The notes under the pieces are model-generated. The model did not search any database. It was given only the letters and a program-made list of their open reading frames with translations, and had not been told where the DNA came from. A stretch of DNA of 64,000 nucleotides from Formicincola oecophyllae (GTDB taxonomy: Bacteria > Pseudomonadota > Alphaproteobacteria > Acetobacterales > Acetobacteraceae). The stretch covers positions 62,001 to 126,000 of the forward strand of contig NZ_CP038231.1 in NCBI RefSeq assembly GCF_006542395.2. The letters run 5' to 3'. A program made the translations under genes and the position numbers. Shown here piece by piece: positions 1-64,000 of this stretch; the stretch's first letter is position 1, and the number at the start of each line of letters is the position of its first letter.

Positions 1-3000
1 CCGGCCTCAATCACGGCGCCACCATTGTCCACCCCTGTGCCGCCACCGATATTGAGCTGGTCCAGCCCCAGCACTTGGCGCAGCGCGTTGAGGGGATCAA
101 AGGCACTGCCGCCGCCAATCTGCACCAGCGCCAACCCTAGTGACGCCATCTGGGCTGGTGAAAGGCTGCTTTTCATGCTGCCGAACAACAACATGGAAAG
201 CACCTCGTCCTGGGGCCATGGCGGGGTGGAGTAGAACTTGATTTTGGGGCTGCTGGCGTAACCCGTCACGCTCAGCGTGGCCAGGGTGCCTTCCACGTTG
301 CGGTCAGCGCGGAAATCCAGCGTTGGGTCAAGCCTGTGCGCCACCCCTGTGCCCCCAAAGGAGATCTCCCCCTTGCTGAAGTTCAGATTGACGCCAGCCA
401 GGTTGAATGTGCCTTGCTGCAGCGCGAAGCCGCCTTGCAGCACAGGGGCATTAGCGGTGCCGCCAGCGTGGAGCTTGCCTGCCATCACAGCGTAGAGCCC
501 ATCGCCGCGCACGAAGAACTGCCCAGGGCTGACGACATTGACATTCAAGTTCACTGTGACAGCTGGCGGCGCAGGCGGCGTTGGGGCAAGGCCAGGCTTG
601 ACGATAGCAATCTGCGGCACCGAAGCTGGCATGGAGGAGGGAATGTTGACCGTCCCTGTGGGGATGGTGACAGTGCCATCCACATTCAGCAAGGTGCGCG
701 CCTGCCCGAAGATGTGGATTTTCCCATCCAGCGTGATGGTCAGCAGGTCACTGTGGAGGGGCTGGGCGTTGTTCATCACAAACCACATGTCAAGCGGCAT
801 GGCGGGTTCCAGAACGCCCACCTGCCCATGCAGCCCCATGGAGCCACGGCCAGCTTTGATGGTCACACCCTTGATGACCACGTTTTTGTCCTGCAGCAGG
901 ATGTCAGCGGTGATGGCCGTAAGGTCAACGCCCAGCGCGTACTGGTTGAATGAACCATGGCGCAGCGTGACCTGCCCCCCCAGGGAAGGGTGCTGGGTGG
1001 TGCCGCGTGCGGTCACGTCCAGGTTCAGCATACCAGCGGCCGCCATGCCCGAAGCCCCCAGGATGGCGTTGGCCAGGCCCAGGTCGGCATGGCCCGTCAA
1101 GCGGGCATCCAGGGGACCATCCCCTTTCACGCTGGCTTGGCCTTGGGCCGTCACCTCAGCTTTGGGGCCAGCTTGGACGTGGGCTTTGAAAACAGCCCGC
1201 CCCGCCTTGAGGTCAGCATGTGCCGCCAGGGCGATGGCCGGCATGGCTTCCGTGCTGGCGCTGAGCAGCCGCAGGCCACCGCCATCAAGCACCACACTGC
1301 CTGAAGGGGCCTCAAGCGTGCCTGTTAAATGGGCATGGCCGTTGAGCCGCCCTTGCGCGCGCAAGCTTGGCAGGAAGGGGTTGGCCAGGGCGGGAGTGAG
1401 GTCGCGTAGACCCACATCAAGCGCCAAATCAGGCTTGATGGTACCAGCCACCCCCAACAAAGCTGGCGCGCCCTTGGGAGGGGCCAGCTCTAGGTTCAGC
1501 CCCTCCACTGCTGTGCGTGCCCCCCAAGTGATGCGCGCTGGGTTGCGCAAGCGCACATGGTCGCCTGCCACGTCAATCTTCAGGCGTTGCAGCGCCAATG
1601 CACCCCCCCCTGCAGTACCCTTGGCTGCTGGCGCTTTGAGGGCGGTTTTCTGGGCTGCCTTGCCCCCCAAAGGCAGGGCCAAGGTCCCCGCCACGTCAAA
1701 GCTGGCTGGGCCGTAAAGAGCTTTGCCTTGGCTGCTTTGGGCAGGGGGTTCCAGCCCGCCAAGACCTGCCAGGTTAACGCCGCATAGGGCAGCCACCGTT
1801 TGGGGTGCAGGCCCTTTAAGGCGCGCAGCGGCAGCGCCATTGAGCGGCACATGCTGGAACTGCCCGCCGCTTTGGAACATTAAGGCTGAAAGCGGCCCCT
1901 GGGCACGCAAAGCCATGTCCCCCCTCACCCCCATGGCGGCCACATGGCGCAGTTGGGCGTTCAGCATAATGGTGGGGGCGTCTGGCAGCTGCGCAACGCT
2001 ACCGTTCAGCGCCAGGCTGCCTAGGCCCCATGGCCCCACCTGGGCGGCACCGTCCAGCGCCACATGCAGGGTTTGGCGTGTGCCAAGTGGCGGTGGCGTG
2101 CGGTCGTCAGTCGTGTTGAGGTGAAGGGCCACATGCCCGCGTGACGTCATGCCTGTCAGTGCCTGCACTAAGTCAAGGTTGCCCATGGTCAGGTCAAAAC
2201 GTCCCAGCGGCACTTTGTGACCAGCCGCCAGGGTGAGCTTGCCTTGCCCGTTTAGGGCCTTCCAGGAAAGGCGCTGGATAGTGGCGGCCATGTCGCCTGA
2301 TTTGCCACGGCTGAACTGGGCTTCAGCCAGCAAGGGGGTATGGTCGAGCGTACCGTTGAGGTGAAGGGCAATTTGGGGCGCTGTGGGCAGGTGGCTTGCA
2401 GTCACCTGCAATGCCAAGGGGCCGGGTGCTAAGTGAACACGCCCTGCATGGGCACCCAAAGCACCATCCATCCCCAGCTGGGCAGCAAAGTCATCCAATG
2501 GCCCTGAGGCCTGCAGCCTGATGGTGCTGTGGCCTTCCAGTTGGGGGGCGGCGCGCCCAAGGTCTGGCAAAATGAGGGTGGCTGCCGCTTTGAGCAAGGG
2601 CGGGGGGGCTTTGTGCCCTTTGCCTTGGGGCGTGCTGGTTTTAAGAGAGGCTGCCAGGGGTGTGGCAGATTCGGTCAAGCTGCCTTGGCTAGTAAGGTTG
2701 ATGGCGCTCCCTTTAAGCGTGAGTGTTTCAAGGGTGGTGCGCGTTTTGTCCTTGGATGCTTTGAGGCTGAAGTGGCTCTCCGCCCCCAGCAGGCCCCAGA
2801 GCTGACTTTGGAGCGCGCTGGCCTGGCTGGTAGCCCTGGGCGCTGGAACGGCGCCATGGCGGCGTGGGCGGCGCTGGGGGGTGGTGGTCCTTTTGCCCTT
2901 GTGGTGGGCAGCCGCTGGGCGCAAAGCCGCTTTCCCTGGTGGGGTGAGGTGCAGCGTGCCGTCAAGGGCCGCCTTCATCACGCCGCTAGGGGGGGCTGCA

Positions 3001-4598
3001 GCTGCCAGGTTAGCCGTCAGGCTGCCTGAAAGCGCCTGGTGGGCGATGGCCGCTAACGGGGCGAGGGCAGGCAGGGCCATGGTTGCTTGAAGGGTGCGGC
3101 CTTTTAAGCTGCCATTGGCTTTTAGCTGCAGCAGGGGATGGTTGACATTCAGCGCGTAAGGTTGGGTTGGCGCTTGGGGCTTAATGGCCAGTCCCAGCTT
3201 TAAGGGCGCTTGCGCTAGCAGCCCAGCACCAGCGCCAGCTGGCAGCATGATGTCACGCGCTACCCCCTGCAGTGAAAAAAGTGGTTCCACAGCAGTGGAT
3301 TTCTGGGTGTTCTCCTGGGCGGTTTTCTGGCCAACAGGTGGGGGGAGGACGGTGGGGTTGCTGAAATTAAGCGCAATGCTGCCTACGGCCACACCAGCCC
3401 CAGACAAACCCTGCACCACAAGGCTGCCCTGGCCTTCAGGCATGGCCCAAGGGCCATTCAGCGCTAATTGCAACGCCAAGCTGTTCCAGCCCATCAGCTG
3501 GCCATCGCGGCGCATGTGGATTTCTGGCAAGCTGGCCTGGATGCGCATGGCATGGAAACGCTGCCCCGCCACATCCACCTGCCCTGCCACGTGCAGCAGC
3601 AAAGGTTCCGCTCCTTGTCCTGCTATGGTCTTGGTTGGCGCTGGCGCAACCCCTTGCCGCACTCCCTGGGGCGCTGCTGGGGCTTGGGGTTTGGGCACCG
3701 TGTTAGCGGGCTTTTGGCTAGCTGGCGCCTGCGTGCCGCTGCGGGCATGGAGGGCTAGCGCCACATCAAGCGCCGTGAGCGGGCCATGGAAATCAACATC
3801 AAGGCGCAGCGGGTCAAGGCCAGGCACCACGGGTACCATGGCGGCGAAGCCATCCTGCCCATCTTCAAACGTCACATGACCTTGCCAAGGCTTGGACCCA
3901 TGGGTGCTGTGATTGAAATCAAGCCCCAACCGCCCTGGGCGGTCAAGCCTGCTGAGGGTGAGGGCGAGCTGGGTCGCTGGGAAGTTGTCTGCACTCAGTC
4001 CCCCCCTGAAATGGGCGATGCTGCTCAACGCCACATGGCCACGCGCTGCAACAGTGCACCCGACACCCCCCACCCCTTTGCCCAGTTCCAAATGGTTGAT
4101 GGCAAGGTGGCGCACATGCACGCTGATTGCTGGCAGTGGATTGGGATTAGGGGGTGTTGGTTTGGCGTTTGGGTCTGAAGCAGGTAGGCGGATGACATCA
4201 AGCTCCCGCGCTGTAAGGGTGTCCACGCTTGCGTCCAGCCCCACCAGGGCCAGGGGGTTCCAGCGCAAGTGGGCCTGTTCAAGTACCAGCCAGGGGCCCT
4301 TGCCGTCACGCAGCACAAGCTTGCCAAGGTGAATGTCCCATGGCAGGTGGCCTGAAAGGCCCGCAAGCTCCACCATGCCCCCTGTGAAGCGCCCAGCGTT
4401 CTGCGCTGCCCAGTGCTGTACCGCCGGCACGTTGATGGCCACCAGAACCCCTGTCAGCGCCATGCCAGCCAAAGTCAGCGGCACGCCAAACAGGACGGCC
4501 ACCCCCAGCCCCAGCGCGCGCCACAAATGCCCTTTTTGGGGTGGGTGCGCTTGGGGCGCTTCTGCATTCCCTGGCAGGCTGGAGGGGTGGGTAGTCAA
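1..4598 (-). CDS. tamB: TamB translocation and assembly module subunit (3' end beyond window)
   Basis: Inner-membrane-anchored periplasmic protein that works with the TamA barrel in outer-membrane protein or lipid transport. One frame stays open from 4598 to the left edge, about 1,532 codons. A hydrophobic anchor lies at residues ~25-57, followed by very long repetitive beta-rich sequence. The last visible residues, LNIGGGTGVDNGG, have the look of the conserved C-terminal TamB (DUF490) domain, so only a short tail is missing. The start is a TTG at 4598-4596 that overlaps the tamA stop (TTGA); GGGAG lies 7 bases upstream of it, inside tamA, implying translational coupling. The anchor, the tamA neighbour and the size make the family call firm; the exact start is inferred. 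Confidence 0.93.
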   Translation of the reverse strand, partial: MTTHPSSLPGNAEAPQAHPPQKGHLWRALGLGVAVLFGVPLTLAGMALTGVLVAINVPAVQHWAAQNAGRFTGGMVELAGLSGHLPWDIHLGKLVLRDGKGPWLVLEQAHLRWNPLALVGLDASVDTLTARELDVIRLPASDPNAKPTPPNPNPLPAISVHVRHLAINHLELGKGVGGVGCTVAARGHVALSSIAHFRGGLSADNFPATQLALTLSRLDRPGRLGLDFNHSTHGSKPWQGHVTFEDGQDGFAAMVPVVPGLDPLRLDVDFHGPLTALDVALALHARSGTQAPASQKPANTVPKPQAPAAPQGVRQGVAPAPTKTIAGQGAEPLLLHVAGQVDVAGQRFHAMRIQASLPEIHMRRDGQLMGWNSLALQLALNGPWAMPEGQGSLVVQGLSGAGVAVGSIALNFSNPTVLPPPVGQKTAQENTQKSTAVEPLFSLQGVARDIMLPAGAGAGLLAQAPLKLGLAIKPQAPTQPYALNVNHPLLQLKANGSLKGRTLQATMALPALAPLAAIAHQALSGSLTANLAAAAPPSGVMKAALDGTLHLTPPGKAALRPAAAHHKGKRTTTPQRRPRRHGAVPAPRATSQASALQSQLWGLLGAESHFSLKASKDKTRTTLETLTLKGSAINLTSQGSLTESATPLAASLKTSTPQGKGHKAPPPLLKAAATLILPDLGRAAPQLEGHSTIRLQASGPLDDFAAQLGMDGALGAHAGRVHLAPGPLALQVTASHLPTAPQIALHLNGTLDHTPLLAEAQFSRGKSGDMAATIQRLSWKALNGQGKLTLAAGHKVPLGRFDLTMGNLDLVQALTGMTSRGHVALHLNTTDDRTPPPLGTRQTLHVALDGAAQVGPWGLGSLALNGSVAQLPDAPTIMLNAQLRHVAAMGVRGDMALRAQGPLSALMFQSGGQFQHVPLNGAAAARLKGPAPQTVAALCGVNLAGLGGLEPPAQSSQGKALYGPASFDVAGTLALPLGGKAAQKTALKAPAAKGTAGGGALALQRLKIDVAGDHVRLRNPARITWGARTAVEGLNLELAPPKGAPALLGVAGTIKPDLALDVGLRDLTPALANPFLPSLRAQGRLNGHAHLTGTLEAPSGSVVLDGGGLRLLSASTEAMPAIALAAHADLKAGRAVFKAHVQAGPKAEVTAQGQASVKGDGPLDARLTGHADLGLANAILGASGMAAAGMLNLDVTARGTTQHPSLGGQVTLRHGSFNQYALGVDLTAITADILLQDKNVVIKGVTIKAGRGSMGLHGQVGVLEPAMPLDMWFVMNNAQPLHSDLLTITLDGKIHIFGQARTLLNVDGTVTIPTGTVNIPSSMPASVPQIAIVKPGLAPTPPAPPAVTVNLNVNVVSPGQFFVRGDGLYAVMAGKLHAGGTANAPVLQGGFALQQGTFNLAGVNLNFSKGEISFGGTGVAHRLDPTLDFRADRNVEGTLATLSVTGYASSPKIKFYSTPPWPQDEVLSMLLFGSMKSSLSPAQMASLGLALVQIGGGSAFDPLNALRQVLGLDQLNIGGGTGVDNGGAVIEA

Positions 4599-7006
4599 AA
4601 GTTTTCTCCCAAGCCGATGTAAAGTTCCCAATGGTCCCCACGGTGGGGCCGGTCAAGCGGCACAGCGACATCAACGCGGATGGGACCAATGGGGGTGAAG
4701 TAGCGCGGCCCCCCGCCAACGCCGACACGCACCTTGCCATGGCCTGGCGTGGCATGTTCGCTCACCTGGCCAGCATCGGTGAACAGGTCGAAGCCCCATT
4801 TCTTGAACAGCCGCTGGCGGAACTCAATTGTACCAGCGTCCATGGAGGTGCCGCCGATGGCATATTTGGTGTTTTTCCACTGCGGCCCCACCCCCTGGTA
4901 GCGGAAGCCGCGCACTGTGCCGGCACCACCTGCGTAAAGACGCTGGTCAGGCGGGATTTGCCACACATTGGCCCCCAGGATGGACCCTAACGTCACGCGA
5001 AACGCCAGGATGCTGCGCTTAGGTGGTGCGATGCCAAGCTTGTTGAGGTCAAAGTAAGTGGCCGCCTGCCCCATCAAGGGCAAATAGAACTGCGCCCCAC
5101 GGCGGATGGAGACGGCAGGCGTGGCCCCTAGCGTGGCCCTGATGCCTGACGTGGCTGGTTCAATGGGGTTGGCTTTGTTGTCTGTGTTGTTGAACGTGGC
5201 CGTCAAAGGCAGGAAAGCGATGAAATAGCCCCGCTTCTTGCCAAACTGCGTGATGCTTTCGCGCTCCACCATGGCTGAATCGTCAACACTCCAGTCATCG
5301 TTGATGGGCTGACTGAAGCCCGCTTTCGCAAACCATGCCGTCTGGTGGTAGGAGTAGAGCCATTGGCGCAGCGCCTCAACGCGGAAATTCAGCGTGCGGT
5401 TGATCATGCCGTAATTGGGCACGTCGTAATCGGCGTAGATATCATAACCAAGCCCTTGCTGGGCCGAACCACCCAGCCCCGTGGCGATGGCCGCCAGATT
5501 GAGGCGCTGCCCAGCGCCAAGCACGTTCTTGTCTGACCAGTGCACGCCAGCGCGCCCGCCCAAATCGGTGGAATAGCCCACCTCGCCAGAGACATGGTAG
5601 CGCTTGGCGTCCTTGAAGGTAATCTTCAACGGCATGGCGGTGGTCAGGCCCTTCACGGCGCTGTCCTTAGGGGGGACGCTCAGCAAAGGGGGGTTGTTGG
5701 ATGTCATGATGGAGCTGAACAGCCCCGTGGCCCCTAGGTTGAGCCGCGACTGATCGATGGCTGCAGCCTGGTAGAGCTGCCCTTCATGAAGCCCCATGAT
5801 GCGCCGCACGTAGCTGGAGCGCACATCCTTGTTGCCCTCCAGCGTGATGGGCCCAATGATGAGCCGTGGCCCCCGATCCATGAAAAGCCGCACCGTCAGG
5901 CCATGGGTGGCGGGGTGGAGGATGCCTTCAGGCACCGTCACCTCAGCTAAGGCGTAGCCGTCATTCTGCAGATAGGCCAGCAACCTGGTGCGGGCGGCGA
6001 TGATCTCCCCCGCCTTGGCTGGCTCGCCCACCTTCAAGTGGAACGCCTTGGCTTCCAGCGGGGTGAGGGTGACGGGATGGATGCTCTCCAGCGTTTTACA
6101 GGTCTCCGCCTGGCGTTGGGCTGCCTGACGGGCTGCTGCTGCGGCTTGGGCGGCTTTGGAGGGTGGCCGGGGCGCTTGGGCGCTGGCGCCGCTGGATGGG
6201 TAGAGGGTGGTTGGCGCAGCGCCCCCAGCCCCTTCAGACCCATGCAGCCCTGCCGCCCCTGCTGCCGCAGCGCCTGCCACTGTGGCAGGCTTGGACAGCA
6301 CCAGGATGGAGCTGATGTGGTAAAGTGGCCCTGGCTGAACGGCAATGGTGATGGTCACCGTGCTGCCATGGGGCAGGCTTGCTAGGAACATGGCAAGGGC
6401 TGGATCGCGTCCATCCACACTGGGCGCATGATAAGGGGCGCTGCCACCTTGGGGGGGCTTGGGCGCTGTAATGGTCATGGTAATGGTGCCGCTGTAATAC
6501 CCCTCTGAATGGAGCGCGCCATCAAGCCGCCCGTAATCCTCTCTGATGCGCCCTGCTAAGGCGAAAGGGCCCACAGGGGGGGCTGTTAACAGGCTTTTGA
6601 GTTCAGATGATGCCTGGAGCGCCCCGTCAAGGGCTGCGTTGCCTGTTGGCTTCATCACTAGCTTGTAACGCACAGCGTCAGGGGCTGGCTGGTTGGGCTT
6701 GGCTTTTTCCTGCGCCTTTTCCTTGCCGCTTTGAGTGTCCTTGCCGCCGCTATCCTGGCCAGCACCCTTAGCTGGACCTGTTGCCAGTGTTCCTTGCTGG
6801 GGGGTGGTTTGGGGGGCGTTCTCCATCACAGGAGTAGTGGTGCCTGGCGTAGCTGGCGCTGGGGTGCTTGCCCCACCCAAGGCCCAGGTTGGTTCCACGC
6901 ACCACCCCAGCAACGCCAGGGGCAGGGCGCGCAGCCCCCATGCCCTGCCTAACGGCTGGTGGTGGGGGAAAGGCCGCGCAGGCTGGTCTGGGCGTGGTGT
7001 GGGCAC
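4595..7006 (-). CDS. tamA: TamA, Omp85-family outer membrane assembly protein
   Basis: Outer-membrane beta-barrel of the BamA/Omp85 superfamily with periplasmic POTRA domains, partner of TamB encoded directly downstream. The 803-residue product has a signal peptide within the first ~45 residues, an Ala/Pro/Gln/Lys-rich stretch to ~115, POTRA-like regions and a C-terminal barrel from about residue 470. It ends in Phe after alternating hydrophobic residues (LYIGLGENF), the usual barrel-terminal signature. It is much longer than E. coli TamA (577 residues), largely because of the N-terminal low-complexity region and an Ala/Gln-rich insertion at ~245-305. The start is GTG at 7006; no strong Shine-Dalgarno is seen, so the start is uncertain. 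A shared transcript with tamB is likely. Confidence 0.9.
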   Translation of the reverse strand: MPTPRPDQPARPFPHHQPLGRAWGLRALPLALLGWCVEPTWALGGASTPAPATPGTTTPVMENAPQTTPQQGTLATGPAKGAGQDSGGKDTQSGKEKAQEKAKPNQPAPDAVRYKLVMKPTGNAALDGALQASSELKSLLTAPPVGPFALAGRIREDYGRLDGALHSEGYYSGTITMTITAPKPPQGGSAPYHAPSVDGRDPALAMFLASLPHGSTVTITIAVQPGPLYHISSILVLSKPATVAGAAAAGAAGLHGSEGAGGAAPTTLYPSSGASAQAPRPPSKAAQAAAAARQAAQRQAETCKTLESIHPVTLTPLEAKAFHLKVGEPAKAGEIIAARTRLLAYLQNDGYALAEVTVPEGILHPATHGLTVRLFMDRGPRLIIGPITLEGNKDVRSSYVRRIMGLHEGQLYQAAAIDQSRLNLGATGLFSSIMTSNNPPLLSVPPKDSAVKGLTTAMPLKITFKDAKRYHVSGEVGYSTDLGGRAGVHWSDKNVLGAGQRLNLAAIATGLGGSAQQGLGYDIYADYDVPNYGMINRTLNFRVEALRQWLYSYHQTAWFAKAGFSQPINDDWSVDDSAMVERESITQFGKKRGYFIAFLPLTATFNNTDNKANPIEPATSGIRATLGATPAVSIRRGAQFYLPLMGQAATYFDLNKLGIAPPKRSILAFRVTLGSILGANVWQIPPDQRLYAGGAGTVRGFRYQGVGPQWKNTKYAIGGTSMDAGTIEFRQRLFKKWGFDLFTDAGQVSEHATPGHGKVRVGVGGGPRYFTPIGPIRVDVAVPLDRPHRGDHWELYIGLGENF

Positions 7007-7401
7007 GTTCAGTCAGTCATCCATTATCCATGGGGTTGGCATGGCTCAGCACCACCATGCCAAACCCTCAATCAGCTGTACGTTGGGCGCAAGCGTGGGG
7101 GCAAAGCCTGCAAACGTCACCAGCTTTCAGGCCGCGCCCAAAGCATTCCTATCAGACAGCCCCACTCAGACAGTCCCACCAGGTGGGTTGCGTCATGCCT
7201 TAGGGCAGGGTCAGGTTACCGCGCCCATCAGCTGGCTGTCCACGCCAACAGATGCACAGCAAAGCCAGGGCGTTTTTAAGGCAGGCGCCAAAACAAGCCG
7301 CAAAAACAATATGGCAGCCGTACAATACCAGGTCCTATAGCGCGCCCTGGGCACGGAGGCAGGATTGTGCCCGGCCTGCAAAATGCCTATCACGTTAGGC
7401 C
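7007..7401. other. Intergenic gap between divergent tamA and plsC
   Basis: A 395-base stretch between two divergently transcribed genes, so it must hold promoters for both. I see a TACAAT hexamer at 7321-7326 that could be a -10 element toward plsC, but no matching -35. No convincing coding sequence, RNA gene or repeat is visible. Confidence 0.4.
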
Positions 7402-8346
7402 ATGTGCGCTGAACACAAACCCGCCGCCACACGCCGCACCAACAGCCGGCCCCGCTTCGACCCTGAAGCGCTGTTCCCAAGCGAACGGCCCACAACGCCG
7501 CGCACGCGCACCAGGCGCCTGCGTGCCACAGGGCGCTTGGCAGCACTCCTGGGGTGGGGGGCTTTCTCTTGCTCAATTCAAGTGCCGCTGATGGCCCTGC
7601 CTGGCTGGATGCACCTGCGCTGGCCACGGGTGTTCTGGCGCGGCGTGTGCCGCATCATGGGCATGAAGGTGCGCGTCCTCGGCAAGCCAGCCGCCACAAG
7701 CACGGCGGCACGCAAACGCCGGCCTGTCATTTATGTTGTCAACCACACCAGCTGGATGGACATCGCGGTTCTGGGCAGCATCATGCCCACCATTTTCATC
7801 TCCAAGGACGAAGTGCGCCACTGGCCCCTGGTCGGCATCCTGACCAAACTGGGCAGCACGCTTTACGTCACCCGCACCCCCCAGACGGCCAGCGCCGAAA
7901 TCAGCGAAATCAGCGCCCGCCTGCGCGAAGGGTACGACATCACCTTCTTCCCGGAAGGCACAACGTCAGATGGTGCTGGTGTGCTGCCGTTCCTTTCCTC
8001 GCTGTTCGCTATTGCCAAGCCGCCGCGCACAGCTGCAAGCGCCCCAGACGAGGACGCGCCACGCCCCCTCGTCCAGCCCGTCAGCCTGGTCTATGACCAG
8101 CTGGAAGGGTTGCCCACAGGGCGCAACCGGCGTTCCTCTGTGTTCTCCTGGTACGGGGACATGGAGTTTGGGCCGCACTTCAAAGAACTGAGCGCGTGGC
8201 GCGCCATGCGCGCCAGCGTCATGTTCCATGCGCCGCTGGACCCTGAAACCTTCCCCACCCGCAAGAAGCTGGCTGCGGAAGCCCAAGCCATCATCGCCAG
8301 TGGCAGCGAAACACTGCGCCAGCAGCGCCTGCCCCACAGCAGCTGA
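7402..8346 (+). CDS. plsC: 1-acyl-sn-glycerol-3-phosphate acyltransferase (PlsC family)
   Basis: Membrane acyltransferase that would add the second acyl chain to lysophosphatidic acid in phospholipid synthesis. The HX4D catalytic motif is seen as HTSWMD at residues ~115-120, and the FPEGT substrate-binding motif lies ~185-189. The N-terminal ~50 residues are Arg-rich, followed by a hydrophobic segment (~50-65). At 314 residues it is longer than typical PlsC (about 245) because of that N-terminus, so the true start may be downstream; ATG 7402 with TAGG just upstream is the first option. It lies 70 bases upstream of miaB in the same direction. Alternative: a lysophospholipid or ornithine-lipid acyltransferase of the same superfamily. 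Confidence 0.85.
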
Positions 8347-8416
8347 GCGACCCCCAGCACCCTACCTCCATCCAAGACTTGCCCACCAAACCCGCTTTCA
8401 GGAACCTGGCTGCGCC

Positions 8417-9871
8417 ATGACGTCATTCAAGCCCACTCCAGCCACCATCCCCCTTGCCCAACGCCGTGCAAACCCGTCCCCAGCTCTGGCGCAGGCCCCG
8501 CGCAGTGTTCACATCATCACCTGGGGCTGCCAGATGAACGTCTATGACAGCGCCCGCATGGCCGACATCCTCCGCCCCTTGGGCTATGGTCCAGCCCAGG
8601 CACCTGAGGAGGCGGATATGGTCATCCTCAACACCTGCCACATCCGGGAGAAGGCCGCCGAAAAAGTGTTTTCAGAGCTGGGGCGCCTGCGCCAGGTGGC
8701 TGAAGCGCGCCAGGAGCGCACAGGCAAGCCCACCCTCATCGCTGTTGCTGGCTGCGTGGGCCAGGCCATGGGGGAGGAGATCATCGCACGTGCCCCTTGG
8801 GTGAACCTTGTCCTGGGGCCGCAGACCTACCACCGCCTGCCTGAAATGGTCGCCCGTGTGGCCCGCAGCAGCCCAGGGGGCGTTGGGGGCGGCGCTGTGG
8901 ACACTGATTTCCCCGCCATCACCAAATTCGATTTCCTGCCAGACGCCCTGGCGCCTGAGAACCAAGGCCAGCTTTCAGCTTTCCTGACCGTGCAGGAAGG
9001 GTGCGACAAGTTCTGCACTTTCTGCGTTGTGCCCTACACGCGCGGCATGGAAACAAGCCGCAGCCTTGAATCCATCCTGGCAGAGGCCAAGCGCCTGGCT
9101 GGGGCAGGGGCGCGTGAGATCACCCTGCTTGGGCAGAACGTCAATGCCCTCACTGCCCCAGACAGCCACGGTAACAGCCACGACCTGGCCGCTGTGGCAG
9201 AGGCTGTAGGGGCCATCGATGGCATTGAGCGCATCCGCTACACCACTTCCCACCCGCGTGACATGAGCGAAAGCCTGATTGCCGCCCACGGCGCCAACCC
9301 CACTTTGATGCCTTTCCTGCATTTGCCTGTGCAGAGCGGCTCTGACCGCATCCTCAAGGCCATGAACAGGGGCCACAGTGCTGCGGACTACACAGCCTTG
9401 GTGGAGAGGCTGCGCGCAGCCCGGCCTGACCTGGCGCTGTCGTCTGATTTCATCGTGGGGTTCCCTGGGGAAAGCGATGATGATTTTGAGGCCACCATGG
9501 CGCTTGTGCGTTCAGTTGGCTTTGCCTCTGCCTACAGCTTCAAATATTCACCCCGCCCTGGCACGCCTGCAGCCAGCTTGCCCCACCAAGTGCCGGAAGA
9601 TGTCAAAACAGCGCGCCTAGCCAGGCTTCAAGCCTTGCTTGAGGAGCAGCAGCGCGCTTTTAATGAATCCATGGTAGGAACAGTTCAGGACATCCTGGTT
9701 TCAGGGCCAGGCCGCAAGGAAGGCCAGCTCACTGGCCGTTCACCTTACCTCCAGCCCGTTCACTTCACTGGTGAGGCTGGGCTGGTGGGCAAAATGGTGA
9801 AGGTACATATCGACAAATGCGTCTCGCATTCCTTGGCGGGCACGCTTCTTGGGGAGGCAGGGGCCCGTTGA
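8417..9871 (+). CDS. miaB: tRNA-2-methylthio-N6-dimethylallyladenosine synthase MiaB
   Basis: Radical-SAM methylthiotransferase modifying A37 of tRNAs that read UNN codons. The 484-residue product has an N-terminal UPF0004 domain with cluster cysteines in WGCQMN, NTCHIRE and GCVGQ. The radical-SAM triad C196-xxx-C200-xx-C203 is in CDKFCTFC, and a TRAM domain closes the C-terminus. I chose ATG 8417 because the open frame upstream overlaps plsC and adds no family-like sequence. The stop overlaps the TTG start proposed for phoH. miaB-phoH-ybeY-corC is a conserved alphaproteobacterial order. Confidence 0.96.
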
Positions 9872-11226
9872 GCAACCATTCAGATAGTTCCAGTCCAGCC
9901 ACGCGCACCGTTGTGCTGCGTTTTGAGGACAACGCCCTTTTGCAGCGCCTTTTGGGTGACCATGACCGCCACCTCCCCCTTTTGGAGGAGGGGCTGGATG
10001 TGCGTCTTTCCTGCCGTGGCAACCGCATGGCCATCACAGGCGCGCCCTTTGCGGTGACGCAGGCGCAAAGCGCCATCAGCGCCCTTTACCGCCAGGCCGC
10101 CCAAGGGGCGGACATGGACGAGGGGCGGGTGCGCGGCGCCATCCGCATGAGTGGCCACGCCCCCGCGCCAAGCCAGCCACACCGCCCAGCAGGGGACGTT
10201 GAGAACGCCCCCCAGGGCCGCAGGAACGCGCGCGGGCCTGTGCAGCCCAGGCCTGCCAGCACGCGCATGCCTGAATTCCGCGCCCCTGCAGGGCTGCGCC
10301 AACCGCTGCCCCAAAGCGCCCAGGCAGAAGCTACGCAATCTGCTTACCCCTACCCCCCTGAGGAGGACGCCCCACCCACACGCCACAATGCTTCAAGCCA
10401 TGGCCTTTATGGCCAGGATGCCGCTTTCGAGCGTGCCGTAGCCGCGCGCGAACGCGCTCTTCACGATCCTTACAGCGCAGCACGCCCGCTAGGCCGTGGC
10501 GGTATGCCGGCCATCCGCACCCGCAAAGGGGTGATCGGCCCCCGCTCCCACGGGCAGGCGGCTTACATGGACGCCTTGGCCCATAAGGAACTGGTGTTTG
10601 GCATTGGCCCTGCAGGCACAGGCAAAACCTACCTTGCTGTGGCCCAGGCTGCCGCCATGCTGCTTTCAGGCGAAGTGGAACGCATCATCCTCTCCCGTCC
10701 CGCTGTGGAGGCTGGCGAGAAGCTGGGCTTCCTGCCTGGCGACCTTAAGGAGAAAATCGACCCTTACCTGCGCCCCCTTTATGACGCTTTGGGCGACATG
10801 ATGCCCCCTGGCCAGATTGAGCGCCGCCTTGCCTCTGGCGAAATTGAGGTTGCACCCTTGGCCTTCATGCGGGGGCGCACGCTTTCACATGCTTTCGTTA
10901 TCCTTGACGAGGCCCAGAACACCACGCCCGCACAGATGAAGATGTTCCTCACCCGCATGGGGCACGGCACGCGCATGGCCGTCACGGGTGATGTCAGCCA
11001 AGTTGACCTGCCGCGCGGGCTGACGTCTGGCCTCAAGGACGCCCTGGCCACATTAGAGGGCGTGCCTGGCGTGGCCATAGCGTGGCTGAATGCCGGCGAT
11101 GTTGTGCGCCACCCCATGGTGGGCCGCATTGTGGATGCCTACGATAGCCGCTCAAGCCTGCCTGAGCGTGACGATGGGCACCACACTTACAGCCGCCGCG
11201 GGGAACAGGACGGATGGCGCAGCTAA
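9868..11226 (+). CDS. phoH: PhoH family ATPase
   Basis: PhoH-like P-loop ATPase, commonly linked by neighbourhood to YbeY and rRNA metabolism. About 452 residues: a KH-like N-terminal domain (~15-75), a Pro/Ala/Gln-rich linker (~90-200), then the ATPase with Walker A GPAGTGKT at ~246-253 and Walker B VILDEAQN at ~343. The proposed start is TTG 9868, overlapping the miaB TGA (GTTGA), with AGGGG just upstream; the longer frame would reach 50 bases further into miaB. ybeY overlaps the 3' end by 13 bases, so translational coupling is likely. The family is certain; the linker length is unusual and the substrate is unknown. Confidence 0.92.
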
Positions 11227-11819
11227 CCGTCCCCCCAACCCTGCCCGCCAAGGGGGGCCTTGGGCCGCAGGCTGGGCGCTCGGCCCTTTCCCCAACGGCG
11301 CGCAGCACCCTTGCCCTTCAGGTGGACGACCAGCGCTGGCACAGCCTGCTGGGGCGTGTGGGGGCAAGCCCAGCCAGGCTTGGGGCGTTGCTGTGGCGCA
11401 CTGTCCTGGCTGCAGCCCAGGCTGACAGGGGCGCTGCCCTGCGCCTGGCTGGCCCGCTCAACCTCCTACTGACGGACGACCGCACCATGAAACGCCTCAA
11501 CAGGCAGTTCAGGGGGCTGAACAAGCCCACCAACGTGCTGACCTTCCCAGCCGCCAACGGCTGTGGTGGCGACATCGTGATGGGCTGGGGCACAGTGGCC
11601 CGTGAAGCCAGGGGCAAAGGGGTGACCATGCACCAGCACTGCTTGCACCTGCTGGCCCATGGCTGCCTACACCTGGCTGGGCTGGACCACCACCACCCAG
11701 CGGAGGCCGCCTTCATGGAAGGCAAGGAAAGCCGCGTCATGCGTGCTTTGGGCCATGCCAACCCCTGGAAAGCGTCAAGCTTAGTCACAAGCACCGCCAG
11801 GCGGGGCGGCCAACCATGA
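11214..11819 (+). CDS. ybeY: Endoribonuclease / rRNA maturation factor YbeY
   Basis: Single-strand-specific metal-dependent endoribonuclease for 16S rRNA 3' maturation and ribosome quality control. The zinc-site signature with three histidines is seen as [11 protein letters not shown] at ~149-159, and the NVLTFP motif lies upstream of it. The product has 201 residues with an N-terminal extension of ~60 beyond the family core (about 155). It starts inside phoH (13-base overlap) and its stop overlaps the corC start by ATGA, so the four genes from miaB form a tightly coupled operon. Confidence 0.93.
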
Positions 11820-12757
11820 CGGACCCTTCCCAACCAGCCACCAGCGCGCGTGCTGAACGCCCCACGCTTTTCAACCTCTTCAGCCGTAAAGGACGCGAGC
11901 ACAACCTGCGTGAGCAGGTGGAGGCCCTGGTCAGCACGGCAGCCCACCTCAATCCCGTCCCGGGGGAGACACCAGCGCTGGACAGGCAGGAATGCGCCCT
12001 TCTGATGAATGTCCTGCACCTGCGCAACGTTACGGCGGGGGACGTGATGACGCCTCGCGCTGACATCGTGGCCATGGCCCATGACATCACCTTTGATGAA
12101 GCCCTGACCCTGATGCAGGACGAGCAGCACTCCCGCCTGCCCGTCTACCGCAAGGAGCTGGACGACGTCCTGGGCATGGTGCACGTCAAGGACCTGGTGG
12201 GGGCGCTGCGGCAGGACAAGCCTTTCGAACTGGCGGCCCTGCTGCGCCAGCCCCTGTTCATCGCTGCTACCATTCCTGTCCTTGACCTGCTTCTGCAGAT
12301 GCGCCAGCGCCGCACCCACATGGCGCTGGTGATTGATGAATATGGCAGCATTGACGGTCTCGTCACCATTGAGGACTTGATTGAAACCATCGTGGGCGAC
12401 ATCTCAGACGAGCATGACGACCCTGTCGTCTCCCCTTGGCGGGAGCGGCCTGATGGCACGGTGGACATTGATCCCCGTATGCCTGTGGAAGACCTTGAGA
12501 AGCGCCTTGGTGGCGCTGTGCTGACCCCGGCCGAGCAAGACGCGGAAATTGAAACCGCCGGCGGGCTGATATTCCACCTGGCTGAGCATGTCCCTGCGCG
12601 TGGCGAAGTGCTGACCCACCCCAGCGGCTTGGAATTTCGCGTGACAGATGCTGACGCACGCCATATTCGTGCCTTGAGGATGCGCAAACCTGAAGGCTGG
12701 AAACCGGCCGGGGCCAGCCCCGACCGACTTGAAGAGGATCGTTCTGACAATGGTTGA
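11816..12757 (+). CDS. corC: CorC/HlyC-type CBS-domain protein
   Basis: Cytosolic CBS-pair protein of the hemolysin C/CorC family, associated with Mg/Co efflux or ion homeostasis. The 313 residues hold an N-terminal helical region, the signature VMTPRADI at ~75-82, tandem CBS domains (~75-200), an IDEYGSIDGLVTIEDLIE motif ending the second CBS, and a C-terminal transporter-associated (CorC_HlyC) domain (~220-300). No membrane domain is present. ATG 11816 overlaps the ybeY stop. In many alphaproteobacteria the apolipoprotein N-acyltransferase lnt follows this gene; here a DsbA-like gene follows. Confidence 0.9.
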   Translation: MTDPSQPATSARAERPTLFNLFSRKGREHNLREQVEALVSTAAHLNPVPGETPALDRQECALLMNVLHLRNVTAGDVMTPRADIVAMAHDITFDEALTLMQDEQHSRLPVYRKELDDVLGMVHVKDLVGALRQDKPFELAALLRQPLFIAATIPVLDLLLQMRQRRTHMALVIDEYGSIDGLVTIEDLIETIVGDISDEHDDPVVSPWRERPDGTVDIDPRMPVEDLEKRLGGAVLTPAEQDAEIETAGGLIFHLAEHVPARGEVLTHPSGLEFRVTDADARHIRALRMRKPEGWKPAGASPDRLEEDRSDNG

Positions 12758-13574
12758 GTTTGGGGCTGACAACAATCAGGCGAAAGCCACCGTGGGGGCC
12801 AATGCCCCCCAAAGCGCACCCGCACCTGGGCGGCGGCGCGTGCTGGCCATGGGCGGGGCGCTGATGGGTGGGGCGGCCCTGGGCGCGCTTCTGCCACAGC
12901 GCCTGGCGTGGGCTGCCAGCCCCAAAGCTGTGGTGGCGGCCAATGCTGGGGTGGTGCTGGGCAAGCCTGCTTTCGCCAGCCCCATTGACCCGCGCTTGTC
13001 AGTGCGGGCGCTTGGCAACCCCAATGCCCCCGTCACCGTGTGCGAGTGGTTCTCCCTGACATGCGTCCACTGCGCCCATTTCGCCCTGGATGTCTTCCCC
13101 AAGGTCAAGGAGGATTACATCGATACCGGCAAAGTGCGTTTTGAGTTCTGGGATTACCCGCTTGACCGCATTGGGCTGGTGGCGGCCATGGTGGCGCGTT
13201 CTCTGCCGCCGGAACGCTACTTGCCCTTCATTGATTCGCTGTTCTCGCGCCAGATGAAATGGGCCTTCGGTGGTGGCGACCCTTTGAAAAACCTGCAGCA
13301 GGAAGCTGCGCTGGCTGGCGTCTCAGCAGGGCATTTTGAAGAGATCCGCAATGACAAGGCCTTGGCGCAGGCCATCTACAACACAGACCAGGCCGCCACC
13401 AAGCTCTACGACATCAAAGGCACGCCTTACTTCCGCTTCAATAACATCGCTTTGGCGCAAGATCCTGGCTCCATCGATAAATTTGGGGAGATGGTCGACA
13501 AAGCCATGGATGTTTTGAAGAAGGACGGCAAGCTTGCCGACCAGGCCCGCAAGGACATCCTCAAAACGCCTTAA
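12750..13574 (+). CDS. DsbA-like periplasmic thiol-disulfide oxidoreductase
   Basis: Thioredoxin-fold protein of the DsbA/DSBA-like family, probably exported, acting in disulfide formation or as a DsbG-like partner. From ATG 12750 the product has 274 residues. A signal sequence with GRRRVLAMGG followed by a long hydrophobic stretch (~28-56) looks Tat-like. The active site CVHC lies at 105-108, and the cis-Pro loop is KGTPYF at ~215. I prefer ATG 12750, with AGAGGA 11 bases upstream, over the TTG at 12729. The 5' end overlaps the corC stop by 8 bases. No dsbB is adjacent, so oxidase versus isomerase is undecided. Confidence 0.87.
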   Translation: MVEFGADNNQAKATVGANAPQSAPAPGRRRVLAMGGALMGGAALGALLPQRLAWAASPKAVVAANAGVVLGKPAFASPIDPRLSVRALGNPNAPVTVCEWFSLTCVHCAHFALDVFPKVKEDYIDTGKVRFEFWDYPLDRIGLVAAMVARSLPPERYLPFIDSLFSRQMKWAFGGGDPLKNLQQEAALAGVSAGHFEEIRNDKALAQAIYNTDQAATKLYDIKGTPYFRFNNIALAQDPGSIDKFGEMVDKAMDVLKKDGKLADQARKDILKTP

Positions 13575-13661
13575 GCGCCCTGAGCACCCCCGCCTGCCAT
13601 GGGCACTCCACCAAAGAGGGTGGGGCGGGGAATGGCTGACGCTTGCATAATCTGCTATGCT

Positions 13662-13695
13662 CCCACAGGCAGGGCACATTCTGGCCGCCTGTGGG
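13662..13695 (+). other. 9-bp inverted repeat (hairpin) before the metallophosphatase gene
   Basis: CCCACAGGC at 13662-13670 pairs perfectly with GCCTGTGGG at 13687-13695 around a 16-base loop. There is no T tract, so it is not a classical intrinsic terminator. It lies between dsbA and the phosphatase gene and could be a leader hairpin or a weak terminator. Confidence 0.4.
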
Positions 13696-13740
13696 CTGGT
13701 GGGGTGTGACCGCGCCCCGTCCTGAAGCCGTGGCTGCCCC

Positions 13741-14514
13741 TTGGGCAGCTTTGCCGTTTATGTGAAAGTCACGCATCTGTCTGTCGCTGCCACCCTTGCC
13801 GAACCTGCCTTGAATGATGTGGCAGCCCAGCGCATCACACGCCACGGCGTGCGTGTGGTGGGGGATGTGCATGGCGACATCGCGGCCTTCCGCCATGCCA
13901 TCGCCACGGAACGCTACGTCATCCAATTAGGGGACCTGGTCGACCATGGGCCAGACAGCGCTGGCGTTTTTGAGCTCATCCTTGAACTGCTGGGCAACCA
14001 GCGCGGCATGTTCGTGATTGGCAACCACGACCGCAAGCTGGGCCGCGCTTTGGCTGGGCGCCGCCTGCGGCGCGATGGGCCGCTTGAGGACACGCTGCGC
14101 CAAATCATGCGTTACCGCACTGAAGGCCTGCCAGAGCGCGTCCATGCCGCCATCAGCACAGCGCCTGCTTGGCAACGCATTGGTTCAAGCATGTTCGTCC
14201 ATGGCGGATTCCACACAGCCATGCTGGCTGTCCCGCCCCCGGAAAACCCGCTGGGCGAGATGAACCCACCCCTCTCCCGCGCTCTGTTTGGCGAGACGAC
14301 AGGCCGCATGCAGCCTGACGGCTATCCGGAGCGGCGCCTGAACTGGATCAACCGCATTCCCCCTGGGCTGACGGTTTATGTGGGCCACGACCGGCGCTCC
14401 ACAGATGGGCGGCCCTGGGCGCGCAAAGGGCGCCTTGGCGGGCGCGCCGTCTTTATGGATTTGGGGGCTGGCAAAGGTGGGCACCTGGCCTGGGTCGACC
14501 TGGACACGCTTTAA
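13741..14514 (+). CDS. Calcineurin-like metallophosphatase (PrpE/ApaH-like)
   Basis: Dinuclear-metal phosphoesterase of the PP2A-like/bis(5'-nucleosyl)-tetraphosphatase superfamily. All five metallophosphatase motifs are visible: GDVHG (~41), GDLVDHGPD (~63), GNHD (~97), HGG (~159) and GHD (~218). The product has 257 residues as drawn. The first codon used is TTG 13741; GTG 13762 is another option, and neither has a clear Shine-Dalgarno, so the N-terminus is uncertain. The substrate (protein phosphate, Ap4A or other) cannot be read from sequence. It stands alone between dsbA and the chorismate mutase gene. Confidence 0.82.
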   Translation: MGSFAVYVKVTHLSVAATLAEPALNDVAAQRITRHGVRVVGDVHGDIAAFRHAIATERYVIQLGDLVDHGPDSAGVFELILELLGNQRGMFVIGNHDRKLGRALAGRRLRRDGPLEDTLRQIMRYRTEGLPERVHAAISTAPAWQRIGSSMFVHGGFHTAMLAVPPPENPLGEMNPPLSRALFGETTGRMQPDGYPERRLNWINRIPPGLTVYVGHDRRSTDGRPWARKGRLGGRAVFMDLGAGKGGHLAWVDLDTL

Positions 14515-14542
14515 GGTTTTCCAAGCTTAAGGTTTTCCAGGC
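14511..14542. repeat. Tandem 16-nt direct repeat
   Basis: TTAAGGTTTTCCA occurs at 14511-14523 and again at 14527-14539, giving two near-identical 16-base units (15 of 16 positions). The first copy includes the phosphatase stop codon. Function unknown; probably replication slippage. Confidence 0.7.
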
Positions 14543-14578
14543 CACGCAAAAAGCCCCAGCCCCTTGATGCCATCTGAA

Positions 14579-14598
14579 CCCCTGGCTTAAACCAGGGG
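14579..14598 (+). terminator. Possible terminator hairpin after the metallophosphatase gene
   Basis: CCCCTGG (14579-14585) and CCAGGGG (14592-14598) form a 7-bp stem with the loop CTTAAA. No T tract follows, so this is a weak terminator candidate. Confidence 0.35.
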
Positions 14599-14668
14599 GG
14601 CACATCACCAAGCCAACAAGCGTTGTAAACCTTACCTGGCCGTCATGGTTCCACGCAGGGGCACAAAC

Positions 14669-15049
14669 ATGAACACCATTAAGCCAACACCACCCCACCC
14701 CCATTCACCCATGGCCAAGCCACTTTCCCGTGAGGAGGCCTTGGCGGAGATCGACCGCCTCCGCCATGGGATAGACTGTATTGACGCTGCCTTGGTCTAC
14801 ATGGTGGCTGAGCGCTTCCGCTGCACGGGGGAAATTGGCGCCATCAAGGCGCGCGCAGCCCTGCCCCCCGTTGACGAGGCCCGCGAAGGCCGTCAGAAGG
14901 CCCGCCTGGCCAAACTTGCCGCTGAAGCAGGTCTTTCACCAGATGTTGTGGAAGGGCTGTTCCGCTACATGACCACGGAAGCCGTGCGCCGCCACCGTGA
15001 GATTGCCGCGCGCACCCAACAAGCCACCCCGCCAGCCAAGCCCGCCTGA
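14669..15049 (+). CDS. aroQ: Chorismate mutase, AroQ class
   Basis: All-helical chorismate mutase converting chorismate to prephenate for Phe/Tyr synthesis. The ~126-residue product has the AroQ fold pattern: RxxIDxID-like RHGIDCIDAAL early, then AERFRCTGEIGAIKA, VDEAREGRQ and a C-terminal helix ending REIAART. It is monofunctional: no prephenate dehydratase or dehydrogenase is fused. ATG 14669 follows AGGGG by 8 bases; ATG 14645 and ATG 14711 are alternatives. pyrE follows in the same direction after ~70 bases. aroC and aroE lie elsewhere in this window on the other strand. Confidence 0.88.
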   Translation: MNTIKPTPPHPHSPMAKPLSREEALAEIDRLRHGIDCIDAALVYMVAERFRCTGEIGAIKARAALPPVDEAREGRQKARLAKLAAEAGLSPDVVEGLFRYMTTEAVRRHREIAARTQQATPPAKPA

Positions 15050-15117
15050 CGGCTGGCGCGCCTGCCGCCAATGCCTTCAACGCCCACCACCCCTAGATGA
15101 TTGATGAGAGAGCCTTC

Positions 15118-15867
15118 ATGAGTGACCATCCCCACGCCCCCTCCAACCACCAGCCAGCCGAGCGCACCGCCTGGGACAGGGACGCCGCCCTGACCACGGC
15201 GCGCATTCTGCTGGAGATCAAGGCCATCAACTTCCGCCCTGACGACCCCTACACCCTGACATCTGGTTGGAAGTCGCCTGTCTACATCGATTGCCGCAAA
15301 ATCATTTTCTTTCCCCGCGCCAGGCGCAAGCTGATGGAGCTGGCGGTGGAGAAAATCAACCGCCATGTTGGTTTTGAAAGCATTGACGCCGTGGTGGGTG
15401 GGGAGACCGCAGGCATTCCCTTTGCTGCCTGGATGGCAGACCGCATGATGGCCCCTATGGCCTATGTGCGCAAAAAGCCCAAGGGCTTTGGCCGTAATGC
15501 CCAGATTGAAGGTGACGTGCCCTTGGACATGCGCACCCTGCTGGTGGAGGACTTAACCACTGATGGCGCTTCCAAAATCCGCTTTGCCCATGCTTTGCGC
15601 GATGCTGGCGCGATCATCAACCATGCTTTCGTGATTTTCTTCTACGGCGTTTTCCCAGGTTCGCAGAAATCCCTGGCGGACATGGGCATTACCCTCCATG
15701 CGCTGTGTACCTGGTGGGACGTTTTGGAGGCCTGCTCAGGTGGGCGCCACTTCTCTGACAGCGACAGCGCCGCTGTACGCCGCTTCCTTGATGATCCTTG
15801 CGGCTGGTCGAAGGCGCATGGTGGCGTAGGCAGCCTTGAGGAGGCCCTGGCCTTCAAGAAGGACTGA
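15118..15867 (+). CDS. pyrE: Orotate phosphoribosyltransferase
   Basis: Converts orotate and PRPP to orotidine 5'-phosphate in de novo pyrimidine synthesis. The PRPP-binding loop is seen as TLLVEDLTTDGASK (~140-153), and family motifs LTSGWKSPVYID and GGETAGIPFA lie upstream. The start ATG 15118 follows GAGAG by about 7 bases; an upstream ATG 15097 would add seven residues. From 15118 the product is 249 residues, somewhat longer than the ~215 typical, with an extended C-terminus. pyrC is 24 kb away on the other strand. Confidence 0.94.
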   Translation: MSDHPHAPSNHQPAERTAWDRDAALTTARILLEIKAINFRPDDPYTLTSGWKSPVYIDCRKIIFFPRARRKLMELAVEKINRHVGFESIDAVVGGETAGIPFAAWMADRMMAPMAYVRKKPKGFGRNAQIEGDVPLDMRTLLVEDLTTDGASKIRFAHALRDAGAIINHAFVIFFYGVFPGSQKSLADMGITLHALCTWWDVLEACSGGRHFSDSDSAAVRRFLDDPCGWSKAHGGVGSLEEALAFKKD

Positions 15868-15933
15868 CCACAGCCAGCCGCCTGTTCCTGGGGCGCCCTG
15901 GGCGCTTCTGGGCCCAACGCCAGGGGATTTCCC

Positions 15934-16863
15934 ATGCTCATGCCTATTTGTGACAACGCCGATCATGACCAGGCCCCTGGCCACGCTAGCCAGCCAGCGC
16001 CCAGCCTGCCTGAAGAGGGCCGGGGGCGGCGTGTGCTGGTTTTTGATTCAGGCATTGGAGGGTTGGGCACCGTTGCCAGCCTGCGCGCCCAGGCGCCAGC
16101 GCTGGCAGTGGATTTCCTGGCTGACAACGCCTTTTTTCCTTACGGCGACAAACCAGACGACCTGCTGCGTGCGCGCATTGTGGCGCTTTTGGAACAAGCT
16201 GTGGCGCAGCTGCAGCCAGAGGTCGTCATTGTGGCCTGTAATACAGCCAGCACCTTGGCCCTGGCCCCTTTGCGCGCTGTGCTGAACGTGCCTGTAGTAG
16301 GGTGCGTGCCCCCTGTGCGCTGGGGGGCGAAGGTCAGCCAAACGCGCACCCTTGGCCTGCTGGCCACGCCTGCCACGGCCCGGCGGGGCTATGTGCAGCA
16401 GTTGCGCGACCTCCATGCTGCTGATTGTGCGCTTCACGTCCATGGCAGCGCCCTTTTGGCTGGGCAAGCTGAAAAGGCCTTCAGAGGAGGGGAGGTGGAC
16501 AGCGCAGCCATAGAGGGTGAACTAGCCGCTCTTCTGGCTATGGCAACCCCAACATCCCCCATAGACGTCATCGGTTTGGGCTGCACCCATTATGCTTTCA
16601 TTCTGCCGCAGTTGAAAGGCGCTGCTCAACGCTTGCTTGGCGCTGAAAGGGCTGCGCGCCTGATGTGGCTTGACCCAGCCCCCGCTGTGGCGCGCCAAGC
16701 CTTGCGGCGCTTGCAGGAACAGGCGCCAACCACCCTAGCTGCGGTTCAGGCAGGCCAAGGGGTGAATTGCTTCCACACTACAGGTGCTTTGCCTGATGAA
16801 GCTTTGGCCAAGCGCCTGCCAGAACTGGGCTTTGGCGCTAACCGTCCCTTCACCCCAATCTGA
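15934..16863 (+). CDS. murI: Glutamate racemase
   Basis: Makes D-glutamate for peptidoglycan. Family signatures are all present: DSGIGGLGT (~38), FPYGDK (~69), ACNTAS with the first catalytic Cys (~99) and GCTHY with the second (~215). The product has 309 residues, including a ~30-residue N-terminal extension without motif. ATG 15934 has AGGGGA 6 bases upstream; a second in-frame ATG lies two codons on. It converges with the polyprenyl synthase gene across only 23 bases. Confidence 0.93.
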   Translation: MLMPICDNADHDQAPGHASQPAPSLPEEGRGRRVLVFDSGIGGLGTVASLRAQAPALAVDFLADNAFFPYGDKPDDLLRARIVALLEQAVAQLQPEVVIVACNTASTLALAPLRAVLNVPVVGCVPPVRWGAKVSQTRTLGLLATPATARRGYVQQLRDLHAADCALHVHGSALLAGQAEKAFRGGEVDSAAIEGELAALLAMATPTSPIDVIGLGCTHYAFILPQLKGAAQRLLGAERAARLMWLDPAPAVARQALRRLQEQAPTTLAAVQAGQGVNCFHTTGALPDEALAKRLPELGFGANRPFTPI

Positions 16864-16886
16864 ACCAAAGCTGGGGCTGGGCCTTT

Positions 16887-17975
16887 TCAGCGCGCGCGGT
16901 TGACCGTGTAAGTCAGCGTTTGGGCCAAAAGTGACTTCAACTCGCTTTCAGGGAACTGGGCTAGCGCCGCCAAAGCTTGGTCAGCATAAGTGCGCGCTTT
17001 GTCCAGGGTAGCTTCAATGGAGCCTGTTTGCTTGATCAGCTTCATGGCATGGTGAAGGTCGCGCTTCTGGGCCGCTTCATCAAGGTTGGTAGCATCTGCA
17101 CCCGCGCCCTGGCGTTCAATAACGCGGCGCCAGAAGGCCCTGTCCTCCTCTGTGCCGCGTTCCCAGGCCGTCAGCACAGGCAGGGTGATTTTTCCTTCCC
17201 TGAAGTCGTCACCCACCGTTTTACCAAGCGTCTCCTGCTCAGCCACGTAGTCCAGGGCGTCATCCACCAGCTGGAAAGCCATACCGAGGCCTTCACCAAA
17301 GCGTTCAAGGGCCTGCTCCTGCACAGGCGTGCCACTGGCCGCCACCACCCCCACACGGCAGGCCGCAGCAAAGAGTGCTGCGGTTTTGCCGTGAATGACC
17401 TCTAAGTACTTGTCCACGGGGGTGGAGAGGTCGTTCTGCGTGGTCATCTGCAGCACCTCGCCTTCAGCGATGGTGGCGGAGGCATTGGCTAGAATCCCCA
17501 TGACAGCCAGGGACCCATCCGTAGTCATGAGCTGGAATGAGCGCGAGAACAGGAAATCCCCCACCAGGACAGAAGCCTGGTTGCCAAACAAGGCGTTGGC
17601 TGAGGCATGGCCGCGCCGCAGGAGGCTTTCATCGACTACGTCATCATGAAGGAGGGTGGCTGTGTGGATGAACTCCACGCACGCCGCCAGGCGCACGTGC
17701 CTGTCCTCCCCCGGTTTGCCGCCATAGCCGCACAAGCGCGCCGCAGCCAAGGTGAGGAGCGGGCGCAGGCGCTTGCCGCCAGCAGAAACCAGGTAAGCGC
17801 CCACCTGGGGGATGAGGGGCACGGAACTTGCCATGCGGTCCATAATGACCTGGTTGCAGGCCTTCATGTCCTCCCCCAGCCATGCGGTCAGGGCCTGGAG
17901 GGCGTTTTCGCCGCCCATGGCCTGGGCTGGCTGCGCTGGGGGGGCTGCTTCAGGTGCGGGCTGGCCGGGGTTCAA
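16887..17975 (-). CDS. ispB: Long-chain polyprenyl diphosphate synthase (ubiquinone side chain)
   Basis: Trans-prenyltransferase extending FPP/GPP to the octa- to decaprenyl tail of ubiquinone. Both Asp-rich motifs are present: DDVVD at 111-115 and DDALD at 238-242, with GGKRLRP at 66-72. No bulky residues that would stop chain growth early are obvious, which fits a long-chain enzyme, but product length cannot be fixed from sequence. The start is TTG 17975 with GGAG 9 bases upstream. The N-terminal 20 residues are Pro/Ala-rich. ubiA, which uses the product, is at 34.7 kb. Confidence 0.9.
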   Translation of the reverse strand: MNPGQPAPEAAPPAQPAQAMGGENALQALTAWLGEDMKACNQVIMDRMASSVPLIPQVGAYLVSAGGKRLRPLLTLAAARLCGYGGKPGEDRHVRLAACVEFIHTATLLHDDVVDESLLRRGHASANALFGNQASVLVGDFLFSRSFQLMTTDGSLAVMGILANASATIAEGEVLQMTTQNDLSTPVDKYLEVIHGKTAALFAAACRVGVVAASGTPVQEQALERFGEGLGMAFQLVDDALDYVAEQETLGKTVGDDFREGKITLPVLTAWERGTEEDRAFWRRVIERQGAGADATNLDEAAQKRDLHHAMKLIKQTGSIEATLDKARTYADQALAALAQFPESELKSLLAQTLTYTVNRAR

Positions 17976-18129
17976 ATGTCGTCACTCCATTTTCGCCCTG
18001 CAGTCAGGAGATAGTCGGTCATCCCCAGACAACGCCGCAGGCGCTTGGTGCGGACTATGTGCAACCACCGCCAGCCGGTCAACCCACTGGTTTGCAGGCA
18101 AGGGGGCGCACCTTGCCTGGCAGCCGCTT

Positions 18130-19191
18130 TTAGGAGGTGAAAACCCCGCTTTCAAAGGCCTCCTCCCACGTGCCTTGGGTGGAGGCGCGGGAATATTCAG
18201 TGGCGCGGTTTTCAAAGAAGTTGGCGTGTTCAACAGCGTTGAGCATGTCGTCAACCCAGGGCAAGGGGTTTTGCTCAATCCCGAAAATCGGGTCGAGGCT
18301 GAGCTGCGTCAGGCGGCGGTCACCGATGAAGCGGATGTAGCGCTTGACGTCATCAGCACTCAGCCCTTCCACGGGCCCCATTTCAAAAGCCAGGTCAACG
18401 AAGGCATCCTCATGGGCAACAGTGGTACGGCAGACCTCCCTGATTTCCTCCTGGAAGGCGGGGGTCCAGAGTTCTGGGTTCTCGCGGATGAAGGTGCGGA
18501 ACAGGCGGATGATGGACAGGCAGTGCAGCGTCTCGTCACGCACCGACCAAGTGATGATCTGCCCCATGCCTTTGAGCTTGTTAAAGCGCGGGAAGTTCAG
18601 CAAGATCGCGAAGGAGGCGAAGAGCTGCAGCCCCTCCATGAAGGCGCCGTAAGCGGCCATGGCCAGCGCCAGATTGTGCTTGTTGCTGACATCGAACGAC
18701 TGCATGTAATCGTACTTGTCGCGCATTTGGCGGTATTTGAGGAAGGCCGCGTACTCGGCCTCAGGCATGCCGATGGTGTCAAGCAGGTGGGAGTAGGCTG
18801 CGATGTGGATGGTCTCGATGTTGGAAAAGGCCGAGAGCATCATCAGCACTTCAGTCGGTTTGAACACCTGGGCGTAGTACTTCATGTAAACGCCGTTCAC
18901 CTCAATGTCAGTCTGGGTGAAGAAGCGGAAAATCTGCGTGATGAGATTGCGCTCGGCGTCATTGAGCTTGCGGTGCCAGTCCTTGACGTCATCAGCCAGC
19001 GGCACCTCCTCAGGCAGCCAGTGGACGCGCTGCTGCGTCAGCCAGGCGTCATAAGCCCAAGGGTAGCGGAAGGGCTTGTAAATGGGACTGCCAGCCAGAA
19101 GGCCGCCCGCTTTAAGCTCCTCCTCGCTCGGTAGGTGTTCGGAAGCGCGGAAGGGCAGTGGCTGGGGGTGGTTGGTCTCATGGGCGCTCAT
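18130..19191 (-). CDS. nrdB: Class Ia ribonucleotide reductase, beta subunit
   Basis: Small subunit that carries the diiron-tyrosyl radical. Metal ligands by alignment to the E. coli enzyme are D95, E126, H129, E186, E220 and H223. The radical tyrosine is Y133, seven residues after E126 in ETIHIAAY. This is the Fe/Tyr type and not a Tyr-less class Ic enzyme. The product has 353 residues; ATG 19191 follows AGGAG by 9 bases. nrdA lies 97 bases upstream on the same strand, so the two are probably cotranscribed under the NrdR boxes upstream of nrdA. Confidence 0.95.
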   Translation of the reverse strand: MSAHETNHPQPLPFRASEHLPSEEELKAGGLLAGSPIYKPFRYPWAYDAWLTQQRVHWLPEEVPLADDVKDWHRKLNDAERNLITQIFRFFTQTDIEVNGVYMKYYAQVFKPTEVLMMLSAFSNIETIHIAAYSHLLDTIGMPEAEYAAFLKYRQMRDKYDYMQSFDVSNKHNLALAMAAYGAFMEGLQLFASFAILLNFPRFNKLKGMGQIITWSVRDETLHCLSIIRLFRTFIRENPELWTPAFQEEIREVCRTTVAHEDAFVDLAFEMGPVEGLSADDVKRYIRFIGDRRLTQLSLDPIFGIEQNPLPWVDDMLNAVEHANFFENRATEYSRASTQGTWEEAFESGVFTS

Positions 19192-19229
19192 GGGCGGTTG
19201 CTCCTGGTGGGGTGGGGCAGGTGGGGACG

Positions 19230-19255
19230 TTAATTAAGTTAATCAAGTCAATTAA
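19230..19255. promoter_or_regulatory. AT-rich imperfect palindrome between nrdA and nrdB
   Basis: A 26-base stretch starting TTAATTAAGTTAATC is identical to its reverse complement at 20 of 26 positions and contains almost no G or C, in a region otherwise GC-rich. It may be an operator, a processing site or a weak internal promoter for nrdB. No -10/-35 pair with normal spacing was found. Confidence 0.35.
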
Positions 19256-19288
19256 CGCGCGTTCAACAAAGGCGCAGCCAAGGCGCCC

Positions 19289-21280
19289 TCACTGGCAGGA
19301 GAGGCATTCCTCATACTTGCCGCCATCAGCGCCCGTGCCGCTAGACGTGCTGGCGGAGGCCTGCGGCAGGTGGTCGTCATCACCTTCCATGATGTCGCGC
19401 TTTTCCGTTGCGTTGGAGACGGTGTCAGCACGCATGACGGAAAGGGAGCGGCAGTAGTAGAGGGACTTCACGCCCTTCTTCCAGGCTTCGTAATGGATGA
19501 GGTTGAGGTCGCGCTTGTGGATGTCCGCTGGCAGGAACAGGTTGACCGACTGCGACTGGGAGAGGAACGGCGCGCGGTCGGCCGCATGTTCCACCACCCA
19601 GCGCTGGTCCAGCTCAAAGGCTGTTTTGAACACCTCCTTCTCATGGGGGGTGAGGAAGTCCAGCTTCTGGACGGAGCCTTTGTCCAAGGTGATCTTAGAC
19701 CAGGTCGCCTCATCATTATGGCCATGGGCCTCCAGGACCTTGGCCAGGTGGCGGTTGCGCACCGTGAAGGAGCCGGAAAGCGTTTTCTGCAGGAAGACGT
19801 TGGCGCTGATGGGGTCGATGCCAGGGCTGGCGCCACCAGCGATGATGGAGATGCTGGCGGTCGGCGCCACAGCCATGGTGTGGGAGAATCGCTCCTCCAT
19901 GCCGTAATCGGCGGCGTCTGGGCAGGGGCCGCGCGTCTTGGCCAAATCGCGTGAGGCCTGGGCGGCCTGCTCAGAGATGTGGTTGAAGATTTTCCTGTTC
20001 CAGGATTTGGCGGTGACGGAGGCGAACGGCACGTTCTTGGCCTGCAGGAATGAGTGAAACCCCATTGCCCCAAGCCCCACGGAACGTTCGCGCATGGCAG
20101 CGTACTTGGCGTTGGCCATATCGTCTGGGGCGTTGTCGATGAAGTCCTGAAGGACGTTGTCGAGGAACAGCATGATGTCAGCGATGAAGCGCGGGTTGTC
20201 CTGCCAGTCGTCCCAGTATTCCAGGTTGACTGAGGACAAGCAGCACACAGCGGTGCGCTGCTTGCCGTGGTGGTCGATGCCCGTTGGCAAGGTGATTTCA
20301 GCGCAGAGGTTAGATGTTTTGACCTCCAGCCCCGCCAGGCGGTGGTGTTCTGGCTGGGCGCGCGCCACCGTGTCGGAGAAGACGATGTAAGGCTCGCCTT
20401 GCTCCATGCGCGCCGTCAGCAGGCGGATCCACAGCCCGCGCGCTGAAACTTTGCGGATGATGCTGTGGTCCTTGGGGGAGGTCAGCGCCCAGTCCTCGTC
20501 AGCAGCCACAGCGCGCATGAAGTCGTCCGTCACCAAAATGCCATGGTGCAGGTTCAGCGCCTTGCGGTTGGGGTCGCCGCCAGTGGGCTTGCGCAGCTCG
20601 ATGAACTCCTCGATCTCCGGGTGCCAGATGGGCAGGTAGACTGCTGCCGAACCACGGCGCAGGGAGCCTTGTGAAATAGCCAGCGTCAGGCTGTCCATCA
20701 CGCGGATGAAGGGTATGACGCCACTTGTGCGGCCATTATGGCCGATGCTCTCGCCGATGGAGCGCAGGTTCCCCCAATAGGAGCCGATGCCGCCCCCCTT
20801 GGCCGCCAGCCAGACATTCTCGTTCCAAAGCCCAACGATGCCCTCCAGGCTGTCGCTGGCCTCATTGAGGAAGCAGGAAATAGGCAGGCCGCGCTTGGTT
20901 CCCCCGTTAGAAAGGACAGGCGTTGCCGGCATGAACCAATGCTTGCTCATGTAATCGTAGATGCGTTGGGCGTGCCCCTCGTCAGCGCCATAGTAGGAGG
21001 CGACACGCGCAAACAAGTCCTGGTTGCCCTCACCTGGCAGCAGGTAGCGGTGGGCCAGCGTGGCTTTGCCGAAGGCCGTCAGGCGGTCGTCACGGCTGTG
21101 GTCGATTCGCACAGCGTGGCGCCCTGGCATCTGCACGGGGCGTTCAAAAAGCTCCTCCTCCTGCGTGGCGTCAGCAGGCTGGGTGGGGGCATGGGCTTCC
21201 TGGCTGGAATCCTTCGCCAGGTCCAGTGATGGGGCCATGGCCTCCTGGCTGCTTAATTCCGGCGCTTCTTTCAAAACCAT
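19289..21280 (-). CDS. nrdA: Class Ia ribonucleotide reductase, alpha subunit
   Basis: Catalytic subunit reducing ribonucleoside diphosphates. Active-site and thiyl-radical cysteines are visible in PISCFLNEA, SNLCAEI and CCLSSVNLE; the C-terminal redox relay is ECLSCQ, and the radical-path tyrosine pair is in LYYCR. From ATG 21280, with AGGGGGA 7 bases upstream, the product is ~663 residues; the 50 residues upstream in frame are not family-like. The first ~50 residues show no clear ATP-cone, so allosteric activity control may be reduced. nrdB follows. Two NrdR-type boxes lie 142-190 bases upstream. Confidence 0.95.
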   Translation of the reverse strand: MVLKEAPELSSQEAMAPSLDLAKDSSQEAHAPTQPADATQEEELFERPVQMPGRHAVRIDHSRDDRLTAFGKATLAHRYLLPGEGNQDLFARVASYYGADEGHAQRIYDYMSKHWFMPATPVLSNGGTKRGLPISCFLNEASDSLEGIVGLWNENVWLAAKGGGIGSYWGNLRSIGESIGHNGRTSGVIPFIRVMDSLTLAISQGSLRRGSAAVYLPIWHPEIEEFIELRKPTGGDPNRKALNLHHGILVTDDFMRAVAADEDWALTSPKDHSIIRKVSARGLWIRLLTARMEQGEPYIVFSDTVARAQPEHHRLAGLEVKTSNLCAEITLPTGIDHHGKQRTAVCCLSSVNLEYWDDWQDNPRFIADIMLFLDNVLQDFIDNAPDDMANAKYAAMRERSVGLGAMGFHSFLQAKNVPFASVTAKSWNRKIFNHISEQAAQASRDLAKTRGPCPDAADYGMEERFSHTMAVAPTASISIIAGGASPGIDPISANVFLQKTLSGSFTVRNRHLAKVLEAHGHNDEATWSKITLDKGSVQKLDFLTPHEKEVFKTAFELDQRWVVEHAADRAPFLSQSQSVNLFLPADIHKRDLNLIHYEAWKKGVKSLYYCRSLSVMRADTVSNATEKRDIMEGDDDHLPQASASTSSGTGADGGKYEECLSCQ

Positions 21281-21421
21281 GCCCGTCCCCCTTGGGAAAG
21301 TGTGAAATGTCACTTGGTGGGTGCCTGTCACCAGGTGCCCTGTTGGAGCCAACATCACTGGATTTTGAGTCTGAAACAATCTTGACAGAACAGAAAATTG
21401 GCCCATCGTGACAGGGGCGCA

Positions 21422-21437
21422 ACACAACATCTAGTTA
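21422..21437 (-). promoter_or_regulatory. NrdR box 1 upstream of nrdA
   Basis: ACACAACATCTAGTTA matches the 16-bp NrdR consensus (acaCwAtATaTwGtgt) at 12 positions and fits the core CwAnATnTwG completely (CAACATCTAG). It lies 33 bases from box 2, about three helix turns, the usual arrangement for NrdR pairs. Confidence 0.7.
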
Positions 21438-21454
21438 ATGTCATGGCCCCCTCA

Positions 21455-21470
21455 CAACTACATGTTGTGT
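21455..21470 (-). promoter_or_regulatory. NrdR box 2 upstream of nrdA
   Basis: CAACTACATGTTGTGT fits the NrdR core CwAnATnTwG completely (CTACATGTTG) and the full 16-bp consensus at 12 positions. Together with box 1 it predicts repression of nrdAB by the ATP-cone regulator NrdR, whose gene is not in this window. Confidence 0.72.
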
Positions 21471-21681
21471 CAGGGGTCAGGAGGGCCCATGGAAGCCACA
21501 ACCCAAGGCCAGCCCTGGGCTGAGGCTTGTCAAGGTGGGCTACCCCCTAGGCTGGTGGTTGTAAGTCATCACCCCCCTAGCCAGCATCAAGCCATCATCA
21601 CTGCTACAGGGGGAAGCGTTGGTGGACCTAAGAGGGGGCCATGGGTTGGTGCTGGCCTGTGCTGGGTGCTGGCACGGCCCC

Positions 21682-22806
21682 TCACGCAGGGGGCGGCACG
21701 GTGACAGGCGGCAGCGGCCAGCCGCACTGGGCATGGTGGCGCAGCAGATGGTCCGCCAGAATGCAGGCCATCATGGCTTCCCCCACCGGCACAGCCCTGA
21801 TGCCAATGCAGGGATCATGGCGCCCCTTGGTATGCATGGCGTGCTCATGCCCTGCCCGGTCGATGCTGGGCACGGGGGTGAGAATCGAGCTCGTTGGCTT
21901 GATAGCCGCCCGCACCACCACAGGCTGGCCAGTGCTGATACCCCCCAGGATGCCGCCAGCATGATTAGCGCCAAAACGCGCGACACCAGGATCAGATGTG
22001 CTGTGCAGGGAATCGGCATTTTCTTCCCCCCGCAGGTTGGCGGCGTTGAAACCTTCACCGATCTCAACACCTTTAACGCCATTAATGCCCATGAAGCCTG
22101 CTGCCAGGTCGCTGTCCAAACGCCCATAGACAGGCGCGCCCAACCCTGGGGGGACGTTCTCAGCCACCACCTCAAAAACAGCCCCAATGGAGGAACCGCC
22201 CTTGCGCGCCCCCTCCACCAAGTCTGCCCAACGGGGCACCATGGCAGGGTCAGGGCAGTTGAAGGCGTTCTGGTCGCAAGCCGCCCAATCCCAGTTGGCG
22301 CGGTCAACACCCAGCTGCCCCACCTGAACAAGTGCCCCCCTGATGCGCAGCTGGGGCCCCACCAAGTGGCGCAGCACAGCGCGCGCCACAGCGCCAGCGG
22401 CCACGCGCATGGCTGTTTCACGCGCGCTGGAGCGGCCACCACCCCTGTAATCGCGGAAACCATATTTGCGGTCATAGCTGTAATCAGCATGGCCTGGGCG
22501 GTAGTAGCGCGCCACATCGCTGTAATCGCGCGAACGTTGGTTGGTGTTCTCCACCAGCAGGCTGATGGGGGTGCCTGTGGTGTGCCCCCCAAACACGCCT
22601 GAGAGGATGCGCACCTTGTCCGCCTCCTGGCGTTGGGTAGTGTAGCGCGACTGGCCAGGGCGGCGCTTGTCCATCCAGGGCTGGATGTCGTTTTCAGAGA
22701 GGGGTATGCGGGGCGGGCAGCCATCCACCACGCAGCCAATGGCGGGGCCGTGGCTTTCCCCCCATGTGGTGACGCGCAGCAGCGTGCCGAAGGTGTTGTC
22801 GGACAT
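21682..22806 (-). CDS. aroC: Chorismate synthase
   Basis: FMN-dependent last step of the shikimate pathway, from EPSP to chorismate. Family signatures: GESHGPAIG near residue 16, [12 protein letters not shown] at ~48, [11 protein letters not shown] at ~124 and [13 protein letters not shown] at ~296. The product has 374 residues, normal size. ATG 22806 has AAGGAAAG 4 bases upstream. It is 33 bases downstream of fabI on the same strand, so cotranscription with fabI is likely. The ~240 bases between its 3' end and the NrdR boxes show nothing else. Confidence 0.96.
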
Positions 22807-22839
22807 GGCTTTCCTTGCCTGCCTTGGTGCGTCCTGCCT

Positions 22840-23697
22840 TCAGTTGGCTTGGCGGTCAGCTGGCAGCGTCAGGTCGGGGGCCTCAGGGTTTTTCATGCCA
22901 ATGATGTTGTAGCCGCAGTCAACATGCATGACCTCCCCCGTGACGCCGCTCCCCATGTCGGAGAGCAGGAACAGGCCAGCGCTGCCAACGTCCTTCTGGG
23001 TGACGTTGCGCCCCAAAGGCGCGTTGATTTGGTTCCAGCGCAGGATGTAGCGGAAGTCCCCAATGCCATTGGCGGCCAGCGTCATGATGGGGCCTGCTGA
23101 AATGGCGTTGACGCGGATGTCATCACACCCCAGGTCAACGGCCATGTAGCGCACGCTGGTTTCAAGCGCGGCCTTGGCAACGCCCATCACGTTGTAATGG
23201 GGCATGACGCGCTCCGCCCCCAGGTAGGTCAAGGTCAGGAGGGAGCCGCCAGGGTTCATCATGGCAGCAGCGCGCCGCGCCATGGCCGTGAAGGAATAGC
23301 AGGAAATGTCCATGGCCTTCAGGAAGGCGTCACGCGGGGTGTCGATATAGCGCCCGCGCAGATACTGCTTGTCCGCCCAGCCAATGGCGTGAACGGCGAA
23401 ATCGATTTTGCCCCAGCGCTTTTCAACTACGCTGAAGGCTTCGTCAATCTGGGCGTCATCACTGACGTCACATGGAATGACCAGATCGCAGCCAATGCTT
23501 TCAGCCAGGGGGCGCACACGCTTGCCAAGGGCCTCCCCCTGGTAAGTGAAGGCCATCTCAGCCCCCTGGGCAGCGCAGGCCTGGGCAATGGCCCAGGCGA
23601 TGGAGCTGCGGTTGGCAACCCCCATCACCACGCCACGCTTGCCCGCCATAAGGCGCCCTTCTGGCAGAAAGCCCGTCTTGCCCTCATTTTCAGACAT
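22840..23697 (-). CDS. fabI: Enoyl-[acyl-carrier-protein] reductase (NADH), FabI
   Basis: Short-chain dehydrogenase performing the last reduction in fatty-acid elongation. The FabI-type nucleotide loop GVANRSSIAWAIA is at ~26-38, and the catalytic pattern Tyr-x6-Tyr-x6-Lys is seen in YNVMGVAK with the earlier TYLGAE. SAGPIMTLA follows. The product has 285 residues. ATG 23697 follows AGGA by about 9 bases. It is upstream of aroC and divergent from pdxH. Confidence 0.95.
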   Translation of the reverse strand: MSENEGKTGFLPEGRLMAGKRGVVMGVANRSSIAWAIAQACAAQGAEMAFTYQGEALGKRVRPLAESIGCDLVIPCDVSDDAQIDEAFSVVEKRWGKIDFAVHAIGWADKQYLRGRYIDTPRDAFLKAMDISCYSFTAMARRAAAMMNPGGSLLTLTYLGAERVMPHYNVMGVAKAALETSVRYMAVDLGCDDIRVNAISAGPIMTLAANGIGDFRYILRWNQINAPLGRNVTQKDVGSAGLFLLSDMGSGVTGEVMHVDCGYNIIGMKNPEAPDLTLPADRQAN

Positions 23698-24090
23698 GCT
23701 TCAGCATCCTGTCGGTAATTACAGAGTTCACAGCACATTTCAGCATGCGCTGCCAGGCTGGCCCTGGGTTGGGCCATTCATGGCCCAGCGTGCACATGCG
23801 TGCCCTCTATTTTCAAGTGGCATACTGCCCCCTTGGTCGCATGGTTTGGCTTTCACCACAAGGGCCGGTTGGTGAAGGGGGCCCTTTGGGTAGGGAGCAC
23901 ACCCCCAAACCTGCCATTCCAGGGCCTTGCCCCGTAAGCTTGGACGGCGCTTTGCTTAACCCCAGCGTCCTTACTTAACCCAGCTTAATGCGCACGCAGG
24001 GACAAAGACAGGGCAAAGGCCCTATCATGCCCTTATTGTTCTGGGTGCGGCGCCCCGCCCCAGCTTGTGACGTTTAACCAAGGTTCCACC
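23698..24090. other. Intergenic gap between divergent fabI and pdxH
   Basis: A 393-base non-coding stretch that must hold both promoters. Short ATG-initiated frames exist but none shows a signal peptide, motif or good Shine-Dalgarno. No RNA gene or inverted repeat stood out. Confidence 0.4.
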
Positions 24091-24741
24091 ATGCCCTCTG
24101 AAATGAACAGCCCCTCCCCTGTGCCCGTGCGCCCTTTGATTGACCTGAACGCTGACCCGTTCGATCTGTTCGGCCAGTGGTATAAGGCCGCTGAGAAAAG
24201 CGAAGTGAACGACCCCAGCGCTATGGCCGTGGCCACAGCTACTAAGGATGGTCTGCCTTCAGTGCGCATCCTTTTGTTGAAAGCCTGGGACAAGCGCGGA
24301 TTCGTCTTTTACACCAACGCTGACAGCCTCAAAGGGCGGGAACTGGCTGAAAACCCCCAAGCCAGCCTGCTATTCTACTGGAAGTCGCAGCGCCAGCAAG
24401 TGCGCATCACCGGCCCTGTGGAGCCTGTCAGTGCTGAACAGGCCGATGCCTATTTCGCTAGCCGTTCACGGGCCTCCCGCTTGGGGGCGTTGGCTTCGCT
24501 GCAATCACACCCCCTTGAGGAGCGCAGCGTGTTTGAACAGCGCTACCAGGAGGTGGAAGGCCGCTTTGAAGGGGTGGAGGCCATTCCACGCCCCGTCATC
24601 TGGAAAGGTTACCGCGTTTTGCCAGCCACTATGGAGTTTTGGCAGGAACGCCCCCACCGCCTTCATGACCGCGCCCAGTGGAGCCGCCCTGCAGGCGTGG
24701 CGCAGCAAACCCCGTGGTCTGTGACGCGCCTCTATCCCTGA
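24091..24741 (+). CDS. pdxH: Pyridoxamine 5'-phosphate oxidase
   Basis: FMN enzyme oxidising pyridoxine or pyridoxamine phosphate to PLP. Family motifs: PSVRILLLKAWD (~50), FVFYTNADSLKGREL (~70), QVRITGPVE (~104), SRASRLGALAS (~128) and the C-terminal RLHDR...TRLYP. ATG 24091 gives 216 residues, the usual length; a GTG at 24067 would add eight residues. An AAGG lies 8 bases upstream. Divergent from fabI and followed by waaA in the same direction. Confidence 0.95.
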   Translation: MPSEMNSPSPVPVRPLIDLNADPFDLFGQWYKAAEKSEVNDPSAMAVATATKDGLPSVRILLLKAWDKRGFVFYTNADSLKGRELAENPQASLLFYWKSQRQQVRITGPVEPVSAEQADAYFASRSRASRLGALASLQSHPLEERSVFEQRYQEVEGRFEGVEAIPRPVIWKGYRVLPATMEFWQERPHRLHDRAQWSRPAGVAQQTPWSVTRLYP

Positions 24742-24820
24742 AAACACCCCCTGCAGTCACCACGGCAGCATCAAAGCTTGCCAAGGTGCGCTAGAGGCGC
24801 GTTTGGGTTAGAACAGCGCC

Positions 24821-26287
24821 GTGAAACCAGTTGCTTCCCCTGCCCCCACCATTAGCAGACGCTTGCTTGGGCACACGCCAAAGCGCGTGGTGGCGCGCTT
24901 ACTTGCTGGCGTCAGTCAGCGGCACTGGCAGGTGGCTGGGCTGGTGCTGCGGCCTTTGTTGTTAGCACTGCTGGCTGGGCGCCTGCTGCAGGGCCGTGAA
25001 AGCCTGCGTTCCCTCAAGGAACGGCTGGGCTGGGGGGGTGGCAAAAGCCTTTTGGCCCAAGGGGATGGTCCGCTCCTATGGTGCCATGGCGCCAGCGTGG
25101 GGGAGGTCACAGCCCTTCTGCCTATTTTGGATACGCTGCTTGGGGCTCACCCCACGCTCAACGTGCTTGTGACCACAGCCACCTTAAACGGCCAAGCCTG
25201 CGCTGAACGCGCCTTGGGGCACCACAATAACCCCGCTCCCAATGCTGCATGCCACAAAGCTTGCCGTCACAAAGCTGGCAAGCGGTTCCACACGGCCCTT
25301 GCCCCTTGGGATGTGGCATCTTGGGTGGGGCGCTTTCTGCGCCACTGGCACCCAAGCGCCCTTTTACTGGTGGAAAATGAGATTTGGCCCACCACGCTGG
25401 GAATGGTTCAGGCCCATAATGTGCCTGTTTTGATGGTCAACGCCAGGCTTTCAGCGCGGTCGGCCAAGCGGTGGTCATGGTTGCCTGGGCTGATTAGCCC
25501 CGCCTTGGCGGCCATGGCATGGGTGCAGCCAGCCACCCAGCCTTCATCCCATCGTTTGCGCAGCCTTGGCGCAGGCCGCCTGCTGCCGGCATTCAACCTC
25601 AAAGCGCATATGCCGCCGCCCCCTGCTGCGCCAGAACAACGGGCCTTCTTCAAACGCGCCTGCGCGGGGCGCCATGTCATCGTGGCCCTTTCCACCCATG
25701 GGGGGGAGGAGGTTCTTTTAGCGCGCGCCGCTGCTTGGGCAGCCGGGTTGAAAAAGGGAAATCCACAGGCGCTCAAGCTGCTGCTTGTGCTGGTGCCACG
25801 CCACCCCAAGCGCGGCCCAGCCCTGGCCAAGGCGTTGCAGGCCCCCTTGCACAGCCGTCATGAGGTCCCCAAGCCAGACCAAAATCTGTGGATTGTGGAC
25901 AGCATGGGCCAGACTGGCGCCATTCTGCGTGCGGCCCAGGCTGTTATCATGGGCAACACATGGACCCCCCAAGGCCAAGGGCACAATGTCCACGAACCAT
26001 TATCCCTTGGGCTGCCTGTTCTGGTGGGGCCTTGGCTTGGCGCTTGGGGGGAGGTGCTGGATCCATGGCCACCCAACCTGCACCAGGTGGGGGGCGCTTG
26101 GGTGCATGGCGACACCGCTAGAAGCAACAGCGCTAACCGAAAAGGCTCCTCCCCCTTTTTGAAAGGGCTTGCGCATTTCATGCTGCACCCCCCCGCTCCC
26201 CAGGCTGCAGACCCTTTGGTAGGGGCTGAAAAGGGGCCTGGGGTGGGTGCCCTGTGCCGTCTCATTATGGGCACAATCCAGCACTAG
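24821..26287 (+). CDS. waaA: 3-deoxy-D-manno-octulosonic acid transferase (Kdo transferase)
   Basis: Inner-membrane glycosyltransferase attaching Kdo to lipid A precursor. A hydrophobic N-terminal anchor (~35-57) precedes two Rossmann-like halves. HGASVGEV at ~89 carries the catalytic acidic residue, and a Kdo-transferase-like nucleotide-sugar site is seen as TPQGQGHNVHEP near 395. The product has 488 residues, longer than E. coli WaaA (425), with a divergent, Ala/Pro-rich C-terminus. The start is GTG 24821 with no strong Shine-Dalgarno. It begins a three-gene lipid A cassette with lpxK and an LpxL-like gene. How many Kdo residues it adds is unknown. Confidence 0.88.
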   Translation: MKPVASPAPTISRRLLGHTPKRVVARLLAGVSQRHWQVAGLVLRPLLLALLAGRLLQGRESLRSLKERLGWGGGKSLLAQGDGPLLWCHGASVGEVTALLPILDTLLGAHPTLNVLVTTATLNGQACAERALGHHNNPAPNAACHKACRHKAGKRFHTALAPWDVASWVGRFLRHWHPSALLLVENEIWPTTLGMVQAHNVPVLMVNARLSARSAKRWSWLPGLISPALAAMAWVQPATQPSSHRLRSLGAGRLLPAFNLKAHMPPPPAAPEQRAFFKRACAGRHVIVALSTHGGEEVLLARAAAWAAGLKKGNPQALKLLLVLVPRHPKRGPALAKALQAPLHSRHEVPKPDQNLWIVDSMGQTGAILRAAQAVIMGNTWTPQGQGHNVHEPLSLGLPVLVGPWLGAWGEVLDPWPPNLHQVGGAWVHGDTARSNSANRKGSSPFLKGLAHFMLHPPAPQAADPLVGAEKGPGVGALCRLIMGTIQH

Positions 26288-26299
26288 GGTTGGCGGGTG

Positions 26300-27403
26300 A
26301 TGAAACTGCGCGCCCCTTCATTCTGGACCGATGAAACGCCTTCATGGAAGGCGCGCTTTTTTGCGCCTTTCAGCGCTGTGACACTGTGGGGCGCCCACCG
26401 CCGCGCCAGCCGAGTGCCTGTTGAATTGCCTGTGCCAGTCCTGTGCTGTGGCGGCATCAGCGTAGGGGGCAGTGGCAAAACGCCTCTGGCGCTGGACATG
26501 GTGGCGCGGTTGAAGGCACGCGGCCTCAACCCCCATGTGCTGACGCGCGGCTATGGCGGGCGTTTGCGCGCCCTGCGGCACGGCATTGCCGTCACCGCTG
26601 ACCACAGCGGGCGCGATGTGGGCGATGAGGCGCTGCTTCATGCGCGCCTCGCCCCCACCTGGGCTGGGCGGAAGCGGCTTGAAAATGCCTGGCGTGCTGT
26701 GGCTGCCGGCGCTGATTGCCTAGTGCTTGACGATGGCTTCCAGGACAGGGGGCTGCATGTTGACGCTGCCCTCCTGACCGTGGATGGCGCCACAGGGCTG
26801 GGGAATGGGCGCCTGCTGCCAGCTGGCCCCTTGCGCGAGCGTGCCGCAAGCGCCCTGGCGCGTGCCCACGCCGTTGTGGTGACGGGGCGCCCCGCACCTG
26901 GCCTGCTGGGCAAGCTTGCCGCCATGGCCCCAGCCAGCCTGCCTTTTCACCAGGTGCGTTACGAGCCACTGCCGGGGGATGTCCAGGCCCTTTCCCGCCA
27001 CAGCTTGATCGCTTTCGCGGGGCTGGCGCGGCCTGAAAAGTTTTTTGAAACCTTAACTGAAGCTGGGCTTGAAACCGTCCGCACCGTGGCGTTTGCAGAC
27101 CACCACCTTTACAGCTGGGCTGAACTGCAGGTGCTTTCACGCCTTGGGCGGCCTGTGGGCACAGCTTTGGTCACCACCACCAAGGACGCTGCGCGCTTGC
27201 CGCCGACCTTCAAAGACAATGTCCATGTGCTGCGCACTGAACTGCGCTGGGACGCCCCCACAACGCCTGAAAAGCTTCTTGACGGCTTTCTGGAACGCGC
27301 CCATCAGCGCTTGCAAGGCCAGCAAGCCACCCAAACCACCCCAGAAGCGCCCCAAGCACGGCCTGCCTCAATGGAACCCCTCCTGACCATGACCAAGCCG
27401 TGA
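26300..27403 (+). CDS. lpxK: Tetraacyldisaccharide 4'-kinase LpxK
   Basis: Membrane-associated P-loop kinase phosphorylating the 4' position of the lipid A disaccharide. Walker A is seen as GISVGGSGKTP at ~52-62, the HVLTRGYGG motif at ~78 and the DDGFQD motif at ~142. ATG 26300 directly follows an in-frame GTG at 26297, which would add one residue. The product has 367 residues with a low-complexity C-terminal tail of ~30. The stop overlaps the GTG start of the next gene (GTGA), so the two are coupled. Confidence 0.93.
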   Translation: MKLRAPSFWTDETPSWKARFFAPFSAVTLWGAHRRASRVPVELPVPVLCCGGISVGGSGKTPLALDMVARLKARGLNPHVLTRGYGGRLRALRHGIAVTADHSGRDVGDEALLHARLAPTWAGRKRLENAWRAVAAGADCLVLDDGFQDRGLHVDAALLTVDGATGLGNGRLLPAGPLRERAASALARAHAVVVTGRPAPGLLGKLAAMAPASLPFHQVRYEPLPGDVQALSRHSLIAFAGLARPEKFFETLTEAGLETVRTVAFADHHLYSWAELQVLSRLGRPVGTALVTTTKDAARLPPTFKDNVHVLRTELRWDAPTTPEKLLDGFLERAHQRLQGQQATQTTPEAPQARPASMEPLLTMTKP

Positions 27404-28359
27404 AGGCGCCCCCTACGCAGGCGCAGCCCCCTTTGGAGCGCAAGCGCCCTTGGCACGACAAATGGGGGGGGTGGGCGCTTGCTGGGGCACTTGGCCTGTT
27501 GCGCGCCATACCGCCTGGCGTGGCTTCGCGCTGTGGGGCCATGGCTGGAGCGGTGCTGGGGCAGGTGCTGCCTGGCGCCAACGCAGTGGCTGACACCAAT
27601 CTGGCATTGGCCTTCCCAGGGAAGGGGCGCTTCTGGCGTGCCCAAATGCGGCGCGCCATGTGGCGCAACCTGGGTGCAACATTAGGGGAGTTCCCCCATA
27701 TTGGCAGATTGGCGGCCACGACAGCCCGGGTGAAGGGAGCGCCCTGGCTGCGGCAGGCGCTAGCCAGTGGGCGCAATGTGGTGTTCTTTTCAGGCCATGT
27801 GGGCAATTGGGAATTGCTGCCCCCGTTGGTGGCGCGGCATGGGCTGGCTTTCGCCCCTTTTTACCGCGCCCCCAACAATCCACACGCTAACAGCGTTCTA
27901 TGTTTTTGGCGCCAACGCGCCCTGATGGAGGCAGGGGTGAGTTCCCCGCCACCTTTGCTGCCCAAAGGGCGCCGCGGTGCCGCCCTGGCTTTGCGCTACA
28001 TGGCTTCAGGCGGCCATGTAGGGGTGCTTGGCGACCAGAAAATGAATGACGGCATCAAGGCCAGGCTCTTTGGACGCGACACCATGACGGCACCAGCTGC
28101 CGCTGCACTGGCGCTGCGCTTTGATGCGTTGATCATCACGGGCCATGTTGAGCGCACAGCCCCAGCCTGCTTGACGCTGCATGTGGACAGGCCGCTCGAC
28201 CCGCGCGCCCTGGCCACCACCAACCAGCAGGAACGTGTGGCCTGCTTGACGCAGGCCCTTAACGACAGGCTTGAAGGATGGGTGCGCCAACGCCCTGGAG
28301 ATTGGCTGTGGCTGCACAGGCGCTGGGAAAAAAGATATTACCAGCGCCTTCACCTTTAA
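27400..28359 (+). CDS. Lipid A late acyltransferase (LpxL/HtrB family)
   Basis: Membrane enzyme adding a secondary acyl chain to Kdo-lipid A. The HX4E catalytic motif is visible in SGHVGNWE at ~126-133, GDQKMNDG matches the second family block and RPGDWLWLHRRWE closes the C-terminus. A hydrophobic N-terminal segment lies at ~24-50. The product has 319 residues. The start is GTG 27400 overlapping the lpxK stop. Whether it is a lauroyl- or myristoyl-type enzyme cannot be decided. It converges with the LpoA-like gene across 30 bases. Confidence 0.87.
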   Translation: MKAPPTQAQPPLERKRPWHDKWGGWALAGALGLLRAIPPGVASRCGAMAGAVLGQVLPGANAVADTNLALAFPGKGRFWRAQMRRAMWRNLGATLGEFPHIGRLAATTARVKGAPWLRQALASGRNVVFFSGHVGNWELLPPLVARHGLAFAPFYRAPNNPHANSVLCFWRQRALMEAGVSSPPPLLPKGRRGAALALRYMASGGHVGVLGDQKMNDGIKARLFGRDTMTAPAAAALALRFDALIITGHVERTAPACLTLHVDRPLDPRALATTNQQERVACLTQALNDRLEGWVRQRPGDWLWLHRRWEKRYYQRLHL

Positions 28360-28389
28360 GCACTTTGAAGCGCCCCTTGAAGGCGGCGT

Positions 28390-30111
28390 TCAGAAGCGCG
28401 AATCGTCCTTCAAGGCTGCGCCTGCACCCTGGGTTTTGGTCGCTGTCGCTGCGGCATTGGCCGCCTGGGCTGCTTGGGCTTTATTCAGCGCGGCAAGGCC
28501 AGGTGTGGCCGCTACGGCAACAGGCACGCTTTCCACCGTTTGCGCTGTGGCTGTGCCAGCGGCGCTAGCAGTTTGCACAGCTTTGGCAGCTGGGGCGGCC
28601 GCGTGGGCACTCACGCTTGAAGCGCTTGAAGCGGCAGCTTTTTTGCTGGCTTTCACAGCTGTGGATGGTGAATCCACCTTGGCGCTGTGCCTGTGGGTGT
28701 TGACGGGCTGCCCAGGCTGGGCGTTGGCAGGCAGCATCAAGCGCGCACCGCCAGCAGGCAGGATTTCGTAAACGTTCAGGCGGCGCTGGACGTGGCCATC
28801 CGGCAGGAGGCGGAACCAGCCATCCACACCTGTGAAGCCGTTCTCCTGCGTCAGGCCCTGGGTGTTCAGGCGCCCTGTGCGCAGAAGCGCGCCTACAAGG
28901 GCTGCGCTGTCATAGGCGAAGTCCGTCACAGGGGAAGGGGCCTGGTGGTAGGCGTTGCTGTACAGCCGCACATAGCCAGCGCGGTGGCTGAGGTCCAGCC
29001 CCGTGTAGATAGCGCCAGAGATGTCAGCCAAATGGCGGCTGATGCCAGCCCAGAGCGCAGGCCCCATGATGCGCACCTGCGGCATGGAGACCTGGTCGGC
29101 CTTCAGGGCCGCCATAACGCGGTTCAGGCTTGTGCCCGTGTCCCCCAGCAGGAGGGCGTCAAAGGGAGGTGCTGCGTTGTTGGCTTCAGCACCGGCGCCT
29201 TCACCTGTGACGTTGGCCACTGCCTGGCCAAGCGGGTCAGCGCCCGCACTGGCGCCTGCGGTGCGCTGGGCAATGGCTGAGAGTTCCGCCATGCCGTCCG
29301 CGATCGATTCAGCGCTGTCACTGTGGTAGGCCACAACAGGCGGCGTCAGGGAAGCGCCCTGGCAGGCCTTGATTAAGCTGTCGCCAAGGGCATGGCCAAA
29401 GGCGTTGTCAGGCAGGAAGGCCGCAAAGCGGTGCCGCCCCTCTGCAGCGGCCACCTGAACCAGGCGGTTGACTTGCTGTTCGGTCGTCAGCCCCATGACC
29501 CATGTGCCAGGGCGGGCCTCAGCGGCATCACTGGTGAAGGAAAGCTCAGGCACGGCTGAAGACTGCAACCCAGCGCTGACGGACTGCGTGGCCTGGCCAG
29601 TCAGCGGGCCAAGAACGGCGCGGTCGGCATGAGCGATGGCTTTCTGGGCCGCATTCTTGGGGAAGGCGCTGTCGTAGATGTCAAGCACAGCGCCTGTGCC
29701 TTTAGTGGGCAGCGCCAGCAAGGCTGCCGCCTTCATGCGGCTGCTGATGGCCTTGTAAGGCCCGCCCAGCGGCAGCACCAGGGCAACATGGGGGCGCCCA
29801 GCACCAGCTGCGGTGCCAGTGGCCGTGCCAGCTGTCGTGGTCTGGCCTGGCTGTGGCACAACAGTGCCCGTCTCCGCCTCTTTATTGCCTGAAAGCGTGC
29901 TACAGCCTTGCAGGAAGGCCATGGCTGCCATCAAGGCGCAGGAGGAGGCAAGGCCCCGGCGCAGCAGGCCCTTGCGGGCCTTGTTTTGCAGAGCGCCCTT
30001 TGGCAGGAGTGAGTGCTGCTGGCAAGGCGCCGCTTCAGTGCCCACCCCATGGCCACGGTCAGCGCGCCCAGGGACGACAGGAGCTTCATCAAATGACTGG
30101 CAGTGCATCAT
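28390..30111 (-). CDS. LpoA-like lipoprotein, penicillin-binding protein activator
   Basis: Outer-membrane lipoprotein family (YraM/LpoA) with a periplasmic-binding-protein-like fold. A lipobox LQGC follows a hydrophobic stretch (~56-68), and VALVLPLGGPY opens the ligand-binding-like domain. The last ~100 residues are an Ala/Thr/Lys-rich low-complexity tail. ATG 30111, with GGGA 8 bases upstream, gives 573 residues but an n-region of ~50, so GTG 30045 is an alternative. The yraM-yraL (rsmI) divergent pairing matches E. coli. If ATG 30111 is used, the 5' end overlaps rsmI by 19 bases. In E. coli LpoA activates PBP1A; the partner here is unknown. Confidence 0.78.
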   Translation of the reverse strand: MMHCQSFDEAPVVPGRADRGHGVGTEAAPCQQHSLLPKGALQNKARKGLLRRGLASSCALMAAMAFLQGCSTLSGNKEAETGTVVPQPGQTTTAGTATGTAAGAGRPHVALVLPLGGPYKAISSRMKAAALLALPTKGTGAVLDIYDSAFPKNAAQKAIAHADRAVLGPLTGQATQSVSAGLQSSAVPELSFTSDAAEARPGTWVMGLTTEQQVNRLVQVAAAEGRHRFAAFLPDNAFGHALGDSLIKACQGASLTPPVVAYHSDSAESIADGMAELSAIAQRTAGASAGADPLGQAVANVTGEGAGAEANNAAPPFDALLLGDTGTSLNRVMAALKADQVSMPQVRIMGPALWAGISRHLADISGAIYTGLDLSHRAGYVRLYSNAYHQAPSPVTDFAYDSAALVGALLRTGRLNTQGLTQENGFTGVDGWFRLLPDGHVQRRLNVYEILPAGGARLMLPANAQPGQPVNTHRHSAKVDSPSTAVKASKKAAASSASSVSAHAAAPAAKAVQTASAAGTATAQTVESVPVAVAATPGLAALNKAQAAQAANAAATATKTQGAGAALKDDSRF

Positions 30112-31085
30112 ACAGGCAATCCCGTTCCAGGCCGCATGGTGAAAATGATCATGATGGTGCGCCCCCTGGCAGCGCCACGCAAGCGTCCCCTGCTGAGGGG
30201 GAGCTTGCCCTTGTGGCAACGCCGATTGGCAACCTGGGTGACATCACCCCCCGCGCCCTGGAGGTACTGAAGGGGGCAGACGCCATCCTGTGCGAGGACA
30301 CGCGCGTGACTACCAGATTGCTGCGCCATTACGGCATTGACAAGCCCCTGGTAGCGTTTCACGACCATAATGAACGCGCCAAGACCCCTTTGGCCCTGGA
30401 ACGCATCGCTAGAGGGGAGAGGCTCGCGCTGGTTTCAGACGCCGGCACGCCTGTGTTTTCAGACCCTGGCTACCGCCTGGTGCAGGCGGCTGGCCAGGCT
30501 GGCTTGAAGGTGGTTGGCATTCCTGGCGCCAATGCCGCCGTGACGGCGCTGAGCCTTTCAGGCCTGCCGCCCGCACCTTTTACTTTTATGGGTTTTCCGC
30601 TGCGCGGCACAGCACGGCTGCGCGCTTTTGAACAGCTGAAGGCGCTGGAGGGGGCGGGCTTCTCCTCCACAGTGGCGTGGTACGAATCCCCCCAACGCCT
30701 TGTGGGGACGCTTAGCGACTTGGCTGCAGTCTTCGGGCCGGATAGGCCAGCGGCAGTGGGGCGTGAACTGACCAAGCTCCACGAGGAGACGGTGCGTGGC
30801 ACGCTTTCAACACTCAAAAACCATTTTGAGAAAACACCCCCCCGCGGTGAGATTGTGCTCCTCATGGGGCCAGCAGAACAGGCTGAAGCCGGCGCTGGTG
30901 ATGTTGACCGCCTTCTGGCGGATGCCCTTTCTGGCACGCAGTCGCTCAAGGACGCCGCCGCTATGGTGGCTGAAATAGCCCACCTGCCCAAACGCGCCGT
31001 CTATGCGCGCGCGCTGGAACTGCAAGCAGCGCGCAAGGCGGAATCTGACCCAACCACAACAACCCAGGGGCAGGGGGGAGACTGA
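30093..31085 (+). CDS. rsmI: 16S rRNA (cytidine1402-2'-O)-methyltransferase RsmI
   Basis: SAM-dependent tetrapyrrole-methylase-fold enzyme methylating C1402 of 16S rRNA. VATPIGNLGDI is seen at ~43-53, EDTRVT at ~68 and SDAGTPVFSDPG at ~114-125. ATG 30093 with GGAG 9 bases upstream gives 330 residues with a ~38-residue N-terminal extension rich in His, Arg and Pro; the long frame further upstream is antisense to the LpoA-like gene. The Shine-Dalgarno lies in DNA that also codes for the divergent neighbour's N-terminus. Confidence 0.92.
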   Translation: MTGSASYRQSRSRPHGENDHDGAPPGSATQASPAEGELALVATPIGNLGDITPRALEVLKGADAILCEDTRVTTRLLRHYGIDKPLVAFHDHNERAKTPLALERIARGERLALVSDAGTPVFSDPGYRLVQAAGQAGLKVVGIPGANAAVTALSLSGLPPAPFTFMGFPLRGTARLRAFEQLKALEGAGFSSTVAWYESPQRLVGTLSDLAAVFGPDRPAAVGRELTKLHEETVRGTLSTLKNHFEKTPPRGEIVLLMGPAEQAEAGAGDVDRLLADALSGTQSLKDAAAMVAEIAHLPKRAVYARALELQAARKAESDPTTTTQGQGGD

Positions 31086-31237
31086 GCGGGGACGGACCCC
31101 CAACCCTGAGCGGCTTGCTAAGCGCTTGGCGTTTTGCGTGGGGCGCGCTGGCCTAAGGTTTTACACAAGGGTTTACAAAAGGGAGCCAACTCACGTCTGC
31201 GTTCCAAACCCTTTAAGATTAAATGGCCTTCAAGCGC

Positions 31238-32008
31238 TCAAGGGGCCTGGCGGGGCAGCTTGAAAAGCCCTGCTGGCAGTTCCATGCCTGTGTGGACGTC
31301 TTCCAGCGAAAGGCTGGTGGTCTTGCCTGAAGCGTCACGTACGCTCCAGCCCAGAAGTTGCAGCGGGCTAGCATTGAACTGCAACGTCAAGGTGCCCGCT
31401 GAAGGCATGGCCGTGCGCACCAGCGCCACAGCCATTCTTTTCTGCCCTGGTCCCATCACGAAGCCCGTTACTGTAACGTCACCCGAAAAACGGGGCTGGG
31501 CGCGCAGCAGCAGCCCCAAAGGGGAGTGGTCAAGGGGCATAGCCGTTACCTGGTCAATGGACGGGTCGATATAAACAAGCTTGCCGTCATTGGCCGTGAT
31601 GGTGACGGGCGCTTCCTTTTTGTCCCCCTTCCCAGGTTCTGGGTCATAGGAAAAGCGCATCCGCCCAGGGCGTTCCAGCCACAGCGTCCCTGTGCTGGTG
31701 CTTTGGTGGTTCTGCCCATCCCAGGCTTGCTGGACAAAGTGCGCCTTGACGGTGTGGGTGGCAGCCAGGACGTCCTCCAGCCGGCGCAGCCAGCCTTTCT
31801 CAACAGGGGTCAAGGGGGTGGCCGCTGGCTGGCGCGCAGGCGCCTGCAGTGCCCCTGGCACCAGGCTGAGCGGCTTTGCCTGCGCCCCCCAAGCTGGCCC
31901 ACCAGCTGCCATGGTGGCCGCCAAACCAGCCAGCGCAACCAAAAGCGGCGCTTTACCCCAAGGGCGGTGGGGTGAGGCAGCCTTGGGGTGGGGTGTTGTT
32001 AGGGGCAT
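31238..32008 (-). CDS. lolA: LolA-like outer-membrane lipoprotein carrier protein
   Basis: Periplasmic chaperone shuttling lipoproteins to the outer membrane. ATG 32008, with GGAG 7 bases upstream, gives 256 residues with a signal peptide ending near GGPAWGA (~42). The LolA core starts at LEDVLAATHTVKAHFVQ and includes GTLWLERPGRMRFSYDP and the C-terminal hydrophobic beta strands. The longer frame upstream overlaps the 3' region of gshA without family-like sequence. It converges with rsmI across ~150 bases in which no terminator is obvious. Confidence 0.88.
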   Translation of the reverse strand: MPLTTPHPKAASPHRPWGKAPLLVALAGLAATMAAGGPAWGAQAKPLSLVPGALQAPARQPAATPLTPVEKGWLRRLEDVLAATHTVKAHFVQQAWDGQNHQSTSTGTLWLERPGRMRFSYDPEPGKGDKKEAPVTITANDGKLVYIDPSIDQVTAMPLDHSPLGLLLRAQPRFSGDVTVTGFVMGPGQKRMAVALVRTAMPSAGTLTLQFNASPLQLLGWSVRDASGKTTSLSLEDVHTGMELPAGLFKLPRQAP

Positions 32009-32078
32009 GGGTTTCTCCGGCAGGCATGATGGAACTGGGTTGGTGGCCAGCATGGCGATTGGGGCAGGCTTGAACAGT

Positions 32079-33530
32079 TCAGATGGCGCTGGCTTGGAAA
32101 AGGGGGCGCACGTCCCCCCCCCACTCACCTTCGAAAAGTTCCATCCAGCATTCCGCCTGGGTGGGGGCACCAGCTGCGATGGCCTCAAGCGGTTCCAAGT
32201 AGCGTTCCTCACCAAGGCCGCGCGCCTTCAGCCCTTCGCGCGCTAAGGCCACAACACGCTGGGCCAGCGGGCGCAGGCTTTGTTGGCCACTGCGGCCCAA
32301 GCGTGAATCCATGCCGAAATAAGGCACGTCATTGCGCATTTGGCTGTAAATGTGCCACGGCTGCTCCCGCACCAGGGCCTCCGCAGCCATGAGGGTTGGT
32401 TCATCGTAAAGCAGGCCTGTCCACAAGGCTGAATGGGCCACCATCATGGCGGGGCTGCCAGCGTCTGCCGCGCGCATTTCCAGGAACGTCTTCAAGCGCA
32501 CATCGGGGAACGCGGTGGTGAGGTGGTCTTCAAAATCACCTACCGTGGGGCGGTGGCCGCGCAAGGGCGCCTGGTCAGCGCCAGCCAGCCACGCCCTGAA
32601 GGAACAGCCGGCTGCGTTGATATAGCGCCCCTCCCTGATGATGAAATACATCGGCACATCCAGAACCCACTGCACGTAGGCCTCGAAGCTGAAATTATCC
32701 TCAAAGAAGCTGGGCACAATGCCACTACGCGCGTCATCCGTGCTGAGCCAGCTCAAAGCGCGCCTGCTTGTCCAGCCGGACAAGCGCCCCTCCTGGAAGG
32801 GAGAATTGGCGAACAACGCCGTATTCAGTGGCTGCAGTGCTAGGGAGACGCGCATTTTCCGCGCCATGTCAGCTTCACTGCCAAAGTCCAGGTTGGTTTG
32901 GACCGTGCAGGTGCGCTGCATCATGTCCAGCCCCATGGTGCCCACTTTGGGCATGTAGGCGCGCATGATAGCGTAGCGGCTTTTGGGCATCCAAGGCAGT
33001 TCAGAACGCCGCCAAAGGGGCTGGAACCCAAGGGGGGAGAATCCAAGCCCCAGACTGGCCGCCACAGGGCGCAGCTGGTTGAAGTGGTTTTCCAGTTCAG
33101 CCTTGGTTTCATGGATTGTCCTGAGGGGCGCGCCTGAAAGTTCGAACTGGCCTGCCGGCTCCAGCGAGATGGCAGCGCCCTTGTTAGTGCCCGTGCCTGA
33201 GAGGGCGATGACCTTGCCCTGGTCATAAGCTGGCTTCCACCCAGCGCTCTCAGTGGAGGTAGCCTCGAAGCCCTTCAGGACATCCTCAATACCGCCTGGG
33301 TCCTGCGGGTTCTGGGCGTTGCGCCACCCCTTATAGGTGGGGGCGGCGTAAGGCAGGGGGGCACCTAAATTTGGATGGCGCGCAGCGTTCCCTGGCACGA
33401 CAAAGCCGAACTTCTCATGCTCTGTGCCAATGCGCCATTGCCCCTTGGGCTTGCTGCCAGCCGCCAGAAGGCCTGCCAGCTGGTCTGTGCTGGTGAGGGG
33501 GGTGGCATTGCTGAGGCCAGGAGTGGACAT
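32079..33530 (-). CDS. gshA: Glutamate-cysteine ligase (plant/alphaproteobacterial GCS2 type)
   Basis: First step of glutathione synthesis, ATP-dependent ligation of Glu and Cys. The hallmark WRIGTEHEKFGF is at ~32-43, with ISLEPAGQFELSG at ~120 and a C-terminal FLEMRAADAG block. ATG 33530 gives 483 residues, close to family size; a GTG at 33614 with AAGGG 8 bases upstream would add 28 residues. EgtA-type ligases belong to the same superfamily, but no ergothioneine genes are nearby. gshB is not in this window. Confidence 0.92.
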   Translation of the reverse strand: MSTPGLSNATPLTSTDQLAGLLAAGSKPKGQWRIGTEHEKFGFVVPGNAARHPNLGAPLPYAAPTYKGWRNAQNPQDPGGIEDVLKGFEATSTESAGWKPAYDQGKVIALSGTGTNKGAAISLEPAGQFELSGAPLRTIHETKAELENHFNQLRPVAASLGLGFSPLGFQPLWRRSELPWMPKSRYAIMRAYMPKVGTMGLDMMQRTCTVQTNLDFGSEADMARKMRVSLALQPLNTALFANSPFQEGRLSGWTSRRALSWLSTDDARSGIVPSFFEDNFSFEAYVQWVLDVPMYFIIREGRYINAAGCSFRAWLAGADQAPLRGHRPTVGDFEDHLTTAFPDVRLKTFLEMRAADAGSPAMMVAHSALWTGLLYDEPTLMAAEALVREQPWHIYSQMRNDVPYFGMDSRLGRSGQQSLRPLAQRVVALAREGLKARGLGEERYLEPLEAIAAGAPTQAECWMELFEGEWGGDVRPLFQASAI

Positions 33531-33814
33531 GGGGCGGGAACTCTCTTTGGTCAGGCTGTCCGGCCCAAAGCCGGACAACGGGTCTGATGCTTGGTCTGTT
33601 TGTGACAACTGCACACCATTGGCCCTTAGACGGCAAGGGCACGGGGGCAGAAAAACCCCTTAAAAGGGTGTGGAAAAATAACCTGCCCCCCATCCCACTC
33701 CCCATGAATGCGGTTGAAGGGCGCTCTGCCGCGCTTTGCACTATGCGCCTGAGGAGCGTTCAGGAACCCATTAATCAACGTTTTTGGAACGTGATTTGTA
33801 GGGGTTCTGGACAA

Positions 33815-34591
33815 TTAACCTAAGACAGCAGGCTGGCAATCCGACTGGCCCGAAGTCACTTGGTTTGCTTGGGCGGCCTCAAGCCTGGCCAGGCCAGAGG
33901 CCACGGCCGTGTCAGCGCGCAGCACCAGCGCTCCCAGTGAAAGCGGCCGCACAAAATCCATGGCCATCATGCGCGCGCGTTCCTCTGGGGCGAAGCCGCC
34001 CTCAGGCCCAATCAACAAAGCATCTGCCGCCACCAAGGCCGGGCTGCCCCCTTCGCGTTCAAGGGCCACAGCTAAGGTGCGGCGCCGTGGCCAGCGCGCC
34101 AGCACCACAGTCAGCGGCTCAAGGGGCATGATGGGGGGAACGGTCAGGCGTTCGCACTGTTCGCTAGCTTCAATGGCGATCAAAGCCAGGCGTTCCAGGT
34201 TGAGGCGGTGCGTGTTGGTGCGGGCGCACACCACAGGCCTAAAGCGGCTCACCCCCAATTCAGTCCCCATGCGGATGACCGTTTCTGTGGCGTCCCGCTT
34301 AAGGGGGGAGAAGAGGAGTTCAGGCCCTTCCGGTACGCCAGGGGCAGCCCCTTGGGGCGGCTGGGGGCGCAGGCAGGTTTCCACCTGGGCAGTGGCGCCT
34401 TTTTTGCGCATGTCGGCCAAGGTAGCGTGCCATTCACCATCACGCCCGTTAAAAAGCGTCAGCCCAGCGCCTGCCTGCTGGCGCATAACAGCACCCAGAT
34501 AGTGGGCCTGGGCGGGGTCGAGGGCAATTTCCGCCCCAGTATGCAGGCGCTGGGCGGGGGGGATGAAAAGCCGTGGTTCACTTCTGCTCAT
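33815..34591 (-). CDS. rsmE: 16S rRNA (uracil1498-N3)-methyltransferase RsmE
   Basis: SPOUT-fold methyltransferase acting on U1498 of 16S rRNA. The knotted SAM site is seen as LLIGPEGGFAPEE (~203) and LGALVLRADTAVA (~230), with an N-terminal PUA-like domain and HYLGAVMR. ATG 34591 gives 258 residues; a TTG at 34627 would add twelve. It is divergent from ubiA. The ~280 bases between it and gshA downstream hold no gene that I can support. Confidence 0.93.
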   Translation of the reverse strand: MSRSEPRLFIPPAQRLHTGAEIALDPAQAHYLGAVMRQQAGAGLTLFNGRDGEWHATLADMRKKGATAQVETCLRPQPPQGAAPGVPEGPELLFSPLKRDATETVIRMGTELGVSRFRPVVCARTNTHRLNLERLALIAIEASEQCERLTVPPIMPLEPLTVVLARWPRRRTLAVALEREGGSPALVAADALLIGPEGGFAPEERARMMAMDFVRPLSLGALVLRADTAVASGLARLEAAQANQVTSGQSDCQPAVLG

Positions 34592-34702
34592 GAAGGCGAA
34601 ATAATCACGCCACTGCCTGCAACTCAAGCATCTTCAAGCTAGCCTATAGGGCAACGCCCCTTCCCCCTTTGTGACCATCCCCTGCTTTGTGAAGGACAGA
34701 CT

Positions 34703-35629
34703 TTGCCCACCAGTACCCATCCCCCCCACACCGATATCCGCAGTGATGGCTGGCTGGCTCATTGCCCAGCGCAGCTGCAGCCCTGGCTCCTCCTCATGCG
34801 GCTTGACCGGCCTGTGGGCACGTGGCTGCTGTTTCTGCCAGGGGTGTGGGGCGTGTTCCTGCCGCAGCATGTCAGCTTCCCCCATAGGCTGAAGCTGGTA
34901 GCGCTGTTTGCTGCGGGCTCCGTGCTGATGCGTTCAGCTGGCTGCGTCATCAATGATTTGTGGGACCGCGACATCGATGCCCAGGTGGAACGCACCAAAG
35001 GGCGCCCGCTGGCTTCAGGCGCGCTGAGCGTGCGCCAGGGAATGCTGTGCCTAGCGCTGCTTCTGCTAGGCGGCCTTGGTGTGCTTGTGTGCTTGCCCGC
35101 CGCTTGTTGGGAACTGGCCCCCCTGGCCCTTCTGCTGGTGGCGCTCTACCCCCTGGCCAAAAGGGTGACGTGGTGGCCGCAATTGGTGATGGGGTTCACC
35201 TTCGGCTTTGGCGCGCCCATGGGAGTAGCCGCAGCCAGCGGCCGCTTCTGGCCTGGCTGGGCTGGGCTTGCGCTTTATGGTGCCACCATCGCCTGGCAGT
35301 TGGGCTTTGACACCATCTATGGCTTCCAAGATTTGGAGGATGACGCCCGCGTTGGCGTGAAGTCCACCTCCCGCCTGTGGGTGGGGCAGGCGCGTGCTTT
35401 CGTGGGCAGCTGCTACGCTGTGGCCGTGGCCCTTTGGGCGGTGGCAGCCCTGATAGGGCAGGTGGGGTGGGCCTTCTGGCCATTTTGGCTTCTGGGCGCG
35501 CTGATGCTGGCAGGCCAAGTGCGGGGCCTGCAGCCAGCCAACCCCCAACGCTGCCTGCATGATTTCCAGGCCAACATCACCTTGGGCATGGTGTTGGCGC
35601 TGGGCTTTGTTGCAGGGCGCCTGCTTTGA
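34703..35629 (+). CDS. ubiA: 4-hydroxybenzoate polyprenyltransferase UbiA
   Basis: Integral membrane prenyltransferase attaching the polyprenyl tail to 4-hydroxybenzoate in ubiquinone synthesis. The first Asp-rich motif NDLWDRDID is at 84-92, and the second is DLEDD at ~212. About eight membrane helices are apparent. The TTG start at 34703 is supported by GAAGGA six bases upstream. The product has 308 residues. The tail donor is presumably made by the ispB product in this window. Confidence 0.93.
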   Translation: MPTSTHPPHTDIRSDGWLAHCPAQLQPWLLLMRLDRPVGTWLLFLPGVWGVFLPQHVSFPHRLKLVALFAAGSVLMRSAGCVINDLWDRDIDAQVERTKGRPLASGALSVRQGMLCLALLLLGGLGVLVCLPAACWELAPLALLLVALYPLAKRVTWWPQLVMGFTFGFGAPMGVAAASGRFWPGWAGLALYGATIAWQLGFDTIYGFQDLEDDARVGVKSTSRLWVGQARAFVGSCYAVAVALWAVAALIGQVGWAFWPFWLLGALMLAGQVRGLQPANPQRCLHDFQANITLGMVLALGFVAGRLL

Positions 35630-35662
35630 GGGGTCTGACTGGCCTAGCTGAAGGCCCCTTTG

Positions 35663-35700
35663 CAGGGCGCGTGGTGCGTGGCGCCACGGCTGGCGCCCTG
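35663..35700. terminator. Nested inverted repeat between convergent ubiA and der
   Basis: CAGGGCGC (35663-35670) pairs with GCGCCCTG (35693-35700), and inside it CGTGGCGCCACG (35677-35688) is a perfect 12-base palindrome. Its position between converging genes suggests a bidirectional transcription end, though a T tract is missing. Confidence 0.4.
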
Positions 35701-35707
35701 TTGCCAA

Positions 35708-37309
35708 TCAGTGGCTGCGGGTGGGGCGCTCATGCTCCTTGCGGCGGTCAGGCGCTTTGCGCTCCCCCGGTTTTTTGTCGGGGTTAAAGGGGTTCTTGGG
35801 TGCCCTTGTCTGCAACCTGATGGGCACGCCTGGCAGATTGAAGGTTTCCCGCAGGCCATTGACCAGGTAACGCCTGTAGCTGTCTGGCAGCTGGTCAACA
35901 CGCGTGCCGAACAGCACGAAAGTGGGCGGGCGTGACTTGACCTGCGTCATGTAGCGCAGCTTTAGGCGGCGCCCATCCACCAAAGGTGGCTGGTGGTGCT
36001 CAAGCATTTCCTCAAACCAGCGGTTGAGGGCGCCTGTGCCCACACGGGCGTTCCACACCATGGCGGCGCGGCGCGCTGCGGGGATGATTTTGCCCACCCC
36101 AGCCCCCGTGAGGGCGGAGAACGTCACCACGGGAATGCCCTTCATTTGCGCCAGCGATGTTTCAAGGCGCATGTCAATGCGCTTGCGCGCCAAGGTGCGG
36201 TCCTCCACAGCGTCCCATTTGTTAAGGGCGATGATGCAGGCGCGGCCTTCGCGCTCCACCAAGCGGGCGAGCTGCAGGTCCTGTTCGTCCAGCCCGCGCG
36301 TGGCGTCAAGCACAAGCACCACGACCTCCGCCATTTTCATGGCCTCAATGGAAGCGGAGACGGACATGCGCTCCAGACCATCGTGAACGCGGGCGCGTTT
36401 GCGCATACCGGCTGTATCCACAATCACCACAGGGCCTTCAGGGTCATCCAGGGTAACGCTGATGGCGTCACGCGTCAGCCCCGCCTCTGGCCCCGTGATC
36501 ATGCGCTCCTCCCCCAGCAATGCGTTAAGGAGGGTGGATTTGCCAGCGTTAGGCCGCCCCACGATGGCCAGGCGCAGGGGGCCTGGGGGGCGTTCCTCAA
36601 TCACGGCTTCAGTTGGGGCTTCACTATCCTCAAGGTGGGCGGCGCCTTCCCCCGCTAGCGGCTGATGGGGTTCATCGCTGGGCGCGCCTTCAGCAGAGCC
36701 TGCGTCCACCGCCCCAGATGGCTTGGCCTCTGGGGGGAGGTGTTCAGCAATTTCCCCCATCAGGTGGGCGAGCCCTTCCCCATGTTCGGCTGAAACCGCC
36801 ACAGGCGTGCCAAGGCCCAGCCTGAAGGCGTCATAGGCGCCCTCAGTGCCGACTTTGCCCTCCGCCTTGTTGGCTACCAGGATGACGGGCACGTCCTGCT
36901 TGCGCAGCCATTGGGCGAAATGCTCGTCAGCGGGGGTGATGCCAGAGCGCGCGTCAATGCAGAACAGCACCACGTCAGCCCCGTCCACCCCTTGGGTGGA
37001 GGAGGCCGTCATGCGGCCAGCTAGGGTTTCAGGTTTTGATTCCTCAAGCCCAGCCGTGTCCACCAAGCGCACGCGGCGCCCGCGCAGCATGGCTTCACTC
37101 TCCTTGCGGTCACGGGTGACGCCTGGCTGGTCGGAGACGATGGCCTGCCGCCGCCCTACAAGGCGGTTGAACAGGGTGGATTTGCCAACATTGGGCCTGC
37201 CAGCCACCACAACGGTAGGCAGGCCACGCCCTGGCAGCGCCACACTGCTGAATGGCGAGCGTTGGGGGGTGGGGGGCCTTTTGCCCGAAGGCTTCTGCGT
37301 GTCAGCCAT
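35708..37309 (-). CDS. der: Ribosome biogenesis GTPase Der (EngA)
   Basis: Tandem-G-domain GTPase needed for 50S assembly. The first G domain starts at GRPNVGKST (~38) with DTAGLEE; the second starts at GRPNAGKST (~252) with DTAGMRKRARV and NKWD. A C-terminal KH-like domain ends in a basic tail. The acidic linker between the G domains (~185-245) is longer than in E. coli, giving 533 residues. The start overlaps the bamB stop by 8 bases. The transcribed order yfgM-bamB-der matches E. coli. Confidence 0.96.
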   Translation of the reverse strand: MADTQKPSGKRPPTPQRSPFSSVALPGRGLPTVVVAGRPNVGKSTLFNRLVGRRQAIVSDQPGVTRDRKESEAMLRGRRVRLVDTAGLEESKPETLAGRMTASSTQGVDGADVVLFCIDARSGITPADEHFAQWLRKQDVPVILVANKAEGKVGTEGAYDAFRLGLGTPVAVSAEHGEGLAHLMGEIAEHLPPEAKPSGAVDAGSAEGAPSDEPHQPLAGEGAAHLEDSEAPTEAVIEERPPGPLRLAIVGRPNAGKSTLLNALLGEERMITGPEAGLTRDAISVTLDDPEGPVVIVDTAGMRKRARVHDGLERMSVSASIEAMKMAEVVVLVLDATRGLDEQDLQLARLVEREGRACIIALNKWDAVEDRTLARKRIDMRLETSLAQMKGIPVVTFSALTGAGVGKIIPAARRAAMVWNARVGTGALNRWFEEMLEHHQPPLVDGRRLKLRYMTQVKSRPPTFVLFGTRVDQLPDSYRRYLVNGLRETFNLPGVPIRLQTRAPKNPFNPDKKPGERKAPDRRKEHERPTRSH

Positions 37310-38765
37310 AAGCGTGCAGCACTCCGTCTTGCGTTACGGCCAGCACCCTGCCATCGCAGGCAATGGGGGCCACCTGGCACGGTGATGATGTTTGGCCCAT
37401 GTGGATGAGCTTACCTGAAAGGGCATCCACAACAGCCATGCCGTATTTAGGCACGGACGAGAAGCAGACAAGCTTACTGCCCGCCAGGACAGGGCCAACC
37501 CATTCAATGGCGCCACGCTGCTTCTTGGCATTCTTGAAGCGCGGTAGTTGGCGCACCCACTTCACATGGCCCGACATGCGGTGCACACAGGCCAGCTGCT
37601 GGTCCAATGAAACCAGATACAGCCAGTCACCGCACACGCAAAGCATATTCTGCCCGCTGACCTCACGTTCCCACAGCCTGCGGCCAGAGCGCACGTCAAT
37701 GGCCACAAGCACTTTCAGCATGGAAATGGCGTAAGCCGTGCGCCCCATAATGACGGGGGCGCCACGCACGCAGGCGAAATCCAGCCGCGCGCCGCGCCCA
37801 TTGCCACCGCTGAGGTTGTCGCTCCAGATCATTTCGCCCGTGGTGTCGCGCAGCGCCACCAGCTCACCACTGCCGAAGCCGGCCAGAACAACGCCTGGCA
37901 CCATGGCTGGCGCCGCCTCCCCAAAAATGACGGTGCCCACGTCAGGCGCCTGGTGGGTCCAAAGCTGGCGGCCTGACTTAGCGTCAAGGACATAGAGGCG
38001 TTCGTCAATGGTGATAAAAGCCATCATGCCATTGCTGATGGTGGGGGCTGAACGCCCTGGCGTTTTGGTAGGGACAACCCATTTGGGCTTGCCTGTGGCG
38101 GCGTCCACGGCCAGGGCGGTTGCCACGCCGTCAACGATGTAGAGGGTGTCGCCATCCAGCGCCACACCACCGCCGATGTTGGTGGAGGGCAGATGCTTGC
38201 CAGGCTGGCGGTGCCACAGCTCATGCATGTTGGGCCATGTCCAGGCGCGCACCACCCCTTGGGCGTCTGTGGTGAAAATGCGCCCCTGGCCAATAACGGG
38301 CGGCGATTGGATGGCGCCACGGTTGTTGGGGATCATCAGCACCATGGCCAGCAAGTCAAAGGGGTTGCTGCCAGCGCCGATGCTGTGTGACCACAGTTCC
38401 TTACCTGTGCCCGCCCATTCGCCATTGAAAGCGGTGTGGTCAGCCACGCGCCCGTCAAGCGTCCAGTCACGCAGGGGGGCTGGGGCTGGCAGGTTCACCA
38501 CCAAGGGTGGCTCCCCCTTGGGCAGGGGGGTTGGCTGCAGCCCCTCCCCTGTGGAGAGGATATCAATACGGTGCCCAGGCAAGGGCTGCTTTTTGTTGGC
38601 TGATTCAAAAATGCCGCAGCCAGCCAGGCTTTCCAGCGCGGCCGCAGCGCCAGCCGCTCCCAAAGTGCGCACAAGGCCCCGCACCAAGGCACGGCGGGAA
38701 GGGGCCTGCCAGGTGGCTGTGGCGACAGGGGGGCAGGGCTGGATGCGCTTGGCTGGTGCGCTCAT
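37302..38765 (-). CDS. bamB: BamB-like beta-propeller lipoprotein
   Basis: Outer-membrane lipoprotein of the BAM complex with a PQQ-like WD40 propeller. A signal with SRRALVRGL and a hydrophobic core leads to the lipobox LAGC (Cys ~50). Repeated blade motifs follow, such as ALAVDAATGKPKWV, YVLDAKSGRQLW and VAIDVRSGRRLWE. The 487 residues exceed E. coli BamB (392) because of inserts before the first blade. It overlaps der at its 3' end and the yfgM-like gene at its 5' end (ATGA), consistent with one operon. The twin-Arg signal hints at Tat export. Confidence 0.9.
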   Translation of the reverse strand: MSAPAKRIQPCPPVATATWQAPSRRALVRGLVRTLGAAGAAAALESLAGCGIFESANKKQPLPGHRIDILSTGEGLQPTPLPKGEPPLVVNLPAPAPLRDWTLDGRVADHTAFNGEWAGTGKELWSHSIGAGSNPFDLLAMVLMIPNNRGAIQSPPVIGQGRIFTTDAQGVVRAWTWPNMHELWHRQPGKHLPSTNIGGGVALDGDTLYIVDGVATALAVDAATGKPKWVVPTKTPGRSAPTISNGMMAFITIDERLYVLDAKSGRQLWTHQAPDVGTVIFGEAAPAMVPGVVLAGFGSGELVALRDTTGEMIWSDNLSGGNGRGARLDFACVRGAPVIMGRTAYAISMLKVLVAIDVRSGRRLWEREVSGQNMLCVCGDWLYLVSLDQQLACVHRMSGHVKWVRQLPRFKNAKKQRGAIEWVGPVLAGSKLVCFSSVPKYGMAVVDALSGKLIHMGQTSSPCQVAPIACDGRVLAVTQDGVLHAYG

Positions 38766-39673
38766 CGGGCAGGGCCTTGGGTTGGTTTGATTGCTGGGGG
38801 AAGGGGACTGGCAGGACTTAGGGCGGCAGGTTGGCCAACATCCCCTGCGCTCCCTGCGCTTTCAACGGTTTCGTTTTCAAGGATGTTCAGCAGGAAGCCA
38901 GCCCGTTCACGCAGGGCAGCGCTTGTGGTGGCAGCTGAAGCCACGTCAGCTAAAAGGCGCCTGGCCTCCAAATGCTGGTCAGGCGTGGTGCCGGGGCCAA
39001 GGTCGACCGCAGCCAATCCTTCACGCCCCAGCGCTGCGAAGGCGCCCCCTTTCTGGATGAGGGCATCATAACCGCGGCGCAGTTCTGCAGGCGTGGCTGG
39101 CGCGGCACCTGGGCGGGTTGGCAGGCCGTGGGCGGAGCCGTCAAGCAGCAGCCACGCAGCCAGACCGCGCAAGGCCTCATTGGCGTTGACATCGCGCGCC
39201 ACCATGCGCCATAGCCCCATGGCCCCTACCCCATCCCCATTCTGAGCTTTGAGAGTAGCTAAGTGCATGGCGGCGTAATCACGGATGCCGTCTGGCACAG
39301 CATCACCCGCCTGGGGGGCGGCCAAACCCGCCAGGATGGCGGTGGCTTGGTCAAGCTTGGCTTGCTGCTGGCCAGCATCCAGGCTACCTGAAACGGCCCC
39401 ATCCTGCCCGGCAGTCTGGGCTTCCCTGCTATCAGCGACAGCGGCCAAAAGCCCTTCAGCCTGGAAGAAACGGTCAGAGGCCGCAAGGCGCGCCTGGTGG
39501 CTGTGGCTGCTGTGCCAAGTCCACCACCCACCAAAAGCTACGCCGGCCACCGTCAGCGCGCCAGCCAGCATAGCGCCCCAGAAGATTTTCCTCTGCAGCG
39601 GTTGTTCGCTTTTCAGTTCCCGGTCAAGGATCTTGATTTCCTGGTTCAGGGGTTCGGCTGGGTTTTCAGGCAC
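38762..39673 (-). CDS. YfgM-like membrane-anchored tetratricopeptide protein
   Basis: Inner-membrane protein with a short cytosolic N-terminus containing acidic/basic helical sequence, one membrane segment at ~30-50 and a periplasmic helical region with TPR-like character. In E. coli YfgM binds the SecYEG-PpiD translocon and works with periplasmic chaperones. The assignment rests on the topology, the 303-residue size and the position immediately before bamB-der with an ATGA overlap; primary-sequence motifs are weak. The last ~30 residues are Pro/Ala-rich. Confidence 0.75.
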   Translation of the reverse strand: MPENPAEPLNQEIKILDRELKSEQPLQRKIFWGAMLAGALTVAGVAFGGWWTWHSSHSHQARLAASDRFFQAEGLLAAVADSREAQTAGQDGAVSGSLDAGQQQAKLDQATAILAGLAAPQAGDAVPDGIRDYAAMHLATLKAQNGDGVGAMGLWRMVARDVNANEALRGLAAWLLLDGSAHGLPTRPGAAPATPAELRRGYDALIQKGGAFAALGREGLAAVDLGPGTTPDQHLEARRLLADVASAATTSAALRERAGFLLNILENETVESAGSAGDVGQPAALSPASPLPPAIKPTQGPAR

Positions 39674-39755
39674 GTCCGGGCTCTCTCATAGCTCAGCTGG
39701 CGTTGGGCAGCTGCATGGCTGCGGGTGGGGCGGCAAGGGAGACCACCATAGTTCA

Positions 39756-41078
39756 TCAAGGCAGAAAACGCACCACGCTGCCCCTGTTGGGGGTACGCAA
39801 GGCGCCATCTTGCATGACGACCTGCCCCCGCACGATGGTGGCAATGGGGGCGCCGCGCACCACCATGCCATCATAAGGCGTCCAGCCAGCTGGGCTGGCG
39901 ATCCAGCTGTCCTCAATCCGCCAGGAGCGGCCCAGGTCAACCAAGGTGAAGTCAGCATCCTGCCCCAGCGCGATGCGCCCTTTGGTGGCCATGCCGTAAA
40001 GACGGGCTGGGCCAGTGGCCATCAGGTCGACCAGGCGCTGCATGGAAAGCCGGCCCATGTTGACGTGGTTCAGCATGACCGGCAGCAAGGTTTGCACCCC
40101 CGTCAGACCTGATGGGCACTCCAGCCAAGGCTTGTTCTTGAGGGCGGCCTCATGGGGGGCGTGGTCAGAGGAGACAACGTCAATCAACCCGCAGCGGATG
40201 GCCTTCCAAAGGGCCTCCGCATGGCGCTGGTCGCGCAGGGGCGGGTTGACCACAGCCCGACCGCCCAGGCGCTCATAGCATTCAGGCCCTGTGAGGGTGA
40301 GGTGGCTTGCCAGGACTTCCGTGCTGACAAGGGCGCGCTCACCAGCCAGGAAAGCGGTCTCCTCCTCAGTGGAGACATGAAGGATATGAACGGGTCGGCC
40401 CGTTTTGCGCGCCAGCGCCGCAATGCGCTTGGTGGCGCGCAGGGCGCATTCAGGGTCGCGCCACTGGGCGTGGCAGCCATAGGGCTGGCCTGGGTGGAAG
40501 TGACCTCTGCGCTCACGCAGGCGTTCCTCGTCTTCCGCATGGAAGGAGACGCGGCGGTGGCCAGAGCGCAGTACGGCCTCAATGCCGGCATCGTCAGCCA
40601 CCATCAGGGTACCTGTGGAGGAACCGGCGAACACCTTGACCCCGCATACCCCTGGCGCCTGCTCCAGCCGTGCCAGTTCAGGCGTGTTCTGGTGGGTGGC
40701 CCCCACATAGATGCCCACATCGACATGGGCAGTTTCCGCAATGCGCTGGCGCTGCCAGGCCAAGGTGGCGTCATCAACCACGGGGGGGTTGGTGTTGGGC
40801 ATCTCCAGCACGGTGGCGATGCCGCCCAGGGCTGCGGCCTCCGTTCCCGTGGCGATGGTCTCCGCCTCCTCCTTGCCAGGTTCGCGCAGGTGGACGTGGG
40901 CATCCACCAATCCTGGCAGGACGTGAAGGCCGTGAGCGTCAATGACTTCGTCCGCCTCGTCACGCACGCTGACATTGAGGTTGGCGATGCGCCCCCCCCT
41001 CAGCCCCAGCGATGTCTCCACCCGGCCCCATGGCAAGTAGACCAGGCCATTGCGGATGATAAGGTCATAGTGCGCCAT
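39756..41078 (-). CDS. pyrC: Dihydroorotase (class I PyrC)
   Basis: Amidohydrolase cyclising carbamoyl aspartate to dihydroorotate. Metal ligands in DAHVHLREPG (H61, H63), the carboxylated-lysine block VKVFAGSSTG (~147), the HAED and HILHVST histidines and the catalytic Asp in SSDHAPHE (~307) are all present, so it is likely active. The product has 440 residues. ATG 41078 has GAGGAAG 3-4 bases upstream. It lies in a long minus-strand run with aroE, coaE and dnaQ. Confidence 0.94.
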   Translation of the reverse strand: MAHYDLIIRNGLVYLPWGRVETSLGLRGGRIANLNVSVRDEADEVIDAHGLHVLPGLVDAHVHLREPGKEEAETIATGTEAAALGGIATVLEMPNTNPPVVDDATLAWQRQRIAETAHVDVGIYVGATHQNTPELARLEQAPGVCGVKVFAGSSTGTLMVADDAGIEAVLRSGHRRVSFHAEDEERLRERRGHFHPGQPYGCHAQWRDPECALRATKRIAALARKTGRPVHILHVSTEEETAFLAGERALVSTEVLASHLTLTGPECYERLGGRAVVNPPLRDQRHAEALWKAIRCGLIDVVSSDHAPHEAALKNKPWLECPSGLTGVQTLLPVMLNHVNMGRLSMQRLVDLMATGPARLYGMATKGRIALGQDADFTLVDLGRSWRIEDSWIASPAGWTPYDGMVVRGAPIATIVRGQVVMQDGALRTPNRGSVVRFLP

Positions 41079-41205
41079 GGCTTCCTCGTGCTCCTCACGC
41101 GATGTTGGGCGGTTTCCGGCACGTTAGGCGCCGGTGGAATGTCATGCTTTCAGGACATAAAGCCTCCCGCCCCACAAGGCCAGCCGCTTCACCCACCGCC
41201 GTGGT

Positions 41206-42225
41206 TCACCAGGGGTGGTTTGCCAGCGGTCCGCCAGGGGAGCTGTTCTGTGCCAGCAGCGCCAGCGCAGCCTCCACTGCATGCTCTGGGGTGATGTCGC
41301 TAACAAGCCCCGCCCCCTCCGCCCCAGGCGCGCACAATGCTGCCGCGCAAAGGCCCTGGGGGGCGTACTGGCTGGCGCAGCTGGGCCCAAACAGGCCAAG
41401 CGTTGGCGTGCCAGCTGCAGCCGCCAGGTGCATCAGTCCTGAATCAGGCCCCACATAAAGCCCACAGCGGTGCAGCGCGGCAGCGGTTGTCGTCAGGGCC
41501 ACCTCAGCGCAGGGGAAAAGCAGCGCCCCTGGCAGGAGGGCGCGCAGGGGGGCAGCCAACACACGCTCACGCTGGCCTGGGCCGTGGAACAGCACGGGGC
41601 GCCACACCAGCCTGCCCTCGGCGCCAGAACGCTGGTTGAGGAGGCGCAGGAAGCGTTCCATCCAGGGGGCAGGCCACACTTTGTTTTCGGTTCCCGCTGT
41701 GGGGCCAAGGCCCAGCCACGCCTCCCCTGGGGGCAGCGTGGGCAGCAGGCCTGCCGCTGCCACCCCATCCCCGCTTGACCAATGTACCGCTGGCAATATT
41801 CCCAAAGGTAGCCCCAAGTCAGCCAATTGCTGGTGAATGCGCAACCCACCACGCCGCCCACCGCGCAAACTGTGGCGGTGGCGCGCCTTCAAAAACCACG
41901 GCAGGAGGGAGGAGCGCAGGTCAACCACCCCATGCCAGGCTGTGTGGCGCGTGGCCTGCCATAAATGCAGCCAGTGCCGTTTGCGCGGCTGCTTGCTGAA
42001 AGGCAGAACCGCCTCCACAAAGGGGGTGTGGGCGAACAGCGCCGCCTGGGCTGGTCCGCAGGCCACGGTGAAGCGCGCCTGCGGCCACGCCTTGGCCAAA
42101 CCTGCTAACGCCGCTGTGGACATCACAACGTCGCCAAGACGGTGACCTGTGATGAACAGAACAGATTTGGTGGCAGTGCCTTGCCCCACGCCCTTTTGGC
42201 CAAAAGCTGGCGCGGCTGCTTTCAT
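41206..42225 (-). CDS. Glycosyltransferase family 9 (heptosyltransferase-like)
   Basis: GT-B fold transferase resembling ADP-heptose:LPS heptosyltransferases. GHRLGDVVMSTAAL opens the protein (family GxxLGDxl motif), and GPDSGLMHLAAAAGTPTLGLFGP at the C-terminus carries the family nucleotide-binding block (two parts, ~275-300). ATG 42225 shares one base with the dnaQ stop (TAATG), implying coupling. The product has 339 residues. The donor and acceptor are unknown; LPS core assembly is the best guess. No other LPS glycosyltransferase is adjacent. Confidence 0.82.
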   Translation of the reverse strand: MKAAAPAFGQKGVGQGTATKSVLFITGHRLGDVVMSTAALAGLAKAWPQARFTVACGPAQAALFAHTPFVEAVLPFSKQPRKRHWLHLWQATRHTAWHGVVDLRSSLLPWFLKARHRHSLRGGRRGGLRIHQQLADLGLPLGILPAVHWSSGDGVAAAGLLPTLPPGEAWLGLGPTAGTENKVWPAPWMERFLRLLNQRSGAEGRLVWRPVLFHGPGQRERVLAAPLRALLPGALLFPCAEVALTTTAAALHRCGLYVGPDSGLMHLAAAAGTPTLGLFGPSCASQYAPQGLCAAALCAPGAEGAGLVSDITPEHAVEAALALLAQNSSPGGPLANHPW

Positions 42226-42929
42226 TAAGCGCGGCGCCACAAAGGGTCTGTGACGCTTTCCAAAAAGGCCTCATGCCGGGCCTTGTCAGCCTCTGGCACA
42301 GCCCATGTGCGGGCTTGGCGGCCAGCGTAACGCCCAGGTTCGGGGCGCAGGCTGCGCGCCAGGGGGCTGGCTATCCCTGCTCCCTCCCCCCCCAGGCCAA
42401 GGCCACGTTGGCGCCCGCCTTGTAGTTCCACATAGACTTGGGCCAGAAGCTGGCAGTCTAGCAACGCGTTGTGGGTGGTGCGCGCTGAAAGGTCGATGCC
42501 AAAGCGCCGGCAGAGGGCGTCCAGGTTCACAGGCCCTGTGTAGCGGCTTTTGGCGATGGCCAGTGTGTCCACAGCGCGGCTTGCATAATCATAGGGCCGC
42601 ATACCACAGCGTGTCAGCTCGGCATTGATGAACTTGAAATCGAAGCTCGCATTGTGCGCGATGAGCTTGGCATCGCCTACGAAATCCACAAAGCTTTGCG
42701 CGATGTCGGCAAACAAGGGCTTGCCGCGCACATCCTCTGTGCGGAAGCCGTGAATGCGGGTGGATTCCGCCGGAACGTCACGTTCAGGGTCGATCACCAC
42801 ATGAAACGTGGCCCCTTCCAGGGGCATGTCGTCTTCATTGAGCTTGAGCGCCGCAATCTCAATAACGCGGTCGCCGTCATCAGGGTCGAAGCCTGTCGTC
42901 TCAGTATCGAAGATGATGCCACCAGCCAT
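42225..42929 (-). CDS. dnaQ: DNA polymerase III epsilon subunit (3'-5' exonuclease)
   Basis: Proofreading exonuclease of the replicative polymerase. The DEDDh residues are visible: FDTETTG (~7-13), HNASFDFKF (~90) and HNALLDCQ (~150). ATG 42929 has AGGGGG 7 bases upstream and gives 234 residues; the longer frame overlaps coaE without family-like sequence. The C-terminal ~55 residues could bind the polymerase. The transcribed order aroE-coaE-dnaQ is conserved in alphaproteobacteria. Confidence 0.93.
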   Translation of the reverse strand: MAGGIIFDTETTGFDPDDGDRVIEIAALKLNEDDMPLEGATFHVVIDPERDVPAESTRIHGFRTEDVRGKPLFADIAQSFVDFVGDAKLIAHNASFDFKFINAELTRCGMRPYDYASRAVDTLAIAKSRYTGPVNLDALCRRFGIDLSARTTHNALLDCQLLAQVYVELQGGRQRGLGLGGEGAGIASPLARSLRPEPGRYAGRQARTWAVPEADKARHEAFLESVTDPLWRRA

Positions 42930-42940
42930 GGTCAGCCCCC

Positions 42941-43615
42941 TTAGTTGCAAAGCCCGTTCATGAAAGCTTCCAGCTGGCTGCCAGCATGGGCAACGCTGCC
43001 CCCTGTGTCCACCACCCAATTGGCGCGGGCGCGGGCTTCGGCCGGGCTGGTTTGGCGCGCCATCAGAGCGCGGGCCTGGTCAACGGCCATGCCCCCTTGG
43101 GCAGCGCGCTGGGCCAGGCGCGCCAGGCGCACATCCAAGGGTGCGTCAGCCACCATCACGCCGTCACAGTCCTTGTCGGCGCCCGTTTCCCACAAAAGGG
43201 GTATGTCCAGGACGCACAGCTTAGCGCCCTGCCCAACGCAGCGCTTGATGAAGCGCCGCCGCGCTTGGGCGACCAGGGGGTGGAAGATCCCTTCCAGCTG
43301 GGGCAGCATTTCCGGATGCGCCTTGAGGTGGGCGCGGAGCAACGCCATGTCCACCCCGCCCCCAGGCGCCATTACAGCAGGCAAGATCCTGGCCACGCCC
43401 AAAGCACCTGGCTGGCCTGGGGTGCGCAGCGCCCTGACGGTGGCGTCAGCATCGAACACAGGCACATGGCGGGCCTTGAACCAGGCCGCCAGAGTGCTTT
43501 TTCCAGCCGCCATGGCGCCTGTCAGCCCCAGCACCAAAGTGCCTGCATGATGGTTGGCCAGGCTTCCCTGCTGCGCTGGGGTGGCTTTGGCCCGTTCGTT
43601 CAGGGCTTGGGGCAT
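42941..43615 (-). CDS. coaE: Dephospho-CoA kinase
   Basis: Final step of coenzyme A synthesis, phosphorylating the ribose 3'-OH. The P-loop GLTGAMAAGKST is at ~29-40, with VPVFDADATVR, HPLVA and VLDIPLLWETG family blocks. The product has 224 residues with a ~24-residue N-terminal extension. It starts 2 bases after the aroE stop and ends 11 bases before dnaQ, so an operon is likely. Confidence 0.93.
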   Translation of the reverse strand: MPQALNERAKATPAQQGSLANHHAGTLVLGLTGAMAAGKSTLAAWFKARHVPVFDADATVRALRTPGQPGALGVARILPAVMAPGGGVDMALLRAHLKAHPEMLPQLEGIFHPLVAQARRRFIKRCVGQGAKLCVLDIPLLWETGADKDCDGVMVADAPLDVRLARLAQRAAQGGMAVDQARALMARQTSPAEARARANWVVDTGGSVAHAGSQLEAFMNGLCN

Positions 43616-43617
43616 TT

Positions 43618-44529
43618 TCAGTCCCTGTGACCTTCAAGGCTCTCCAGCAGGAGGGCGCGCGTGGTGGCGTCTACTTCAGGGCGTTGGCCAAACCAGCGCT
43701 CAAACCCTGGCACGGCCTGCTCCATCAACATGCCAAGGCCATCCACGGTTTTGAGGCCGCGCGCCAGCGCCGCTTGCAGCAGCGGAGTCTGCAACGGCGT
43801 GTAGACGATGTCAGCCACCACCATGTTAGCTGGTGCTACCGCCAGCGCGCCCGCCCAGTCTGGCTGGGCGCCGGGCTTCATGCCAAGTGAGGTGGCCTGA
43901 ACCAGAACGCGCACAGGCCTGACCCCCTCCCCAGAAAGGCAGCCTGGCCAGGCGTCCCAGGGCACTACCTGGCCACCGCCCACGCCGCCACGCGTAACAG
44001 GGGCCACCAGCTGCTGGGCGCGTTCAAGCGTGCGGTTGCTGACGAGCACATCAAGCCCTTGTTCCAGAAGGGCAGCCGTGATGGCGCGCGCTGCCCCCCC
44101 TGCCCCCAGCACCAGAACGCGCTCGCCGGGGCGCAGCCAAACGCCATGGCGTTCCAGGCTGGCCAGGAAGCCCTCCCCATCAGTGCTGTCGCCCAGGATG
44201 CGCAGCGCGCCATTGTCCCCACGCGTGAATTGCAGTGTGTTCACAGCCCCTGCGCGCCGCGCAACGGGGGTGAGGTCATCACAAAGGGCGCAGGCGGCCT
44301 CCTTGTAGGGGATGGTGACATTGGCCCCTTGGAATCCAGCCTGGGCCAAACCGCGCACGGCTTCCTCAAACCCGGCCGGGTGTGCCACAGGCAAAGGCAC
44401 ATAGGCCCCGTTTACACCCAGCTGCCGCAGCCAGAACTGATGGAGGAGGGGGGAGCGCGAATGCGTCACACTCCCCCCCATGACGCCGGCCAGCTTGGTG
44501 GTGGCGTTTATGGAAAACGGTTTGGCCAT
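43618..44529 (-). CDS. aroE: Shikimate dehydrogenase (NADP+)
   Basis: Reduces 3-dehydroshikimate to shikimate. The substrate site SHSRSP (~22-27), the catalytic Lys in NVTIPYKE (~74), the STDGEGF block (~115) and the nucleotide loop GAGGAARA (~145) are present. ATG 44529 follows an in-frame TTG (44532); from the ATG the product is 303 residues, slightly long for the family. It is followed directly by coaE and preceded by the N-formylglutamate amidohydrolase-like gene. Confidence 0.94.
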   Translation of the reverse strand: MAKPFSINATTKLAGVMGGSVTHSRSPLLHQFWLRQLGVNGAYVPLPVAHPAGFEEAVRGLAQAGFQGANVTIPYKEAACALCDDLTPVARRAGAVNTLQFTRGDNGALRILGDSTDGEGFLASLERHGVWLRPGERVLVLGAGGAARAITAALLEQGLDVLVSNRTLERAQQLVAPVTRGGVGGGQVVPWDAWPGCLSGEGVRPVRVLVQATSLGMKPGAQPDWAGALAVAPANMVVADIVYTPLQTPLLQAALARGLKTVDGLGMLMEQAVPGFERWFGQRPEVDATTRALLLESLEGHRD

Positions 44530-44545
44530 CAATCAGGCCCTCCCT

Positions 44546-45433
44546 TCATGGCTCATGGTGGGTGGCGTTTGGTGTGGGGTGCTCTGAGCAGGCCCCTTGG
44601 TCAAGGGCGCGCTCTGCCAGGAAACGGGGCAGCGCCTCAGCCAGCATGTCCGCCCAGAACGCCTGGCCGGCCTGACCAGCCAGCAAATCTTGGCGCAGCT
44701 CGATTTCCAGCGCGGGCAGCTGGCGCTGGGCTGCGTGGTGGATGGTCGTGAACTCGCTTTCAGGTGAAAGGGCGTAAGGCTGGTTGCTGCCCACCACCAG
44801 CGGCGCACCATCCATGGCCTGTTTTCCTGCCAGCAGGGCCGCCATCGTCTGGGCGCTCTGGGGGTCGTGGTGGTGGAGAAGCCCAAGGTGCCAAGGGCGC
44901 TTGAAGCCATCCATCTCAGGGGTGAAGCTGTGGAGCGAGACGAACAAGGTGGGGCGCCCCTGGCGTGCGCGCCCTTCCAGACAGTGCGCGATGGCTTCAT
45001 GGTAAGGGTGGTAGATGGCGTCCAGGCGGGCTTGGCGTTGCGCTGAGCTCAAGGCCTGGTTGGCTGGCACGGCTGTGTGGTCGCTGACAGGCGCCATCAA
45101 AGTGGCGTGGTGGGGGGCGCGGTTACAGTCCACTACAAGGCGCGAATAGTTCTGCAGCAACAAAGCGCAGCCAAGGCGCCCCTGCAGGCGCCTGGCCACG
45201 GCGGCAATGCCGATGTCCCAAGCGATATGGCGCCCCCTGTCCTGTTCAGACAGGCCCATGGTGCCGAGCTTTTCAGGGATGGCGCGCCCGCCATGATCAC
45301 ACACCAGGACGATGTCTGTGGGGCGCGTCTCTGGCCAATGGGTGAAGGGGGTAGGGTCGCGCTCCGTCAGCAGGGGTTGGTGGCCCTGCTGGGGCGTTGG
45401 TGTGGCCAGAGGGCTTGTCACAGCTTGGGTCAT
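44546..45433 (-). CDS. N-formylglutamate amidohydrolase family protein
   Basis: Predicted zinc amidohydrolase (FGase/HutG2-like), which in other species releases glutamate from N-formylglutamate in histidine breakdown. Family blocks: CDHGGRAIPE (~45), HIAWDIG (~69), NYSRLVVDCNR (~95), SLHSFTP (~166) and ALEIELRQDL (~241). The product has 295 residues. The start overlaps the upstream tlpA-like gene (ATGA). No hut genes are in the window, so the substrate may differ. Confidence 0.85.
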   Translation of the reverse strand: MTQAVTSPLATPTPQQGHQPLLTERDPTPFTHWPETRPTDIVLVCDHGGRAIPEKLGTMGLSEQDRGRHIAWDIGIAAVARRLQGRLGCALLLQNYSRLVVDCNRAPHHATLMAPVSDHTAVPANQALSSAQRQARLDAIYHPYHEAIAHCLEGRARQGRPTLFVSLHSFTPEMDGFKRPWHLGLLHHHDPQSAQTMAALLAGKQAMDGAPLVVGSNQPYALSPESEFTTIHHAAQRQLPALEIELRQDLLAGQAGQAFWADMLAEALPRFLAERALDQGACSEHPTPNATHHEP

Positions 45434-46074
45434 GGCATTGCCTTGGCATGGTGGTGGGGGTTGGCGGCACTTGGCAGCGCCAAGTCCACAGCGCAGCCTG
45501 GGCCGTTCCAGTTCAAGGCCCCCCCTGACGAAGCCAGAACGTGGCCTTTGCCATCAATAGCCAGCGTCGTTGGCAAATCAAGTTCCTCCTCCTGGGCAGC
45601 CTTGGGGAAAACCCTCTCCAGCGTGGCGTCATCCATCACCCAGGGCGTGATGGCCTGCCCAGTCTGGCTAGGCTGCCAAAGGTGGTGGGCGCCCAGCCAC
45701 GCCGCCACTTTGGCTGGGGCACCGCTGTCCATGGCGGCGGTCACGACCTGCACACCTGGGCAGCGCTCCTTGAAGTGCTGCAGGTGCGGCAGTTCAAGAA
45801 TGCACGCTGGGCACCATGTGGCCCATAGGTGCAGGTACCACACAGCTGGTCTGTTCCCACGCGGGGCGGTGGGTGGCAGCGGCAGCTTCTGGCCATGTGG
45901 CCCTGCGAGCGCGGCCGGGACCGCCGGCCCACTGGGCGCGGCGCAGGCGGGGTGGTAGGAATAGCCCCAGACACCCCTCAGAAGGCAGCCAACCAGAACG
46001 GCCCTGGCCAGCGCACTTCTGAGGGCACAAACCTTCCCCCCACCCCCAGCAGGCAGTGAACCCCCCATGAGCAT
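45430..46074 (-). CDS. TlpA/ResA-like thioredoxin-fold protein
   Basis: Exported or membrane-anchored thiol-disulfide reductase. A hydrophobic signal or anchor (~17-45) leads to a thioredoxin domain with the active site WCPAC in [14 protein letters not shown] (~86). DLPTTLAID carries the cis-Pro. I chose ATG 46074, since GGGAGG lies 8 bases upstream of it; ATG 46068 is less well placed. This start lies inside the 5' end of the divergent argH as drawn. Its role could be apocytochrome c reduction or periplasmic disulfide repair; there are no ccm genes in the window. Confidence 0.82.
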
Positions 46075-47503
46075 CGACAAATCCTCCCCTTCCTCCCCGA
46101 AGGCCAGCAAAGGCGCTCAGGCCAACATGCAGTGGGGTGGACGTTTTGCTGCTGGCCCCGCCGCCATCATGAATGAGATCAACGCCTCCATCAGCTTTGA
46201 CCAGGCGCTGTGGCGGCAGGATATCAGGGGTTCTCTGGCCCATGCGGCCATGCTGTGCAAGGTCGGCATCATCAGCGCTGATGACCTCAAGGCCATTGAG
46301 GGGGGGCTGGCTGGGATCGCTGCCGAGATCGAGCAAGGTACCTTCCCCTTCTCTGATGCCCTTGAAGACATCCACATGAACATCGAGGCCCGCCTTTCCG
46401 AACGCATTGGCGAAGCCGGCAAGCGCCTGCACACGGCGCGCTCACGCAATGACCAGGTGGCGACCGACTTCCGCCTCTGGGTGCGGGACGCCATCGATGG
46501 CGTGGTGGCGCAGACGGAATCCCTCATGGCCACCCTGGCCAAGCGCGCGCTGGAGAACGCAAGCCAACCCATGCCGGGTTTCACCCATTTGCAGATCGCC
46601 CAGCCTGTAACGTTTGGCCACCACCTCCTGGCTTATGTGGAGATGCTAGGCCGCGACCGCTCCCGCTTGCTGGATGGGCGCAGGCGCCTCAACCAATCCC
46701 CCTTAGGGTCGGCTGCGCTGGCTGGAACGTCTTTCCCCATCGACCGCCATATGACAGCGCAGGCCCTGGGGTTTGATGGCCCCACGCGCAACTCGCTTGA
46801 TGCCGTTTCAGACCGTGACTTCGCGCTGGAGTTCCTGGGCGCGCTGTCCATCCAGGCCATGCACCTCTCCCGCTTGGCGGAGGAAATCGTTCAGTGGACG
46901 TCCACCCCATTCAACTTCGCTAGCCTTTCTGACGCCTTCACCACGGGTTCCTCCATCATGCCGCAGAAGCGCAACCCGGATGCGGCCGAGCTGGTGCGCG
47001 GCAAAACAGGGCGCATCACGGGGGATTTCATCGCACTGCTGACGGTGATGAAGGGCCTTCCCCTGGCCTACGCCAAGGACAGCCAGGAGGACAAGGAACC
47101 GGTGTTTGACGCTGTGCGCGCCATCACCCTTTCCCTGGCGGCCATGGACGGCATGGTGGCTGACATCACCCCCAACAGGGAGCGGATGCGGGAAATGGCT
47201 GGTGCTGCCTTCGCTACCGCCACAGACCTGGCTGATTGGCTTGTGCGGGAATTGAAAGTGCCATTCCGCACAGCGCACCACGTCACCGGGCAGCTGGTAG
47301 CGATGGCGGAAAAACGCGACGTGGCGCTGGAGCAGCTCCCCCTTGAAGATATGCGCACAGTGGAGCCACGCATCCACCAAGGGATCTACAGCGTTCTGGA
47401 TGTGGATTCCTCCCTGGCCAGCCGCACAAGCTTTGGCGGCACGGCGCCTGAAAACGTGCGCTGTGCTGCCCAGGAATGGCTGGCGCGCCTTAACCAAGCC
47501 TGA
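46067..47503 (+). CDS. argH: Argininosuccinate lyase
   Basis: Splits argininosuccinate to arginine and fumarate. The fumarase-superfamily signature [12 protein letters not shown] (~297) holds the catalytic Ser loop, and WGGRF (~23) and HTARSRNDQ (~123) are family blocks. ATG 46067 gives 478 residues but has no good Shine-Dalgarno; ATG 46127 would give 458 residues starting just before WGGRF and would remove the overlap with the divergent tlpA-like gene. The small LptM-like lipoprotein gene follows, a conserved alphaproteobacterial pairing. Confidence 0.94.
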
Positions 47504-47623
47504 AGTGGGGGAGGGTTCCCCCAGCAGTCATGACCTGGCATTCTGCTGCCCAGGCCTTTGAGGGGGCTAGACAAGGGCTCACCCTTGCGCCCCCTTCACC
47601 AGAGCAAGGAAAGCGTAAGCGCT

Positions 47624-47794
47624 ATGAAGCCAGGACAACGCCGTGAGATCGCCCTATGGCTGTGCCGCCTTATGCTGGGCGTGATGGTTTCCACCATGGC
47701 GCTGAGCCTCACCGCCTGCGGTAAGGAAGGCGACCCCCAGCCGCCAGGGCCGGCCAATGAAATTACCTACCCTCGCGCTTACCCGCCTGATTGA
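47624..47794 (+). CDS. Small LptM/YifL-like lipoprotein
   Basis: A 56-residue lipoprotein precursor. A basic N-terminus and hydrophobic segment end in the lipobox LTAC, and the mature part begins CGKEGDPQPPGP, rich in Pro and Gly. Small lipoproteins of this kind sit between argH and lysA in many alphaproteobacteria; E. coli LptM (YifL) aids LptD maturation. ATG 47624 has GGAAAG ~10 bases upstream. Here lysA does not follow. Confidence 0.75.
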   Translation: MKPGQRREIALWLCRLMLGVMVSTMALSLTACGKEGDPQPPGPANEITYPRAYPPD

Positions 47795-47852
47795 GGGGCT
47801 GGGTCTGAAAAAGCTGAACTCAGGGCGGGGAAAGAACCCTTCATCCTTAGCT

Positions 47853-48266
47853 TCAGCGTTCAGCCAACAGAGCACTGGCTGCCCTGAGCTTCTCCAGCCT
47901 GGGGCTGGGCCTGAGGCCCAGGAAGCAGAACACAACCGCTGCTATGCTGATGGCTGAAAGCAGCAGGTTATACCCTATGTCATACTGGCTGAGCCACGCT
48001 GCCCCACCAGGGAATCCCACGCCTTTATAAAGGGCCAGATGGCTGACATTACCTACAGTCATCACCACAATCAGGCAGTACGCAAGCGTTTTGAACACTT
48101 GAACCCTGCGTTCCACCTCAAGCTGCTGGTTGCGGAGGGAAATCATGGCGTGGTGCTGTTGCCAAAAGCCTTCAAAACCATCCTTTGCCGCTTTCTCCAA
48201 GGCGTTCTGCGCACATTGGCGGGCTTCTTCACGGCTGATGGCTGGTTTCATGTTTGTGGATGACAT
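47853..48266 (-). CDS. Hypothetical two-helix membrane protein
   Basis: I do not recognise this 137-residue protein. A charged, helical N-terminal part (~1-55, Ala/Gln/Glu/Arg-rich) precedes membrane segment 1 (~60-78), a ~25-residue loop with Gly/Pro, membrane segment 2 (~98-117) and a short basic tail. No enzyme motif or signal peptide is seen. ATG 48266 is supported by GGAGG 7 bases upstream. It lies between the LptM-like gene and another small two-helix protein, where lysA would normally be. The layout resembles small 2TM families such as SLATT-type proteins, but I cannot claim that. Confidence 0.65.
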   Translation of the reverse strand: MSSTNMKPAISREEARQCAQNALEKAAKDGFEGFWQQHHAMISLRNQQLEVERRVQVFKTLAYCLIVVMTVGNVSHLALYKGVGFPGGAAWLSQYDIGYNLLLSAISIAAVVFCFLGLRPSPRLEKLRAASALLAER

Positions 48267-48280
48267 AAGTCCGCCTCCCA

Positions 48281-48295
48281 CCCCCACTAAGGGGG
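48281..48295. other. 5-bp GC hairpin next to the Shine-Dalgarno of the 47853-48266 gene
   Basis: CCCCC (48281-48285) and GGGGG (48291-48295) surround the loop ACTAA. On the minus strand it ends directly upstream of the GGGAGG ribosome-binding site of the small membrane-protein gene and might modulate access. On the plus strand it is followed by TTTT and could act as a weak terminator. Confidence 0.35.
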
Positions 48296-48501
48296 TTTTA
48301 AGAACAATCCAACAAAACGTTGTTTTACGTTCCACCTCAAGGGCAATTTTACCCTAGGCCACCAAAACTCCCTATAGCCCGTGAATGGTCTCCACAGGTT
48401 TCCAGAAAGAAAACACAAACCCTTAAAGCGATATCTTAAACCAATTTCTGATTTCAGAGATGTGCTTTAGTTAAGGGCTGAGAAACAGGAAGTGAGCGAG
48501 T

Positions 48502-48942
48502 TTATTCAGTGCGGTAACGTTTCTGTTCCTCAGGAGAAAGGCCCAGGAACACTAGAGCACCATTTAAAATAGGCATTCGTCTAAACGAACGAATGTTATA
48601 GTATATCCATCCAAAAACACTTAACATTGTAATGCCTATATAAATTTTAGCCAAAAATTTAGACCCAAAAATGAAAACAAATGCCTGGTGACTAGACAAT
48701 TTGTTCCCTGACAACGCTGTTTGAACGGTTAATATTAAGGTTATCAACGAGATGAGCCCCGTCATTATACTAATAAGGTAAGTCCAAAACTCCCATGAGG
48801 TATTGTCACGCATAGTTTGCTTTTTAGATTCTAAATACAATTGTGCGTAATGTACCTGGGCTTCAGGTGAATTAAATCCAAGCTCACTTGCCCCCTTAAG
48901 GGCGCTGTCAACTGCCTTTAAAACTTTTTGTTTCTTGTTCAT
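48502..48942 (-). CDS. Hypothetical two-helix membrane protein (low GC)
   Basis: An unrecognised 146-residue protein. The N-terminal ~50 residues are soluble and Lys/Gln/Glu-rich, membrane segment 1 is ~53-74 (Ile/Leu/Thr-rich), a loop follows, segment 2 is ~95-115, and the tail is basic, ending SPEEQKRYRTE. The DNA is about 35% GC by hand count over 48541-49020, against ~60-70% around it, and codon use is AT-rich, so it is probably acquired. Its topology resembles the neighbouring 137-residue protein. The Shine-Dalgarno is weak (GGAT). Confidence 0.65.
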   Translation of the reverse strand: MNKKQKVLKAVDSALKGASELGFNSPEAQVHYAQLYLESKKQTMRDNTSWEFWTYLISIMTGLISLITLILTVQTALSGNKLSSHQAFVFIFGSKFLAKIYIGITMLSVFGWIYYNIRSFRRMPILNGALVFLGLSPEEQKRYRTE

Positions 48943-48978
48943 TCGAGCAATCCAAAATTTGAATAAGACTACATTATT

Positions 48979-49872
48979 TTACCCTAAAATGATGTTGTTT
49001 AACATATTATGAATTTCTTGTTTGGATAGGCCTTTCTCGAAATAAAAATCCTCCCTAACAGCTGGGCTGTTGCGGCTTTTGGAGAGCTTGTGACCGTCAG
49101 CCCCCATGATGAGGGGATGGTGGGCGTAGCGCGGCGCTGGCCAGCCCATGAGTTCCTGCAGAACACGGTGGATGACTGTCAGGGGTTCCAAGTCCTGCCC
49201 GCGCGTGACAAGCGTTACCCCCTGCAACCAGTCATCATGGGTGACGCACAAATGGTAGGAAAGGCCAGCGTCACGCCGCGCTAAAACAACATCGCCCCAG
49301 GATGCGGCATCTGCTGTTCTTTTCTGGAATGTGTTGTCGCCTGTCAGCTCCAGCCAAGTGGGGTTGCCCCCAAGGGTTTCAAGCGCTTTGTGCATGTCCA
49401 AGCGCCACGCTGGTTGGTGCCCTTTGGTCATAATTGGGGGGCAGCCAGATTGGGGGCGGCAGGTGCCAGGGTAGCGCAGGCTGCCATCTGGCGCGCGCGC
49501 GCCAGCAGTGCCTGCGGCATGGCTGATGTCAGCCCGGCTGCAGAGGCAGGGATAGATGAGCCTGCGCTCGCGGAGAGTGTCCAAAACAGCGTCATAATCA
49601 GTTTTATGGCGTGATTGGCGCCTGATGGAAGTTGGCGGTTCTGGCAGCAGGCCAAGCCAAGCCAAATCATCCAGAACGCCCTGCACGTTTTCCTCAGTGC
49701 AGCGGGCTTGGTCGATGTCCTCCAGCCGCACCAGGTAGCGGCCGTGGGGGGCAGCCAGCGTGCGCGCATGAAGGGCGGAGGCCACATGCCCCTTGTGAAG
49801 TCTGCCTGTGGGGCTGGGGGCGAAGCGCGTCACCCAGCCAGACGGGGGGTCGCTTTTCATAGCGCTTGGCAT
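48979..49872 (-). CDS. gluQ: Glutamyl-Q tRNA(Asp) synthetase
   Basis: Truncated glutamyl-tRNA-synthetase paralogue that charges queuosine of tRNA-Asp with Glu. RFAPSPTGRLHKGH carries the HIGH-type motif (~16-29), zinc ligands are in CLC and YPGTC (C-x-C ... Y-x3-C) and KLSKS is the KMSKS-type motif (~264). The product has ~297 residues from ATG 49872; a TTG at 49878 is nearer to an AGG. The last ~25 codons are AT-rich, unlike the rest of the gene, so the 3' end has probably been exchanged with the adjacent islet while keeping a functional frame. Confidence 0.9.
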   Translation of the reverse strand: MPSAMKSDPPSGWVTRFAPSPTGRLHKGHVASALHARTLAAPHGRYLVRLEDIDQARCTEENVQGVLDDLAWLGLLPEPPTSIRRQSRHKTDYDAVLDTLRERRLIYPCLCSRADISHAAGTAGARAPDGSLRYPGTCRPQSGCPPIMTKGHQPAWRLDMHKALETLGGNPTWLELTGDNTFQKRTADAASWGDVVLARRDAGLSYHLCVTHDDWLQGVTLVTRGQDLEPLTVIHRVLQELMGWPAPRYAHHPLIMGADGHKLSKSRNSPAVREDFYFEKGLSKQEIHNMLNNIILG

Positions 49873-49881
49873 GGTCAATGG

Positions 49882-50724
49882 TCAGCCTAGCGCTGGGTCA
49901 GGCACTGTAAAATTCATGCCGTCAAAAGCTGGCTCCACCCCCGCTGGCAGTTCACGCTTAAGGGTGGCGTAGTCCATCCTGTGGCCCATGTGCGTCAGGA
50001 TGGTGCGGCGCGGCTTGATAAGATCGCGCCACGCCAGAACCTGCCCTAGCCAACCGTGGGAGAAATGACTTTCATACTGGAAGCAATCCACCACCCAACT
50101 GTCCACGCCAGCAAGGGCGCGCAGCGATGGGGCTGGCATATCTGCGACATCAGTTGAATAGGCGAAACCGCCAAAACGCACCCCAAGACTGCTGATGTTG
50201 CCGTGTATCTGGTCGAAGGTCACACCACTGAATGGCCCAATGGTGAGCGGCCCTTCCAGGGGGATTTCATGCACGTCCAGCGCTGCGCGGTAAAAAGTAC
50301 CCCCTTCCCAGGGCTTGAAGGCGTAGCTGAAGCGCTGGCGCAGTTCCAGGAAAGTTTCAGCCGTGCCATAGACCGGCACAGGGTGGCCGAGAACGCGGTT
50401 GATGGCGCGCAGCTCATCAAGGCCAGCCACATGGTCGCTGTGGCAATGGGTGTAAAGCACAGCGTCAATGCGGGGCACGTTCTGCGCTAAAAGCTGCTGG
50501 CGGAAATCAGGCCCCGTGTCGATGATGAGGCGGAAAGGCGCCGTCACACCCGTTTGGGGGTTGGTAAAGGGTTTTTCCAGCAGGACGGAGGCACGCGTGC
50601 GGCGGTTCTTGGGCTCATGCGGGTCGCAAGTGCCCCAGCGCCCCGCTAGGCCAGGCTCGTCAGAAGCGGCGCCCAGCACAGGAACACCAGCGGAGCCGCC
50701 ACAGCCCAGAATGGTCACTTTCAT
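49882..50724 (-). CDS. MBL-fold metallohydrolase (PhnP-like)
   Basis: Metallo-beta-lactamase-fold phosphodiesterase-like protein. The metal motif THCHSDHVAGLDE is at ~93-105, and further ligands lie in YSTDVADM and ILTHMGH. The product begins MKVTILGCGGS, typical of the PhnP-like group, with GGAGG 8 bases upstream of ATG 50724 (ATG 50727 is directly before it). It sits after tatD in the conserved alphaproteobacterial order tmk-holB-metG-tatD-MBL. The substrate is unknown; PhnP cleaves cyclic phosphates, but no phn genes are present. Confidence 0.87.
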   Translation of the reverse strand: MKVTILGCGGSAGVPVLGAASDEPGLAGRWGTCDPHEPKNRRTRASVLLEKPFTNPQTGVTAPFRLIIDTGPDFRQQLLAQNVPRIDAVLYTHCHSDHVAGLDELRAINRVLGHPVPVYGTAETFLELRQRFSYAFKPWEGGTFYRAALDVHEIPLEGPLTIGPFSGVTFDQIHGNISSLGVRFGGFAYSTDVADMPAPSLRALAGVDSWVVDCFQYESHFSHGWLGQVLAWRDLIKPRRTILTHMGHRMDYATLKRELPAGVEPAFDGMNFTVPDPALG

Positions 50725-50831
50725 CATGCCGCCCTCCTTGGATACCTGTTCCAGTCCCACAGAACTACCCTTGCCAGCCAGAAGCAACCCCGCCAACCCT
50801 TGGCACTACCAAGGACCTTGCTTGCGCCCCC

Positions 50832-51728
50832 TCAGGCCATGCGGCTGAACAAGCGCCTGGCGTTGGCGGTGGTGGCGCTTGCCAGGTCTTTTGGTGCCAT
50901 GTGGCGCAGCTTGGCCACTTCCGTTGCAGTGTGCACAACATGGCCAGGCCAATTGCCATGGCCGCGGTGGGGAACGGGGGCCAGATAGGGGCTGTCCGTC
51001 TCCACCAGGATGCGCTCAAGCGGGGCGGTGGCTGCCACATCCCTGATGGTGGCGCATTTGGGGAACGTCACCAACCCTGAGAAGCTCAGATAACCCCCAA
51101 GCGCCAACGCGCCCTGGGCCAGTTCCACACCGCCAGCGAAGCAATGGATGAGGAAGGGGAAAGCCCCTTTGGCCGTTTCCTCCCGCAGCAGGGCAACGGT
51201 GTCCGCGTCAGCGTTGCGGCTGTGGATGACCACAGGCAGCCCTGTGCGGCGTGAGGCTTCGATATGGCGGCGCAGATATGTTTTCTGCCGCTCATGGGTA
51301 GTTGGGTCGCTGTTGTGGAAATAATCCAGGCCCGTTTCGCCAATGGCCACGATGCCTGGGCGGTCCAGCTCAACCAGCATTTCATCAAGCGTTGGCAGTT
51401 CCTCCTCAAGCACATGGTCGGGGTGGATGCCCAAAGCAGCGTGGATGGGCAGGCTGGGGTGGCTGCGCGCCACCCATTCATGCTGCTGGTGGCGGCGGCT
51501 CCAACGGGTGCCGATGGTGACCATGCCAGCCAGGCCTGCCTCCCTGCCTTGCTGGAGGATGGCCTCAGTACGCGCGTTTTCATCTGCGGGGGCTGGTTCC
51601 GCTTTGCGGCCACCATGGCCGCGCCCCACCATGTCCAAGTGGCAGTGGGTGTCGACCAGCCCTGGCAAGGTTGTGGCGATGACCGGCGGGGTGAAAGCCC
51701 CACCAGCCTGAGCGTGGCTGCCACTCAT
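50832..51728 (-). CDS. tatD: TatD family metal-dependent deoxyribonuclease
   Basis: TIM-barrel amidohydrolase-like nuclease. Metal ligands appear in DTHCHLD (~26-32), GETGLDY (Glu ~134), PVVIHSRN (~165), LIHCFAGG (~193) and ETDSPYLAP (~243). The product has 298 residues. ATG 51728 overlaps the metG stop (ATGA), so it is coupled to metG. TatD proteins have 3'-5' DNase activity and are not part of Tat transport despite the name. Confidence 0.93.
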   Translation of the reverse strand: MSGSHAQAGGAFTPPVIATTLPGLVDTHCHLDMVGRGHGGRKAEPAPADENARTEAILQQGREAGLAGMVTIGTRWSRRHQQHEWVARSHPSLPIHAALGIHPDHVLEEELPTLDEMLVELDRPGIVAIGETGLDYFHNSDPTTHERQKTYLRRHIEASRRTGLPVVIHSRNADADTVALLREETAKGAFPFLIHCFAGGVELAQGALALGGYLSFSGLVTFPKCATIRDVAATAPLERILVETDSPYLAPVPHRGHGNWPGHVVHTATEVAKLRHMAPKDLASATTANARRLFSRMA

Positions 51729-53398
51729 GGTTGGGGGGCCTTTGGAGCGGGAGCAGCCTTGTTTTTCGTGCCCTCTTTGCCCCCTTGGCTTGAGGGCTTC
51801 TTGCCCTTAGAGGCCTTGGAGGTTGGGGTCTCAGCGCCTTCCTCAACAAAGCGCGGGAACAGGCCTTGTGGCTGGGGCAGCGTGCGGCCGCCTGGCAGTG
51901 GGGTGGCGAGGGCTGCGAAATCGCGCTCCTCCTCCCCAACGCCCAGCTGGTCCAGCATTTTGGCCATGGTCTCAGGCATGTAAGGCTGCAGAACGGTGGC
52001 CAAAGCGCGCAGCACATCCACCAAGACGCGCAGCACGGCGGCCATGCGTTCAGGGTCCGTTTTCTTCAGCTTCCAGGGGGCCTGGTGGTCGATATAGGCA
52101 TTGGCGGCGCGCACCACTTTCCACACTTCCTCAAGCGCTTCTGAAAGGGCCAGGCGTTCCAGCTGGGCAGCCATGGTGGCTGGCAAGCGCGCAGCCGCTT
52201 CCAGAATGGCCTTGTCTGCTTCTGTGAGCGTGGGCTGGAGGGGCAGGACGCCGTCCTGGTTGCGGGCAATCTGGCTCAAGGTGCGCTGGGCGAGGTTGCC
52301 CAGGTCATTGGCTAGCTCCACATTCATGCGTGAAATCAGCGCCTGGCGGCTGAAGTTGGAATCATTGCCGAACGGCACCTCCCGCATGAGGAAATAGCGC
52401 AGCTGGTCGAGGCCGAACTCATCAGCCAAGGCAGCGGGGTCAAGCACATTGCCCAGGGACTTGGACATTTTCTGCCCCTCTACCGTCCACCAGCCATGGG
52501 CGAAAACACGGGCAGGCAGTGGCAGCCCAGCCGCCATCAGGAAAGCTGGCCAGTAAACGCAGTGGAAACGCGCGATTTCCTTGCCGATCACGTGAACGTC
52601 AGCAGGCCAGAAACGCTTAAAGCGCGGGTCGCCTTCATCAGGGTAGCCAACAGCGGTCAGGTAATTGGCCAGGGCGTCAAACCACACATACATCACATGC
52701 TTACTGTCCCCTGGCACAGGAACACCCCAGCTGAACCCAGTGCGGCTGATGGAAAGGTCGCGCAGGCCTTGGCGCACGAAGCTCTCAATCTCGCGCTTGC
52801 TGCCGTGGGGGCCGATGAAGTCGGGGTTGTCAGCGTAAAGCTTCAGGAGCTTTTCCTGGAAATCCCTAAGCTTGAAGAAATAGGAAGGCTCCTTCACCCA
52901 CTCCAAGGGCGCGCCTGTGGTGGTGGAGGTGCGGCTGCCATCAGGGTGGAGGGTGATTTCGTCATCACCCACATAGGCCTCATCGCGGGTGGAGTACCAC
53001 CCCTCATAAGCGCCCAGGTAGATGTGGCCGTTGTCAGCTACTTTCTTCCACAAAGCCTGGGCGGCCTTGTGGTGCTGTGGGTCCGTGGTGCGGATGAACG
53101 CATCAGCGCTGACATTCATGCGCGCCTGCATAGCCCTGAACTGGTCGGAGACCTGGTCAGCGAATGCCTGGGGGGGGATGCCTGCTTTCTCGGCGCTTTG
53201 CTCCACTTTCTGGCCGTGCTCGTCAGTGCCAGTCACGAACAGAACATCGCGCCCGTTCAGGCGGTTGAAGCGCGCCAGAACGTCACAGGCGATGGACGTG
53301 TAGGCGTGGCCGATGTGGGGGGCGCCGTTGACGTAGAAAATCGGCGTCGTGATGGTGGCGCGCGGCTTTTCGGGGGAAGGTTGGGTGGGGGTGTTCAT
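51725..53398 (-). CDS. metG: Methionyl-tRNA synthetase
   Basis: Class I aminoacyl-tRNA synthetase for Met. The HIGH motif is seen in APHIGHAYT (~26-34), and the KMSKS loop is GQKMSKSLGN (~310). The connective peptide lacks the Cys knuckles of the zinc-binding type. ATG 53398 with GGAAA 5 bases upstream gives 557 residues; 161 upstream in-frame codons are antisense-like shadow sequence. A Lys/Ala/Pro-rich tail of ~40 residues replaces any dimerisation domain. It is followed by tatD and preceded by holB. Confidence 0.95.
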   Translation of the reverse strand: MNTPTQPSPEKPRATITTPIFYVNGAPHIGHAYTSIACDVLARFNRLNGRDVLFVTGTDEHGQKVEQSAEKAGIPPQAFADQVSDQFRAMQARMNVSADAFIRTTDPQHHKAAQALWKKVADNGHIYLGAYEGWYSTRDEAYVGDDEITLHPDGSRTSTTTGAPLEWVKEPSYFFKLRDFQEKLLKLYADNPDFIGPHGSKREIESFVRQGLRDLSISRTGFSWGVPVPGDSKHVMYVWFDALANYLTAVGYPDEGDPRFKRFWPADVHVIGKEIARFHCVYWPAFLMAAGLPLPARVFAHGWWTVEGQKMSKSLGNVLDPAALADEFGLDQLRYFLMREVPFGNDSNFSRQALISRMNVELANDLGNLAQRTLSQIARNQDGVLPLQPTLTEADKAILEAAARLPATMAAQLERLALSEALEEVWKVVRAANAYIDHQAPWKLKKTDPERMAAVLRVLVDVLRALATVLQPYMPETMAKMLDQLGVGEEERDFAALATPLPGGRTLPQPQGLFPRFVEEGAETPTSKASKGKKPSSQGGKEGTKNKAAPAPKAPQP

Positions 53399-53498
53399 GG
53401 TGGTTTCCGTTGGCCCTGGTTGGCGTTTTTGAAGGTTTGTCAAAGGGGTGGTTATCAAATGGGGTGATTTATGAATTGTGGCCTGCAGGGGTGCCCCA

Positions 53499-54455
53499 TC
53501 AGCTATGGAGGGTTGCCCAGCCCTGGCGCAGCGCTTGGACCGGGTCAAGGTTGTAGCGTTCCGCGTCCTCCTGGAGCTGGCGAAGCTGAGTGGCTTTTTG
53601 GGCCATTGCAGCCGCTGCCGCAAGGTGGCCAGCCTGCGCCGCCGCCCGCGCGCGCAGCGCCATGTGGTGCCCCAACACCCGCCACAGCAGTTGGCGCTGG
53701 GCCTGGTCCTTGCCCATGGTGGCCAGTGCCTGCCAGCTTTCCCGGTCAAAGGCACCAGCCTGCCAGGTGGCAGGGTCAAGCAGGGCTTCAGCACGTTCAA
53801 GCGCAGCAAGGCTGGGAGGGGCTGCCATGGCCAACGCCTGGCCAGGGGAACCTTCAGCCAGGCTGAGCAAGCGCTGGTCAAGCCCTGGCAGCAAGGTTGC
53901 CATCGCCTGCTCAGAAAGGGGCCTGAGCGCCAGCGTGCGGCAGCGGCTGCGCACAGTGGGCAGCAACCGCCCCGGCTGGGCAGTGAGCAGCAGAATCAGC
54001 GTGCGTGGTGGTGGTTCCTCCAAGGTTTTGAGCAACGCGTTGGCAGCGTTGAGATTGAGGTGCTCAGCCCCATCCACAATCACCACGCGCCAGCCTGCCT
54101 CAATGGGTGTGCGGCGCAGGAACTGGCGCATGGCGCGCACATCGTCCACCTTGATAACGGGCCCGCTGCGCCCCTGGCCCTTGGGCTCCGCTGGGGCGAG
54201 TTCAAGCAGGTCGCCATGGGCGCCAGCGCTGACACGCCGCCCAGCTGGGCTTTCGTGGTCATCTGCCCCCAGGACCAGGCGCGCCATTTGGTAGGCAAGG
54301 GTTTTCTTGCCTATCCCCTCACGCCCAGTCAGCAGCCACCCATGGGCCAGGTGGCCATCCACCAGGGCCTGCTTGAACAGGGCCAGTGCCTGTTCATGGC
54401 CAAGTGCCCGCTTGGCCTGGGCAGGGGGAACCAACGCTGTCAAAGACGCCGTCAT
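53499..54455 (-). CDS. holB: DNA polymerase III delta' subunit
   Basis: AAA+ clamp-loader subunit. The P-loop-like GREGIGKKT is at ~44-52, and NALLKTLEEPP (~136) and the TAQPGRLLPTVRSRC sensor region are typical. The zinc-module cysteines of E. coli delta' are absent. ATG 54455 overlaps the tmk stop (ATGA) and gives 318 residues; the longer frame upstream would lie inside tmk. The stop is 100 bases before metG. Confidence 0.9.
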   Translation of the reverse strand: MTASLTALVPPAQAKRALGHEQALALFKQALVDGHLAHGWLLTGREGIGKKTLAYQMARLVLGADDHESPAGRRVSAGAHGDLLELAPAEPKGQGRSGPVIKVDDVRAMRQFLRRTPIEAGWRVVIVDGAEHLNLNAANALLKTLEEPPPRTLILLLTAQPGRLLPTVRSRCRTLALRPLSEQAMATLLPGLDQRLLSLAEGSPGQALAMAAPPSLAALERAEALLDPATWQAGAFDRESWQALATMGKDQAQRQLLWRVLGHHMALRARAAAQAGHLAAAAAMAQKATQLRQLQEDAERYNLDPVQALRQGWATLHS

Positions 54456-55219
54456 GGTTGGGCAGCCTTGCCAGTACCACAGGGAAGCTGACCAGGCTGG
54501 GGCAGCAAGCCATCGCCTTGAAGCGTGCCCAACAGCACAGCACACACTTCCTCTGGGGCTGGGGTAGCGTCCACCCTCACCACCCTGGTGTGGTCACGCG
54601 CCGCAATAGCCTTGAAGCCCTGTTCCACACGCTGGTGGAAATCATGGTCGCAGCGCTCATAACGGTCTGCCTTCATGCCGGCCCTGACAGCTGCCCGTTC
54701 AGCTGCGCGTAAACGCAACCTGCGCATGGTCTCAGCCTCGTCCACCTCCAGCAAGAAGGTGACGTCAGGCTCATGGCCTAAAAGGCTGCGCTGCTTCTGG
54801 ATGAAGTCAAGTATCCCTTCATCCCCCCCAGCCACGCCATGGCCTTGGTAGCTTTCCGTTGAATCGTGGAAGCGGTCGCACACCACCACAGCCCCGCGGG
54901 CCAAGGCTGGCAGGATGAGATTGTCCAGGTGGTCAGCGCGTGCTGCCATGTGCGCCATGACCTGGGCCCGCACGGAGAGGGGGGCCTGGTTGAACAGGAT
55001 CAACTGGCGCAGGGCCTCAGCGCCAGGGGTACCGCCTGGTTCACGGGTCAGCACAACCTCATAGCCGCGCCCCCGCAGGCGTTCAGCCAGCAAGCGCCCT
55101 TGAGTGGTTTTACCGTGCCCTTCCCCCCCCTCCAGCGTGATGAACAGCCCAGGCCAGCGCCTGGCGGGGGGTTGCGCTGCGGCACAGTCGCAGCCGGCTG
55201 GCTTGTCAGCTTCAGCCAT
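54452..55219 (-). CDS. tmk: Thymidylate kinase
   Basis: Phosphorylates dTMP to dTDP. The P-loop EGGEGHGKTT is at ~30-39, TREPGGTPGAE holds the DRX-like substrate region and CDRFHDSTESYQGHG carries the Arg and Ser of the LID/substrate site. The product has 255 residues including a ~22-residue extension before the P-loop and a Pro/Gly tail. ATG 55219 overlaps the dacC stop by 8 bases. Confidence 0.94.
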   Translation of the reverse strand: MAEADKPAGCDCAAAQPPARRWPGLFITLEGGEGHGKTTQGRLLAERLRGRGYEVVLTREPGGTPGAEALRQLILFNQAPLSVRAQVMAHMAARADHLDNLILPALARGAVVVCDRFHDSTESYQGHGVAGGDEGILDFIQKQRSLLGHEPDVTFLLEVDEAETMRRLRLRAAERAAVRAGMKADRYERCDHDFHQRVEQGFKAIAARDHTRVVRVDATPAPEEVCAVLLGTLQGDGLLPQPGQLPCGTGKAAQP

Positions 55220-56570
55220 GGCCGCGCAGGCGTCTCATCGCGCGCTCCAGAAGGCCAGCGCGCGGCACGTCCTCAGCAGCTACCAAAGGCACTGTTTTGA
55301 CCAGCTGCCCCTTGATGAAGATATCCATGCTGCCGCATGGCTGCCCCGCCGTAAGGGGGGCCACAAGGGGGCTGTCGTAATGGGCTTTCAAAGAAACCAT
55401 GCCGCGCCAGTCAGCGGGAAGGGTGGCGCTGTAATCAACCCCCGGTTCCAGCGGCACTGTGGGCCTGGTGCCCATCCAGACCGGGGCAGCTGGCACCACA
55501 GGGCGGTTCTTCTGGGCTAGCGGCACGTCAGAGAAATTAGCGAAGGCCCAGCTCATCAAGCGTTCGCCCTCATGGGCGCGGGCATTGGTGGAGGGCGTGC
55601 CGTTGATAACCATGATCATGCGGCTTTTCCCGCCCTGGCCATTGGGCCGTTCCGAGCTGGCGCATAGCCCGAATCCGCCAGCATCCGTGTGGCCTGTTTT
55701 GAAGCCGTCCGCTTGGTCCTTCAGCACCAGGACGTTGCGGTTGCCCTGCGTGATGCCGTTGAAGGTGAACTCCTTCTCGCCGAAGAAGTGGTAGTATTGC
55801 GGAAAGTCATGCAGCAGCGCCCTGGCCAGGACGCTGATGTCGCGCGCGCTCATGTAATGCTCCGGCGAGGGCAGGCCGGTCGCGTTAACAAAATGGGTAT
55901 CGTTCATGCCAAGGCGCTGGGCGGCCTGGTTCATCAGGGCGGCGAAGCGTTCCTCAGAACCAGCGATGCCTTCAGCCAGCACAATGCAGGCGTCATTGCC
56001 AGACTGCACCACCATGCCCTGGATCAGGTCGCTAACCTTCACCGAACCCCCTTGGGGGACGAACATCTTGCTGCCCTGGAGGCGCCAGGCGCGGTCGCTC
56101 ACAGGCAGACTCTGGTCCAGGGAAAGGCGCCCCGCCGCCAGGAAAGTGAACACCACATAGGCCGTCATCATCTTGGTAAGCGATGAGGGTGGCATACGCT
56201 CGTTAGCGTTCTTCTCCAGCAGGACGGTGCCTGTGTTGTTGTCCACGATGTAAGCCCAGCGGGCAGAGGTGGGCATGGTGCCAAGCGGCGTTGTGGCTAC
56301 ATCCAGGCTGCCTGCGCCAGCTGCCGTTGAAGCACCCTTTCCCTTGCCCCTTCTGTGGGGGCGCGCTAGGGCCTGGCCTGGGGCGCCCACCAGCAGGGCA
56401 CTGCCCAGCATGGTGGCGCCAAGCGCACCAGCACCTTTGAAAACGCGCCGCCGCCCCAAGAGGGCTGGCGCGGCCTGGCTTGCGGAAGCAGCGGTGGGCT
56501 GCCCCCCTTCAACTGTTGTGGTGGCAACTGTGGTGGCGCCCGATGGGCGTGCGGTCAGCGCGTGATACAT
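55212..56570 (-). CDS. dacC: D-alanyl-D-alanine carboxypeptidase (PBP5/6 type)
   Basis: Periplasmic serine peptidase trimming peptidoglycan stem peptides. The SxxK motif SSLTK (~128), SGN (~190) and KTG in GFKTGHT (~293) are all present, so the active site is complete; a C-terminal PBP5-type beta domain follows (~350-430). The signal region GRRRVFKGAG plus a hydrophobic core looks like a twin-arginine signal. The product has 452 residues with a low-complexity N-terminus. It overlaps mltB by 16 bases upstream and tmk by 8 downstream. Confidence 0.92.
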   Translation of the reverse strand: MYHALTARPSGATTVATTTVEGGQPTAASASQAAPALLGRRRVFKGAGALGATMLGSALLVGAPGQALARPHRRGKGKGASTAAGAGSLDVATTPLGTMPTSARWAYIVDNNTGTVLLEKNANERMPPSSLTKMMTAYVVFTFLAAGRLSLDQSLPVSDRAWRLQGSKMFVPQGGSVKVSDLIQGMVVQSGNDACIVLAEGIAGSEERFAALMNQAAQRLGMNDTHFVNATGLPSPEHYMSARDISVLARALLHDFPQYYHFFGEKEFTFNGITQGNRNVLVLKDQADGFKTGHTDAGGFGLCASSERPNGQGGKSRMIMVINGTPSTNARAHEGERLMSWAFANFSDVPLAQKNRPVVPAAPVWMGTRPTVPLEPGVDYSATLPADWRGMVSLKAHYDSPLVAPLTAGQPCGSMDIFIKGQLVKTVPLVAAEDVPRAGLLERAMRRLRGHG

Positions 56571-57667
56571 GAATCCCCCAGAATACCCACGGCCAGTGCA
56601 TAATAGTCTGAGGGATTATATGCGCGAATGGCCTTGAAGTTGGAAGTGACCGCGTAAGCCTGCCCACCAGGTCCGTCTGGCTGAATGACCTTCACAACGG
56701 TCCCTTCCGAGACACCGCTTGGCAAGCCGCCCACAGGGCGCACACCCATGCCTTCCCACGCTGAAACAGGGCGCGCCATGCTGTTGCGCCACCCTGTGCC
56801 AACGCCAGGCAGCGCCGCCTGTGCTGGTGGCACGGTGACTTCCCACCCCCACGGCATACCGGCCTGCCAGCCGCTTTTGGCCAGGTAATTAGCAACGGAG
56901 GCCAGGACGTCAGGCACGCTTGTCCAGATGTTGGCAGGGGTTTGGCCATTCATGGAGGTGGCGTAGTGCAGGTAGGCTGAAGGCATGAACTGGGGCTGCC
57001 CCATGGCGCCAGCATAGCTGCCCATCATGGTGGCGGGGTTCACGCCCCCAGCAGCCATACGGAGCGCGTCCAGCAACTGCTGAGTGAAGAACTTAGCACG
57101 CCGCCCTTCCCAGGCCAGGGTGGCCAGGGCGGAGATGACGTTGAACTTGCCCTGGACGCGCCCAAAGCCGCTTTCCAGGCCCCAAATGCCCAGGATGGGC
57201 ACGGGGGAAGCACCGTAACGGTTCACGGCCTCGTTGAAGGTGGCATTGTACTGCGCCCAGGCCTGCTGACCCTGGCTGATGCGGTTAGGGTTGACGACAC
57301 GCGCTTTATACTGCGCCCACGTCATAGTGAATTCAGGCTGGTGATGGTCGCGCTTAATAATGGCCTGGTTGGGCGTTGCGGCCATGGCCAAGGCGGCGTT
57401 GATGACGCTGGCTGGGATGCCGTTGGCCAGCGCCAAGGCGCGCACATGGCCAAGATAGGCTTCCCAGCTCTGCCGGCCAGCAGCTGACCTGTGGCTTTGG
57501 TGCCGTGGGCGCGCCAAAGCTGCGCCAGGCAGCGTTATAGTGGCTGCCACCCCCATGCCCCACAGCCCTGCCTGCTTGAGGAAGCCACGCCTGCCCCCCA
57601 TGGCCTGGTTGTGGGAGGGAGTGGGTTTTTCAGGGAAAGTGGACAATTGTGGGTGTGGGCGCACCAT
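56555..57667 (-). CDS. mltB: Lytic murein transglycosylase (MltB family)
   Basis: Cleaves peptidoglycan glycan strands with 1,6-anhydro formation. The catalytic Glu is in IWGLESGFGR (~180); YAGAMGQPQFMPSAYL and NYLAKSGW are MltB blocks. The export signal contains RRGFLKQAG (~26), an excellent Tat consensus, followed by a hydrophobic core and ALA cleavage region. ATG 57667 with GGAG 6 bases upstream gives 370 residues; the upstream in-frame extension is unlikely. It is first in the mltB-dacC-tmk-holB-metG-tatD run. Confidence 0.92.
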   Translation of the reverse strand: MVRPHPQLSTFPEKPTPSHNQAMGGRRGFLKQAGLWGMGVAATITLPGAALARPRHQSHRSAAGRQSWEAYLGHVRALALANGIPASVINAALAMAATPNQAIIKRDHHQPEFTMTWAQYKARVVNPNRISQGQQAWAQYNATFNEAVNRYGASPVPILGIWGLESGFGRVQGKFNVISALATLAWEGRRAKFFTQQLLDALRMAAGGVNPATMMGSYAGAMGQPQFMPSAYLHYATSMNGQTPANIWTSVPDVLASVANYLAKSGWQAGMPWGWEVTVPPAQAALPGVGTGWRNSMARPVSAWEGMGVRPVGGLPSGVSEGTVVKVIQPDGPGGQAYAVTSNFKAIRAYNPSDYYALAVGILGDSCITR

Positions 57668-57954
57668 AAATCTCTCCTGCTTGGGGTGTGCCGCCAGCAC
57701 TGTTTCCCCTGTTGGTTCAAGGCCACGCCCAGGGCCTTCATCAGGCCTTGACGCGGCCATGGGGCATGGGGGCCCTGTGGTTGGGCCCATGATTGCGGCC
57801 AGTGCCCAGACCATGCAAGAGTTAGCCTCATGACCCCTGCAGCGCCCCAGACCTTATCATGCTTTCCATGCGCAGCCCATCATGCCCAGCGCATTTTGGC
57901 GCGCCCACCCTACTTGCTACGCCTAGGGGCGCTGGATTGGGGGAGGTTAGCATG

Positions 57955-58518
57955 ATGAGCCTCCCCACCCTGGCGGCCTCCCAGCCAGCGTGGCTCAAAG
58001 CGGCGCTGATTGTCCTTGGCACGTTTATCCTGGAAGATGTCGCCACCGTTCTGGCCGCCCTGGCGGTGCAGGCTGGCGATGTCAGCATGGGGCTTGCGCT
58101 GGGTGCGCTTTACGCAGGCGTGGCTGTGGGGGATATGGGGCTTTATGGCGTTGGCCTGCTGGGGTCCTTCTGGCCATGGCTCGCCAAGCGCCTGACCTTG
58201 CCTGGCAAAGACAAAACAGCTGCATGGTTCAGTGCCAACCTGGTCAAAATCGTGGCTATATCGCGCTTTGTGCCTGGCGCGCGCCTGCCCCTTTACACAG
58301 CGTGCGGCTTTTTTCATGCTCCTTTCCTGCCTTTCGCCCTGACAGCCACCCTAGCCACCCTGGCCTGGACCACGATCCTGTTCTTCCTCTCCATGCAGGT
58401 GGGGCATTGGCTGCTGGCCCATGCAGGGCAGTGGCGCTGGGTTGGCATTATTGGTTTCATCGTGGCAATCCTGGCCGTCAACCGCCTTATCGCTCACCTT
58501 CAGCGTTTGAGCCGCTGA
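57955..58518 (+). CDS. DedA/SNARE-associated family membrane protein
   Basis: Multi-pass inner-membrane protein of the DedA (VTT) family, several members of which flip undecaprenyl phosphate or phospholipids. The conserved SRFVPGARLPLYTACG block lies at ~99-114, and FILEDVAT provides the early acidic residue. About five hydrophobic segments; 187 residues. GGGAGG lies 8 bases before ATG 57955 and 5 before ATG 57952. Divergent from mltB; an ATP-grasp gene follows 46 bases downstream, so the two are probably cotranscribed. uppP nearby handles the same lipid carrier. Confidence 0.83.
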   Translation: MSLPTLAASQPAWLKAALIVLGTFILEDVATVLAALAVQAGDVSMGLALGALYAGVAVGDMGLYGVGLLGSFWPWLAKRLTLPGKDKTAAWFSANLVKIVAISRFVPGARLPLYTACGFFHAPFLPFALTATLATLAWTTILFFLSMQVGHWLLAHAGQWRWVGIIGFIVAILAVNRLIAHLQRLSR

Positions 58519-58564
58519 AGGCATCGCGCCACCCTTCCGCCAACTTTCCAGGCTTCACCCCGCC

Positions 58565-59668
58565 ATGCCTCAGACGGTATCCAACGCCCGCCCCACCCAG
58601 CCTTCCCCCAAAGGGGGGGTGGGCAGCCGCCAGCTCTCCTTGTTCGAGTTCTGGCCAGACAAGCTGTTCTATGCCCCCGTGGCGCTTTACTGGGCGTGGC
58701 TTGCCTGCCGCCATGGGGGCCTGGCCACGCTGACAGCAGCCAACCCGCGCATTTTCACAGGCGGCCTGGTGGGGGAAAGCAAAAGCGCCGTGCTGGCGCT
58801 GGCAGGGCTGAAGGCACGGGCGGCCATTGCGCCATGGGGCCTTTTCCAGGCTGGTCCCCATGGGGTGGGGCACGCCCTTTCAGCCATGCAGCGCGCAGGG
58901 CTGCGTTTCCCTGTGGTGGTTAAGCCAGACGTGGGGTGCAATGGCGTTGGCGTGCGCCGCGTGGACAATGAGGCAGCGCTGGCCCACGTGGTGGGCCAGT
59001 TCCGCCCAGGCGTGAAGCTGATGGTGCAGAAACTCCTGACCGAACCCCTTGAGGCAGGCGTATTCTATGTGCGCAGCCCTGGGGCGGCGCGGGGGCGCAT
59101 CACATCGCTGACTTACAAGGAAACCCCTTTTGTGGTGGGGGATGGCCAGCGCACATTGCGTGAGTTGGTCATGGCAGACCCCCGCATGGGGTTGCTACCC
59201 CACCTTTACCTGCCGCGCTGGGGCAGCCAAGCTGATGAAATCCTACCCAAAGGCGTGAAGAAAACGCTGGTTTTCGCAGGAAACCATTGCAAAGGGGCGG
59301 TTTTTCGCGATGGGCGCGCTGACATCACACCAGAGCTTGAAAAGGCCATGGAAACTATCCTGGGTGACATCCCCGACTTCCACTTTGGCCGTGTCGACCT
59401 CAAGGCCCCTTCCGTGGCGGCTTTGCGGCGTGGTGAAGGGCTGCAATTGATTGAAATCAATGGCGTTGGTTCTGAAGCCATCCACATTTGGGACAAGAAC
59501 ACTACCTTGCGTGAAGCTTACAAGGCCCAGTTCTGGCATTACCGCCAAGCGTTCCTGATTGGACGGCAGAACCGTAAAGCAGGCTGGAAATCAGCTGGCG
59601 CCTTCAAGATGCTGTGGGCATGGCTGCACCAAAAGCGCCTTTCAGCCCATTACCCCCCCAATGACTGA
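58565..59668 (+). CDS. ATP-grasp protein, D-Ala-D-Ala ligase-like, function unknown
   Basis: Predicted carboxylate-amine ligase. An ATP-grasp core is suggested by VVVKPDVGCNGVGV (~118), LMVQKLL (~152), the acidic/Arg strand FHFGRVDLKAP (~276) and LIEINGVGSEA (~295), which carries Glu and Asn metal ligands. The 367 residues have an N-terminal part without a normal Ddl pre-ATP-grasp domain: instead it begins with SLFEFWPDKLFYAP and a hydrophobic stretch. It is not a standard Ddl, RimK or GshB. Cotranscription with the DedA gene is likely. Substrate unknown. Confidence 0.7.
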   Translation: MPQTVSNARPTQPSPKGGVGSRQLSLFEFWPDKLFYAPVALYWAWLACRHGGLATLTAANPRIFTGGLVGESKSAVLALAGLKARAAIAPWGLFQAGPHGVGHALSAMQRAGLRFPVVVKPDVGCNGVGVRRVDNEAALAHVVGQFRPGVKLMVQKLLTEPLEAGVFYVRSPGAARGRITSLTYKETPFVVGDGQRTLRELVMADPRMGLLPHLYLPRWGSQADEILPKGVKKTLVFAGNHCKGAVFRDGRADITPELEKAMETILGDIPDFHFGRVDLKAPSVAALRRGEGLQLIEINGVGSEAIHIWDKNTTLREAYKAQFWHYRQAFLIGRQNRKAGWKSAGAFKMLWAWLHQKRLSAHYPPND

Positions 59669-59771
59669 AGGCCAGGTGGATTTTAACCAAAGGCGCAGTG
59701 GCTCCCTGAAAACTGCCTGGCCTGGCACAGCCAGCCTTCAGAGGTAGGGGCCCTGTGGCCCCATCAGTGCC

Positions 59772-60248
59772 TCAAAGCTTGCCGCCACCAAAAATGAAAT
59801 TGCTGATCTGCTGTTCAAGCGACAGAAGGGGCCTGGCGTCTGTGATGGTGGTGCCTGGCTTCAGGATTGTTTTGGCTTTGCCAGGCAGCAATGCCAGGGC
59901 GTTGTCGGCCGTTGGGCTAGGGGCGGCGATGGTCACTGCCGTGTCGCTGGGCAGCTTCAAGCCGCTGTTGACTGTGAAGTCGACATTGGCAACGTCATTG
60001 GCCCTGTCCAGGGTAATGCTGTCCACACGCCCCACCACAACGCCATCCAAAATGACGTTGTCGCCACTGTCGAGCCCATTGGCGGAGAAGAACACCGCCT
60101 TGTAAGGGGTCTGGGGGCCACCAGGGCCTGTGCGCAGCGTCAGGGCGTACACAACGAACGCCCCTGTGAAAACCAGCACGGCCGCACTGGCCAGATAAGA
60201 GGCCACCCCTCCCCCTGTTCCCTCACGCACTGCGCCTCTCCTCAACAT
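59772..60248 (-). CDS. mlaD: MlaD-like MCE-domain protein
   Basis: Inner-membrane-anchored MCE protein that binds phospholipid in the Mla outer-membrane asymmetry pathway. One membrane helix (~17-38) precedes the MCE domain: YKAVFFSANGLDSGDNVILDGV in two parts (~49-70), VGRVDSITLD and KTILKPGTTI. The product is 158 residues, a normal single-MCE size. mlaE and mlaF are not adjacent, so it is an orphan here. Convergent with the ATP-grasp gene and divergent from uppP. Confidence 0.87.
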   Translation of the reverse strand: MLRRGAVREGTGGGVASYLASAAVLVFTGAFVVYALTLRTGPGGPQTPYKAVFFSANGLDSGDNVILDGVVVGRVDSITLDRANDVANVDFTVNSGLKLPSDTAVTIAAPSPTADNALALLPGKAKTILKPGTTITDARPLLSLEQQISNFIFGGGKL

Positions 60249-60455
60249 GCCTTGGTTAGTGGTGTGGTTCTTGCCTGGGCGCCATAACCATTAAGTGCGC
60301 CCCGCACTGGCAGGGCCGGTCATTTGCCGTTAGCTTCACAGGCACTCCAACCATACCGCCCCCTACGCCAACACGCCAGTGCGCGCCCAGGCAAGGTGGC
60401 GGGCAGGCAACACCACTCCCACAGCCACGCCCTACCCCCTTGAGAAAGGAGAGCC

Positions 60456-61331
60456 ATGACCCCCGCTCTGCCCATGACCTATTTCCAGGCCATTGTGATT
60501 GCTATCGTTCAAGGCATCACAGAGCCTTTCCCCGTCAGCAGCCTGGGGCACGCCGTGCTTCTGCCAGCGTTGCTGCATTGGAATATTGATGAGCGCGGGC
60601 CGTTGTTCCTGCCTTTCCTGACTATGCTCCACGCTGGCACGCTGCTGGCGCTGGCGCGTGTTTTCTGGGGGGATTGGAAAGCGATCTTCCTGGGCCTGCT
60701 CGGCAGGCGTGGCCATGAGGGTGAAATGGCCAGCCGGCGGCTGTGCACCCTGCTTGTTCTAGCCACCATCCCCGCCGTTCTGCTGGGGGGGTTGTTTGAG
60801 CACAAGCTGCGCGCCCTGTTCGGCAGCCCCCTGCTGGTGGCTGGCTTCCTGACGTTGAATGGCGTGATGTTGATCGGCCTTGAATGGCTCATCCGTAAAA
60901 CGCCCCTCAGGCCTGACCAGAAGCTGGACGCCCTCTCCCCAAAGGATGCACTGATCATTGGCTGCTGGCAGTGCCTGGCACTGCTGCCGGGCCTCTCACG
61001 CTCTGGCGCCACCATGAATGGCGGCCTGACATGCGGTCTCGACAACCTCAACGCCGCACGCTTTTCCCTGCTCATGGCGCAGCCTATCATCCTGGCGGCC
61101 ACAGCCAAGGAATGCTGGGACTTGCGCCACGCCCATCTGGGTGGCCCTGTGCTGGTGCAATCCTTTGTGGGCATGGTAGTAGCGGGCGTCACGGCTTTTG
61201 CCTGCTCCAAATTCCTGCTCAAGCTGTTCCACCGCGATGACCAGGAACGCGACCGTGAAGCCCTGGCCCCCTTCGGTTTTTACTGCATTGCCATGGGGTT
61301 GTTTGCCGCCTTCATGCTTTGGCCCCGTTGA
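60456..61331 (+). CDS. uppP: Undecaprenyl-diphosphate phosphatase (BacA/UppP)
   Basis: Membrane phosphatase regenerating undecaprenyl phosphate for peptidoglycan and LPS O-units. The first motif is QGITEPFPVSSLGH (~20-33), a variant of the usual QGxTExLPxSSxGH that keeps the Glu, both Ser and the His; the second motif is PGLSRSGAT (~180-188). About eight hydrophobic segments; 291 residues. ATG 60456 has GGAG 4 bases upstream. Divergent from mlaD across 207 bases without other features. Confidence 0.92.
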   Translation: MTPALPMTYFQAIVIAIVQGITEPFPVSSLGHAVLLPALLHWNIDERGPLFLPFLTMLHAGTLLALARVFWGDWKAIFLGLLGRRGHEGEMASRRLCTLLVLATIPAVLLGGLFEHKLRALFGSPLLVAGFLTLNGVMLIGLEWLIRKTPLRPDQKLDALSPKDALIIGCWQCLALLPGLSRSGATMNGGLTCGLDNLNAARFSLLMAQPIILAATAKECWDLRHAHLGGPVLVQSFVGMVVAGVTAFACSKFLLKLFHRDDQERDREALAPFGFYCIAMGLFAAFMLWPR

Positions 61332-61480
61332 GGGGACCCAACCGCGTTTGAGGGCCGTACTTGGAGGCCGCGCCTTGGGGCCAGCCCACGCAGCCTAGGG
61401 CAGAGCTGGGGGCGTTTGGCATTTACACCCTGGCGCCCTTTGGGCATTAAGCTTCTTTTTCACCAGCGTTTGATGGCCCC

Positions 61481-63067
61481 ATGTCCCCTGCCCCCGCACC
61501 CCACACTACCCCTGCCAGGGCCAAAGACAGCCGCCGCAAGCCCCTGGCGCAGCTGCACGCTGAAGCGCAGGCCCTTGACCTTAAGCGCACGCTGACCCTC
61601 AGGCAGCTTCTGCTGCTGGGCATCGGCACTGTTGTGGGTGCTGGCATTTACGTGATGACAGGCACGGCGGCGGCCAATTTCGCTGGCCCAAGCGTGTTGC
61701 TGGCCTTCCTGGTGGCGGCGCTGGCCTGCGTGTTCACTGCGCTTTGCTATGGGGAGCTTGCAGCCCTCTTCCCAGTGGCAGGCAGCACTTACTCCTACGC
61801 CTACGTGACGATGAGCGAGCGCACAGCCTGGTGGGTTGGTTGGCTTTCACTGCTGGAATTCGCCATTTCCTGCACAGCTGTGGCAGCTGGCCTCTCTGGC
61901 TATGCCAATGCGCTTTTAGGCACGTTCCACCTAAAGCTTCCAGGCTTCCTTACCCACCCCACGCTCATGACAGTGCCAGGGTCTGGTGGGCAGGCCATGA
62001 CGGCGGGCTGGCGTTTTGACCTGCTGGGGCTGGGCAGCATCATGGTGGTAACGCTGGTGTTGATGAAGGGCATCCATGAATCATCACGCTTGAATGACGT
62101 CATCGTCCTGCTGAAAGTGGGGGCCATCCTGCTGTTTGTGGGGGTGGGGGCCTTCTGGGTGGACATGAGCAATTTCCATCCCTTCATCCCAGCCTCCAAG
62201 GGGGACTTTCAGTTTGGCTGGGGGGGCGTTTTCCGGGCTGCCTCCGTCCTGTTCTTCGCCTACACGGGTTTTGAAGCCGTTTCCACCGCTGCAGCGGAGG
62301 CCCGCAACCCCACGCGTGACGTGCCCTGGGCCATTGTGGGGACACTTTTCGTCTGCATGCTGATTTTCATGGCTGTGGCCGCCGTTCTGATTGGCGTGGT
62401 GCCTTACCAGGCCTTGAACGTGCCAGACCCCTTGGCTGTGGCCACTCACGCTATGAACAAGCCCTGGTTGGGGCTGCTGGTTTCAGGCGCTGCCACCATA
62501 GGGCTTTTCACAGGGCTGTTCGGGCTGCTTTACGCTCAGTCACGCATTTTGATGGTCATGGCGCAGGACGGGCTGCTGCCCCCTGTGTTCGCGCGTTTGA
62601 ACAAGCGCTTCCACACGCCTTTGCTTGGCACGCTGATTATTGGCGTTGGCGTGGCGTTGCTGACGGCAGTTCTGCCCATTGACGTCATCGGTGATTTAGT
62701 CTCCATCGGCATTGCGCTGGGTTATGCGCAAGTGTGCCTGAACGTCATTTGGTGCCGCAACACCATGCCTGAACGCGAACGCCCCTTTAAAGTGCCACTG
62801 GGTGGGGTCACCATCAAAGGGATTTGGCTAGGCACAGTGCCTGTGTTGGGGATTTTGTTTTGCTTGTTGATGATGGTGCCCCTGCTTGCCAACATGCTGG
62901 AGGCCCTGGGCAAGGGCAACGCCATCCCCTTTGCGCTCACAGCGCTCTATGTCGGCAGTGGGTGGGCGCTTTACCATTTTTATGGGCGCCACCATTCCAC
63001 CATGCACCCAGACAGGCGCAACGTGAATTTCCAGGAAGGGGAGGGTGCGCCCAGCCATGGTGACTGA
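61481..63067 (+). CDS. APC-superfamily amino acid permease
   Basis: Cytoplasmic-membrane transporter of the amino acid-polyamine-organocation superfamily, close in style to cationic amino acid transporters (YfnA/CAT). The first helix holds GIGTVVGAGIYVMTG (~48-62), and FFAYTGFEAVSTAAAEARNPTRD in two parts (~258-280) is a family block. About 12 hydrophobic segments; 528 residues with short hydrophilic ends. The substrate is not predictable from sequence. It is followed by the tRNA gene after 102 bases. Confidence 0.87.
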   Translation: MSPAPAPHTTPARAKDSRRKPLAQLHAEAQALDLKRTLTLRQLLLLGIGTVVGAGIYVMTGTAAANFAGPSVLLAFLVAALACVFTALCYGELAALFPVAGSTYSYAYVTMSERTAWWVGWLSLLEFAISCTAVAAGLSGYANALLGTFHLKLPGFLTHPTLMTVPGSGGQAMTAGWRFDLLGLGSIMVVTLVLMKGIHESSRLNDVIVLLKVGAILLFVGVGAFWVDMSNFHPFIPASKGDFQFGWGGVFRAASVLFFAYTGFEAVSTAAAEARNPTRDVPWAIVGTLFVCMLIFMAVAAVLIGVVPYQALNVPDPLAVATHAMNKPWLGLLVSGAATIGLFTGLFGLLYAQSRILMVMAQDGLLPPVFARLNKRFHTPLLGTLIIGVGVALLTAVLPIDVIGDLVSIGIALGYAQVCLNVIWCRNTMPERERPFKVPLGGVTIKGIWLGTVPVLGILFCLLMMVPLLANMLEALGKGNAIPFALTALYVGSGWALYHFYGRHHSTMHPDRRNVNFQEGEGAPSHGD

Positions 63068-63091
63068 AAAAACCACCCTGGCATTTTCCTG

Positions 63092-63120
63092 TTGACAAGG
63101 CCCCACGGAATGCTTTAAAC
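63092..63120 (+). promoter_or_regulatory. Promoter for the tRNA gene
   Basis: A perfect -35 TTGACA (63092-63097) is followed after 16-17 bases by TTTAAA/TTAAAC (63114-63120) as -10. The tRNA 5' end lies 50 bases downstream, a normal leader length. Confidence 0.65.
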
Positions 63121-63169
63121 AGCACCCATCACGGCAGGCGTGACATTAATTTAAAACCTGCCAGATGAT

Positions 63170-63244
63170 GGCGGCGTAGCTCAGTGGTAGAGCAGGGGAA
63201 TCATAATCCCTTGGTCGGCGGTTCAAATCCGTCCGCCGCTACCA
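63170..63244 (+). tRNA. tRNA with anticodon CAU (probably elongator Met)
   Basis: A complete 75-base cloverleaf with encoded CCA. Acceptor GGCGGCG pairs with CGCCGCU (first pair G-U), D arm GCUC/GAGC, anticodon stem GGGGA/UCCCU with loop AUCAUAA (anticodon CAU), five-base variable loop and T stem GGCGG/CCGUC with loop UUCAAAU. It lacks the C1-A72 mismatch of initiator tRNA. Elongator Met is most likely; tRNA-Ile2, whose CAU is converted to lysidine-AU, cannot be fully excluded by eye. Confidence 0.93.
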
Positions 63245-63262
63245 ATAAAAATTCATCAGGCG

Positions 63263-63279
63263 TAAAGCCTACGGCTTTA
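63263..63279 (+). other. Short hairpin after the tRNA
   Basis: TAAAGCC (63263-63269) and GGCTTTA (63273-63279) form a perfect 7-bp stem around TAC. No T run follows directly. It may protect the tRNA precursor 3' end or help termination together with the stronger hairpin downstream. Confidence 0.4.
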
Positions 63280-63294
63280 TTAGCCAAGCATTCA

Positions 63295-63322
63295 AGGCAG
63301 TCCTTCTGGGGCTGCCTTTTTT
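63295..63322 (+). terminator. Rho-independent terminator after the tRNA
   Basis: AGGCAG (63295-63300) pairs with CTGCCT (63312-63317) around an 11-base loop and runs into TTTTTT (63317-63322). Position and T tract fit termination of the tRNA transcript. Confidence 0.65.
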
Positions 63323-63512
63323 GTGTTCTTACCCCCCTGCCAATTGATCCAACCTGGTCGCGCCCTGGGTGCCTGACTTGGGGCCCAGACGCTGAACAAG
63401 TACTGCCGCTCCTCAGCCAAACACTGGAACAGGAACACCACGCCTGGAACCAGGTCGTGGGCGCTGGCCCATTGCCCCAACGGGACAGGCAAGGAGGGCG
63501 GTACATGGTCCT

Positions 63513-64000
63513 TCAACCCCCCAGAAGCGGCCCTTCATCATCAGAAGGGTTGCCATCACCAGAGCGCATCCAACTGATGTCAGGTTCATCCTCTGCTGGT
63601 GGTGTTGCTGGTTCTGCTTCAGAAGGTGTCTCAGCCTTGGTGCGCGCTTTGCTTTCAGAACGGCGGCGGGTGGGTTTCTCCTGGCTGGGTTGGGCAGGTG
63701 TTGGCTCAGGCGCTGGGGCAGCCTGATTTAGGTCCTGATTTTCTGTGCTCTGGGCTTCATCCCGGTTGCGCTTGCCGCGCTCAGCACGATCAGGGCGCTG
63801 TTCATCACGGCGGCGGCGCTCGCGGCGCTCGTTTGGCTCTCGCTCCTGGCGCTCAGTGCGCTCACCATTCTGGCCTTGATTGCCGCCTTGATTGCCGCGC
63901 TGGCGTTCAGCGCGTTCGGCCTGGGCGTTTTGGCTGGCATGATTGATGGCACTGAGGACACGCGCGTAATGCTCCGCATGCTGGAAACAGGCCTCTGAGC
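63513..64000 (-). CDS. DUF4167 domain protein, C-terminal part (5' end beyond window)
   Basis: The minus frame is open from the right edge to TGA at 63515-63513, 162 codons. The visible N-terminal residues EACFQHAEHYARVLSAIN match the end of the DUF4167 domain common in alphaproteobacteria. The remainder is a charged, low-complexity Arg/Glu/Gln tail with a Gly-Asn-Gln repeat and an acidic end (DDEGPLLGG). DUF4167 proteins often carry a basic, disordered N-terminus and may bind nucleic acid; the function is not established. No start codon is within the window. Confidence 0.8.
   Translation of the reverse strand, partial: SEACFQHAEHYARVLSAINHASQNAQAERAERQRGNQGGNQGQNGERTERQEREPNERRERRRRDEQRPDRAERGKRNRDEAQSTENQDLNQAAPAPEPTPAQPSQEKPTRRRSESKARTKAETPSEAEPATPPAEDEPDISWMRSGDGNPSDDEGPLLGG

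Follow-up and report, generated by a model that had tools for sequence, protein, structure and literature searches.

A probable accessory islet of two orphan membrane-protein genes at a variable argH-gluQ junction in acetic acid bacteria

The window analysed here is a 64-kb stretch of DNA in which the genes recognisable between 42 and 54 kb are, by reading, housekeeping genes (DnaQ-, CoaE-, AroE-, ArgH-, GluQ-, TatD-, MetG- and HolB-like). Within this setting, a preliminary description had announced two same-strand genes of 137 and 146 residues, and both open reading frames are indeed found, at 47853-48266 and 48502-48942 on the minus strand. They occupy the interval that separates the stop codon of a small lipoprotein gene from that of gluQ, as laid out below.

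46067-47503, plus strand: argH, left flank of the junction
47624-47794, plus strand: small lipoprotein gene (LTACGKEGDPQPPGP...YPRAYPPD), found after argH in relatives as well
47795-48978, no strand: inserted interval from the lipoprotein stop to the gluQ stop, 1184 bp, whereas most relatives with a preserved junction have about 60-145 bp here
47853-48266, minus strand: orphan gene 1, encoding P0001 (137 aa), with a long N-terminal helix predicted on the cytoplasmic side, TM1 at about 59-79, a loop, TM2 at about 98-118 and a basic tail
48283-48302, plus strand: hairpin CCCCCACTAAGGGGG with a trailing TTTT on the plus strand, a possible terminator just upstream of orphan gene 1, read directly from the sequence
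48502-48942, minus strand: orphan gene 2, encoding P0002 (146 aa; GC 0.379), with a short N-terminal helix, a 'GF' break, a long helix running into TM1 at about 53-77, a loop, TM2 at about 89-113 and a basic tail
48973-49001, minus strand: promoter-like site TAAACA-17-AATAAT (9/12) upstream of orphan gene 2, a match to consensus only
48979-49878, minus strand: gluQ (glutamyl-Q tRNA(Asp) synthetase-like), forming the right flank, AT-rich and diverged in its final codons

When sequences were drawn from a first-order Markov model of the stretch, an ATG-initiated frame of the length of P0002 arose in 2 of 2000 and one of the length of P0001 in 44 of 2000, so that P0001 taken alone is the weaker gene call; its Shine-Dalgarno sequence is good (GGGAGGCGGACTT-ATG). 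The hairpin at 48283-48302 received no terminator call from the scanner, its T-run being under the threshold. Hydropathy predicts two membrane helices in each protein and concurs on the helix boundaries with single-sequence AlphaFold2 models, which place helices at 12-80, 89-115 and 122-136 in P0001 (mean pLDDT 67.8, pTM 0.34) and at 3-20, 26-77, 84-121, 124-132 and 137-145 in P0002 (mean pLDDT 77.6, pTM 0.38), the packing of these helices being unreliable given the low pTM values. In both models a long N-terminal helix leads into TM1, a loop connects this to TM2, and a short helix forms the tail; prediction thus bears out the earlier depiction of two small two-helix membrane proteins of the same design. 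Lysine and arginine residues number 8 and 8 in the two N-termini, 1 and 1 in the loops and 5 and 6 in the tails; this distribution predicts that both termini are inside (N-in/C-in), and P0001 and P0002 are accordingly best viewed as putative inner-membrane hairpins with cytoplasmic N- and C-termini.

The segment 48541-49020, for which about 35% GC had been claimed, measures 35.4% against 62.7% for the window, and this dip is the sole one of such size in it: 480-bp bins average 0.627 (sd 0.038), the 19 lowest all start within 47881-48961, and the lowest bin elsewhere stands at 0.54. Most of the low GC comes from the P0002 gene and its flanks, and the codon-adaptation value of this gene is 0.33 compared with 0.60-0.70 in the flanking genes. 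P0001, with a GC of 0.551, a GC3 of 0.63 and a codon-adaptation value of 0.56, is close to host values and only mildly unusual, so that the deviant composition looked for in a horizontally acquired islet is clear in gene 2 and slight in gene 1. The final gluQ codons (48979-49060) are themselves AT-rich and align poorly to relatives (FYFEKGLSKQEIHNMLNNIILG), which gives the impression that the AT-rich segment starts within gluQ. Elsewhere in the same genome, a 9362-bp contig (C3, our locus L113) has a GC content of 38.8% and carries a large glycosyltransferase-like ORF beside genes for a resolvase/invertase-like protein and, possibly, for replication; it is perhaps a plasmid, in a GC composition class similar to that of gene 2.

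In eight other genera (G008, G022, G025, G037, G046, G048, G061 and G069) argH, the lipoprotein gene and gluQ meet tail to tail with no other gene in the gap, the distance between the argH and gluQ matches amounting to about 170-430 bp, lipoprotein gene included; deeper members of the family are uninformative on the junction since argH and gluQ lie apart there. The best-sampled related genus (g55; 26 species, 25 of them with gluQ) shows the site in both states: it is empty in 17 of the 25 species, with 80-145 bp between the lipoprotein and gluQ matches, and filled in the other 8, where gaps of 0.3-2.8 kb hold unrelated contents. Two of these species carry CRISPR-like arrays of 61-bp period at the junction (L085:790-1299 and L087:2395-2917; units GTGTTCCCCGC...GCGGGGATGAACCG); a DUF4357 protein and a GGACT protein are found there in G054, and by reading the same genes in G236, while G446 and G187 have a Hint-domain protein and a GGACT-like gene, joined in G446 by a GNAT gene. 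None of the fillings in this genus resembles P0001 or P0002 by reading, nor was one matched in searches with both proteins. Because 17 of the 25 sites are empty and 8 hold unrelated fillings, we regard this junction as a variable insertion site, and its repeated filling with unrelated DNA supports an accessory reading of the interval without pointing to an insertion mechanism.

Both proteins had been called unrecognised, and the profile and fold searches that we ran returned no family for either. In 397 genomes of the family, neither each protein singly nor a two-sequence profile detected a relative: non-self matches were seen in 18 genomes at E <= 0.1 for P0001, in 3 at E <= 0.02 for P0002 and in 6 at 0.05 for the profile, where about 40, 8 and 20, respectively, are expected by chance from the per-genome E-values. 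The best P0001 match (L004) has the look of a generic hydrophobic protein in a different context and was set aside. A search at one genome per genus found nothing for P0001 or P0002, the genus itself being represented by one genome in the comparison. GTDB contigs, IMG/VR viral contigs, phages and plasmids gave no match to either protein, the GTDB and IMG/VR negatives being the weaker ones because back-translated short peptides detect close relatives only. Matches in Pfam, NCBIfam, PHROGs and PADLOC were sub-threshold for both, those in the PDB (sequence and fold) and BFVD (fold) reached E 0.18 at best, and Rfam gave no credible match; in the genome itself, a second copy or a mobile repeat did not rise above chance. 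The best Pfam match of P0002, EMC3/TMCO1 (PF01956), has an E-value of 0.0088 and, at 16.3 bits, stays below the cut-off of 27.1. We treat it as noise, since 2 of 10 segment-preserving shuffles of P0002 gave a match to some Pfam family that was no weaker (E 0.0031 and 0.0067).

We therefore read the interval 47795-48978 as an accessory islet of two membrane-protein genes, with a probability of roughly 85%: the junction is empty in relatives and neither gene was found in the other genomes compared, which sustains the term islet used in the preliminary description. The insertion is real, though as accessory insertions go a fairly ordinary one, and it is best described as an islet of orphan genes in a variable junction, a kind that is already known. 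ORFans in variable intergenic chromosomal sites share with it a restriction to a single lineage, a deviant composition, an empty site in relatives and other cargo elsewhere; here, the search for an integrase or other evident mobility gene, border repeats, a known donor, a partner gene, or a defence or toxin-antitoxin link for the pair came back empty. An islet of about 1.2 kb, restricted to this lineage, would have entered a nearly empty junction at which the argH-lipoprotein unit and gluQ meet tail to tail. Gene 2, its AT-rich half, has the appearance of foreign DNA that was acquired, so the islet may be at least partly foreign, although the near-host composition of gene 1 counts against this scenario; gene 1 could be older, ameliorated or from another source. 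Judging from the helix plan, the two proteins would most likely form oligomers in the inner membrane by way of their N-terminal helices, and would serve as accessory membrane factors that are dispensable, derive from mobile elements and belong to an exclusion, immunity or defence-effector type. Such a role is plausible for an accessory orphan membrane pair, and no partner, family or fold favours a specific one; a conflict or exclusion role is, on its own, doubtful. The combined statement, namely a lineage-restricted accessory islet of two hairpin proteins with an exclusion-, immunity- or defence-type role, falls in our estimation slightly short of even odds.

One may ask whether both frames are genes at all. 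The frequency of P0001-length frames in random sequences, the want of a homolog for either protein and the flat positional GC of P0002 (0.39, 0.36, 0.38) would fit at least one of them being spurious, P0001 more so than P0002; yet frames of the length of P0002 are rare by chance, P0001 has its good Shine-Dalgarno sequence, and the hairpin plan recurs in both frames by hydropathy and in the models, so that we hold this quite unlikely. The two genes could be diverged tandem paralogs, a lineage-specific paired 2TM family forming a hetero-oligomer: plan and length are alike, 27 columns are identical when the proteins are aligned with MAFFT, among them AL..A...GF towards the N-terminus and FLGL.P towards the C-terminus, and the global alignment score of 30 (shuffle mean 10.5, sd 5.3) was reached in 20 of 3000 shuffles that preserved the composition of each hydropathy segment. 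However, BLASTP gave no alignment at E <= 100, the local score was equalled in 120 of the 3000 shuffles, and GC and codon usage differ strongly, which is unexpected after a recent duplication. The pairwise comparison is thus suggestive of a distant common origin and short of proof: the likeness noticed earlier stands as a weak one, paralogy is unproven, and tandem paralogs forming a hetero-oligomer seem to us possible, if on the unlikely side.

Known systems had also been brought up as likenesses, and neither sequence nor fold searches lend support to SLATT, holin or toxin relatives, nor does a partner gene adjoin the pair. Like class II holins (N-in, C-in, two TM), P0001 and P0002 fall in the right size class and have a basic tail and a hairpin topology, here predicted only, and their AT-rich orphan DNA would suit holin or superinfection-exclusion genes left by a phage; but PHROG, IMG/VR and phage records hold no match, a lysin, an integrase and an att-like repeat are all absent nearby, and the long cytoplasmic N-terminal helix sets them apart, so that a phage remnant is unlikely. 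A SLATT-like pair (SMODS- and SLOG-associating 2TM effector), that is, effectors that form nucleotide-gated pores in a conflict system, would share the general layout of a charged helical N-terminus followed by two TM helices, and one viral model annotated as SLATT came up in the fold searches at E 1.2, a noise level. SLATT domains have been described in multi-gene conflict systems (PMC7159879), whereas the neighbours here include no signal-generating gene of the nucleotide-signal, SLOG or SMODS kind, Pfam gives no SLATT model at E <= 10 and PADLOC gives none; we consider this very unlikely. An equally long shot is that the pair, as diverged tandem 2TM partners, makes up an undescribed two-component membrane system guarding against phages or rival bacteria, which would then be stored at a junction that holds CRISPR-like arrays in related species.

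Two added orphan membrane proteins settle no open question by themselves. In acetic acid bacteria, unrelated cargo has come in repeatedly at the argH-lipoprotein/gluQ junction, CRISPR-like arrays among it, and this makes the junction a cheap spot at which to seek small accessory genes in the group. A GGACT-like gene sits at the junction in four species of the best-sampled related genus besides the two with arrays (L110:1931-4767, L111:2135-4583, L109:3397-4908 and L062:7635-9146), accompanied by a Hint-domain protein in L110 and L111, by a GNAT gene in L110 and by a DUF4357 protein in L062 and L109.
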